Below, in pieces: positions 1-36,466 of a stretch of 36,466 bases of DNA; the first letter of the stretch is position 1, and each line of letters starts with the position of its first letter. The stretch covers positions 1-36,466 of IMG/VR virus record IMGVR_UViG_3300046796_000152; one strand, given 5' to 3'. Below the pieces are notes generated by a model that was not told the origin of the DNA, ran no database searches, and saw only the letters and a list, made by a program, of their open reading frames with translations. A program made the position numbers and the translations under genes. Source of the DNA: a virus.

Positions 1-510
1 GTCGGTGGAGTGGTCGTAGTTGACCGCGTCCGAACTGTTGATCTCGACAAGGCCCCAATCGCTGCGCGGGAGAGAGTTTCTCCAGGTGTCGTCCGCCTTC
101 TGCTTCGTGAGGTAGGCGCCCCCGACCGAGTTCGAGTTGCCGCAGTTCCCATCGCCGCCGTCCGAGCGGATGAACTTGTTGAACCCGGCGAAGGCGGGGA
201 CCGCCGCGATGGTGATGTCCGCCGTGGCCGAGGCCGTCGTCCCGTCATCCGCCACGACGGTCAGCTTCACGCGCTTGCTGCCGGCGACTCCGTACTTGAA
301 AGCGACGTGCATCCCGGACGCGAGGTTTGTCCCCGGCGCGTTCAGGAAGTCCCCGTCCCAGTTCCACTCCGCGATGCGGAAGCACCCATCCGGGGTGACG
401 GAGTCGGCGACGTAGGAGTTGGCCCCGTCAAACTGAACGTAGGTCAGTCCGACGAGAAGTTGCGTCTGACCGGAATCGGCGGGACCGAGGATGACGGCGG
501 TGGTAGCCAT
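1..510 (-). CDS. PKD-like domain protein, partial (3' end beyond left edge)
   Basis: The frame is open from an ATG at 510 to the left edge, giving 170 codons without a stop, so the protein is truncated here. Residues around 60-95 (GSKRVKLTVVADDGTTASA) look like a PKD/Ig-like beta-sandwich strand pattern. This is followed by an Asp/Gly/Asn-rich stretch (SDGGDGNCGNSNSVGG) of the kind that opens pectate-lyase-like parallel beta-helices. It is the third gene of a leftward module, 4 bases after the Cys-motif gene and downstream of the beta-helix gene. A surface or adsorption protein is likely by analogy with phage tail appendages. The catalytic part, if any, lies outside the window. Confidence 0.7.
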   Translation of the reverse strand, partial: MATTAVILGPADSGQTQLLVGLTYVQFDGANSYVADSVTPDGCFRIAEWNWDGDFLNAPGTNLASGMHVAFKYGVAGSKRVKLTVVADDGTTASATADITIAAVPAFAGFNKFIRSDGGDGNCGNSNSVGGAYLTKQKADDTWRNSLPRSDWGLVEINSSDAVNYDHSTD

Positions 511-514
511 GCCC

Positions 515-766
515 TCAATCTACCGAGAGCCCTCCGCGCTGGTGCGGCTTCACATGGAACTCGCCGTAGCTCTCGTGGGCGAGGTGGGGCTGATGGCGGT
601 GCTCCACGCCGAGGTCGTCGTAGTACCGCCTCCGCGCGGCGATGACCGTCTCCATGCACGACGAGCAGGTGACGAGGCAGGCGGGGTCGTGGGTGATCGA
701 GAAGGCGCTTGGACCGGCGTAGCCGTTGGTCTGCCCACGGATGCGGGACTCGTTGAGCGGCTTCAC
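515..766 (-). CDS. Small protein with CxxC and HxH motif
   Basis: An 83-residue protein starting at a GTG that overlaps the stop of the upstream gene as GTGA, so translation is probably coupled. The centre has CLVTCSSCMETVIAARRRYY followed by EHRHQPHLAH, giving three Cys and several His that could bind zinc. No family is recognised. It sits between the beta-helix gene and the PKD-like gene. Function unknown. Confidence 0.65.
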   Translation of the reverse strand: MKPLNESRIRGQTNGYAGPSAFSITHDPACLVTCSSCMETVIAARRRYYDDLGVEHRHQPHLAHESYGEFHVKPHQRGGLSVD

Positions 767-1893
767 GGGAAGAACTCGCTGTACGCATTTTTGAACAGCG
801 CGAGGCTCGTGAACCGCGTCCCTTGGTAATCAATCCATCCGTCGATCTGATTACTTCCGAGGAACTTGATGCTCGTCACTCCGGGTCCGATGGCGAGCGC
901 GATGGGGTAGGCGCCGCTTGCCCGCGTCACGGCGATGCGCGTGTTCGAGATCACAAGCGAGCCGAGCGCGGACACCTGCACCACGGGACGGATCTGCCCG
1001 GTGCGCCCGTGGTAGACCGTGCCCACCTCGAAGTCGCAGTCGTGCAGGATCAGTTGCCCCGTGCCACCCGGCCACGCGGCGTCCCCGGCGCCCGGCCGCG
1101 TCTCGTCTGCCTCGTCCACGCTGACGACGCCACAGATGTTGTCCGCCCACGGCATCGCCAAGCGACGGTGACAGCCGAGGCGTGCCGTCACCCGCTCCAT
1201 CGTGACGATCGAGGTGGGCATCCCGCCGCGGAAGGTGAGCGCGCTACCGCCCTGCCCGATGCAGACATCCTCGATGTAGCAGTCCCGGAAGTTGAAGTCC
1301 CCGACGCCAGCGGAGCCCTCGTTCTGCCGGTTGACCACGAGCACCGCGCAGCCACCCATCCACGCCCACGTCCCCTGCGCGAAGTTGTGGACGCCCTTCA
1401 CGTTGTGGAAGTAGTTGCCGTGCTCTTGGAAGACCGACCACTTGGCGACGCGGACCTCGTTCCAACCGGCCGTGTCGTAGGCGTGGACGCCCCACTTGCC
1501 GGTGTCGGTCCAGTTCGGGTCGATCGGAGAGCCCTTGCCGAAGATGTTGCATCCGATCAGCGCGTGCTTGGGACCGACGCCCGGGTTGGTCTTCACCCCG
1601 GCACGGTCATCCACCTCGATGTTCAGGTCTTCGAGGACGAAGTTGCTATCCCCTTCGCCGAGGATGAATGAGTCAGTCGATCCCACGAGGTCGTCGCGCT
1701 TGATCGTGGTGATGCCACGAGTGCGGTCCCAACCAACGATGTGGATGCCATTCTTCCCGCCCCACGGACCCCGAGCGCGGGGCAGATCACCAGGAGCGCA
1801 CTGGAACGAACTCCAGTCCGGGTTGGAGCGGATCGCGTCCCCGATGGGATCCTTGCTGGTGGGGAGGATGAAGGCGGTGGGGTTCTCAAGCAC
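763..1893 (-). CDS. Right-handed beta-helix-like protein
   Basis: A 376-residue protein with a GTG start at 1893, preceded by AGGAAG four bases upstream and overlapping the previous gene by 8 bases. The middle (about residues 60-330) has repeated short strands with Gly/Asn/Asp turns: FVLEDLNIEV, ALIGCNIFGKG, FNFRDCYIEDV, LILHDCDFEVG, LVISNTRIAV. This is the rhythm of parallel beta-helix tail spikes and polysaccharide-active enzymes. No signal peptide is seen and no catalytic residues can be assigned. With the PKD-like neighbour it forms a probable appendage module on the strand opposite the virion operon. It could alternatively be a moron. The fold assignment is inferred from pattern only. 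Confidence 0.7.
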   Translation of the reverse strand: MLENPTAFILPTSKDPIGDAIRSNPDWSSFQCAPGDLPRARGPWGGKNGIHIVGWDRTRGITTIKRDDLVGSTDSFILGEGDSNFVLEDLNIEVDDRAGVKTNPGVGPKHALIGCNIFGKGSPIDPNWTDTGKWGVHAYDTAGWNEVRVAKWSVFQEHGNYFHNVKGVHNFAQGTWAWMGGCAVLVVNRQNEGSAGVGDFNFRDCYIEDVCIGQGGSALTFRGGMPTSIVTMERVTARLGCHRRLAMPWADNICGVVSVDEADETRPGAGDAAWPGGTGQLILHDCDFEVGTVYHGRTGQIRPVVQVSALGSLVISNTRIAVTRASGAYPIALAIGPGVTSIKFLGSNQIDGWIDYQGTRFTSLALFKNAYSEFFP

Positions 1894-2065
1894 GGTACTT
1901 CCTCATCTTGCGAACGTCCTCGTCGTCGAACGGCTTGATCCCCATCGGGAAATACTCCTCGCTGAGAGCGTTGACGAGGGCCATGAACGCTGCTGCTACG
2001 CGAGTGTCCATGCGGATCATCGTGTTGATCTTCGCAGGGTAGTACGGCTTCTTCTTCGGCTTCAC
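1886..2065 (-). CDS. Hypothetical small basic protein
   Basis: A 59-residue protein starting with VKPKKKPYYPAK. The GTG at 2065 overlaps the upstream stop as GTGA and has a strong GGAGG upstream. Longer in-frame starts exist but would overlap the neighbour more. It has a Lys-rich N-terminus, a hydrophobic helix-like centre (DTRVAAAFMALVNALSEEYF) and a charged C-terminus (DDEDVRKMRKYR). No family is recognised. It lies directly upstream of the beta-helix gene and overlaps it by 8 bases. Confidence 0.6.
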   Translation of the reverse strand: MKPKKKPYYPAKINTMIRMDTRVAAAFMALVNALSEEYFPMGIKPFDDEDVRKMRKYRA

Positions 2066-2247
2066 TCCTCCACCTCCTTCTCCTCGCACTCCTTGCAGAT
2101 CCCGTTCGCCACCCCATCGTTCACCTCACCGATCTCTCGGCAGTCGGCGGGGTCGAAGAACTCGCAGCAGATGCGGCAGCGGACGGAGTAGCGGGGGAGG
2201 AGGTCATACGGCGACTTGAGGCGCCACTCATCGTAAGGCGAAGCCAT
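2062..2247 (-). CDS. Small zinc-ribbon-like protein (two Cys pairs)
   Basis: A 61-residue protein. The ATG at 2247 shares a base with the upstream stop (TGATG); a GTG one codon earlier is an alternative. It has CRICC at about residue 26, a further Cys at about 35, and CKEC near the end followed by an acidic tail EEKEVEE. Such Cys pairs usually bind structural zinc. It is one of many Cys-rich mini-proteins in this leftward operon. Function unknown. Confidence 0.65.
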   Translation of the reverse strand: MASPYDEWRLKSPYDLLPRYSVRCRICCEFFDPADCREIGEVNDGVANGICKECEEKEVEE

Positions 2248-2483
2248 CACTCACCCCCGATCTTGTGGCCGAACACCGCCTCGACGTTCGCGATGAACTC
2301 GTTCTTTCTTGCCGCCACCCGGTCCCGCTCCTCGTCGTAAGCAGCGCACTCGCGAGCCTCATGGCACGGGCACGCGCACGAGACGTAGCTCGGACGGATC
2401 TCGTCGAACATATCGTAGTGGGGGCACTCCTTGTGGTTCTCCTGCCTGCAACGGTCGAACATCGCGCTTCCCATGAATCGCAT
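2247..2483 (-). CDS. Hypothetical Cys/His-rich small protein
   Basis: A 78-residue protein. I chose the ATG at 2483 because AAGGAGG lies five bases upstream; an upstream in-frame ATG at 2513 lacks a good ribosome site and would overlap the divergent gene. It contains DRCRQENHKECPHYDMF and YVSCACPCHEARECAAYDEE, a clear cluster of Cys and His that probably binds zinc. The AACCAAGGAGG ribosome site resembles those at 4264-4278, 8026-8048 and 11560-11570. It is a relative in style to the gene at 10925-11155 (VCSCHKREAEACPE). Confidence 0.65.
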   Translation of the reverse strand: MRFMGSAMFDRCRQENHKECPHYDMFDEIRPSYVSCACPCHEARECAAYDEERDRVAARKNEFIANVEAVFGHKIGGE

Positions 2484-2511
2484 CGCATCCTCCTTGGTTA
2501 ACCTCACACCC

Positions 2512-2961
2512 ATGAAACTCTGCCTAGTCCTTCTCGCCGCCTCGTGCACCGGCTCCCCTGACTCCATCACGGTCAGCGGCTCCCACGGGATCGGCGCCTA
2601 CGACACCGCGTCCGGCAACCGCGCGTTCAACGAATCCTCGAACGAGGTCGGCGTCGGGCTCACCTGGGCCTTGCCGACCGTACGCTCCATGCGGCAGGAC
2701 TCCGACAGCGCAGAGATGCTGCGCCTCTTCCGTGCGATGGAGCAGCGTCAGCGCGAGGCGACTCAGCCCGTAGCTACGAACGTCACGGTGACGACGCCCA
2801 CCGTCGAGTTGCCGCCCGACTTCGGGAAGGATCCCGCGAAGGACGACTCCTCGGTGCAGATCCGAGGCGCGGTGTCCATCGCGATCCTCGCTGCGGCAGC
2901 CGCGCTCACCGCGTTGCTGAAGAAGATGATCGCGAAGCGGAAGAAGCCCGTCGCGAGGTAG
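2512..2961 (+). CDS. Lipoprotein with C-terminal transmembrane segment, candidate unimolecular spanin
   Basis: A 149-residue protein encoded against the local leftward genes. The N-terminus MKLCLVLLAASC is a short lipoprotein signal with an acceptable lipobox (AAS before Cys12). The middle is polar, including a Gln/Arg-rich helix around residues 75-87 and a Thr/Pro/Val stretch. Residues about 119-138 (GAVSIAILAAAAALTALLKK) form a transmembrane helix followed by the basic tail KRKK. Outer-membrane lipid anchor plus C-terminal inner-membrane helix is the topology of u-spanins such as T1 gp11, which fuse inner and outer membranes at lysis. The ATG shares a CATG with a minus-strand ATG. The plus-strand ribosome site is weak. 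Assignment is by topology, not by recognised homology. Confidence 0.65.
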   Translation: MKLCLVLLAASCTGSPDSITVSGSHGIGAYDTASGNRAFNESSNEVGVGLTWALPTVRSMRQDSDSAEMLRLFRAMEQRQREATQPVATNVTVTTPTVELPPDFGKDPAKDDSSVQIRGAVSIAILAAAAALTALLKKMIAKRKKPVAR

Positions 2962-2972
2962 GTTCACCTACC
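2957..2972. terminator. Small bidirectional hairpin between convergent genes
   Basis: GGTAGG (2957-2962) pairs with CCTACC (2967-2972) around a TTCA loop. It spans the stop codons of the plus gene ending at 2961 and the minus gene ending at 2968. It has no T-tract, so termination strength is doubtful. Confidence 0.35.
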
Positions 2973-3225
2973 CCTCCTTCCCGAGCTTGTCGTGGTCACG
3001 GAGGGCTCCTAATGCGGCAGCGAGTCTCTGTGTCGCCTCCGGCTGATCCCACGACATGAGCGCCTCGTGCCCCGCCTCCGCTACGGCCTCCAGCAGCACC
3101 GAGCGGCGGAGGGAGGAGAGGATGGCGCCGGGCTGCTCGCCGAGCCACGCGATGTCGTCGCGCCGGTTGCGCTTGCGTTCCTCGAACCACGCGATCTGCT
3201 CTTCCACGCTCACTTCCCGGCTCAT
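2968..3225 (-). CDS. Hypothetical protein, helical
   Basis: An 85-residue protein starting at an ATG that overlaps the upstream stop as ATGA. It is strongly helical by composition (VEEQIAWFEERKRNRRDDIAW, then LEAVAEAGHEALMSW). No Cys motif and no membrane segment. No family is recognised. Probably co-translated with the gene at 3222-3530. Confidence 0.6.
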   Translation of the reverse strand: MSREVSVEEQIAWFEERKRNRRDDIAWLGEQPGAILSSLRRSVLLEAVAEAGHEALMSWDQPEATQRLAAALGALRDHDKLGKEG

Positions 3226-3530
3226 CGGCGGTCACTCCACTTGTAGGCGCCGTCCACCATGACGATGCGCCCGTGCTTGACGAGGAGGTCGGTCGCCCTG
3301 CGCCACTTCTCGATCAGCCCGGAGTGGTCGATCCATTCATCGCTCGGGTCGTCGCGCAAAAGTTCGGCGAGCGCCTCCACCAACTCGTCCCGCTCGGCGA
3401 GCGCGGCGGCGCCGATCATTCCAGCCTCAACAACATCGGCGACAGAGATCGGCTCTCCGTTTATCTCGTGAGTCCCAACACATCGCAGCACCTCCCTCGC
3501 CCTCTCCCCGCTCATCTTCGTGTCGCTCAT
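3222..3530 (-). CDS. Hypothetical protein
   Basis: A 102-residue protein with ATG at 3530 and GAGGAGG eight bases upstream. The centre is Ala/Leu/Glu-rich and helical (AAALAERDELVEALAELL); the C-terminal part (GLIEKWRRATDLLVKHGRIVMVDGAYKW) has the shape of a small winged-helix-like end, but this is a weak impression. No family is recognised. The ATGA overlap links it to the next gene. Confidence 0.6.
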   Translation of the reverse strand: MSDTKMSGERAREVLRCVGTHEINGEPISVADVVEAGMIGAAALAERDELVEALAELLRDDPSDEWIDHSGLIEKWRRATDLLVKHGRIVMVDGAYKWSDRR

Positions 3531-3543
3531 CTCGTCAGCCTCC

Positions 3544-3762
3544 TCAGAACGGCAGCACGCACGGCGTCTTGCCGCTCGCCGCCGCCACCTTCTCGATGCA
3601 CTCCCGCGAGCACGTCACCTGCACGCCGTCCTCGTCGCCGCGCATGAACCACGAGTGCGGCTTGAAGGCGTCGCCGTTCTTGCCGAACGACCCCTGCTGC
3701 TTCTTGCCGCACCCGCAGCACTCCCACGTCACGATCGCGAACTTCGAATGGATCTCGTTCAT
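3544..3762 (-). CDS. Small zinc-finger-like protein
   Basis: A 72-residue protein with ATG at 3762 and GGGAGG seven bases upstream. WECCGCGKKQQG carries a CCxC cluster, followed by VTCSRECIEKVAAASG with CxxxC, giving a likely four-Cys zinc site similar to treble-clef or MYM-type fingers. No enzymatic motif. Part of the leftward operon. Function unknown. Confidence 0.65.
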   Translation of the reverse strand: MNEIHSKFAIVTWECCGCGKKQQGSFGKNGDAFKPHSWFMRGDEDGVQVTCSRECIEKVAAASGKTPCVLPF

Positions 3763-3784
3763 GTCAGCCTCCCAAGAATCTGTC

Positions 3785-4255
3785 CTAACGACTCCGCGGG
3801 CTGCGCTTGCGGGGCTCCGACCCACGAGGAGCGCGGTGCGGACGGTCGCAGTACCGGCACTTCCCGTTTTCGCTCACGAGCCCCGCGATCCTGTGTGTCT
3901 CGTGCTCGCAGAAGCTGCGCGTGGTCCGCTTCTGCGGCTTGCCTCCACCGCCTTGCTCGCGCGCGGCCAATCGAGCACGAGCAGCATCGAGGATGGTCGC
4001 GTCCTGCGCCTCCTCCTTCGCTCGCGTCTCGTAGTGATCGTTCACGACCTCGCTGAACGCCGAGCGATCGGACGAGGCCGGTTGAGCCGCAGAGTCCACA
4101 CCACCACGAGAAGCAGAGATCGCGTCGTCGAGATGCGTCACCGCTACTGCGAGGATGTCCGATGCGTCCTCGAAGAGCTTGCGCGCCCTGAGCAGATCGA
4201 AGCTCGGCAACGATCGACTCGAAGTGGAGACTTTGGGCTGTCGCGAGGTCGTCAT
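3785..4255 (-). CDS. Hypothetical protein with C-terminal Cys/His motif
   Basis: A 156-residue protein. The ATG at 4255 was chosen for the upstream AACCAAGGAGAGGAG element (4264-4278). The N-terminal half is helical (SFDLLRARKLFEDASDILAV). The C-terminal end has SFCEHETHRIAG and KCRYCDRPHR, a Cys-His-Cys-Cys site probably binding zinc, then a Pro/Arg/Ser tail. No family is recognised. Confidence 0.6.
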   Translation of the reverse strand: MTTSRQPKVSTSSRSLPSFDLLRARKLFEDASDILAVAVTHLDDAISASRGGVDSAAQPASSDRSAFSEVVNDHYETRAKEEAQDATILDAARARLAAREQGGGGKPQKRTTRSFCEHETHRIAGLVSENGKCRYCDRPHRAPRGSEPRKRSPRSR

Positions 4256-4310
4256 TTCGCACGCTCCTCTCCTTGGTTCCCGAACACCACGCGGACGGGG
4301 AGGGGGTCGG

Positions 4311-4682
4311 TCACGGCTCTTCACCGAGCACGCGGAGCAGGTTGTTGGAGAACATAGAGTCGTCCCGACGAAGCTCGGGGATCACCACATCTCGAAGTGC
4401 CCTGATGATTTCTGCGGCTTGCCCCGCGTAGTAGTAAGGGAAGTGCAGTTCCTTGGGTTGCTGATCCCAGCGACGAAGGACTTCCTCGATCTCTTGGAGC
4501 GGCACCTTCTTCGGCCCCGCCTTCTCCTCCATCTCAAACTCGCGCCACCACGAACTCCTAGGCACCTTCTTCTCCTCCCTCTCCAACTCGCGCTTGGCGG
4601 CTTCCGTAATCAAGCGGAGCGTGTCGTTCCACGAGATCACGTCGTAACTCTCGATGGCCTTGAGCGCTTCCCTGAGATTCAC
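4311..4682 (-). CDS. Hypothetical protein, helical
   Basis: A 123-residue protein starting at GTG 4682, which overlaps the stop of the HTH gene as GTGA and has GAGGAGG upstream. It is highly charged and helical (TEAAKRELEREEKKVP, PLQEIEEVLRRWDQQ), then FPYYYAGQAAEIIRALRDVVIPELRR. No recognised domain. Translational coupling with the HTH gene suggests the two act together, by inference only. Confidence 0.6.
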   Translation of the reverse strand: MNLREALKAIESYDVISWNDTLRLITEAAKRELEREEKKVPRSSWWREFEMEEKAGPKKVPLQEIEEVLRRWDQQPKELHFPYYYAGQAAEIIRALRDVVIPELRRDDSMFSNNLLRVLGEEP

Positions 4683-4894
4683 GCCTTCCTCCTCGACCTT
4701 GCGAGCCACCGCTCGATCTTCCGCTTCGTGGGGGCCATGACCACGCCTCCGAGCACTTGGTAGAGACTGACCCGACTGCACCCGATCTCCTTCGCCGCTG
4801 CCTGCATTTCCAAACCTCTCCGCGCCACCTCCATGCGGACGAGGCGGGCGAAGGGGGGGAGGCGGGAGGAGAACTTGGGGGACGCTCGCTTCAC
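4679..4894 (-). CDS. Small helix-turn-helix DNA-binding protein
   Basis: A 71-residue protein from GTG 4894 (GTGA overlap with the upstream gene). Residues about 20-60 read RMEVARRGLEMQAAAKEIGC, then SRVSLYQVLGGVVMAPTKRK, the layout of a Cro/CI- or transposase-type helix-turn-helix (AAKEIGCSRVSLYQVL). The C-terminus is basic (RWLARSRRK). It is a probable transcriptional regulator of phage genes. Its operator cannot be identified from the sequence. It is the only clear HTH in the leftward operon. Confidence 0.7.
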   Translation of the reverse strand: MKRASPKFSSRLPPFARLVRMEVARRGLEMQAAAKEIGCSRVSLYQVLGGVVMAPTKRKIERWLARSRRKA

Positions 4895-5277
4895 GGAAGG
4901 CGCGCCTGCGCCCGCTGCTTCAGCCTCGCGTGGAGTTCAGCGCGCCCGTCTTGGAATCCCTTGTTCTCTCCGAAGGCGATCTTGCTCACCTCTCGGCGGT
5001 GATTCAGTTGCTCCACGGATAGGGTGGAGAGGTTGAGCCGCATCGGCCCCACCCGCGACACCGTCATCACTTCGGAGGAACCGTCCGGGTACTTGACCTC
5101 TATCCGGTCCCCGTACTTGCAGTGGATGTACGGCCCCTTGGCGTGGCTCCTCGGGGTTAGATAACCCTTCTTGTGCCGACTGAGCCTTAGAAGCAGGCTC
5201 CGCTGCTCGTCGCTCAGGTTCGAACTGCGGATCAGGTCCGCTAACGCCCCGACCACCTCTCCGTTCTCTTCAGCCAC
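4891..5277 (-). CDS. Hypothetical protein
   Basis: A 128-residue protein. The GTG at 5277 was preferred over an upstream TTG because GAGGAGG sits just ahead of it. The N-terminal part is a helical segment (LADLIRSSNLSDEQRSLLLRL). The C-terminal part has a small beta-strand set (KYGDRIEVKYPDGSSEVMTV) that may be an SH3-like or OB-like barrel. No family is recognised. Confidence 0.6.
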   Translation of the reverse strand: MAEENGEVVGALADLIRSSNLSDEQRSLLLRLSRHKKGYLTPRSHAKGPYIHCKYGDRIEVKYPDGSSEVMTVSRVGPMRLNLSTLSVEQLNHRREVSKIAFGENKGFQDGRAELHARLKQRAQARLP

Positions 5278-5375
5278 GACCTCCTCCTCGGAACCTCGGA
5301 ACAAGCATTACGGAAGGAATCAAACACTAGTTAGCCCTCTCCCGCAAGGGGGTGCTGGAAAATCTTGGAGGGGGG

Positions 5376-5813
5376 TCAGTTCTGCTCGGAGCGGATCGCC
5401 CTCATGTGCTGACCCTGCTCGTAGTAGAAGTCGTGGCTCGTCTTCAGCAGGTTCGTCGCTTCCTTGACCGCCTTGACGTTCTTACGGCGCTTGCGGGTGA
5501 ACTCGACCTTGGCTTGCGCGAGGGTCCGCTTGCGCTCCCCGTCGAACTCGATCTCGACGTGGCAGGTGCCGCAGACGGGATTGAGGTACTTCGACCGCTT
5601 GCCGAGGAAGTCGTTTCGGTGGTAGCGGTTGTGGTGGACCTGAGAGGCGGCGAGTCCGCACATGAAGCACTTGCGCCCCTTCTCGGAGAAGACCTTCTCC
5701 CGAACCTGTCGCCACAGGTCGCTCGCGAGGTAGTCCTGATACGAGGAGAAGCCCAAGCCCTTGAGAACGTGAGCCCGACTCTCGTAGGTCCGCCCGTGCT
5801 CGATCCAACGCAT
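5376..5813 (-). CDS. HNH endonuclease family protein
   Basis: A 145-residue protein from ATG 5813, with GGGGAGG six bases upstream. It has the phage HNH layout: YQDYLASDLWRQVREKVF, then Cys49-x2-Cys52, QVHHNRYH with His60-His61, NPVCGT with Asn78, and Cys81-x2-Cys84-His85. The two CxxC pairs should hold a structural zinc and the HH..N..H residues form the beta-beta-alpha metal nuclease site. Proteins of this kind nick or cut double-stranded DNA; roles in packaging, recombination or homing are known for relatives. Being far from terminase, a packaging role is less certain here. Confidence 0.85.
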   Translation of the reverse strand: MRWIEHGRTYESRAHVLKGLGFSSYQDYLASDLWRQVREKVFSEKGRKCFMCGLAASQVHHNRYHRNDFLGKRSKYLNPVCGTCHVEIEFDGERKRTLAQAKVEFTRKRRKNVKAVKEATNLLKTSHDFYYEQGQHMRAIRSEQN

Positions 5814-5990
5814 GAAGCCCTCCCCTATGCAAGACCGCCCCCTACCCCCGCGGTGTTCCGCTCGCGAGGGCAACTCAGGGAGAGGCGACCGTCGGCGGCT
5901 TCTTTTCCGTGGCCCGCTCACCTGTGACACCGGAGGTTAGCCCGGTGCCCCCAACCACGTTCGGGAAGGCTTCGTGAACTACCCCATCCC

Positions 5991-6137
5991 CTCCCGGGAG
6001 ACGGCGTGTCTCGCTTGCATCGGCGCGAGGCCGGATCTTGAGCCGGCGGAGGGGAGTCTGTACTTTGGGGACAGACGCCTCAGCAACGTCGAAGCTACCG
6101 CCCCTCCTGCCGGTGTCAACTGGTGGTTGAGGGGCGG
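5991..6137 (+). promoter_or_regulatory. Hairpin-rich leader upstream of lipoprotein gene
   Basis: The 344 bases between the HNH gene (5813) and the lipoprotein ATG (6158) hold no credible gene but a run of perfect hairpins: GAGAC/GTCTC (5998-6002 and 6008-6012), CTCGC/GCGAG (6010-6014 and 6025-6029), GCCGG/CCGGC (6030-6034 and 6043-6047), GTCTGT/ACAGAC (6056-6061 and 6071-6076) and the 9-bp CCGCCCCTC/GAGGGGCGG (6098-6106 and 6129-6137). The last ends about ten bases before the AGGGGG ribosome site. It may be a structured 5' leader or small RNA controlling lipoprotein expression. No clear sigma70 promoter was found. Confidence 0.4.
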
Positions 6138-6157
6138 CGGTCTTTCAGGGGGACTTC

Positions 6158-6514
6158 ATGCGTCACGAACTGAAGAAGTGGCTTCACCTGATTTCTTGGC
6201 TCGCCGCCGGCTTCCTGCTTTTCCTCGGGGTCGCCGCCCTCTGCGGGTGCTCGGCGCTCAGCCGGTGGGTCGCCTCTGGGCAGGCGGATCAGGACATCGC
6301 CACGGGCACCACGATCGCTCAGGGCGCAGCCACGGTCTTGGGAGCCCCTTGGGCCATCCCGATCATCGGAGCCGCGGGGACGGCGCTAGCGGGCGTCCTG
6401 CACGCTCAGGTGGGGATCCCGGGACTCAAGGCGATCCCGGGGACGCGGGCGCATCGGAAGCGGGCGGTCAAGCAGGTGCAGCGGGACGCGGTAAAGGCGA
6501 ACGTCCCGGTGTGA
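6158..6514 (+). CDS. Small lipoprotein / membrane protein
   Basis: A 118-residue protein with AGGGGG six bases before ATG. The N-terminus is a classic lipoprotein signal: basic MRHELKKWLH, hydrophobic WLAAGFLLFLGVAA, lipobox LCGC with Cys at about residue 31. Residues about 54-88 are Gly/Ala-rich and hydrophobic (GAPWAIPIIGAAGTALAGVL) and could be a second membrane segment, followed by a basic tail. It is a lone plus-strand gene inside leftward genes, like the one at 2512-2961. A lysis role (spanin-like or holin-like accessory) or superinfection exclusion is possible; neither is proven. Confidence 0.65.
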   Translation: MRHELKKWLHLISWLAAGFLLFLGVAALCGCSALSRWVASGQADQDIATGTTIAQGAATVLGAPWAIPIIGAAGTALAGVLHAQVGIPGLKAIPGTRAHRKRAVKQVQRDAVKANVPV

Positions 6515-6516
6515 GG

Positions 6517-6858
6517 TCACGGTACCACCTCCTCCGCGTTGCAGATCCAGGTCTTGCGCTCGCCTCGCTTCCCGCCCTTGCGCCACCCGTGGACGATGAT
6601 CCGCCACCCGGACTCCACGAGGATCGGGAACTCCTTGCTCGCTCGGATCTTGGCGACTCGGGCGGCAGCGTTCGCGCTCGTCGTGGTCTGAATCCCCATC
6701 GTTCGGAAGCCCGGCTTGACCGCGAGGATGTCGATGAAGCCGAAGAGGTCGACTCGGTGCCCCGGAGGCGGGAACCGGACGAACTTCTCCACGATGGCGA
6801 CGAGGCAGCCCTCCTCACGGAGCAGGGCGAGCGAGCGGGAGGTCGGGGACTGCTTCAC
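6517..6858 (-). CDS. PD-(D/E)XK-like nuclease family protein
   Basis: A 113-residue protein from GTG 6858 with GGAG five bases upstream. RVDLFGFIDILAV supplies an Asp-rich strand, followed by GIQTTTSANAAARVAKI with the Gln typical of degenerate (D/E)XQ nuclease cores, then WRIIVHGWRKGG. This order matches small resolvase-like or VRR-NUC-like phage nucleases. It probably processes recombination or replication intermediates together with ERF and SSB encoded just upstream. The family call is from motif order; the catalytic Glu is not certain. Confidence 0.6.
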   Translation of the reverse strand: MKQSPTSRSLALLREEGCLVAIVEKFVRFPPPGHRVDLFGFIDILAVKPGFRTMGIQTTTSANAAARVAKIRASKEFPILVESGWRIIVHGWRKGGKRGERKTWICNAEEVVP

Positions 6859-6947
6859 AGGGACTCCGAAATCGAGCCGAGCCTCAGTTAGAAAGTGAGA
6901 GAGATGCCGCCAAGGGAGCGGCAACCAAGGCCCGGCCCGAAGTTGAT

Positions 6948-7127
6948 TCAGTCGTCCAAATTGATGTAGCGGAACGCCTCGGGAAGCACCCTGCGAAGGT
7001 CGCAGAGTTGGGGCAGACTGATCTTCACCCACTTCCGATCAGTTCCCAGTCTGATCCAAACCTGCGCGTCGTTCCCCTGCTTGAACTCAACTCCGGCGAG
7101 AGTGCCCGTCACTTTCCAGTTCTTCAT
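6948..7127 (-). CDS. Hypothetical protein downstream of ERF
   Basis: A 59-residue protein whose ATG overlaps the ERF stop codon as TGATG. It reads as a small beta-rich domain (NWKVTGTLAGVEFKQGNDAQ, then WIRLGTDRKWVKISLPQL). Translational coupling with ERF suggests an accessory role in recombination. No family is recognised. Between it and the nuclease gene (6903-6921) lies a small hairpin TGCCGC/GCGGCA of unclear role. Confidence 0.6.
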   Translation of the reverse strand: MKNWKVTGTLAGVEFKQGNDAQVWIRLGTDRKWVKISLPQLCDLRRVLPEAFRYINLDD

Positions 7128-8020
7128 CACCCGATCGCCTTCACGCACTCGTCGCGAAGGCTCTTCAAGCCGTCGCTGCCCAAGCCGTACCCCGCCACGT
7201 TCTCGCCTCCGTGCTTCTTCAGGATCACCTGGAACATCCCGTCCCCGAGTTGGGACTGAAGCCCGGTGATCTCACGCAGCAGATTCGGAACGTCCACGAG
7301 TTTGGGCGAGGTCGCCGCCACGCGCAGCCGTGCCGCCGCCGCAGCGTCCCGAAGCGAAGCCTTCTCCTCGTCGGTCAACTTCCCGGCGATGAGCACAATG
7401 CCCTTCACCGTCCCCTCGACCTGAGCCAAGGTGGAGGCTGCCGCAAGGTTGTTCAGGAAGCCCTGAGCAAGAGAGGCGGCCTTCCCCGCCGCGGGGTCCG
7501 CGTTCGCGCCGGACGGGGAAGCCGCCGTAGAGTCCGGGATCTCGCCCACAGGGCCGATCGGGTCGGGCTTGCCGGTCTTCTTGTAGTTGGGCTTGTAGGA
7601 GGCCGCAGGAGCCTCTGCACCGCCTCGACCCACCGCCGCCTCCCCATCGTCGTCCGAGTCGCCCACGACGCAGCACAACGCTTGCAGCGAGGCCCTACGG
7701 GCGTAGGTGGCCCCGGCACAGGCCCCTTGGGCGTCTGCCTTGCTGACGGGCACCGAGAAGGGCGCCTGCTCGATCCACTGACCGGATGCGTGAAGGAGGG
7801 TCGTGGCACAGTGGCTCACGCCCGCATCGTGGCGCACCTCTTGGATCACGGAGAGCCCGTACTTGGCGAGCGTCGGGATCACCGCGTCTCGCACCCCGGC
7901 AAGGCTCGCATACTTGCTCTTGAAGAAGGGGTTGGCCGAGTCGAACTTGGGGTTCTGAATCTCGGCCTGCGCCTTGGCGAGTGCGGCAGCGAGGTCTGCA
8001 ATGTTGTCGGACTTATTCAT
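7127..8020 (-). CDS. erf: ERF-family single-strand annealing recombination protein
   Basis: A 297-residue protein with ATG at 8020 behind AACCAAGGAGAG. It carries the ERF family signatures: NPFFKSKYASLAGVRDAV (about residues 30-47), IPTLAKYGLSVIQEV, SGQWIEQAP, and ADAQGACAGATYARRASLQA followed by GDSDDDG. ERF proteins (P22 Erf type) bind single-stranded DNA and anneal complementary strands during recombination and genome circularisation. The C-terminal 170 residues are Ala/Pro-rich then helical, as is usual for variable ERF tails. The SSB gene just upstream and a nuclease gene downstream complete a recombination module. Confidence 0.93.
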   Translation of the reverse strand: MNKSDNIADLAAALAKAQAEIQNPKFDSANPFFKSKYASLAGVRDAVIPTLAKYGLSVIQEVRHDAGVSHCATTLLHASGQWIEQAPFSVPVSKADAQGACAGATYARRASLQALCCVVGDSDDDGEAAVGRGGAEAPAASYKPNYKKTGKPDPIGPVGEIPDSTAASPSGANADPAAGKAASLAQGFLNNLAAASTLAQVEGTVKGIVLIAGKLTDEEKASLRDAAAAARLRVAATSPKLVDVPNLLREITGLQSQLGDGMFQVILKKHGGENVAGYGLGSDGLKSLRDECVKAIG

Positions 8021-8047
8021 CTCACTCTCCTTGGTTCACCCTTGGTT

Positions 8048-8431
8048 TCAGAACGGCATCCCGTCTGGCACCGCATCACTCGGCGCCCCGCTTGTCTCAC
8101 CGATCGAGGTCAACAGCGAGCACTCGTCCACGGTGACGACATGGCGCTTCCTCGGCTGCCCGGTCTTCTGATCGGTCCACTCGTTCAGACGCCACCGTCC
8201 CCGCACCATCACCCGCGCGCCTGCCTTGAGCGAGGGAGCGAGTTGCTTCCCGAGGTCGCCCAAGATCGTGCACGAGGCGGTCAACCGCTCCTCGCGGGGC
8301 TGATCCTTCACGACGTAGGTGCGCTGGCTCGAAAGCTCGAAGTCGCAGATGGGGAAGCCCGAGGGTGTGAACTTGAGCTTCGCATCCTCCACGAGCGTCC
8401 CGGTTGCAAACCAACACTGAAGATCGTTCAT
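8048..8431 (-). CDS. ssb: Single-stranded DNA-binding protein
   Basis: A 127-residue protein from ATG 8431 with AAGGA upstream. The body is an OB-fold SSB: GTLVEDAKLKFTPSGFPICD, then FELSSQRTYVVKDQPREERL, LGKQLAPSLKAGARVMVRGR and WRLNEWTDQKTGQPRKRHVV. The last residues DGMPF match the acidic/hydrophobic tip used by SSBs to recruit partner proteins. It is slightly shorter than bacterial SSB. It is followed by ERF, so it probably coats single strands for replication and annealing. A long inverted-repeat leader lies directly upstream (8447-8520). Confidence 0.93.
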   Translation of the reverse strand: MNDLQCWFATGTLVEDAKLKFTPSGFPICDFELSSQRTYVVKDQPREERLTASCTILGDLGKQLAPSLKAGARVMVRGRWRLNEWTDQKTGQPRKRHVVTVDECSLLTSIGETSGAPSDAVPDGMPF

Positions 8432-8446
8432 TTCTTGTTCCTTAAA

Positions 8447-8520
8447 GCCCCGCCCCCTCCGTGGCCTTGCCGACCGACCCAAGGACCGGGGTGTGATCCT
8501 TGGGGTGAAGAGGGCGGGGC
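8447..8520 (-). promoter_or_regulatory. Nested hairpin in the ssb leader (attenuator or terminator-like)
   Basis: Outer arms GCCCCGCCC (8447-8455) and GGGCGGGGC (8512-8520) form a perfect 9-bp stem. Inside it, CCCAAGGA (8478-8485) pairs with TCCTTGGG (8497-8504). On the minus strand the outer stem is followed by TTTAAGGA, so it ends immediately before the SSB ribosome site. It could reduce read-through into ssb and erf, block the ribosome site, or be a target of autoregulation. It occupies the whole gap between the zinc-ribbon gene and ssb. Confidence 0.6.
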
Positions 8521-8526
8521 GAGTTG

Positions 8527-8733
8527 TTACTTGGGCTCGCTGTCATCCGGGACCGTCCACGAGTGACCGCAGACGTTGCAACGGTAGCCGTAGCTCGAAC
8601 CGTCCGGGTTCAAGGTGACGGCGAGTTCGAAGTCCACCTTCCCCATATCCATGCTGCTCTCGATCATCTCCAGGGTGTGCCCGGCCGCCTTGAGTTCCGC
8701 GCACCTTGGGCAGAACTTCGCATACGCCTTCAT
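8527..8733 (-). CDS. Zinc-ribbon mini-protein
   Basis: A 68-residue protein from ATG 8733 with GAGGTGG upstream and ATGA overlap with the preceding 48-codon gene. CPRC near residue 9 and CNVC near residue 53 (YGYRCNVCGHSWTV) form a typical two-knuckle zinc ribbon separated by a helix and strands. No catalytic motif. Likely a nucleic-acid- or protein-binding accessory factor. Confidence 0.7.
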   Translation of the reverse strand: MKAYAKFCPRCAELKAAGHTLEMIESSMDMGKVDFELAVTLNPDGSSYGYRCNVCGHSWTVPDDSEPK

Positions 8734-8876
8734 CGCCCACCTCGCAACTGATCGGCGGCGCAGCGGAGGGATCTCCTGAGAACGTCTCGGATCACGCAGT
8801 TCGGTTGCCGGTAGAAGCGCGCGAGTCGCTTCATGTAATCGACATTCGCGCGCTTCTCGGAGGGGGTGAGGGTCAT
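8730..8876 (-). CDS. Hypothetical basic mini-protein
   Basis: A 48-residue frame from ATG 8876 that overlaps the Lar-like stop as ATGA and whose own stop overlaps the next ATG as ATGA. The product is basic and helical (MTLTPSEKRANVDYMKRLAR, then FYRQPNCVIRDVLRRSLRC). The perfect double coupling is the main evidence that it is real. Function unknown. Confidence 0.6.
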   Translation of the reverse strand: MTLTPSEKRANVDYMKRLARFYRQPNCVIRDVLRRSLRCAADQLRGGR

Positions 8877-9082
8877 GGGCGTTGATTCCATCGCATCACA
8901 GCCTCGTCCTCACTCTTTCCAGTGACCATCGGAGATGCGGGACATTCTTCGTTGTCGCACGTCACGGCGCGCTTCTTCGGCGAACCACCGTGCCAGTATT
9001 GGACGAACGGAAAGAGTCCGCAGAACGGGCATGGCAGACACCGAGGATTGAACCACGGCTCTCGATCAATCGCTTTCTTCAC
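8873..9082 (-). CDS. Lar-like restriction alleviation family protein
   Basis: A 69-residue protein from GTG 9082 with GAGGAGG six bases upstream. It has the Lar-type layout: PCPFCGLFPFVQYWHGG with a CxxC knuckle, VTCDNEECPAS with the second Cys pair, and a C-terminal helix ending EAVMRWNQR. Rac prophage Lar modulates type I restriction, but most phage proteins with this zinc fold are untested. The family is clear; the function is not. Confidence 0.75.
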   Translation of the reverse strand: MKKAIDREPWFNPRCLPCPFCGLFPFVQYWHGGSPKKRAVTCDNEECPASPMVTGKSEDEAVMRWNQRP

Positions 9083-9209
9083 TTGACGCCTCCTCGTTGG
9101 CGTCGAAGTAGATGCAGTCGCACCCTTCGATCGAGCACTTCGCCGCCGCACCTGCCTTGTTTGATTCGTGTTCGTCCATGACGTGACCGCAGTGGCAGGT
9201 TTCGTTCAC
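9066..9209 (-). CDS. CxCGH-type zinc mini-protein
   Basis: A 47-residue protein from GTG 9209, overlapping the upstream stop as GTGA, with AGGTGG upstream. It reads ETCHCGHVMDEHES, then KCSIEGCDCIYFDANEE: a CxCGH knuckle, a His, then CxxxxCxC. The same plan appears in the mini-protein at 10202-10324. It overlaps the Lar-like gene by 17 bases. Small proteins of this pattern recur in phages but their role is unknown. Confidence 0.65.
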   Translation of the reverse strand: MNETCHCGHVMDEHESNKAGAAAKCSIEGCDCIYFDANEEASSEESD

Positions 9210-9349
9210 GACGCCACCTGCACGATCGCCGCAACCGCGATCACCAGCAGCGCCACCCCCACGGCGACGGCGAAGTTGAGCGCAGAGTCGTAGGCGCGGC
9301 GGGACGAGACGACGGGACAGTAGGTGTCGAAGGTGATGCGGTGTTTCAC
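9206..9349 (-). CDS. Small single-pass membrane protein
   Basis: A 47-residue protein from GTG 9349 (GTGA overlap). The N-terminal 18 residues after the start, KHRITFDTYCPVVSSRRA, are shared exactly with the 27-residue gene at 10122-10205. Then comes a transmembrane helix (LNFAVAVGVALLVIAVAAIV). The positive inside rule would place the N-terminus in the cytoplasm. Function unknown. Confidence 0.65.
   Translation of the reverse strand: MKHRITFDTYCPVVSSRRAYDSALNFAVAVGVALLVIAVAAIVQVAS
9293..9349. repeat. 57-bp repeat copy A (54 of 57 match 10149-10205)
   Basis: Direct repeat offset by 856 bases. The three differences (9317, 9344, 9349) are a TGT/TGC, an AAA/AAG and a GTG/ATG start change on the minus strand, all silent for the encoded peptide. 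It covers the first 19 codons of the membrane mini-protein. Confidence 0.9.
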
Positions 9350-9543
9350 TTGGTGGGCTCCAAAAACTTGGTAGCTAGCACCGCCTCGACCAATGCCGCC
9401 TTGCGCTCCGATGCTGCATACTTCCTGATCGCAAGCCGCAGTTGATGGAGAAGGACGTCCTGATCGTTGCCCGTAGTGGCGAGGTCCATGATGCGCTCCA
9501 ACTCGGGCGGCAACTCGGAACATACTGTCTTCTTCGTCTTCAT
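9346..9543 (-). CDS. Hypothetical protein
   Basis: A 65-residue protein from ATG 9543 with GAGG upstream and ATGA overlap with the preceding gene. It is mostly helical (PPELERIMDLATTGNDQDVL, then LHQLRLAIRKYAASERKAAL). No motif is recognised. It is coupled to the membrane mini-protein by GTGA. Confidence 0.6.
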   Translation of the reverse strand: MKTKKTVCSELPPELERIMDLATTGNDQDVLLHQLRLAIRKYAASERKAALVEAVLATKFLEPTK

Positions 9544-9758
9544 TTCTGTTTCCTCTTCTTCAGCAGCGCGAGCGTCACGCGCTTGATGTCGGAGCGGGTG
9601 GAGATGCAGAGAGCGTCCGCGTAGGTAAAGCCCTTCTCGCCGTCCGGGTCGATGTCGAGGTTGGGCACGGGATCTTCAGATTCCTTCCACGCCGTCGTCA
9701 GATACCACGGGTTCTTTAGGAGTGTGTCTCGCTCCGCGACCGGGAGCGCGCAGACCAT
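9540..9758 (-). CDS. Hypothetical protein
   Basis: A 72-residue protein from ATG 9758. It has a mixed sequence (NPWYLTTAWKESEDPVPNLD, then DPDGEKGFTYADALCISTRS) and a basic C-terminus LKKRKQK. No recognised family. It is chained to its downstream neighbour by ATGA. Confidence 0.55.
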   Translation of the reverse strand: MVCALPVAERDTLLKNPWYLTTAWKESEDPVPNLDIDPDGEKGFTYADALCISTRSDIKRVTLALLKKRKQK

Positions 9759-9761
9759 CGG

Positions 9762-9911
9762 TCAGCCCCGGCCCTCGGAGAAGGCGTAATCGCTCCTCTC
9801 GATGAGCATCTCCGGCGTCCTCTCGATCACGCGCAGGAGGCGCCTGAGTCCGCTCGTCGGGAGTTGGTCGAGGCCGAGCGTCAGCAAGGCGTCTTGTTGC
9901 TTCCTATCCAC
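9762..9911 (-). CDS. Hypothetical mini-protein
   Basis: A 49-residue frame from GTG 9911, overlapping the upstream gene by 8 bases. It is helical (DRKQQDALLTLGLDQLPTSG, then LRRLLRVIERTPEMLI). A longer version from 10010 would lie wholly over the upstream gene and has low-complexity composition, so it was not used. Confidence 0.5.
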   Translation of the reverse strand: MDRKQQDALLTLGLDQLPTSGLRRLLRVIERTPEMLIERSDYAFSEGRG

Positions 9912-10125
9912 GGGGCTTCTCCAGGTCGATGCCGAGGTCGTTCGCGGCCTGCTTGACGCGCACGACGAACTGGTAGTCGGTCTCGATCGTGTCGTCGGCG
10001 AGGAGTCCAAGGACGCGCCGGCCGAAGGCGGCGAAGTCGGGACCGACTCGGAAGGGACGCTGCGCCACGATCACGCAGCGATGATTCGTTGTCGATTCCT
10101 TGCCACAGAATGAGCAGCGGGTCAC
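9904..10125 (-). CDS. Small Cys-rich protein
   Basis: A 73-residue protein from GTG 10125 with GGGAGG upstream and GTGA overlap with the 27-residue gene. The N-terminal CSFCGKESTTNHRC has a CxxC knuckle and a later Cys/His that could complete a zinc site. The remainder is helical (DFAAFGRRVLGLLADDTIET). Function unknown. Confidence 0.6.
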   Translation of the reverse strand: MTRCSFCGKESTTNHRCVIVAQRPFRVGPDFAAFGRRVLGLLADDTIETDYQFVVRVKQAANDLGIDLEKPRG

Positions 10126-10205
10126 TTCCCACCTCCCTTCCTGGCCTCGGCGCGGCGGGACGAGACGACGGGGCAGTAGGTGTCGAAGGTGATGCGGTGC
10201 TTCAT
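10122..10205 (-). CDS. 27-residue micro-gene, apparent chimera
   Basis: It starts at ATG 10205 and its stop overlaps the next GTG as GTGA; its start overlaps the previous stop. Residues 2-19 equal those of the membrane mini-protein at 9206-9349, while its end (RRAEARKGGGK) resembles the end of the product of 10321-10521 (RRAEARKP). Silent differences from copy A favour real translation. It may be a decayed paralog that only keeps coupling intact. Confidence 0.55.
   Translation of the reverse strand: MKHRITFDTYCPVVSSRRAEARKGGGK
10138..10159. repeat. 22-bp repeat, copy 1 (copy 2 at 10328-10349)
   Basis: TTCCTGGCCTCGGCGCGGCG plus GG occurs identically at 10328-10349. On the minus strand both encode RRAEARK. 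Copy 1 overlaps the right-hand part of the 57-bp repeat copy B, marking a probable recombination point. Confidence 0.85.
10149..10205. repeat. 57-bp repeat copy B
   Basis: Partner of 9293-9349, with 54 of 57 identical positions. It encodes the start of the 27-residue micro-gene. Confidence 0.9.
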
Positions 10206-10324
10206 CGGTTGATCCTCGGCTTCCACCCGTAGCACTTGCGACACGTTGCGACGCGGCACTGACCGTCCCGGCGATGCTCGTGCGCGTCGTGTCCGCAGCG
10301 ACACTTCCAGCGAGGGAGTTTCAT
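10202..10324 (-). CDS. CxCGH-type zinc mini-protein
   Basis: A 40-residue protein from ATG 10324 (ATGA overlap, AGGAAG upstream). KCRCGHDAHEHRRDGQCRVA then TCRKCYGW follows the plan CxCGH, HxH, C, CxxC. It is basic overall, consistent with nucleic acid contact. It shares its plan with the product of 9066-9209 but little else. Confidence 0.65.
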   Translation of the reverse strand: MKLPRWKCRCGHDAHEHRRDGQCRVATCRKCYGWKPRINR

Positions 10325-10521
10325 GGCTTCCTGGCCTCGGCGCGGCGGGTGAGTTCGGCATCGATTGCGGCCGTGATCTCGGGGTATTTCGATTCCTGCC
10401 CTTCGAGGTAGGCTCTCTTCGCTTCCTCCGCAATCAACTCGACTAGGCGGTTCATGTGATCGAAAAGCCCTTGCGATAGCGTTGGCTTCCTCTCGCTCAT
10501 GTTCTTCCCCGGGGTGGACAT
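10321..10521 (-). CDS. Hypothetical helical protein
   Basis: A 66-residue protein. ATG 10521 overlaps the upstream stop as TGATG; a second ATG at 10500 has GGGGAAG upstream and is an equally good start. The product is helical (SQGLFDHMNRLVELIAEEAK, then RAYLEGQESKYPEITAAIDA). The end RRAEARKP is encoded by the 22-bp repeat. Function unknown. Confidence 0.6.
   Translation of the reverse strand: MSTPGKNMSERKPTLSQGLFDHMNRLVELIAEEAKRAYLEGQESKYPEITAAIDAELTRRAEARKP
10328..10349. repeat. 22-bp repeat, copy 2
   Basis: Identical to 10138-10159. It lies at the 3' end of the gene 10321-10521. Confidence 0.85.
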
Positions 10522-10928
10522 CACAGGCACACCGCGACGCCGACGCTGCTGTAGCAGGATTCGATCGTGTCGGCCGGGACGCTGACGCACAGGTCCGCCT
10601 TGCGGTAGACGTAGAGCGCGCAGCCTCTCGGGTCGCCCTGCTGATAGGCGGCGAGCTTGGGATACCGCGCCATGATGGCGGCGAGGCGCTTGAGAGCGCC
10701 GCGCTCGCGGTTGGCGGCCTGGTAGGCGCGCTGCGACGATTCGAACCGCATGGCGAACGCCTTCCCCGTCTCCTCGTCCACCTCCACCTCTCCGTTGCAC
10801 TCGCGCTCGGCCCATCGGTGCAGCGTCTTCTCGATGCGGAGGAGCGCGTTGATGTCGCCCGTGTCGAGCCCGAGCCGATGAAGGCGCCCTTCAAGGTTCG
10901 AGTAGTTGAGTGCTTCGCGCTTCGTCAC
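10521..10928 (-). CDS. Conserved phage hypothetical protein
   Basis: A 135-residue protein from GTG 10928 (GTGA overlap). It has helical LLRIEKTLHRWAERECNGEV, then DEETGKAFAMRF, then ALKRLAAIMARYPKLAAYQQ and GDPRGCALYVYRK. I recognise this order (helix with RIE.tLHRW.E.ECNG, an RLA..M..P.L..Y segment, GDPRG.ALY) as recurring in small hypothetical proteins of many phages. No biochemical role is known to me. Confidence 0.7.
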   Translation of the reverse strand: MTKREALNYSNLEGRLHRLGLDTGDINALLRIEKTLHRWAERECNGEVEVDEETGKAFAMRFESSQRAYQAANRERGALKRLAAIMARYPKLAAYQQGDPRGCALYVYRKADLCVSVPADTIESCYSSVGVAVCL

Positions 10929-11155
10929 TTGGTTGCCTCCTTCGGTTCCCACTTGTGAAACTCGACGCCCGCGTTCTCGGGGCAGGCTTCCGCCTCGCGC
11001 TTGTGGCATGAGCACACGCACGCGAACGGGGTCTCTGTTCGGTGCCGTTCGTTGCGGACGGTAGTGTGCTGACGACAGGCCTCGTGGCGTCCGTTCCAGC
11101 AACTCGGGAACGTGACGAACTTAGAAGGCATCACGCGCATGATGGGGGCGCTCAT
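10925..11155 (-). CDS. Cys/His-rich small protein
   Basis: A 76-residue protein from ATG 11155 (ATGA overlap). SCWNGRHEACRQHTTV and FACVCSCHKREAEACPE carry six Cys and several His, so one or two zinc sites are probable. It is stylistically like the protein at 2247-2483 (CxCxCH motif). Function unknown. Confidence 0.65.
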   Translation of the reverse strand: MSAPIMRVMPSKFVTFPSCWNGRHEACRQHTTVRNERHRTETPFACVCSCHKREAEACPENAGVEFHKWEPKEATK

Positions 11156-11376
11156 CGGGAGGCGCCTTCGTCATGGCTAGGAACCAGCGCGAGCAGTTCC
11201 CACTTGCCGACCTTGTTCCCGTTGAGGTCGAAGAGGTTGCCGGAGTCGCCGCACGGGGCGCCCCGCAGTTCCTTGCCGAGACGCACCAAGATGCGCCCGA
11301 CCTCTTCCATCATCGCGGAGTAGTCGTCGTCTCCAAAAGCGGCGTTGTCCGTGGTGATTCTGAGTTGGAAAACCAT
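11152..11376 (-). CDS. Hypothetical protein
   Basis: A 74-residue protein. ATG 11376 was chosen over longer starts, which would run over the upstream gene in a Pro/Arg-rich low-complexity frame. It has a short beta segment (VFQLRITTDNAAFGDDD), a helix (YSAMMEEVGRILVRLGKELR) and a strand-rich end (GNLFDLNGNKVGKWELLALV). No family is recognised. Confidence 0.6.
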   Translation of the reverse strand: MVFQLRITTDNAAFGDDDYSAMMEEVGRILVRLGKELRGAPCGDSGNLFDLNGNKVGKWELLALVPSHDEGASR

Positions 11377-11380
11377 CGGC

Positions 11381-11551
11381 TCAACCCCGGACCGCGGGGG
11401 AGGGGGCGGGCGACGACGGGAGCGGCTTGCCGTAGGCGATTGCCTCGCCCCGCTCAAGGAGGAAGCGGATGCACTCGGCCTTGCTGACGCACTCGCGCAG
11501 CGTCCGCCCGCACCGATCGCACATGATCGGGATAGTCTTCAAAACCTTCAT
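11381..11551 (-). CDS. First gene of the leftward operon, small Cys protein
   Basis: A 56-residue protein from ATG 11551, preceded by AACCAAGGGAG (11560-11570). MKVLKTIPIMCDRCGRTLRE then CVSKAEC gives a CxxC knuckle and two further Cys that probably bind zinc. The C-terminus is Pro/Ser-rich. It is the promoter-proximal gene of the leftward array, so it should be among the earliest expressed. Confidence 0.65.
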   Translation of the reverse strand: MKVLKTIPIMCDRCGRTLRECVSKAECIRFLLERGEAIAYGKPLPSSPAPSPAVRG

Positions 11552-11729
11552 GGTCTAGGCTCCCTTGGTTGACCGGCCCTTGCGGGCCACTCTCTCTCGT
11601 GGGCCACCCGGCGTATCGAGTGTCCTTCGGGCTTTCCGACCCGACAACTCAATAAGATACCCCCTCAAAACAGAAGCGCAAGGGATATTTTTAGCCCCCT
11701 ATAAAGTCCGAGTAGCTAGGCTCTTATCG
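11552..11729. other. Divergent control region
   Basis: 178 bases between the outward-facing genes at 11551 (minus) and 11730 (plus). It includes the most AT-rich stretch of the left half (about 11645-11710). The leftward leader can form GGCCC-GCAA-GGGCC and TCGGG/CCCGA hairpins. A leftward promoter is proposed at 11654-11681. A rightward TATAAA at 11700 lacks a matching upstream box. Confidence 0.6.
11654..11681 (-). promoter_or_regulatory. Putative leftward sigma70-like promoter
   Basis: On the minus strand, TTGCGC (complement of 11676-11681) and TATCTT (complement of 11654-11659) are separated by 16 bases and lie about 100 bases ahead of the first leftward gene. The match is moderate (4 of 6 in each box), supported by the AT-rich context and the divergent gene layout. 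Confidence 0.45.
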
Positions 11730-11891
11730 ATGAACAAGAACGGACGCCCGAAGCTCAGTCCCGGCATGAAGCGCACCGGCCGCGTCTACGTCTACTGCCG
11801 CCTCCAGGATCAAGGCCCCGCGCTCCGTGAGTGCCTGAGACGCGCTAGAGACGCCTACGAGCGTCGTACTCCCGTCCCGGCCGCAGGCTAG
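11730..11891 (+). CDS. Small basic protein, first rightward gene
   Basis: A 53-residue protein from ATG 11730. MNKNGRPKLSPGMKRTGRVY followed by CRLQDQGPALRECLRRARDA has a basic N-terminal arm and a helical C-terminal half. This loosely resembles small ribbon-helix-helix regulators, but the match is too weak to name. Its position at the divergence point would suit a regulator. Confidence 0.5.
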   Translation: MNKNGRPKLSPGMKRTGRVYVYCRLQDQGPALRECLRRARDAYERRTPVPAAG

Positions 11892-11903
11892 TCTCGCTTC
11901 CCC

Positions 11904-12419
11904 GTGGGCGATCCCATCACTACTCCACCGAGCGATATCACGCCGCTATCACGCGTCCGCTCGCCCACGATCCGGCTCTGCGTAGCTACCTCCCAAGACG
12001 GCTCGCCCTGTCGCGGCGCTGCCATGCGAGGGAGCGACCGCTGTAAGCACCACTCGGAACACGAGGCGAGAACCAAGGCGCAAGCTGCTGCGGATACCAT
12101 CAAGGTATCACCTCTTCCTGAACTAGTTTCCCTCGACGTGACCGATCCACTGATCCTCAAGCGCTTCCGCAAGGGGATCATGGCTCACGTCGCTCGTCAG
12201 ACGCTCGGGGTCCAGGAAGCTCGTGCTCTCCTCGACGTAGCTCTGTCCATCTACGAGAGCGAGCGTCGGGAGCGTCCCCCTACTGCCATGTCCACGCTCA
12301 CCGCGGCGCTGAGGCGAGCGATGAAATCCGAGGCGACCCCCACCGGGGAGGGGGGAGATTCGCAGCCGGGTGATGATGGGAAAGATGTTAAAGCGCGCAT
12401 TGCGACCGATCCCAAGTAG
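11904..12419 (+). CDS. Hypothetical protein with DUF5763-like Cys/His motif
   Basis: A 171-residue protein from GTG 11904; the ribosome site is weak. LCVATSQDGSPCRGAAMRGS then DRCKHHSEHE matches the C..xxGxxCxxxAxxGxxxCxxH zinc motif of DUF5763-like domains. A helical middle (GIMAHVARQTLGVQEARALL) and an acidic/Gly tail follow. A small terminase subunit is conceivable from size and position ahead of the late genes, but nothing in the motif proves it. Confidence 0.6.
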   Translation: MGDPITTPPSDITPLSRVRSPTIRLCVATSQDGSPCRGAAMRGSDRCKHHSEHEARTKAQAAADTIKVSPLPELVSLDVTDPLILKRFRKGIMAHVARQTLGVQEARALLDVALSIYESERRERPPTAMSTLTAALRRAMKSEATPTGEGGDSQPGDDGKDVKARIATDPK

Positions 12420-12424
12420 TAGTT

Positions 12425-13050
12425 CGGCTTACGCGCTCTAAGGAATGGGTCTGCTTCTTAGTAATTGGGCTCACCTAGAAGCGCGAGGACCGAAGGCCCG
12501 GAGCGGCGGGTGAGGCCGAAGGCCGAGGGGTGCAGCCCCTTCTTGAGTGGGCGCAGTGGGGCTAGTTCCGAGTCTTCCGCTTCTTGTTCATCGCAAGGAG
12601 CGTGGCTCGTACTAGATCCCCGAACATCTGGATGCCGGCCTTCGAGGTTCATCACCCGGGCTTGTTGGGGATCCCGAGTCGCTTCTCCTACGAGCTGAAG
12701 TCCCGCTCGCAGGTGACCTCGCAGTGAGGGTCGCTGTCTTCTGCGGCCCCAAGGCGGTGAGTCGTGCGGGTCACTCCCGCGCTCTCACGCTTCATCCAAC
12801 CTTCCGACTCTGTACCCGAATCCTCGGGCCTCGAAGCCGGTTTCCGGGGGACGGCTTGTCTCGGGTGAGGGTCCGTTCCGGGCACCTAGGCCGGTGCACT
12901 TGCTGGAACGGGGCGAGACTGTAACCTCGCGGACCGTTCTTCGCTCGCAACGAGAACGATGCCCTGAGCAGGACCCCGCGTCAAGTGGGCCTCCACGACC
13001 TCGGAGCATAATCTGACCCCACCCCTCATCCGGTGGGGTCGGGTTGTTTT
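12425..13050 (+). ncRNA. Candidate large structured noncoding RNA ending in an intrinsic terminator
   Basis: About 600 bases with no convincing gene and many complementary arms. Examples: CGCGCT/AGCGCG (12432-12437, 12480-12485) enclosing CTAAGGA/TTCTTAG (12438-12444, 12455-12461); GGCC-GAA-GGCC (12514-12524); AGGGG/CCCCT (12526-12540); GTGAG/CTCAC around GCGGG/CCCGC (12757-12788); ACCCGA/TCGGGT (12814-12819, 12861-12866) around AAGCCG/CGGCTT (12834-12839, 12852-12857); a tight three-way junction GGTC/GACC (12870-12873, 12932-12935) holding CGTTCC/GGAACG (12874-12879, 12905-12910) and GCGAG/CTCGC (12913-12917, 12926-12930); GTTC-TCG/CGA-GAAC (12936-12957); GTGG/CCAC (12985-12996). A terminator follows at 13015-13051. 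Large ornate RNAs such as GOLLD and ROOL occur in phages; I cannot assign this one to them. The 5' end is undefined. Confidence 0.5.
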
Positions 13051-13051
13051 T
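13015..13051 (+). terminator. Intrinsic terminator 1
   Basis: GACCCCACC (13015-13023) pairs perfectly with GGTGGGGTC (13032-13040) around an 8-base loop, followed by GGG and then TTGTTTTT (13044-13051). It ends the structured region. Confidence 0.8.
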
Positions 13052-13079
13052 GGGAAGGTCCGGTGGTAGACCTCTTCCC
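13052..13079 (+). other. Hairpin between the two terminators
   Basis: GGGAAGGTC (13052-13060) pairs with GACCTCTTCCC (13069-13079) with a two-base bulge. It begins directly after the T-tract of terminator 1. Confidence 0.5.
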
Positions 13080-13120
13080 GTTCGACGCATCTCCTCCTTC
13101 GGTTTGTGCACTGATCGCCC

Positions 13121-13165
13121 GAGCCTCCCGGTTCCCCATCACCGCCACCGGGAGGCTCTCTTTTT
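13121..13165 (+). terminator. Intrinsic terminator 2
   Basis: GAGCCTCCCGG (13121-13131) pairs perfectly over 11 bp with CCGGGAGGCTC (13148-13158), followed by TCTTTTT (13159-13165). It insulates the virion operon, which starts at 13213, from upstream transcription. A promoter for that operon should lie within or after this point, but no clear one was found. Confidence 0.85.
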
Positions 13166-13212
13166 GACCCAGAGGGCGCTACTCTTCCCCGCCATCTCAG
13201 GGAGGGCGCCAA

Positions 13213-13971
13213 GTGGCGGATGTCCAGACGGGTGGCTGCATCGACTTGGGCGAGATGCGGCACTACCGCAACATCGAACCCATCTACTTCGGCCTCTGCG
13301 ATCCGACCACCGGGGTCGGCTATGCCGGAGGCGTGATCGGCACCAACATCCAGGCGACCGTCTATCTCCCGGACGGCACCACCCACGACAAGCACACCTC
13401 GGCTCCTGCTGGCACGCTCACCCTCGGGGGCAATAACTACTACCGTCTCGTGCTCTGGGGCGAGGAACAGACCGGCGGCCACGACAAGGATCTCTCTCAG
13501 GTCGGAACCTGCGGGCTTCTGATCGAGCCGGTGGCGAACGAGTTCTTCCCGCTCTTCATGCAGTACCACGTCCGCCCCGACCTCGATACGCAGATGGCCG
13601 TCACCTACGTCCCCGGTCCGAGCAACACCTCACTGATCTCGGGATGTATCTCGATCCACCGTTGGTGGGATCACAACTTCCTCGACTTCCCCCTCACGGC
13701 CACGGGCGCTTCCGGCGGTCGCACCACCGTCATCACCAACCTCTCCGTCAAGATCACCGACAAGGATTCCACCAGCAATATCGTCAGTCTGAGCGGGCTT
13801 GCGACGGCGGGCGGCGACTTCAGCGAGAACGCCTTCGACGGGAACGTCTACTTCACCAAGGCCATCACCGGCATCACGGGCGCCCGCGTGCTGACGGCCC
13901 ACCTCGCGTTCACCTACTCGGGCTACAACTACCACAAGGACTTCGTGATTCCTTCCCGCTTCGGAGCGTGA
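13213..13971 (+). CDS. Hypothetical virion-associated protein
   Basis: A 252-residue protein from GTG 13213 with GGGAGGG seven bases upstream. The N-terminus (RHYRNIEPIYFGLCDPTTG, then TNIQATVYLPDGTTH) and the C-terminus (TTVITNLSVKITDKDSTSN, ARVLTAHLAFTYSGYNY) look like two beta-sandwich domains. It is first in the virion operon and followed at once by the glycoside-hydrolase-like gene, so a tail or baseplate role, perhaps attaching that protein, is possible. No family is recognised. Confidence 0.6.
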   Translation: MADVQTGGCIDLGEMRHYRNIEPIYFGLCDPTTGVGYAGGVIGTNIQATVYLPDGTTHDKHTSAPAGTLTLGGNNYYRLVLWGEEQTGGHDKDLSQVGTCGLLIEPVANEFFPLFMQYHVRPDLDTQMAVTYVPGPSNTSLISGCISIHRWWDHNFLDFPLTATGASGGRTTVITNLSVKITDKDSTSNIVSLSGLATAGGDFSENAFDGNVYFTKAITGITGARVLTAHLAFTYSGYNYHKDFVIPSRFGA

Positions 13972-13972
13972 G

Positions 13973-16900
13973 GTGGTCGAACTCGACAATCCGGGGTGCT
14001 GCGAACTCTTCCTTCGCATCCCCGTCGACCACGACAACTTCCAATCGCACTCGGTCCTCTTCAAGCCCTCGGACGGACTGCCCTATACCCTCGATAACGG
14101 CAACGTCCGCTTCAACTTCCGCCGCGACCAGATTGGTGGGTTCCACCTCGACTCCTTCGAGCGCCTGAACGTCACCGCCACCCAGATCGAGTGGACGAAC
14201 CGCGAGTGGAGTCTTTGGCAGGCGATCCTCTTCCATACGATCCCTTCCAACTCGCTCGACACCTCGCTACTCCTACCGCAGGCCCGCTTCATGAACCCGC
14301 CAGTCCAAGTGGGCAATACGCTGACGCTCTCGTGGATCGGCCAAGAGGTCGGCGGCATCGACTTTCTGAACGTCACCATCACGCTCGAACTTCGCACGGG
14401 CGAGGATTGGCTTCGTGCCTCGGGTTCCTTCGGGTGGCAGGGGACACCCACCAACTACGCGCTTGACTCCACCTCCGTCCTGCCGCTCCGAATCGCTCCG
14501 CAGGACCGTGGCAGCGACTTCGCCGTGATCCCCTGCGTCTTCGGAGTCTTGAGCGAAGACCCGATCCAGCATCTGCGCTACAACCCCGAGAACGGGCAGG
14601 CGCGCACCACCTTCGGCAACCATGTCCGCAACCTTTGGAACTACCCTTCCGGGCGCGGCTACAACATGGGCTTCTGGGGGTACTACACCTCGGTCACGAA
14701 CGAGTGCTGGATGGGTTGGACCGAGCAGTGGGATCTGACACAGCAAACCATCTGCTTCCAAAGCGATGGCGAGAACATGATCCTGGAGAACTTCGTCACC
14801 TGCGAGGACAACGTCCAGGTCGGCAACAATGGACGCACGATCGAGACGGTGGATTGGTGCGTCGGCGCGCTCCTCGCCACGCAGGATCATGCGTGGTGGG
14901 ACATCGCCAACCACTACAAGCAGCGGCTCGAAGAAGTGCAGCCCTCGTGGCTCGTTCCGCAGCGTCCCTACCGCGAGGATCTCTCGGACACCGAGAAGGG
15001 TCCGTTCCTGTTCCTCGACGTGGTGCACTCGATCTACACGGGCACCACCGCCTTCCTTCCGAGCTTCGTCCAGAAGGCGCGCACTGCGATGGGGGTCGGA
15101 GCCGAGGTGCCTTCCTTCCTGATCTTGGAATCCGGCACCGCCAACACGCTCTATCCCCATGAGACGGAAACCGGGGACGCGCGCACGACGTTCTCGGATC
15201 TTCGAGCGATCAACTGCTTCGCCGGTCAGTGGCGCCCCGGCTTCATCGGTCCCCAGGTCTGGGACGCGCACAACTTCACTGGCAATGATCTTCGTTGGTG
15301 GACCACCGCTCAGGCGCTCGGCGCCCTCCGTGCGTCTCGCACCTCCGCGCTAACGCACGACGCCTACTTGCGTCTCTCGGAAGGACCGGAGCACCGCTTC
15401 TACGAAGAGCAGAACTACCCGATCGTCAGTTGGAACGCGGGCAGCAAGGTGCTGACGATCACGGGCGATCCCACGAGCGATCCGCTCTTCACCGGGTTCA
15501 TGTCGGCGATCCTGATCCCGGCGAGCACTTCGGCCCGCCTTGCGACGGCCACCATCGTCTCGATCGCGAGCGGCTCGCTGACCGTCAGCACCAACTTCCT
15601 CGACATCCTAGGCAATGTCGTGGTGCCGACGAATGCGGATACCGTCGAGATCATCACCGCCGCCGCCGGAGCCGTCGACAACGCGGACATCCCCGGCAAC
15701 GGCTCCTACTGCCCGCACGCACAGATCCACTCCGCGTCCTATCTCGCGAAGCACTTGGAAGACTCAATCGGTGCCGCCGTCGAGATCAGCAGCGTGAACC
15801 AGCTCTACTTCGACGTGTTCACCGAGCCGATCACGAAGCAGCCCTTGAGCTACTGGATCACCTGCTACCGCGATCACACGGGATGGGCCGCGATCGACGG
15901 GGGCTACACGCAGCACCCGCTTGGAGGCGGGGCGTGGTACGTCCAGGCGCAGAAGGACTACATCCAATCGCTGCGCGACGCCGGCCGGGATCGCCAGCAG
16001 ACTGTGATGGGGCAGAAGGCGTTCCTCACCTCCTGCGAAGACATCGACGAGACGATGCACGGGGTGATGGACTACTGCTGGCACACCGTCGCCTCGGGGG
16101 ATCTCTTCCGGGTGACGGACGGACTCGACCCTTCGATCGACAAGTACAAGGCGATCCCGCTCTACGCGGTCGTGCACGCAGGACGCACCTTTGGTCGCTC
16201 CTTGAACCACGAGTTCAGTTCGGTCATGACCGCGACCACGAGCCCAATCGCGCTTCCTACGCCGCCCAAGGAAGACACGCTCCTTCATCGGACGATGGCG
16301 TACTACCTCGGAAGTGAGTGGGTCTACGGACTGACCGTCCCCACGCTCTCGTTCTGGGCGGACAACACCAACGGCGGTAGCGCGCTCGACCTCTTCAACG
16401 ACACGCTCTACGTCAGCGCGGGCGGCAGCGTCTACGACGAGGTGAAGAACATCCGCGACCTCTGGGTGCAGATGAATACCGCCGAGGTGACGTGGATCCA
16501 GCAGTGGCTTCGCTACGGCGAGTTCCTGCCTCCGGCCTCCGTCGACTTCGATGGTACGGATTGGACCACCGGCTACGCCGACTCTTTCTACACGGGGCAG
16601 TACGTCAGCTACGACGTGCTCTACGAGCGGGACCAGTACCCCAACATCGTGCACGCCGTGTGGCGCAGTCAGACCGATGGATCCGTGCTCGTCCTATTCA
16701 CGAACTGGACGGCGTTCACCTCGGCATGGAGCGGGACGATCAGCCTCGACTCCTTGAACCTCGGGCGTCGCGCCTCGACGTTCCGAGCCAAGATGCTCGA
16801 CTTCCGGGGCGATGACACGGGAGAAGAAGTCGACTTCGATCCGACCACGGGTGGCCTAAGCTTGATCGGCATGGCGCCCTTCTCCGTCTCGGCGGTCCTC

Positions 16901-16984
16901 TTGACGCCCACCGTGATCGACTCCTCACTCAAGCTGATCGCGACGTGGCGCAAGGGCAACCGGCAGCAGGGTCAGCTTCAGTGA
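13973..16984 (+). CDS. Large glycoside-hydrolase-like protein (DUF6259-like)
   Basis: A 1003-residue protein from GTG 13973. The N-terminal 280 residues are a beta-sandwich of the galactose-mutarotase type (IEWTNREWSLWQAILF, GQEVGGIDFLNVTITLEL). The middle resembles a TIM-barrel hydrolase: WWDIANHYKQRLEE (about 305-320), then NQLYFDVFTEP with Asp at about 613, HPLGGGAWYVQAQKDYIQSL (about 648-667) and TSCEDIDETM with Glu at about 688. A C-terminal beta domain (about 880-990) closes it. This order is what I know from DUF6259/GH-D-like proteins, where the strand-end Asp and Glu are catalytic. No signal peptide. A virion-borne depolymerase acting on host glycans is the best guess; substrate unknown. 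It overlaps TerL by GTGA. Confidence 0.6.
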   Translation: MVELDNPGCCELFLRIPVDHDNFQSHSVLFKPSDGLPYTLDNGNVRFNFRRDQIGGFHLDSFERLNVTATQIEWTNREWSLWQAILFHTIPSNSLDTSLLLPQARFMNPPVQVGNTLTLSWIGQEVGGIDFLNVTITLELRTGEDWLRASGSFGWQGTPTNYALDSTSVLPLRIAPQDRGSDFAVIPCVFGVLSEDPIQHLRYNPENGQARTTFGNHVRNLWNYPSGRGYNMGFWGYYTSVTNECWMGWTEQWDLTQQTICFQSDGENMILENFVTCEDNVQVGNNGRTIETVDWCVGALLATQDHAWWDIANHYKQRLEEVQPSWLVPQRPYREDLSDTEKGPFLFLDVVHSIYTGTTAFLPSFVQKARTAMGVGAEVPSFLILESGTANTLYPHETETGDARTTFSDLRAINCFAGQWRPGFIGPQVWDAHNFTGNDLRWWTTAQALGALRASRTSALTHDAYLRLSEGPEHRFYEEQNYPIVSWNAGSKVLTITGDPTSDPLFTGFMSAILIPASTSARLATATIVSIASGSLTVSTNFLDILGNVVVPTNADTVEIITAAAGAVDNADIPGNGSYCPHAQIHSASYLAKHLEDSIGAAVEISSVNQLYFDVFTEPITKQPLSYWITCYRDHTGWAAIDGGYTQHPLGGGAWYVQAQKDYIQSLRDAGRDRQQTVMGQKAFLTSCEDIDETMHGVMDYCWHTVASGDLFRVTDGLDPSIDKYKAIPLYAVVHAGRTFGRSLNHEFSSVMTATTSPIALPTPPKEDTLLHRTMAYYLGSEWVYGLTVPTLSFWADNTNGGSALDLFNDTLYVSAGGSVYDEVKNIRDLWVQMNTAEVTWIQQWLRYGEFLPPASVDFDGTDWTTGYADSFYTGQYVSYDVLYERDQYPNIVHAVWRSQTDGSVLVLFTNWTAFTSAWSGTISLDSLNLGRRASTFRAKMLDFRGDDTGEEVDFDPTTGGLSLIGMAPFSVSAVLLTPTVIDSSLKLIATWRKGNRQQGQLQ

Positions 16985-18606
16985 CCAAGGCCGAAGGCAT
17001 CATCGAGGCCATCCACCTCCTGATCGTCAAGAACCTGACGTATCAGCTTTGGAAGGAGCTTCGAGAGCCACGCACCGAGGACGAGCAGGAAGAGCTTGGC
17101 GTGGCGATGGGACTCGCCATCAAGCGCTGCGGGCTCCTGCGATACTCACCGCACAAGAAGCAGCGGTGGTTCCACGACAGCGGTAGCTGCATCAAGATGT
17201 TCTGCGGGAGCAATCAGAGCGGGAAGACAACCGCGCTCTTGGTCGACCTACTCGATCACGCGCTCGGGGTGCGTCTGTGGGACGGCTCGCTCGTCCACGA
17301 CATCAACGGCAACGTTATCAAGCCGCCCGTCCGCATCCTGCTTGGGGCCGAGGACTACGTCAACGCACATGCGGAAGTCATCATCCCGAAGCTGAACGAA
17401 CTTCTACCTCTCGATCTGCTAGGCGTCGAGGAGGAGCGCATCCAAGGACGGATCACCCACAAGTTCACCTTCCCCCGCGAGCTTGGTGGCAGTTCGATCA
17501 AGCTCATGAGCTACGAGGCGGATCAGAGCAAGTGGGAAGGCTACACCGCCCACTACTTCGGCTTCGATGAACCGCCCCCGCGCCATGCCTTGATCGGCGT
17601 CCGCCGAGGAGCGATGCGCCACTCCGCGCAGATCGGGCTCAGCTTCACCCCGCTGAAAGAGGCCTACCTCTTCTACGACTACTTCCTCAGCGAGAATGCC
17701 GTCCACATCAACAAGAACGACGATGTGGTGAATCTGAAGAAGGAGCAGTTCGCGGTCGTCAGCGTCGATCTCTCGGACACGCCCTACATCAGCGAGGCGA
17801 ACAAGGCCCGCTTCGTGGCCGGGCTCTCCGAGGAGGAGCGCGAGGCGCGGCAGCACGGGCGTTTCTTCCACCTGATGGGCCGCGTCTACCGGAACTTCGA
17901 TCGAGGGAAGCATGTCCTCGACCCGATCGAGTGGTTCGCCAAGCACCCGGAGTGGCGCACCTATCCCGGCTTCCTCGTGGTCGACCCGCACGACCGCAAG
18001 CCATTCGCGATGGCGTGGGGGATCGTGACGCCTCTCGATGAGACAATCTTCTTGGACGAGTGGCCGAACTTCAACTTCTACAAGACGAACACCTACAAGG
18101 CGGGAGTCGATGACTACAAACGGATCATCGAAGAGAAGGAGCGCGAAATCTGGGGCACGCTCACGGAAGGAGTCGCCGCCGGAGTCACCGAAGAGCCCGA
18201 GCCCAACGTGCAGTTGCGGATCATCGACCCCAACTTCGGAAAGACTGCCAAGGCTGGTACCGGCATTAGCCTTGTGGACGCCTTCGCCGACCGAGGCATG
18301 TGGTTCGACGCCAGCGTCGATGACAACCTGGAGTCAGGTCATCTCGCAGTTAAGACAGACCTGGAGGCCGGGAAACTCTTCTGGATGCCCAAGTGCGTGA
18401 ACTTCATCACCGGGATGGACGCCTACACTTGGGACGAGTACCGCGGTAAGAGTGACCGCGCCGCTAAGGAAGCGCCGAAGGACAAGTTCAAGGACTTCCC
18501 CGATCTCGCGCGCTACGCGAGGAAGTACCCGGTGCGCTACGTCGAGCCGGGGGCCATGACGCCGAAGTGGAACTTGCAGGAGATCAGCAATGGCGGTCTT
18601 GGCTAA
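16981..18606 (+). CDS. terL: Terminase large subunit
   Basis: A 541-residue protein from GTG 16981, overlapping the previous stop as GTGA. The ATPase domain has Walker A GSNQSGKTT (76-84) and a Walker B-like YFGFDEPP (Asp/Glu about 196-197), followed by the coupling-type motif LSFTPL. The nuclease domain has VVDPHDR (about 334) and IIDPNFGK (about 415), acidic residues expected to bind metal in the RNase H-like fold. The enzyme translocates DNA into the prohead through the portal and cuts concatemers. Portal follows after two methyltransferase genes. No small subunit was identified with certainty. Confidence 0.92.
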   Translation: MTKAEGIIEAIHLLIVKNLTYQLWKELREPRTEDEQEELGVAMGLAIKRCGLLRYSPHKKQRWFHDSGSCIKMFCGSNQSGKTTALLVDLLDHALGVRLWDGSLVHDINGNVIKPPVRILLGAEDYVNAHAEVIIPKLNELLPLDLLGVEEERIQGRITHKFTFPRELGGSSIKLMSYEADQSKWEGYTAHYFGFDEPPPRHALIGVRRGAMRHSAQIGLSFTPLKEAYLFYDYFLSENAVHINKNDDVVNLKKEQFAVVSVDLSDTPYISEANKARFVAGLSEEEREARQHGRFFHLMGRVYRNFDRGKHVLDPIEWFAKHPEWRTYPGFLVVDPHDRKPFAMAWGIVTPLDETIFLDEWPNFNFYKTNTYKAGVDDYKRIIEEKEREIWGTLTEGVAAGVTEEPEPNVQLRIIDPNFGKTAKAGTGISLVDAFADRGMWFDASVDDNLESGHLAVKTDLEAGKLFWMPKCVNFITGMDAYTWDEYRGKSDRAAKEAPKDKFKDFPDLARYARKYPVRYVEPGAMTPKWNLQEISNGGLG

Positions 18607-19243
18607 AGACTACGACTCCTGGAAGGGAAGCCAGAGCATCGACCAAGGGGTCAAGGACGCCATCATCGGCGTCAACTGCTACTACTACCAACGCAAGCAA
18701 TGCCAGTTCTATGGTGGTCCGATTCTGAACGCCGCCTGCGGTCCCGATCCAGCCCGACTCGACCAACTCGGCGCGGTGAGTATGGATCTTCACCTTCCTT
18801 CATCCCTCAAGGATTCAGACAGGGTTCCCGAGAACTTCCAGATCGGAAGCGTCCTTGAGATGCCGTTCGATGATGGAGCCTTCAAGACCATCGTGCTCGG
18901 GGAGTTCATCGAACACTGCAAGCCAGAGATCGCCACCAAGGCGATCATGGAGTGTAAGCGTGTATTGATGGACGACGGGCACCTGATCCTCACATTCCCA
19001 CTCGACGCGCGCCCCTACGACGAGCAGCGCCTTTTCTCGGACATCTCGGTTCCTGCGTCCGTAGATGGATTCGTCTATCAGGACGGAATCACACCTCACC
19101 ATCAGACCTATTGGTCGGTTCCGATGATCGACAAGTTGCTTGGAGACGTGGGGATGGTCGAGGACTCACCGCGCTACGTTCTCTTCTACCTCTTCACTTC
19201 TCCTGTGGGTGGGTGGGGCATGACTCTTCGAAAGGATGGCTGA
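18590..19243 (+). CDS. Class I SAM-dependent methyltransferase, copy 1
   Basis: A 217-residue protein from ATG 18590 with AGGAG seven bases upstream; it overlaps TerL by 17 bases. Motif I is ILNAACGPDP (45-54), motif II end is VSMDLH, then IGSVLEMPFDDGAFKTIVLG, EFIEHC and RVLMDDGHLILTFPL. Class I methyltransferases move a methyl group from S-adenosylmethionine to varied acceptors. There is no DNA-methylase (D/N/S)PPY motif, so a small-molecule or sugar acceptor is more likely. It is a tandem paralog of the next gene. Confidence 0.82.
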   Translation: MAVLAKDYDSWKGSQSIDQGVKDAIIGVNCYYYQRKQCQFYGGPILNAACGPDPARLDQLGAVSMDLHLPSSLKDSDRVPENFQIGSVLEMPFDDGAFKTIVLGEFIEHCKPEIATKAIMECKRVLMDDGHLILTFPLDARPYDEQRLFSDISVPASVDGFVYQDGITPHHQTYWSVPMIDKLLGDVGMVEDSPRYVLFYLFTSPVGGWGMTLRKDG

Positions 19244-19244
19244 G

Positions 19245-19895
19245 ATGACTTCCACGGATCGACTCACTTGGAGAGATGTCGAGGCGGACCCGAAACTCCT
19301 CATGGATTGGCAGAGCCAGGATTGGCTCCTGGAGAAGTCGATCCTCTGCTACGACTACCAGAAGAAGAAGGCGAAGGAGTGCCCGAAGCCACTGCTCAAC
19401 GCCGCCTGCGGACCCGACCCGGCGGGCATCGGGGCGATGGGGGCGACCAACCTCGACATCCAATCGGTCGACGCGATCACGAAGACCCCGAACGACAAGC
19501 TGCCGAACTTCACCCACGGCACCGTCTTCGACATGCCCTTCTCGGACGAGGCATTCGCCTCGGTCATGCTCGGGGAGTTCTTGGAGCACTGCACGGAGGA
19601 GCGCGCCCGCGCGGCACTCAAGGAAGTCCGCCGCGTGCTTTTCCCCAAGGGGACGCTCATCGTGACGGTGCCCCTCGATGGGCGTCCTTTCTACGAGCAG
19701 AGCGTGATGAACCCCGGCGACAAGCACGGCGAGTACTGCCCCGGCGTCACGAACTACCACCAGACTTGGTGGAGTAACCGGATGCTAGACTCCCTCGCCT
19801 ACGACTCCGGCTTCGAGGAGGTCGAGCGTTCCGTCCTGATCTACCCCATGACCGCCCCCATCACCGGATGGGGGCTTCTGTGGCGTAAAGTTTGA
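19245..19895 (+). CDS. Class I SAM-dependent methyltransferase, copy 2
   Basis: A 216-residue protein. ATG 19245 has AAAGGA eight bases upstream; an ATG at 19236 is an alternative. It aligns with copy 1 throughout: LLNAACGPDP versus ILNAACGPDP, DMPFSDEAFASVMLGEFLEHC-type core, VPLDGRPFYEQ versus FPLDARPYDEQ, and YHQTWWS versus HHQTYWS. The shared HQTxWS and terminal GWG motifs suggest the same kind of acceptor. The stop overlaps the portal start as TTGA. Confidence 0.82.
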   Translation: MTSTDRLTWRDVEADPKLLMDWQSQDWLLEKSILCYDYQKKKAKECPKPLLNAACGPDPAGIGAMGATNLDIQSVDAITKTPNDKLPNFTHGTVFDMPFSDEAFASVMLGEFLEHCTEERARAALKEVRRVLFPKGTLIVTVPLDGRPFYEQSVMNPGDKHGEYCPGVTNYHQTWWSNRMLDSLAYDSGFEEVERSVLIYPMTAPITGWGLLWRKV

Positions 19896-22093
19896 AGATC
19901 AACCCGGTCAACGAGTTCGATCAGGAGATCGTGCAGTCACAGCGCACGCGCGACTTCGTCAAGGAACTCGTCACCAAGGTTCAGGCGGTTCAGTCCTCGC
20001 GTATGGGCTGGACGCAGAAGTGCGACCACTACCGGCGTCGCCGCTACGGGATGGAGTTTCGGAACCCGACCTACCCGTGGCCCGGCTCCTCGTCCATCGT
20101 CCCGCCGTTGATCGACAAGAAGATCGACGAACTGAAGCCCTCCTACGTCTCTCTCGTCACCGCCGTCAAGCCCCCCGTCACGGTGCTGACGATCAAGCCG
20201 GAAGACCAGGAGAACGGTTCCAACGTGGAGCTTTGGTTCGAATGGCTGCTCAAGTTCGGGTCGCCCAGTTTCGTCGAGCAGGTCATCCTCGCCACCGACG
20301 ACCTCTTGGAGATCGGGCGAGGGATCTTGAAGTCGGTGTGGCACTACGAGACGGCGCGCCAGAAGGAGACAGTCAAGCCCTCGCAACTCCCCGATCGCCT
20401 CCGAAGTCTGATCGTCACGGATCGGGACACGCAGGCGGCGGACGCCATGCACGCCATGTCCGCCCCGGCTCCGGGTCAGTCGCGCAACTCCTTCGTACTC
20501 ACGCGAGCGGAGTTCGACGAGCGCCGTGACCTGATCGGCAAGATCGTCGAGCGCGAGTTCGACCTCGATCCCGACGAGGCCGGCGACAAGGAAGCGATCA
20601 GCCAAGTCCTTCGGTGGATGCGGGGCGGGGCCAAGGAACCGCTCAACTTCAGCCACCGTGACGTTCGGATCAACGTCCCCGGCGTGATCGCCGTCAGCCC
20701 GAAGAACCTGATCGTCCCCGAGTGGACGACGGACGTGGAGAGCACCGAGTACCTCGCGCATCAGATGTGGTTCAACGAGCACCAGTTCAAGCAGCGCGCG
20801 GCGGACTCAGGATGGGATCCGGCGGCGGTGAAGCAGATCCTCGAAAAGAAGGCGTTCACGGGCGAGAAGAACAGTTCCGCCCCCTTCGACATCGAGCGCG
20901 CGGACGAGGCTCGCCGAGCCGGGGTCTGGTACACCGCCGACCAGCAGTACGAGGTGCACGAGGCGTTCACCTGGTTCTCGGCGGGGCCGGGACAGCCCGA
21001 TCAGAAGGTCGTGATCCTCTACTGCGCGGACGCCCCAGAGATCCCGCTCAAGGTCTTCAGCTACCAGCGCCCGAGCGGGAAGTGGCCGTTCCACACGGCC
21101 ACCTTCGAGATGAACAAGCCTCGGTGGTACTCGCCGCGTGGCGTGCCCGAGAAGTTGGACGACCTGGAGTTCGAGATCATCCAGCAGCACCGGGGCAAGC
21201 TGAACCGGATGACGATCGCCAATGCCCCCACCTTTACCTATCGCGTCGGTCAAGGGATCAACCCCGCGAACTACAAGTGGATCCCTGGTCAGTTCTATCC
21301 CACGCGCAATCCCGACGACGTTCGCCCGATGGTCATTCCGAATCTGGATATCAGCTTCGAGAAAGAGGAGCAGATCCTCCGAACGTGGGTCGAGGACTAC
21401 CTCGGTGGCGTCGACTTCGGGCTCGCCAACCCGCTCTCGTCCATGTCCGAGCCTCGAACGGCAACCGAGATCAGCGCGATCCAAGGGCGGCAGCGGCAAA
21501 GCCTCTCGCTCCGCGGGCTCCTCTTCCAGCGGATGATGCAGGGCGTCTACCGCGAGATGTACGACCTCTGGATGCTTTGGGGCGATCCGCAGGTCTACAT
21601 CGAGTTGACCGGCGGCGTCCCGGTCAAGCTCACCAAGGAAGAGATGCAGGGTCAGTTCGAACTCGTGCCCACGGGCACGATCGGCGAGCAAGACCCGCAG
21701 ATGGAGACGCAGAAGGCGCTCGCCCGCATCCAGCTTTACATGCAGGCGAAGTCCTCCGGGCTCCTCGGCGACGAGTGGCAGATCGACCTCGGCCAAGCCC
21801 TCCTCGATTGGGCCGAGAAGGACGACGTTCGAGCTGCCAAGCGCATCCTCCGCAAGAGCACGCCCGAGGAGATGCAGGCGATGCAGCAGGCTCGGCAGCA
21901 GGCCATGCAGGCTCAACAGCAGCAAGAGATGCAGCTTGCCGCGATGGGCAGTAAGCCGAGCAAGCCGACCAAGAGTTCGCTCCCGCAGAAGCCGCAGACG
22001 CCTCCCGCGAAGCCGGGCGGTGCGGGTGCTCCGGGCATGGGTCAGCAGATGCCGTCCACTGGGCTCGCCTCGCTACTTGGAGCCGGTAAATGA
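19892..22093 (+). CDS. Portal protein
   Basis: A 733-residue protein starting at TTG 19892, which overlaps the previous stop as TTGA. The N-terminus RRRRYGMEFRNPTYPWPGSS, the wing and stem region (NLIVPEWTTDVESTEYLAHQ) and MTIANAPTFTYRVGQGINPA agree with podovirus portals of the P22/SU10 size class. Residues about 670-733 are Gln/Pro/Lys-rich and probably flexible. The dodecameric portal is the DNA channel and the platform for TerL and tail. Position after TerL and before scaffold and capsid supports the call. Confidence 0.82.
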   Translation: MKINPVNEFDQEIVQSQRTRDFVKELVTKVQAVQSSRMGWTQKCDHYRRRRYGMEFRNPTYPWPGSSSIVPPLIDKKIDELKPSYVSLVTAVKPPVTVLTIKPEDQENGSNVELWFEWLLKFGSPSFVEQVILATDDLLEIGRGILKSVWHYETARQKETVKPSQLPDRLRSLIVTDRDTQAADAMHAMSAPAPGQSRNSFVLTRAEFDERRDLIGKIVEREFDLDPDEAGDKEAISQVLRWMRGGAKEPLNFSHRDVRINVPGVIAVSPKNLIVPEWTTDVESTEYLAHQMWFNEHQFKQRAADSGWDPAAVKQILEKKAFTGEKNSSAPFDIERADEARRAGVWYTADQQYEVHEAFTWFSAGPGQPDQKVVILYCADAPEIPLKVFSYQRPSGKWPFHTATFEMNKPRWYSPRGVPEKLDDLEFEIIQQHRGKLNRMTIANAPTFTYRVGQGINPANYKWIPGQFYPTRNPDDVRPMVIPNLDISFEKEEQILRTWVEDYLGGVDFGLANPLSSMSEPRTATEISAIQGRQRQSLSLRGLLFQRMMQGVYREMYDLWMLWGDPQVYIELTGGVPVKLTKEEMQGQFELVPTGTIGEQDPQMETQKALARIQLYMQAKSSGLLGDEWQIDLGQALLDWAEKDDVRAAKRILRKSTPEEMQAMQQARQQAMQAQQQQEMQLAAMGSKPSKPTKSSLPQKPQTPPAKPGGAGAPGMGQQMPSTGLASLLGAGK

Positions 22094-22455
22094 ACGACAT
22101 CCCCGAGGAGGTCCGCGCTTCCCTGATCGAGGGTTCCGACCTCGAAGCGTTCATGGCGTCCCCGGGCTGCGACGTGCTCCGCAAGGTGCTCGATGACGCC
22201 GCCCACAAGGCGGTCCTCGCCATGCTCTCCTGCTCGCAGGTAGAACTCCCCGAGTGGCGCGGGCGGGCTCAGGCCATCCTCGGGATCATGGACACCCTCA
22301 ATGGACGTATCTTCGCTGCGCGAGAGCTTGCGGCCGGAATCCGCGCTCAAGTTGAAGCGACTAGCGAGCGTGAACGAATCGGACTTGAACAGGCGATTGA
22401 GCGACGCCAACGATCGTTTGAGGCGCCTGCTCTCGAACGAGAAGGGAGTTACTAA
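22090..22455 (+). CDS. Hypothetical helical protein
   Basis: A 121-residue protein with an ATGA overlap with portal. It is almost entirely helical and charged (EVRASLIEGSDLEAFMASPG, GIRAQVEATSERERIGLEQA). No family is recognised. The place between portal and scaffold suggests a head-assembly accessory. Confidence 0.65.
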   Translation: MNDIPEEVRASLIEGSDLEAFMASPGCDVLRKVLDDAAHKAVLAMLSCSQVELPEWRGRAQAILGIMDTLNGRIFAARELAAGIRAQVEATSERERIGLEQAIERRQRSFEAPALEREGSY

Positions 22456-22457
22456 CC

Positions 22458-22619
22458 GTGCCCAGCGGGAGAGGAGCTTCGAAGATTTTTGCAATCGCCA
22501 CGGCGCAGGCTGAGAAGGAGGGATACCACTCCTTCAAGAAGGGCAGCGCCGGGTACAACAAGCGCAGCCAGATCGCCGAGGCGATGGCTCGCGAGTCTCA
22601 CAAGAGGAGCAAGAAATGA
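22458..22619 (+). CDS. Small basic protein
   Basis: A 53-residue frame from GTG 22458; its stop overlaps the next ATG as ATGA. The product is basic (KEGYHSFKKGSAGYNKRSQ, then ESHKRSKK). It may bind DNA or be a minor head protein. No family is recognised. Codon choice and coupling support that it is real. Confidence 0.6.
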   Translation: MPSGRGASKIFAIATAQAEKEGYHSFKKGSAGYNKRSQIAEAMARESHKRSKK

Positions 22620-22861
22620 TCTTCTACATCAACGAGGATCCGGTCCCGCTTCCGAAGTACTCGGCGGCCCCCGACGTGGGCTTCGAGAACCTCGGTAACA
22701 AGGTCGATCTGCCGAAGAGCTTCATGGAAGTGACCCCGAACTCGGCCGCCAACATTCACGGGGGCGCGGGAAACCAGGGATTCGGCTTCGCCACCGATGC
22801 CGAAGGTTGCAACGACTACCCGCGCCCCGATGGCGACTACCCCAAGATCCCGGGAGCCTGA
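22616..22861 (+). CDS. Hypothetical protein
   Basis: An 81-residue protein from ATG 22616 with GAGG upstream. Gly/Asn/Pro-rich sequence (NIHGGAGNQGFGFATDAEG) suggests an extended or little-ordered structural protein. No family is recognised. Confidence 0.6.
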   Translation: MIFYINEDPVPLPKYSAAPDVGFENLGNKVDLPKSFMEVTPNSAANIHGGAGNQGFGFATDAEGCNDYPRPDGDYPKIPGA

Positions 22862-22862
22862 C

Positions 22863-23084
22863 ATGGCCATCGCACGACCCGGAGGCGATGGGGCTCCCAT
22901 CAACCTCCCCATCAAGGGCGTCCCCGGTGGCACCTTCACGCCTGACCCGAGCAAGCATCGCGTGGTGAACCCTTGGACCGGCAACACCGGCTCTGAGGAG
23001 GTAAGCAACCCTGCGAATGGCAACAACGGGGGCGAGGGAAGGATGATGGGAAAAGGAACCGAACTCTCTGACGCGAACAGTTGA
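22863..23084 (+). CDS. Hypothetical Gly/Asn/Pro-rich protein
   Basis: A 73-residue protein from ATG 22863, directly after the previous stop; no strong ribosome site. Composition is Gly, Asn and Pro rich (INLPIKGVPGGTFTPDPSK). It precedes the scaffold gene. Function unknown. Confidence 0.55.
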   Translation: MAIARPGGDGAPINLPIKGVPGGTFTPDPSKHRVVNPWTGNTGSEEVSNPANGNNGGEGRMMGKGTELSDANS

Positions 23085-23100
23085 AAGGAATCACTGAACC

Positions 23101-23922
23101 ATGCCCGACATGATCTCACCGGATCTCACGAACGCTCCCGCGCCTGCGGTAGCGACCCCGGCGACGCCGGGAGCGGTGGGCTCCGAGCCTGTCAAGCAGG
23201 GCGGCAACCAGGACGCCGCGTTTCGTCGTCTGACGCAGAAGGCTCAGGCGTTCGAATCAGAAGTCCATGAGCTTCGAGAGCGGCTTGCCCGCGTCGAAGG
23301 TGCTCAGTCCGGTCCGGCCCCGACCCCCTCACCTCAGAAGACTTCCACCGGACGGTGGGAGGATCTGAGTGACCAGCAGCTTGACCAAGCCATCAGCATC
23401 GGCGTCACCGACTCGAACCCGGCGGCTCTCACCGCTGCGATCAACGAGAAGGTCGCCCGTGCGTCGGCCAAGGCGGCTGAAGCGGCCCGAGGCGTCGGCT
23501 CTCGCGAGTATCAGCAGGCGAAGTACGCCGACACCGTCAAGGCGAAGATCCAGACGGAGTTCGGTCAGGATGCGATCAACCCCGAAAGCGCGCTCTTCCA
23601 AGCCGCAGACCGCTACTTCTCGCAAGAGATCCAGCGGCTCGGCAAGGACCGCGTGCTTTCGGATCCGTCGTTCCAGTACAACGCTTTCTTGAAGGCCGAC
23701 CGAGAACTCCACGTTGGCGAGCGTGACCGTCTGGTCGAGGCGCAGCGAGAAGTCGATCGCTTGAAGCGCCAGATGGCCCTCGAACACGGAGGAGTTCACC
23801 CTGGAGTGCCACGTTCGCAGGAGTCTGCTGACGCACTCGCCAAGGGTGACCTCAACGGCGCCATCCGAGGTCTTGGCCTCTTCAAGAGCGTCCAAGCGGA
23901 TGTGAAGAAGCGCTACAGCTAA
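23101..23922 (+). CDS. Scaffolding protein
   Basis: A 273-residue protein with AAAGGA upstream of ATG 23101. It has a Pro/Ala-rich start, a coiled-coil (FRRLTQKAQAFESEVHELRE, RLARVEG), a long helical middle and a basic C-terminal end (VQADVKKRYS). This highly helical, charged profile immediately before the major capsid gene is typical of phage scaffolds, whose C-terminal helices bind the capsid protein. No protease domain is seen. Confidence 0.78.
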   Translation: MPDMISPDLTNAPAPAVATPATPGAVGSEPVKQGGNQDAAFRRLTQKAQAFESEVHELRERLARVEGAQSGPAPTPSPQKTSTGRWEDLSDQQLDQAISIGVTDSNPAALTAAINEKVARASAKAAEAARGVGSREYQQAKYADTVKAKIQTEFGQDAINPESALFQAADRYFSQEIQRLGKDRVLSDPSFQYNAFLKADRELHVGERDRLVEAQREVDRLKRQMALEHGGVHPGVPRSQESADALAKGDLNGAIRGLGLFKSVQADVKKRYS

Positions 23923-23938
23923 AAGGAAGTCCTAGCTC

Positions 23939-24901
23939 ATGGGAGCATCCGACGCATCAGGTGGTGGTAATCCACTAGCTGGTTGGCAGTACGGTGACGT
24001 TTCCGTTGCGGAAGACGTTTCCGAGATCATCTACCAGATCACCCCGACCGACACCCCGGTCTACAACTCGATCGGCGACACCCGATCCTCGCACATCTAC
24101 CACCAGTGGCAGACCCGTTCTCTGTCCACTCGTTCGCAGACGAACGCTCAACTCGAAGGCTTCACCTACACGTTCACGGCGCAGTTGAACACGCCGGACG
24201 CGCGCCGGGTGAACTACACGCAGATTTTCAACAAGCGTGTCCGTGTGACCGAGACGGAAGGTGCCGTTCGCCACTACGCGATCGACGACGCCTTCCAGGA
24301 CCAGATGTTGATGCGCATGGCCGAGATCAAGACGGACATCGAGACGACCATCGTGCTCGGCACGCTCGTCTCGGGCGTCACCGGCACGGCGCAGCAGCTT
24401 CAGGGCGTCATCAACGCGATCGTCTCCGCGCAGTCCACGTTCAGTCAGCATGGCGCGGTCACGACCTCTCTAACGGAAGCCCTGTTCAACGACGCCATCC
24501 AGGTCTGCTGGCAGTTGGGCGGCAAGCCGAAGGATTGGTACGCGAACGGCAACATGAAGCGCCGGATCAGCGTCTTTGCGTCCAACTCGACCAAGTACAT
24601 CGCGGCCGAGGCGCAGAAGACGGTCAACACGATCAGCGTCTATCAGTCGGACTTCTTCGTCGTCAACATGCACCTGAGCCGTGACGTTCCCGCGTTCAAG
24701 GCGGGCACGATCTTCAGCGCGGTGACGGCGAACTCGCTGCTCGGCCTCGACACGACCATGATGCGTAAGGCGTGGTTGCGTCCGCTGACTGCGGAGCGGG
24801 TGCCGAAGACGGCGGACTCGTACGACGGTGTCATCAAGGCGGAAGCGACGTTGGAGTACGGGCACCCGAACGCCCACTTCTACATCGCCGGCTCCTACTG
24901 A
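23939..24901 (+). CDS. Major capsid protein (DUF5309-like)
   Basis: A 320-residue protein with AAAAGGAAG upstream of ATG 23939. AEDVSEIIYQITPTDTPVYN followed by HQWQTRSLSTRSQ, LEGFTYTF and FNKRVRVTETEGAVRHYAID matches the DUF5309 capsid group (SU10-like podoviruses), an HK97-fold branch. DIETTIVLGTLVSGVTGTAQ would be the spine region. It follows the scaffold, and codon use is regular. No decoration protein is identified with certainty. Confidence 0.87.
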   Translation: MGASDASGGGNPLAGWQYGDVSVAEDVSEIIYQITPTDTPVYNSIGDTRSSHIYHQWQTRSLSTRSQTNAQLEGFTYTFTAQLNTPDARRVNYTQIFNKRVRVTETEGAVRHYAIDDAFQDQMLMRMAEIKTDIETTIVLGTLVSGVTGTAQQLQGVINAIVSAQSTFSQHGAVTTSLTEALFNDAIQVCWQLGGKPKDWYANGNMKRRISVFASNSTKYIAAEAQKTVNTISVYQSDFFVVNMHLSRDVPAFKAGTIFSAVTANSLLGLDTTMMRKAWLRPLTAERVPKTADSYDGVIKAEATLEYGHPNAHFYIAGSY

Positions 24902-24910
24902 GAGACACCG

Positions 24911-25240
24911 ATGCCGGGCGAGATCGTCGCACCCGTGAGGTTCTCGATCCGGCAAGCGCGGCTTGAAGGGGCCGTGGTCGACCTGATCCGCAGGTGGGCC
25001 ACGGCCTTTCCGCACGAACTCGTCGCGCTCGACAAGATGGTGAAGGGCATCCGCCGCGAGACGGATGGGGTGAGTGACCACGGGATGTACATGGCCGAGA
25101 TCCCGGTCACGCTCGATGAGATGCTGAAAGCGAAGATTTCGCGGACTTGGTCACAGCGGCCCGAGATACGGAATCTCGTGCTGAGGAACTTCCGGGTCGG
25201 TTGCATCAACCTGAGTGCGGTGGAGGTACGAGGTGAGTGA
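24911..25240 (+). CDS. Hypothetical protein downstream of capsid
   Basis: A 109-residue protein from ATG 24911. It is helical with many Arg (FSIRQARLEGAVVDLIRRWA; EMLKAKISRTWSQRPEIRNL). A head-completion role is possible from position, but no family is recognised. It overlaps the glycosyltransferase gene by 8 bases. Confidence 0.6.
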   Translation: MPGEIVAPVRFSIRQARLEGAVVDLIRRWATAFPHELVALDKMVKGIRRETDGVSDHGMYMAEIPVTLDEMLKAKISRTWSQRPEIRNLVLRNFRVGCINLSAVEVRGE

Positions 25241-27659
25241 CGAGCCGAAGTACACGTTGGCGATCATCGCTAGGAACTGTGCCGAGCAGTTGGACCGACT
25301 GCTGACGAGCTACGGCAAGTACCCCGACGAGATCGTGGTCGTCAACACGGCGGCGTCCCCCTCCGAGATCGGGTTCGAAGAGACGAACGCGGTGGCGTTG
25401 AAGCACTTCGCCAAGGTGCACCACCACCCGTGGTCGGATGACTTCTCGGACGCCCGCAACTACTCCTTCGAGCTTGCGGCGCACCCGTGGGTCATGTGGC
25501 TCGACACCGATGATGTGGTCGAGAACCCCGAGGACGCGGATCGAAACATCCGGTTCGCCATCGGCACGGGCACGGTCAACTGCATCGTGATGGAGTACCT
25601 CTACGAGTTCGACGCGGCGGGCAACTGCACGCTAATGCTCGACCGCGAGCGGGTGGTCAAGAAGGACGAGTTCGAGTGGCGCGCGCCCGTGCACGAGGTG
25701 CTCTGCGCCATGACCTCGCTCAAGGGCACGAAGCTGCCGGCCGAACTCGGTCGCGTGATCCACGACAAGAGGGTGGAGGACACCGACTCGCGCACCAGGT
25801 CGCTGCGCCGCAACCGGAAGATCTTCCACGCCGCCTTCGAGAAGACGGGGATCGACCCCGGCATTCGGATGCTCTTCTACTGGGGCAACACCGAACTTGG
25901 GCTCGGCAACCTCCAAGGCGCGATCGACAAGTACTCCGAGTACATGGACCGCTCGAACCGGGAGGGCAAGGCGAATCCCGGCGAGCAGTACATCGCCCTG
26001 TGGTCCATGAGCGAAGCCTTCCGGCAGCAGAAGAACTACCAAGACGCCTTCGAGGCGGCGGGGCGGGCCATCCTGCTCATGCCGCAGACGCCGACCGCCT
26101 ACGTCCACGCCGCTCAGGCGCTCCTCGGGATGAACGACTACGAGCGCGTGCTGCTCTACTGCGAGCAGGCGAAGGAGAAGGTCAAGAACCTCAAGGGCGA
26201 GATGGTGTCGAGCCCTCGCGCCGTGATGGGGCTTCCCGACCTTCTGATCGCGCAGGTCTTCTGCGTCAAGGGTGAGTGGCAGCGCGCGATCCCCCACATC
26301 GAGGCGGCGCGCCCCTACTTCAGCGACACCCGAGAGCTTTCCGAGATCGACGAGTGGTGCAAGTCCATGTGCGAGCACCAACTCGACAAGGACGCCTTCC
26401 AGCGCATCGCTGACAAGATGTGGCGGGAGAAGAAGTACCGAGCCGTCCACGCGCTCGCGATCAACGCCCCCGGCAACCTCCCCGACACGGGCGAGGTAGC
26501 CCGACTGATCCCGAAGAAGCGCCCGGCGGATAGGAAGTCCATCGCCTTCATCTGCGGCGACAACTTCTTCGGGGTGCACTGGGGTCCGTGGTCGATCAAG
26601 AGCGGGATCGGCGGCAGCGAGGAAGCGGTCATCAACGCCGCCCGCGAGTTCGTGAAAGCGGGGTGGCACGTCGAGGTCTACTGCGCGCTCGGGAAGAAGC
26701 GCAGCGAGAGCCCGGTGATCGCGGATGGAGTCGAGTACTGGCCGATTCACTGTTGGACCGGGGAGTACGACAACCCGCTCGACGTGATCGTGTGGTGGAG
26801 GGCTCCGCGCGCCGTCGAGGTCGTGGCGCACCGCTCGGCGCTGAACTACGCATGGATGCACGACATCCACGTTCCGGGCTCATGGGGCGAGAAGACCCAC
26901 GAGGTCTACGACGGCGTGTTCCTGCTCTCGGACTACCACCGGAAGCTCCATTCCTTCCTTCCCGACGACAAGGTGATCCTGACGGAGAACGGACTCGATC
27001 CCGACCTCTTCGTCCCGATCGAGAAGTTCACGAACGAGCCGCACCGGATGATCTACGGCTCGGATCCTTGCCGGGGCTTCCAGTACATCCTCCCTCACTG
27101 GAAGCGGATCCGCGAGGAAGTGCCCGACGCCGAGATCCACGTCTTCTACGGCTGGTCGCGGCACTTCATGGAATCGACCAAGAGCAACCCGGAGCACAAG
27201 CGGATCTACGAGTACGTCGAGGCGAACCGAAACCAGGACGGGATCCACTGGCGCGGCAAGGTGGGTCAAGAGCAACTCGCCAAGGAGTACGCGAAGAGCG
27301 GGATCTGGGGGTATCCGACCACTTTCCCGGAGATCCACTGCATCACCGCTCTCAAGGCACAGGCGCATGGCTGCACCCCGATCGTGACCGATGACTTCGC
27401 GCTCAGTCAGACGGTCAAGTTCGGGAAGAAGCTCCCCGGTCCCATGACGGACCCGGAGAGGATCAAGAACTGGGTCGACGAGGTGATCTTCCAGATGAAG
27501 CACCCGCAGTCCCGAGGTGAGCGCCTGGAGATGGCAACATGGGCGAGGACGCATACCTGGGCGGCAGTCGTCCGGGGGTGGTTGGGACACTTCGAGAAGC
27601 ACTTGGCGTTGAAGCCCCCGGTCGGGACGGCCTCGTTGACTTTGACACCGACGAACTAG
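25233..27659 (+). CDS. Two-domain glycosyltransferase (GT2-TPR-GT4 fusion)
   Basis: An 808-residue protein from GTG 25233 with GGAGG six bases upstream. Residues 1-180 are a GT2-like (GT-A) domain: YTLAIIARNCAEQLDRLLTS, SDDFSDARNYS and WLDTDDVV with DxD at 91-94. Residues about 205-400 contain TPR-like helical repeats (GIRMLFYWGNTELGLGNLQG, GEQYIALWSMSEAFRQQKNY, AYVHAAQALLGMNDYERVLL). Residues about 435-800 are a GT4-like (GT-B) domain: SGIGGSEEAV (about 458), LTENGLDPDLF (about 585), YGSDPCRGF and FPEIHCITALKAQAHGCTPI with the Glu of the EX7E region. It probably adds two sugars in sequence. Acceptor and donors are unknown. Such a fusion inside a virion operon is unusual. Confidence 0.85.
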   Translation: MSDEPKYTLAIIARNCAEQLDRLLTSYGKYPDEIVVVNTAASPSEIGFEETNAVALKHFAKVHHHPWSDDFSDARNYSFELAAHPWVMWLDTDDVVENPEDADRNIRFAIGTGTVNCIVMEYLYEFDAAGNCTLMLDRERVVKKDEFEWRAPVHEVLCAMTSLKGTKLPAELGRVIHDKRVEDTDSRTRSLRRNRKIFHAAFEKTGIDPGIRMLFYWGNTELGLGNLQGAIDKYSEYMDRSNREGKANPGEQYIALWSMSEAFRQQKNYQDAFEAAGRAILLMPQTPTAYVHAAQALLGMNDYERVLLYCEQAKEKVKNLKGEMVSSPRAVMGLPDLLIAQVFCVKGEWQRAIPHIEAARPYFSDTRELSEIDEWCKSMCEHQLDKDAFQRIADKMWREKKYRAVHALAINAPGNLPDTGEVARLIPKKRPADRKSIAFICGDNFFGVHWGPWSIKSGIGGSEEAVINAAREFVKAGWHVEVYCALGKKRSESPVIADGVEYWPIHCWTGEYDNPLDVIVWWRAPRAVEVVAHRSALNYAWMHDIHVPGSWGEKTHEVYDGVFLLSDYHRKLHSFLPDDKVILTENGLDPDLFVPIEKFTNEPHRMIYGSDPCRGFQYILPHWKRIREEVPDAEIHVFYGWSRHFMESTKSNPEHKRIYEYVEANRNQDGIHWRGKVGQEQLAKEYAKSGIWGYPTTFPEIHCITALKAQAHGCTPIVTDDFALSQTVKFGKKLPGPMTDPERIKNWVDEVIFQMKHPQSRGERLEMATWARTHTWAAVVRGWLGHFEKHLALKPPVGTASLTLTPTN

Positions 27660-27970
27660 AGGTCGACTACGACTACATCCGGGAGCCGCAGAGTGAGCAG
27701 GATCTGACCGATGCCTCGCTCTACATGCTGCGGCACACGCTGGCTCCGGCGTCGACGGACGTTGCTACGGACGCGAAGCTCGAATGGCTCGCGGCCTACG
27801 GAGCGCAGCAGGCGGCTCAGGCGCAGAGCGCGCGCGACGTTCTCCGCTTCCTTCTGGCGTTGGATGACAACCCTGCCGCGAGCCCTCACTCCCTCGTGAG
27901 CCGGATCTTCGCGCGGGCGCAGCAGGCGAGGGCGTACAACACGCGCAAGGCTCGCACGATCTTCTCGTGA
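27539..27970 (+). CDS. Hypothetical protein, long overlap with glycosyltransferase
   Basis: A 143-residue protein from ATG 27539 with GGAG eight bases upstream. Its first 40 codons overlap the glycosyltransferase 3' end in another frame; no ATG, GTG or TTG start lies between 27659 and the ATG at 27725. The unique part begins with acidic DFDTDELEVDYDYIREPQSE, then a helical Ala/Gln-rich region. No family is recognised. The true start could be 27725 if the overlap is not translated. Confidence 0.6.
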   Translation: MGEDAYLGGSRPGVVGTLREALGVEAPGRDGLVDFDTDELEVDYDYIREPQSEQDLTDASLYMLRHTLAPASTDVATDAKLEWLAAYGAQQAAQAQSARDVLRFLLALDDNPAASPHSLVSRIFARAQQARAYNTRKARTIFS

Positions 27971-28161
27971 AGGAGAAGCTGCAAGCGTTCCAGTACGGGG
28001 CACGCTTCTGCGGAGACACCCGCCCGGCATGGGTCTACTGGATGAAGGAGGAAGACTTCCGCAGGGAGCTACGCTTGGCGTTCTTCGAGACGAAGGACTT
28101 GGACACGGCGCTCGACCGGCTGAAGAAGAAGGTCGTGGCCGAGGTTCGTGCGAGGGCATGA
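27967..28161 (+). CDS. Hypothetical small protein
   Basis: A 64-residue protein from GTG 27967 (GTGA overlap). MKEKLQAFQYGARFCGDTRP then WVYWMKEEDFRRELRLAFFE is mixed, with a basic helical C-terminus (LDRLKKKVVAEVRARA). No family is recognised. Confidence 0.6.
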   Translation: MKEKLQAFQYGARFCGDTRPAWVYWMKEEDFRRELRLAFFETKDLDTALDRLKKKVVAEVRARA

Positions 28162-28692
28162 GTGAGCGAGCACAACGGGGGCGATCTTCAGATCCAGGTC
28201 ACTGGGGAGGAGCACAACCACGAAGCCCTCGCCAAGCGGGTTGTTCTGACCCTGCTCAACCTCGCTGGAACCGCCTACCGCTCTCCGAACGTGCTCGAAG
28301 GAACCGATGGGAACGCGCTCATGGTGTCACTCGGAGATCCGACGACCGGCGGCCCCATCACGATCAAGAACCCGAAGGATCTCGCGGACGGAAAGCTCTC
28401 GACCGTGCTCACCGCGCTCTACTCGGTCCCGACCTCGAAGAAGGCGTGGCTCACGAAGATGCGCTTCCGCAACGCGGGAGTCGCGGTTCGCACGCTGACG
28501 GTCAAGTTTGTGGCAGCGAGCGGGGGCACGGCTCGGAGCATCTGGCCCGACGTTCCCCTTGACCCCGGCGAGTCCACCGACCTGATCGCGGGTGAGGATC
28601 TGCTCGGACTCTCGGCGGGCAACGTGATCGAGGCGAGTCAGGATGCCGGGACGGACATCGACTACGTCCTCTCCGGCGAAGAGCTTTCGTGA
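28162..28692 (+). CDS. Probable structural protein upstream of fibre
   Basis: A 176-residue protein from GTG 28162. After a polar N-terminus it looks like a beta-sandwich (TVLTALYSVPTSKKAWLTKM, AGVAVRTLTVKFVAASGGTA, DPGESTDLIAGEDLLGLSAG), a pattern seen in small phage tail or decoration proteins. GTGA coupling to the fibre gene suggests that the two are assembled together. No family is recognised. Confidence 0.65.
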   Translation: MSEHNGGDLQIQVTGEEHNHEALAKRVVLTLLNLAGTAYRSPNVLEGTDGNALMVSLGDPTTGGPITIKNPKDLADGKLSTVLTALYSVPTSKKAWLTKMRFRNAGVAVRTLTVKFVAASGGTARSIWPDVPLDPGESTDLIAGEDLLGLSAGNVIEASQDAGTDIDYVLSGEELS

Positions 28693-30635
28693 AGGTCTAT
28701 AACGCGAGTGGCCTAGAGAAGATCATCCCCGGCGGTGGTGGCGGGGCGGACGGGTACAACATCATCTCGGCCGGCACGACCAAGGCGGCAACCACCGGCA
28801 CGGTCGTCTTCTCGAACAGCAACAACGTCTCGTTCGGGATGTCCGGGCAGACCGTCACGGCGACCGTCACGGTCCCGGCTCAGAGCAATCAGACGCTCGG
28901 GCTGCAAGCCTTCACGAACACGACCGCGGTGTCCTCGTCCACGACGATCGACGCACGGACGATGTGCTTCATCGGCATGGGCGGCCTCTCGGTCGGCTAC
29001 AGCGCCGGCTCGATCGTGCTCTCAGGAGCGTCAGGGGGTGGTGGCGCGGACGGCGTGAACATCATCGCAGCCGGCACGCGCACGGCCACGACGAATGGCA
29101 CCATCCTCTTCAGCAACGCGAATAGCGTCACCTTCGGGCTGAACGCGGTCAACGGCTCGGTCATCACCGCATCGATCTCGACCCTTCCAGAGACACCCTT
29201 CGCCGTACGGGCTGGTGCGTTGTCCTTCTCCAGCGGAACCGTCTCGTTCTCCAACTTGAACAACGTCAGCTTCGGGATGAATGCGGCGAGCGTGATTACC
29301 GCCTCATTCTCGACGGCGGCTCAGAGTGCTCAGACGCAGAGCTTGATCCAGGCGATCTACGACGGCGCAAGCAGCATCACCACCGGCACGGTCCAGTTCA
29401 GCAACTCCAACGGGGTGAGCTTCGGGATCAGTGGTCAGACGATGACCGCTTCCGTGGCGACGAGTCTGACGAACGTGAACGTCAGCGCGGGCACGACGAG
29501 CGCGAACCTTTCGAACTTCGTTCTCTCGAACTCGAACAGCGTCTCCTTCGGATTGAGCGGATCCACGATCACAGCCTCGATCTCGACGCTCCCTGAAACA
29601 CCGTTTGCGATCCGGGCCGGAGTCTCGTCGTTCTCTAGCGGGACCGTCTCGTTCTCCAACGCGAACAGCATCAGCTTCGGGATGAACTCCGCGAGCGTCA
29701 TCACCGCATCCTTCTCGGTGGCGACGAGCCTTACCGCAGTCAACATCAGCGCCGGGACCACGAGTGCTAACCTCTCGAACTGGACGTGGTCGAACTCGAA
29801 TGGCGTGTCCTTCGGATTGAGCGCATCGACGCTGACCGCCTCGATCGCAACGAGTCTCACCGCGATCAACGTGAGCGCGGGTACCACGAGCGGGAACCTC
29901 TCGAACATCACGTTCTCGAACGGAAGCGGGGTCAGCTTCGGGCTGAGCGCCTCCACGATCACAGCGTCAGTTTCCACGATGCCGATGATGTCGAACTTCT
30001 GGAACACCCCGGAAGGCGTCATCACGATCGCCGCCACCAAGCACGCCAACAGCAGCGTGAGCGTTCTTCCGTTCATCGTCAACAACGCTCTCGCGTTTTC
30101 AAACCTCCGCGTCTTCGTGTCCGTCAGTCTCGCGTCTGCGGCTAACAACTCATCCGCCCAGAACAGCCTCTCCGCATCGGTGGTGCTCTACACGAGGAAC
30201 GTCAGCACCCTCTCCTCGATCTGGTCCGGGAGTTACGGAACCGCCGTGACGTGGTCCTCCAGCAACACCTCGGTGTTCGCGGGGAACCGTCAGCTTTCGA
30301 TCTCTGGGTTGGCGACCACGCTGATGCCGGGAGACTATTGGGCGGCCCTGCACATCTCCTCGAATACGGGCGCCAACACGGGAGCGGCGACGACGAGCCT
30401 CGGGTGTAGCTACTCGCTCAACGTCCTACCCGGTGGCGCTTCGGGCGCGCTGGCGGCGGATCCTTGGGATGGCGGTGGCAGCAACGCCTCGCGCGTGGCC
30501 TTCCCCGGGCTCGGCATCTACAGCACGAATGGAACGATGCCGACGATCCAACTCACGGATGCTGCGCTCAGTCAGACGAGCATCGCAAGCAACGCGAACG
30601 TGGTCATGAACCTGAGAAACTGGAGCATCTTCTAG
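28689..30635 (+). CDS. Repeat-built tail fibre / receptor-binding protein
   Basis: A 648-residue protein from GTG 28689. The N-terminus has GGGGGADGYNIISAGTT, repeated as GGGGADGVNIIAAGT near residue 115. Residues about 37-428 contain eight clear copies of a roughly 20-residue beta unit with core SNxNxVSFG and end ITAS, and a twice-used LPETPFA(V/I)RAG link. Residues about 430-648 are a unique C-terminal domain (FWNTPEGVITIAATKHANSS and on), probably the receptor-binding tip. The protein is very rich in Ser, Thr, Asn and Ala. Repeats of this type are common in fibres of uncultured phages. It is followed directly by a glycosyltransferase gene, which makes it a candidate glycoprotein. Confidence 0.85.
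   Translation: MKVYNASGLEKIIPGGGGGADGYNIISAGTTKAATTGTVVFSNSNNVSFGMSGQTVTATVTVPAQSNQTLGLQAFTNTTAVSSSTTIDARTMCFIGMGGLSVGYSAGSIVLSGASGGGGADGVNIIAAGTRTATTNGTILFSNANSVTFGLNAVNGSVITASISTLPETPFAVRAGALSFSSGTVSFSNLNNVSFGMNAASVITASFSTAAQSAQTQSLIQAIYDGASSITTGTVQFSNSNGVSFGISGQTMTASVATSLTNVNVSAGTTSANLSNFVLSNSNSVSFGLSGSTITASISTLPETPFAIRAGVSSFSSGTVSFSNANSISFGMNSASVITASFSVATSLTAVNISAGTTSANLSNWTWSNSNGVSFGLSASTLTASIATSLTAINVSAGTTSGNLSNITFSNGSGVSFGLSASTITASVSTMPMMSNFWNTPEGVITIAATKHANSSVSVLPFIVNNALAFSNLRVFVSVSLASAANNSSAQNSLSASVVLYTRNVSTLSSIWSGSYGTAVTWSSSNTSVFAGNRQLSISGLATTLMPGDYWAALHISSNTGANTGAATTSLGCSYSLNVLPGGASGALAADPWDGGGSNASRVAFPGLGIYSTNGTMPTIQLTDAALSQTSIASNANVVMNLRNWSIF
28798..29970 (+). repeat. Degenerate tandem repeats coding the fibre shaft
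   Basis: Eight recognisable copies of the SNxNxVSFG...TAS coding unit, with variable spacing. Copies 3 to 8 are also similar at base level (for example AACAGCGTCTCCTTCGG variants), which would allow copy-number change by recombination. Confidence 0.8.
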
Positions 30636-31378
30636 TGGCTGACATGGTGGACGCGGCGAGCGCAGCCAAGAGCTTCGAAGGGCTCGGGTTCGAGCGGGTG
30701 AACCTGATTCCAGGCTCGACCTACCAAGACTCCTCCACGGTCCTGATCGTCCCCACGCGCGGGATGATCCACCACAAGGCGGTGAGCGCGCTTCAGTCGA
30801 TCATCGCGCCCATGAACCAGAAGCGGGCGCTGCTCTTCTGTGCCGGCGACGAGGTCGGCCAAGCCTACGACAACATGATCGGGCAGGTCCTCGGGAACCC
30901 GGACCTCTCGAAGTGGAAGTACGTCATGACGGTGGAGGACGACAACCTCCCGCCCGCAGACGCCCACATCCGGCTCTTGGAGTCGATCGAGTGGGGCAAG
31001 TACGACGCAGTCAGCGGCATCTACTTCACGAAGGGCGACGTGAACATGCCGATGGCCTACGGGGATCCCGAGGAGTACGCGAAGACGGGTGCCCTTCACT
31101 TCCAGCCAAGGGACGTGCGCAAGGCCCTTGAGAACGGCAACATCATGGAAGTGAACGGGATCGCGATGGGTTGCGCGCTTTGGAGGATGGAGTGCTTCAA
31201 GAAGCTGGAGCGGCCGTGGTACACGACTCTGGCGGACGTGGTTCCGAACCAGGGCGCGCAGGTGATGACGCAGGATCTCGCGTTCTGCCGCAAGATGCGC
31301 CTCGCCGGGATGCGGATGGCGGTGGACTTCCGAGTGAAGGTGGGGCACCTGGACGTGACCACGGGAACGGTGTACTGA
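30635..31378 (+). CDS. GT-A-type glycosyltransferase-like protein
   Basis: A 247-residue protein. GTG 30635 shares a base with the fibre stop (TAGTG); ATG 30644 is an alternative. TVLIVPTRGMIHHKAVSALQ opens a GT2-like fold, and YVMTVEDDNLPPADAHIRLL carries the acidic nucleotide-sugar site (about residues 100-106). KYDAVSGIYFTKGD and NGIAMGCALWRMECFKKL follow as in phage-encoded glycosyltransferase-like proteins, and TQDLAFCRKMRLAGMRMAVD gives the distal acidic residue. Tight coupling to the fibre gene suggests the fibre or a neighbour as acceptor, by inference. Confidence 0.78.
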   Translation: MADMVDAASAAKSFEGLGFERVNLIPGSTYQDSSTVLIVPTRGMIHHKAVSALQSIIAPMNQKRALLFCAGDEVGQAYDNMIGQVLGNPDLSKWKYVMTVEDDNLPPADAHIRLLESIEWGKYDAVSGIYFTKGDVNMPMAYGDPEEYAKTGALHFQPRDVRKALENGNIMEVNGIAMGCALWRMECFKKLERPWYTTLADVVPNQGAQVMTQDLAFCRKMRLAGMRMAVDFRVKVGHLDVTTGTVY

Positions 31379-31929
31379 GGCTCTGCAAGAGCACTCAGCC
31401 GCTCAAGGTCGACCTCGCCTGCGGGCAGTCCTGCCGCGAAGGGTTCGAGGGGGCCGACCTCTACGCCGAGGGTGTCAAGTGGCGGATGAACGTCCTCCTC
31501 TTCCCGTGGCCGTGGGAGGACAACTCAGTCGACGAGATCCACTGTTCGCACTTCATCGAGCACATCCCGATGGAGACGCTGATCGGTGGGCAGGATCTCT
31601 TCTTCGCCTTCTTTGACGAGATGTACCGGGTGCTGAAGCCCGAGGGCTCGGCCTCGCTCGTGTGGCCGGATCTTCAGACCGTGCGCGCCTTCATGGACCC
31701 GACGCACCGCCGGTTCATCCCGAAGGAGTCGATGCTCTACTTGAACCGGGATTGGCGGGTGCAGAACAAGCTCGACCATTACCTCGTCAAGTGCAACTTC
31801 GCCGTGAACGTCACGCACTCCTGCGCAAGCGAGTTCACGCTACTTCATCCCGAGGCGCAAACGCGCAGGTTTAACGAGAGTTGGAACACCAAGATCGACA
31901 ACTACGCGACGATGAAGCCCATCAAGTGA
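31375..31929 (+). CDS. SAM-dependent methyltransferase-like protein with probable CTG start
   Basis: A 184-residue protein. KVDLACG (residues 11-17) is motif I; ADLYAEG, FPWPWEDNSVDEIHCSHFIE, HIP and MYRVLKPEGSASLVWPDL match the class I core as used in methyltransferases of sugar clusters. No in-frame ATG, GTG or TTG lies close upstream of motif I. A CTG at 31375 forms CTGA with the previous stop, exactly like the ATGA, GTGA and TTGA junctions elsewhere, so CTG is proposed. It is more distant from the tandem pair at 18590-19895 than these are from each other. Confidence 0.75.
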   Translation: MRLCKSTQPLKVDLACGQSCREGFEGADLYAEGVKWRMNVLLFPWPWEDNSVDEIHCSHFIEHIPMETLIGGQDLFFAFFDEMYRVLKPEGSASLVWPDLQTVRAFMDPTHRRFIPKESMLYLNRDWRVQNKLDHYLVKCNFAVNVTHSCASEFTLLHPEAQTRRFNESWNTKIDNYATMKPIK

Positions 31930-31936
31930 GGTGTTC

Positions 31937-32923
31937 ATGATCGGCTACCTGACGTTCTCTGAGATGCGGAACACGGTCGCGGCCCACGTTCAGGACATCT
32001 CCACGGCGCGCGCGAGCAAGATCAACGATTGGTTGAACCTCCACTACTTCGACTTCGCCACCCGCTATCGGTGGCCGCAGTTGACTCGTTCGGAGGAAGC
32101 CGCCGTCACGCTCACGGCGAACGGGCAGTACCTCTACCTGCCGAACGACGTGGATCAGCTTTACGCGATCCTTCCGGTGGGGCAGGACGGGCTTGCGGCG
32201 CCGATGTCCGTGGAAGCGATCCTTCAGCAGATGGGGGCGACGAGTCAGAACCCGAGCCTCTTCGTCAACTACGCGGACGCTGGCGAGTTCGCGCGTCGCT
32301 TCGACTTCCTCGCGGCCGGGGAACTGCTGCAAGTGGCGCAGACCGGCTACACCACGACCTCGACGGCGACGGTGAGTGGCGTCTCGGGAGGCGTGCCCGG
32401 AAGCCCCACTTCTGCCGAGGTGCTTGAGAACGTGACCGTGAGCGCCACGGCGGGGGTCTACTCGAACCTCCCCGCTGGGCTCACCTACTTCGACCTGACG
32501 AGCTTCTCGGTGGCGAGCAATCCGAGCGGCTCGTACTTGCTGAAGGGACTCACGAGTCAAGTGGTCTATGCCGTGATCCTGCCCGGCGACACCTCGACCC
32601 GCTACAAGCGCGTGCGCCTCGGCAACACGCCCGCGGCGAATCAGGTCGTGACGATGTACTGGAAGAAGCGGGTGAAGCGGTTGACGCAGGACGGGCAGAC
32701 CATCGAGATCCCGGTCGCCGGTGCCTTGATCGACAAGACGATCTCGACCATGTACTCCTCGCAGCGGGAGTACAACCAGGCGATGCAGTACCACGATCAG
32801 CGCGCCGAGCAGGAGTGCGAGCGAGCGTTCACCGGGACCACCATCGAGGGCGAGCGCGTCGAACTCGGGCAGCCCGCCGTCGCCGGTCGCAACCGCAAGA
32901 TCATCGTGGTCAACGCTCCGTGA
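31937..32923 (+). CDS. Head-tail adaptor-like protein
   Basis: A 328-residue protein. ATG 31937 was chosen for GAGG five bases upstream; GTG 31931 is possible. YLTFSEMRNTVAAHVQDIST followed by KINDWLNLHYFDFATRYRWP and the C-terminal KRLTQDGQTIEIPVAGALID with helical EYNQAMQYHDQRAEQECERA resemble podovirus adaptors that join portal and nozzle. The middle (about residues 135-240) is a Thr/Ser/Gly-rich beta insertion. The nozzle-like gene follows with a GTGA overlap. Confidence 0.72.
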   Translation: MIGYLTFSEMRNTVAAHVQDISTARASKINDWLNLHYFDFATRYRWPQLTRSEEAAVTLTANGQYLYLPNDVDQLYAILPVGQDGLAAPMSVEAILQQMGATSQNPSLFVNYADAGEFARRFDFLAAGELLQVAQTGYTTTSTATVSGVSGGVPGSPTSAEVLENVTVSATAGVYSNLPAGLTYFDLTSFSVASNPSGSYLLKGLTSQVVYAVILPGDTSTRYKRVRLGNTPAANQVVTMYWKKRVKRLTQDGQTIEIPVAGALIDKTISTMYSSQREYNQAMQYHDQRAEQECERAFTGTTIEGERVELGQPAVAGRNRKIIVVNAP

Positions 32924-34572
32924 GCACGGACCCGCTCGCTCGCGTCTTCCCGGTGATCGACACCTACCGGAACCGTTCGGCGAGCGGCGGCGTGAACACG
33001 TTCCTCTATCCCTTCGACATCGCCGACGACGAGGCGGTGGAACTTCGGAACGTAGACATCGGCACTCCCGGCGTCCGCTCCATCCGTCAGGGCATCTCGC
33101 TGATCGCAAGCGGGGCCACCTTCGGCCCCCCGCTCGTGCTTCAGGAGTACATGGGGGCGACATTCCAGAGCGAACTGCTGATGGTCACGCCGGGGGCTCA
33201 GTACCCGGCGGCAGGGCACCTTCAGTTGTGGAGTTGGAAGGGCAACACGACCACTTGGACGCGCATCGCCACGTTGACCGGGTTCACGAGTGCAACGATG
33301 CCGGTCGAGATCCTTCCCGGACTTGATCTCAACGCGAGCGGTGGTCCCGCGGTCGCACGGATCAGCACCAAGGACGCGGTGCCCCACGCCTACGTCTACA
33401 ACGGCTCGGGCATCACGATGTGCACCGGGACGCCGTGTATGCCGAGCCTTGGAGCCTTCCCGACCGCCTACCACCTGAACCGTGGTTACGCGGGCGGGCG
33501 GGACACGACGGCGCGCGGGAAGGTGCACTACTCGGACTCGGTGTCCTACACGGTGACGGGGTGGGCGCCCACGCAGTCGATGACGATGGGCGGCGGCAAC
33601 CGCCAAGAGATCGTCGCACTCAAGACCTTCCGCTCGGACAACCTCGTGGTCTTCATGCAGGACCGGATCGAGATGCTGTCCAACACGGATCAGCCGCTCT
33701 CGTTGACGGGAGGGACCATCCGAACCGTCGTGGACGCCGCGATCGGTTGTGGGGCGCGTCGCTCGATCTGCACGATGGGCGAGGACATCTTCTTCCTCGA
33801 TCAGCACTTCTCGGTGCGCTCGCTCGCGAAGACGATCACGGACAACCTGCAAGGCGCGAAGACGCTCCCCGTCTCGATCAAGATTCAGACGTGGATCGAC
33901 CGGATCAACCCGGCGGCGAGCGAGGCGATCTGCGCGGTGCCCTTCGACCGCTTCTACGTCTTGGGGCTGCCGATCGACTCGGCGACCGTGGCGGACCACG
34001 TCTTCGTCTACGACCGCGTGAATGACTCTTGGACGGGTCCGTGGGACGGTGGGTGGGCTCCGTGGTCGATGGCGGTGGCGACACTCAACGCCGCCTCTAA
34101 CTCGGCGGACACTCATCCCCGGCTCTACCTCGGCTCTGGCAACTTCACTGGGGCGATGGTCTACCGGACCTACGAGGGACACGACGACGCGGGCGCGCCG
34201 ATCGTCTACCAAGAGACGGGGAAGCGGATCAACGCCGATCAGTTGGAGGCGAAGAAGCTCTTCCGGCGGCTGAAGGACTTCTACGCCGCGACGAGCACGG
34301 CCACCATGCAGATCGAGGCGTCGGTCAACGGCGGGGCGTTTCAGCAGGTGGGCTATGTCGGGCTCGCGGGTGCGCTCGACACGTTGCCGGCGACGCTGCC
34401 CTTCGACTTCTCGGGGATCGGCTTGATCGACACCACGAAGGATCTAGAGCAGTTCAACCATGTGAATGACATCCAGTTCCGGTGGACTTGCACCGCGAAC
34501 GTGGACATCCAGCATGTCGGCTACTCGATGCTCTTCCACCGCAAGGCCATGGATTGGACGCAGGATCCATGA
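32920..34572 (+). CDS. Tail nozzle / stabilisation protein (P22 gp10-like)
   Basis: A 550-residue protein from GTG 32920. It has beta-propeller-like repeats with the features of the P22 gp10 group: VELRNVDIGTPGVRSIRQGI at the start, GKVHYSDSVSYTVTGWAP, IVALKTFRSDNLVVFMQDRI, and DHVFVYDRVNDSWTGPWDGG. The C-terminal 140 residues form a further beta region. Such proteins form a hexameric ring below the adaptor and close the channel. Position after the adaptor supports this. Confidence 0.78.
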   Translation: MSTDPLARVFPVIDTYRNRSASGGVNTFLYPFDIADDEAVELRNVDIGTPGVRSIRQGISLIASGATFGPPLVLQEYMGATFQSELLMVTPGAQYPAAGHLQLWSWKGNTTTWTRIATLTGFTSATMPVEILPGLDLNASGGPAVARISTKDAVPHAYVYNGSGITMCTGTPCMPSLGAFPTAYHLNRGYAGGRDTTARGKVHYSDSVSYTVTGWAPTQSMTMGGGNRQEIVALKTFRSDNLVVFMQDRIEMLSNTDQPLSLTGGTIRTVVDAAIGCGARRSICTMGEDIFFLDQHFSVRSLAKTITDNLQGAKTLPVSIKIQTWIDRINPAASEAICAVPFDRFYVLGLPIDSATVADHVFVYDRVNDSWTGPWDGGWAPWSMAVATLNAASNSADTHPRLYLGSGNFTGAMVYRTYEGHDDAGAPIVYQETGKRINADQLEAKKLFRRLKDFYAATSTATMQIEASVNGGAFQQVGYVGLAGALDTLPATLPFDFSGIGLIDTTKDLEQFNHVNDIQFRWTCTANVDIQHVGYSMLFHRKAMDWTQDP

Positions 34573-35213
34573 GCACGATTAACCGAGGCTTCACCTTCAC
34601 GGACGGCTCGCCGCTTCAATGCAGCTACACGGCGCTGCACGCCCTCGTGGACAACGCGCTCGTCACGAACATGGCGATGAGCGAGTTCGACGCGACGGCT
34701 CGGGTGAATCAGATCAGCGCGACGGTGCCGAGCGCGGATCAGGGAGAGGGTTCAACGTGGTTCGATACGACGCTCAACATCGAGCGGGTGAAGAGCGCCG
34801 ATGGCTGGCACTCCTCGCTGCTAGCGGACGTGAAGAACAGCACGGGTGCGACGATCCCGGCGGGTGCCCTCGTTGCCTTGGTTGGGTCGAGCAGTGTCAG
34901 CCCGGTAGCGACCTATCAGTGGCCCAAGTGCGCGGGGATCCTGACTGCGACGCTCACCAACGGTTCCCGTGGCCTTGCGCTCCAGAATAGGGGACCAGCT
35001 CCAGTTCGCGTGATCGGCCCCATTGCCATCGGGGACACGCTCGTTGCGGCCGGTGGTGGGACGCACGCCTGGAGTGCATTCGGGATCGGCTTCGCGGTGT
35101 CTCGGGACAACCCGTCGCTTCACTCCGTGACGGCGGGCATCGAGATCGGCATGGCGCGTGGCAGCCTTGGTGGAACCTCCACGGGCACCGTCACCGCGCT
35201 TCTCTTCATGTGA
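34569..35213 (+). CDS. Tail protein, paralog family member 1
   Basis: A 214-residue protein from ATG 34569 (ATGA overlap). MSTINRGFTFTDGSPLQCSY then TALHALVDNALVT has the same opening as the next two genes. The rest is beta-rich with capsule/tail-fibre-like turns (TGATIPAGALVALVGSSSVS; GIGFAVSRDNPSLHSVTAGI). It is probably a tail-tip or fibre-attachment protein. No family is recognised. Confidence 0.68.
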   Translation: MSTINRGFTFTDGSPLQCSYTALHALVDNALVTNMAMSEFDATARVNQISATVPSADQGEGSTWFDTTLNIERVKSADGWHSSLLADVKNSTGATIPAGALVALVGSSSVSPVATYQWPKCAGILTATLTNGSRGLALQNRGPAPVRVIGPIAIGDTLVAAGGGTHAWSAFGIGFAVSRDNPSLHSVTAGIEIGMARGSLGGTSTGTVTALLFM

Positions 35214-35216
35214 ACC

Positions 35217-35876
35217 ATGGCAACCCTCCAACACGGCCACACCTTCACTGAACACGCGATTCGTGATCCGGATGCGTTCAACGCGAACGTGGACTTGGCG
35301 TCGCTCAATAACGTCGGAAACGCGGATCTGACGAGTGGGGTCCGACTCCCGGCCACCGTTCAACCGAACTCACCCATCACGGGTGAGGTCTACGTCAATG
35401 ATTCGCAGGATGTGACCTTCTTCGGGCAGAAGACGATCCATCCTCTCCAGTTCTTCTATGGAGGGATCTGGAACGATCAGGAGAGTGACCTGCTTTATCT
35501 GACGCTCACAAACAACAGTGGTGTGGATCTGGTTGCAGGAGATGTAGTTGTTTCAGACCCTGTGGATGACAATGGGTTCGATATCGTGAGGTCTACTACT
35601 GACAATAGGAGTCCACTCGGAGTTCTGCTTGATGACATATCGAACGGGTCGAGTGGAAGGGTTGCTTATTACGGAGTTGTTCTCCTGAATATGAGCGGGA
35701 TCATTCTTCCAGAATCCGCCGGAAAGATCGTCTCTGTGATCGGTGGCGTGGGTGGTTTCTATAATCAGAACACGGCCACAAAGGGAACTCCTGATTCGGG
35801 TGGGCTTGACAACTCCTTCGGAATCTTGCTCTCGGATTCCTTGAGCAATCAGGCGTGGGCATTCATCTGGAAGTGA
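35217..35876 (+). CDS. Tail protein, paralog family member 2, with AT-rich segment
   Basis: A 219-residue protein from ATG 35217. MATLQHGHTFTEHAIRDPDA and FNANVDLASLNNVG align with the openings of its neighbours. The middle (LTLTNNSGVDLVAGDVVVSD) matches the TGATIPAGALVAL segment of member 1. The bases from about 35500 to 35860 are clearly richer in A and T than the rest of the operon, which suggests recent import of this part. Confidence 0.68.
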   Translation: MATLQHGHTFTEHAIRDPDAFNANVDLASLNNVGNADLTSGVRLPATVQPNSPITGEVYVNDSQDVTFFGQKTIHPLQFFYGGIWNDQESDLLYLTLTNNSGVDLVAGDVVVSDPVDDNGFDIVRSTTDNRSPLGVLLDDISNGSSGRVAYYGVVLLNMSGIILPESAGKIVSVIGGVGGFYNQNTATKGTPDSGGLDNSFGILLSDSLSNQAWAFIWK

Positions 35877-35877
35877 C

Positions 35878-36466
35878 ATGAGCGCAACGATCACCAAGGG
35901 TTACTCGTTCGTGCAGGGTGGCACCTGTAATGCGGCGCACCTCCACGCTGAGATCGAGTCTGCGACCATCGCGGGCGTGGATCGCGGGAACATCGATCGG
36001 GTGAACGTCTGCCCGATCACGCTATCGAGTTCGGCCCCTGCGGCTCCAGTGGACAAGGAGCTTTGGCAGAACTCGACCACGATGATGATTCTCGCGTGGG
36101 ACAACCACTTCCAACGGTGGATGCCGACTTCCATAAACCATGTGCTCTACACGGTTGATTCCGGGAGTGCGGCCATCTCGGCCGGGAACTCGCTCAAGAT
36201 CACGAACGGGTTCTTCTCCTTGGCGGATGGTGGACTAGGAGCCTTGAACGTCGTCGCCATCGCCGCTCACGATGCTGTGGCGGGCGGATACATTGTGGCC
36301 GCTGTACACGGGATCGTCCGGGCGAAGGTCACGGGGACCGTGGTTGCCGGGGATCTCTTGCAGCTTTCCGCGACGGCAGGGGTACTACAAAGTGGGGCCG
36401 GTAGTACGAAGACGATCGCGCGCGTGCTCGATGACGCGATTGGAGGCTTGGCATGGATCAACCTGA
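35878..36466 (+). CDS. Tail protein, paralog family member 3, partial (right edge)
   Basis: It starts at ATG 35878, one base after the previous stop, and stays open for 196 codons to the window end. MSATITKGYSFVQGGTCNAA then HLHAEIESATIAGVDRGNID shares the family opening. A later segment, HGIVRAKVTGTVVAGDLLQL then ARVLDDAIGGLAWI, is the beta pattern common in C-terminal parts of phage tail-fibre proteins. The 3' end is missing. Confidence 0.68.
   Translation, partial: MSATITKGYSFVQGGTCNAAHLHAEIESATIAGVDRGNIDRVNVCPITLSSSAPAAPVDKELWQNSTTMMILAWDNHFQRWMPTSINHVLYTVDSGSAAISAGNSLKITNGFFSLADGGLGALNVVAIAAHDAVAGGYIVAAVHGIVRAKVTGTVVAGDLLQLSATAGVLQSGAGSTKTIARVLDDAIGGLAWINL

What the first reader, a model, noticed from the sequence alone, without database searches (positions are those of the whole stretch)
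12425..13050. Candidate new large structured RNA ahead of the virion operon
About 600 bases without a credible gene hold at least ten helices of 4 to 7 bp. They include a tight three-way junction (GGTC/GACC enclosing CGTTCC/GGAACG and GCGAG/CTCGC, 12870-12935) and a closed multi-helix domain at 12432-12485. The stretch ends in a perfect intrinsic terminator. Non-coding phage stretches of this size are rare. Known large phage RNAs (GOLLD, ROOL) and packaging RNA show that such elements exist, but I cannot match this to one.
Basis: partly seen in the sequence, partly recalled or inferred. Interest (0 to 1): 0.78.

Follow-up and report, generated by a model that had tools for sequence, protein, structure and literature searches.

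The report
Orphan folded non-coding stretch in phage
A phage genome carries about 600 bases with no gene that, read in one direction, fold into an unusually stable and well-defined RNA ending at two stop-transcription signals just before the virion genes; no relative of it could be found, so it is a good candidate for an unknown regulatory RNA but not a proven one.

Summary
The stretch is real and non-coding. Between the stop codon of a weakly terminase-small-subunit-like gene (to 12419) and the first gene ahead of the terminase (13213) lie 793 bases with no coding signal. Ten or more short helices are no more than chance gives. What does exceed chance is the + strand fold: with the terminator left out it is more stable than 60 of 60 shuffles (z -3.2) and far better defined (15 confident helices against 6.1 +/- 3.2), while the - strand shows much less. 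The named three-way junction is in the sequence (0.5% of shuffles hold one), but its closing helix has alternatives. Two tandem rightward terminators follow, not one. No Rfam family, phage record, plasmid or viral contig tested matches, and no close relative covers the locus, so covariation, the decisive test, could not be run. Distant relatives have other non-coding stretches at the same early/late junction; two share one small covarying hairpin element unrelated to the window's. Best reading: a structured 3'UTR/leader RNA that gates virion transcription (inferred). A separate large phage RNA, a packaging site or mere chance remain open. Filed as a plausible singleton candidate, not a new class.

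The parts
11904..12419 (+). 171-aa ORF directly upstream; a C...G..C...G..C..H motif, weakly like a terminase small subunit
   Evidence: PHROG 10899 'terminase small subunit' E 0.17, phrog_3678 E 0.0033; position upstream of TerL at 16981. Weak; also read as gene 12024-12419 by the self-trained caller.
12420..13050 (+). non-coding stretch predicted to fold into one multi-domain RNA, from the upstream stop codon to the first terminator
   Evidence: z -5.55 with terminator, -3.2 without; positional entropy 0.51 vs 1.02 +/- 0.25 in shuffles.
12424..12493 (+). 5' domain: TCGG/CCGA, CGCGCT/AGCGCG, TGGGTCT/GGGCTCA
   Evidence: pair probabilities 0.89-0.96
12494..12992 (+). closing helices AGGCCCG/TGGGCCT and GCGGG/CCCGC that would hold the body together
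   Evidence: mean pair probability 0.86 and 0.71
12558..12620 (+). long imperfect hairpin (CTAGT/ACTAG, CGAGTC/GGCTCG, CGCTTCTTGT/GCAAGGAGCG)
   Evidence: mean pair probability 0.99 for its three main helices
12627..12848 (+). central domain: imperfect helix of about 19 bp 12627-12647/12829-12848 enclosing a multi-branched loop with hairpins at 12691-12709, 12728-12749, 12757-12788
   Evidence: mean pair probabilities 0.90-1.00
13008..13051 (+). intrinsic terminator 1 (16 bp with G-U pairs, then TTTT)
   Evidence: (I4)
13121..13165 (+). intrinsic terminator 2 (12 bp perfect stem GAGCCTCCCGGT/ACCGGGAGGCTC, then TCTTTTT)
   Evidence: I5
13213..13971 (+). first gene after the stretch (252 aa, unknown), GTG start with GGGAGGG ahead of it
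   Evidence: codon score 99; ribosome site read

Best explanation
A rightward transcript that starts upstream (probably in the A+T-rich divergent region at about 11,640-11,730, before the terminase-small-subunit-like gene) runs through 12420-13050, folds into a compact multi-domain RNA, and is stopped at tandem intrinsic terminators before the virion operon at 13213. The RNA then acts in cis as a structured 3'UTR/leader that gates virion transcription: the late genes are made only when polymerase is let through the two terminators, by a phage antiterminator protein or by the RNA itself. Shown: no gene, strand-specific stable and well-defined predicted fold, two rightward terminators, no sigma-70-like promoter between them and the virion genes. 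Inferred: that it is transcribed, and that it gates the late operon.
For: Non-coding. + strand MFE lower than 60 of 60 shuffles without the terminator, entropy likewise; - strand much weaker. Fifteen helices of 5 bp or more with mean P >= 0.9 against 6.1 +/- 3.2, reached by 1 of 80 shuffles. Of 60 tiled 590-base + strand windows the most stable relative to shuffles is 12631-13220 at z -4.3, though this window includes both terminators. The fold fits between the stop codon and terminator 1. Two rightward terminators and no sigma-70-like promoter on the + strand in 11500-13230 even with relaxed rules.
Against: No homolog, hence no covariation. The stability excess is moderate (z about -3 to -4); two coding windows in the same genome reach -3.8. 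No transcript data. The host is unknown, so promoters of another type would be missed, both upstream and just before 13213. No antiterminator was identified.
Confidence: 0.35

Rival explanations
1. A free-standing, abundant large non-coding RNA acting in trans (what GOLLD and ROOL look like), released by termination at 13050 and perhaps by processing at the upstream stop codon.
For: Size of about 630 nt, multi-domain fold with confident long-range helices, own terminator; phages are known to make such RNAs (PMC12286853, PMC9241854).
Against: No Rfam match to GOLLD, ROOL, OLE or any other family; no tRNA in the window, whereas GOLLD and ROOL often lie near tRNA islands; no own promoter found.
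Confidence: 0.25
2. Chance: a neutral intergenic spacer in a G+C-rich phage whose predicted fold is at the tail of the distribution.
For: Helix number is exactly chance level; coding windows at 23431 and 24631 reach z -3.8; no conservation can be shown.
Against: Strand asymmetry and low entropy beyond nearly all shuffles; 630 bases of unused DNA is a lot for a phage (general knowledge).
Confidence: 0.25
3. A DNA-level element such as a packaging (pac/cos) site recognised by the adjacent terminase small subunit.
For: Sits beside a gene with weak terminase-small-subunit similarity and upstream of TerL.
Against: A DNA element of inverted repeats should fold alike on both strands; here the + strand is clearly favoured. 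No direct-repeat array: only 10-11 base two-copy repeats.
Confidence: 0.12

Closest known systems
GOLLD and ROOL RNAs (large ornate phage RNAs)
   Same: Size class, phage location, multi-domain predicted fold.
   Different: No Rfam match at gathering or at E <= 10; no tRNA nearby; no relatives, whereas those are broad families.
Late-operon leader with terminator and antitermination (lambda pR'/tR' with Q; put RNA of HK022; from general knowledge)
   Same: Non-coding rightward stretch that ends in terminator(s) directly before virion genes.
   Different: Much longer than the lambda leader; no antiterminator, qut- or put-like site was identified or tested.
Non-coding stretch at the early/late junction in L031 and L066 (distant TerL relatives, about 25% identity)
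   Same: 700-800 nt, no gene, strong fold, at the start of the rightward genes; a shared hairpin element with 6 pairs changed on both sides.
   Different: Lies upstream of the first rightward gene, not after it; folds about equally on both strands; no sequence or model match to the window.
phi29 packaging RNA
   Same: Phage non-coding RNA.
   Different: Not matched in Rfam; the window has a phrog_2-type large terminase.

Membership tests
GOLLD / ROOL / any Rfam family | match to the family's covariance model | tested here: not met
   no match at gathering threshold in the whole window; in 12300-13250 at E <= 10 only three sub-threshold matches, none to these families
GOLLD / ROOL | location often near tRNA islands | tested here: not met
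   no tRNA or tmRNA in the 36,466 bases; the paper describes this as frequent, not obligatory
New structured RNA family | homologs with compensatory base changes | not testable with these tools
New structured RNA family | fold more stable and better defined than shuffled sequence | tested here: met
Antiterminated late-operon leader | terminator(s) between promoter and late genes | tested here: met
   two rightward terminators; the promoter itself was not found
Antiterminated late-operon leader | readthrough dependent on an antiterminator | not testable with these tools
   needs transcription assays
Packaging site | binding sites for the small terminase or mapped genome end | tested here: inconclusive
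   no repeat array; the ends of this contig are assembly ends
Group I or group II intron | Rfam intron models | tested here: not met

The most novel reading that the evidence does not exclude
The junction between early and late genes in this broad lineage of environmental phages carries fast-evolving large structured RNAs (the window's, and a separate one shared by L031 and L066) that control the late switch, and none belongs to a described family.
Probability: 0.2. Interest if true: 0.7.

Novelty: new member of a known kind. Interest (0 to 1): 0.38.

Why it matters
If it is a functional RNA it would add a large structured phage RNA outside all Rfam families, placed where phages switch to making virions, and would give a system in which the role of such RNAs (unknown for GOLLD and ROOL) could be tested. 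As it stands it is a single-sequence prediction.

Tried and rejected
Coding gene or frameshifted remnant: rejected on codon score, GC by position, stops and lack of family matches. Known RNA family, tRNA or intron: rejected. Homologs by blastn in phages and plasmids, by junction or hairpin patterns in viral contigs, through the flanking proteins and through TerL or the capsid protein: only L002 is close (98%), but it begins at window 16985 and misses the locus. blastn, nhmmer and covariance models against the 80-odd distant relatives found nothing; the models were built from one sequence each, so they are weak probes. Excess of helices as evidence: rejected, chance level. Using the high fold z-scores of the relatives' gaps as strong support: toned down, because 14% of control windows in the same loci also fall below -4 (only 12 shuffles each).

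Full report
Setting. The window is a 36,466-base viral contig with no end overlap. Codon-position composition and codon scores show mainly leftward genes from 1 to about 11,551 (including an Erf-like annealing protein and a single-strand-binding protein) and rightward genes from about 11,900 on: the 171-aa ORF 11904-12419, then 252-aa and 1003-aa unknowns, large terminase at 16981, portal at 19892 and major head protein at 23939. The stretch in question, 12420-13212, lies in the rightward arm between the 171-aa ORF and the 252-aa gene.

Is it non-coding? Yes, as far as sequence can tell. No ORF inside scores above 7.2 on a codon model trained on this genome, against 99 and 353 for the two genes that follow (these two were in the training set). 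GC content is flat over the three codon positions, and the ORFs crossing it match no Pfam or PHROG family. Its GC content (0.64) equals the genome's.

Is it structured? The count of helices is not informative: 27 of 4 bp or more against 26.7 in shuffles. Stability is: z -5.55 with the terminator and -3.2 without, with -4.35 for 12560-12960 (this sub-range was chosen after seeing the fold). Among 60 tiled windows of 590 bases the lowest z, -4.3, is 12631-13220, which includes both terminators; two coding windows reach -3.8. In 150-base windows the stretch does not stand out (lowest -2.86 at 12901), so the signal is in the long-range pairing. Definition is also unusual: mean positional entropy 0.51 against 1.02 +/- 0.25, lower than 60 of 60 shuffles, and 15 confident helices against 6.1 +/- 3.2. 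The opposite strand gives z -1.4 and ordinary entropy. These tests agree with an RNA read rightward, but they come from one sequence.

Anatomy. The predicted fold starts just after the upstream stop codon with a small domain (12424-12493), is closed by 12494-12510/12975-12992, and holds a long hairpin (12558-12620), a central domain on an imperfect 19-bp helix (12627-12647/12829-12848) with three hairpins inside, and the three-way-junction domain (12855-12954). The junction's two inner helices are stable in the full fold; the outer GGTC/GACC helix competes with alternatives. A loop pairing of GUCCC 12700-12704 with GGGAC 12848-12852 is possible by eye and untested. Terminator 1 (13008-13051) and terminator 2 (13121-13165) both point rightward. 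No sigma-70-like promoter was found on the + strand in 11500-13230.

Relatives. blastn finds nothing in 50,697 phage and 72,556 plasmid records. The only close relative, L002 (98% in TerL), starts at window 16985. Flanking proteins have no relatives in viral or genome contigs by the pattern scans; those scans need exact 8-residue matches, so more distant relatives may have been missed. A three-sequence TerL alignment brought 80 loci, all but L002 at 24-33% identity; none holds the window's RNA by blastn, nhmmer or covariance model. Many have non-coding stretches of 350 nt or more at their own early/late junction, eight of them with z at or below about -4, but control windows in the same loci do so in 14% of cases. 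Two of them, L031 and L066, share an element GAGAGAGAUUG..GCAUGGAU-hairpin-AGACCUGC whose hairpin keeps pairing through 6 changes on both sides (the structure was derived from the same two sequences) and which no Rfam model matches. That element is absent from the window, so it supports only the general idea that this junction can carry structured RNA.

Mechanism. The best-supported reading is a structured 3'UTR/leader RNA ahead of tandem terminators that gates virion transcription. The fold and the terminators are shown as predictions; transcription and gating are inferred. A trans-acting large RNA is a close second. A packaging site is less likely because the strands differ. Chance cannot be excluded without homologs.

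Verdict. Observation partly confirmed, interpretation partly supported, interest moderate.

Noticed in passing
L031:3480-3606 and L066:731-825: Two distant phages share a hairpin element (GAGAGAGAUUG..GCAUGGAU-hairpin-AGACCUGC) at the early/late junction; the hairpin keeps pairing through 6 double-sided changes and has no Rfam match. Also shared downstream: AGCGTAGCGGGGGACCCGT and paired TAGTATACC repeats.
   Followed up: partly
L050:864-979: Non-coding junction stretch with a 19-bp perfect inverted repeat TGACACGCAGTTCTGCCAC and many TGACA/TGTCA words; strong fold on both strands.
   Followed up: no
window 9293-9348 and 10149-10204: 56-base repeat (96% identical) in the leftward gene region; a further 23-base exact repeat at 10137 and 10327.
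   Followed up: no
window 28734-29968: Internally repetitive region of the 648-aa ORF 28689-30635, probably a repeat-built virion protein.
   Followed up: no
window 25233-27659: Large protein with glycosyltransferase-like parts shortly after the capsid gene; a similar gene stands there in MW202718.
   Followed up: no
window 12978-12988 and 13206-13216: 11-base near-repeat GCG(T/C)CAAGTGG, one copy in the 3' strand of the RNA's closing region, one across the GTG start of the next gene; may be chance.
   Followed up: no
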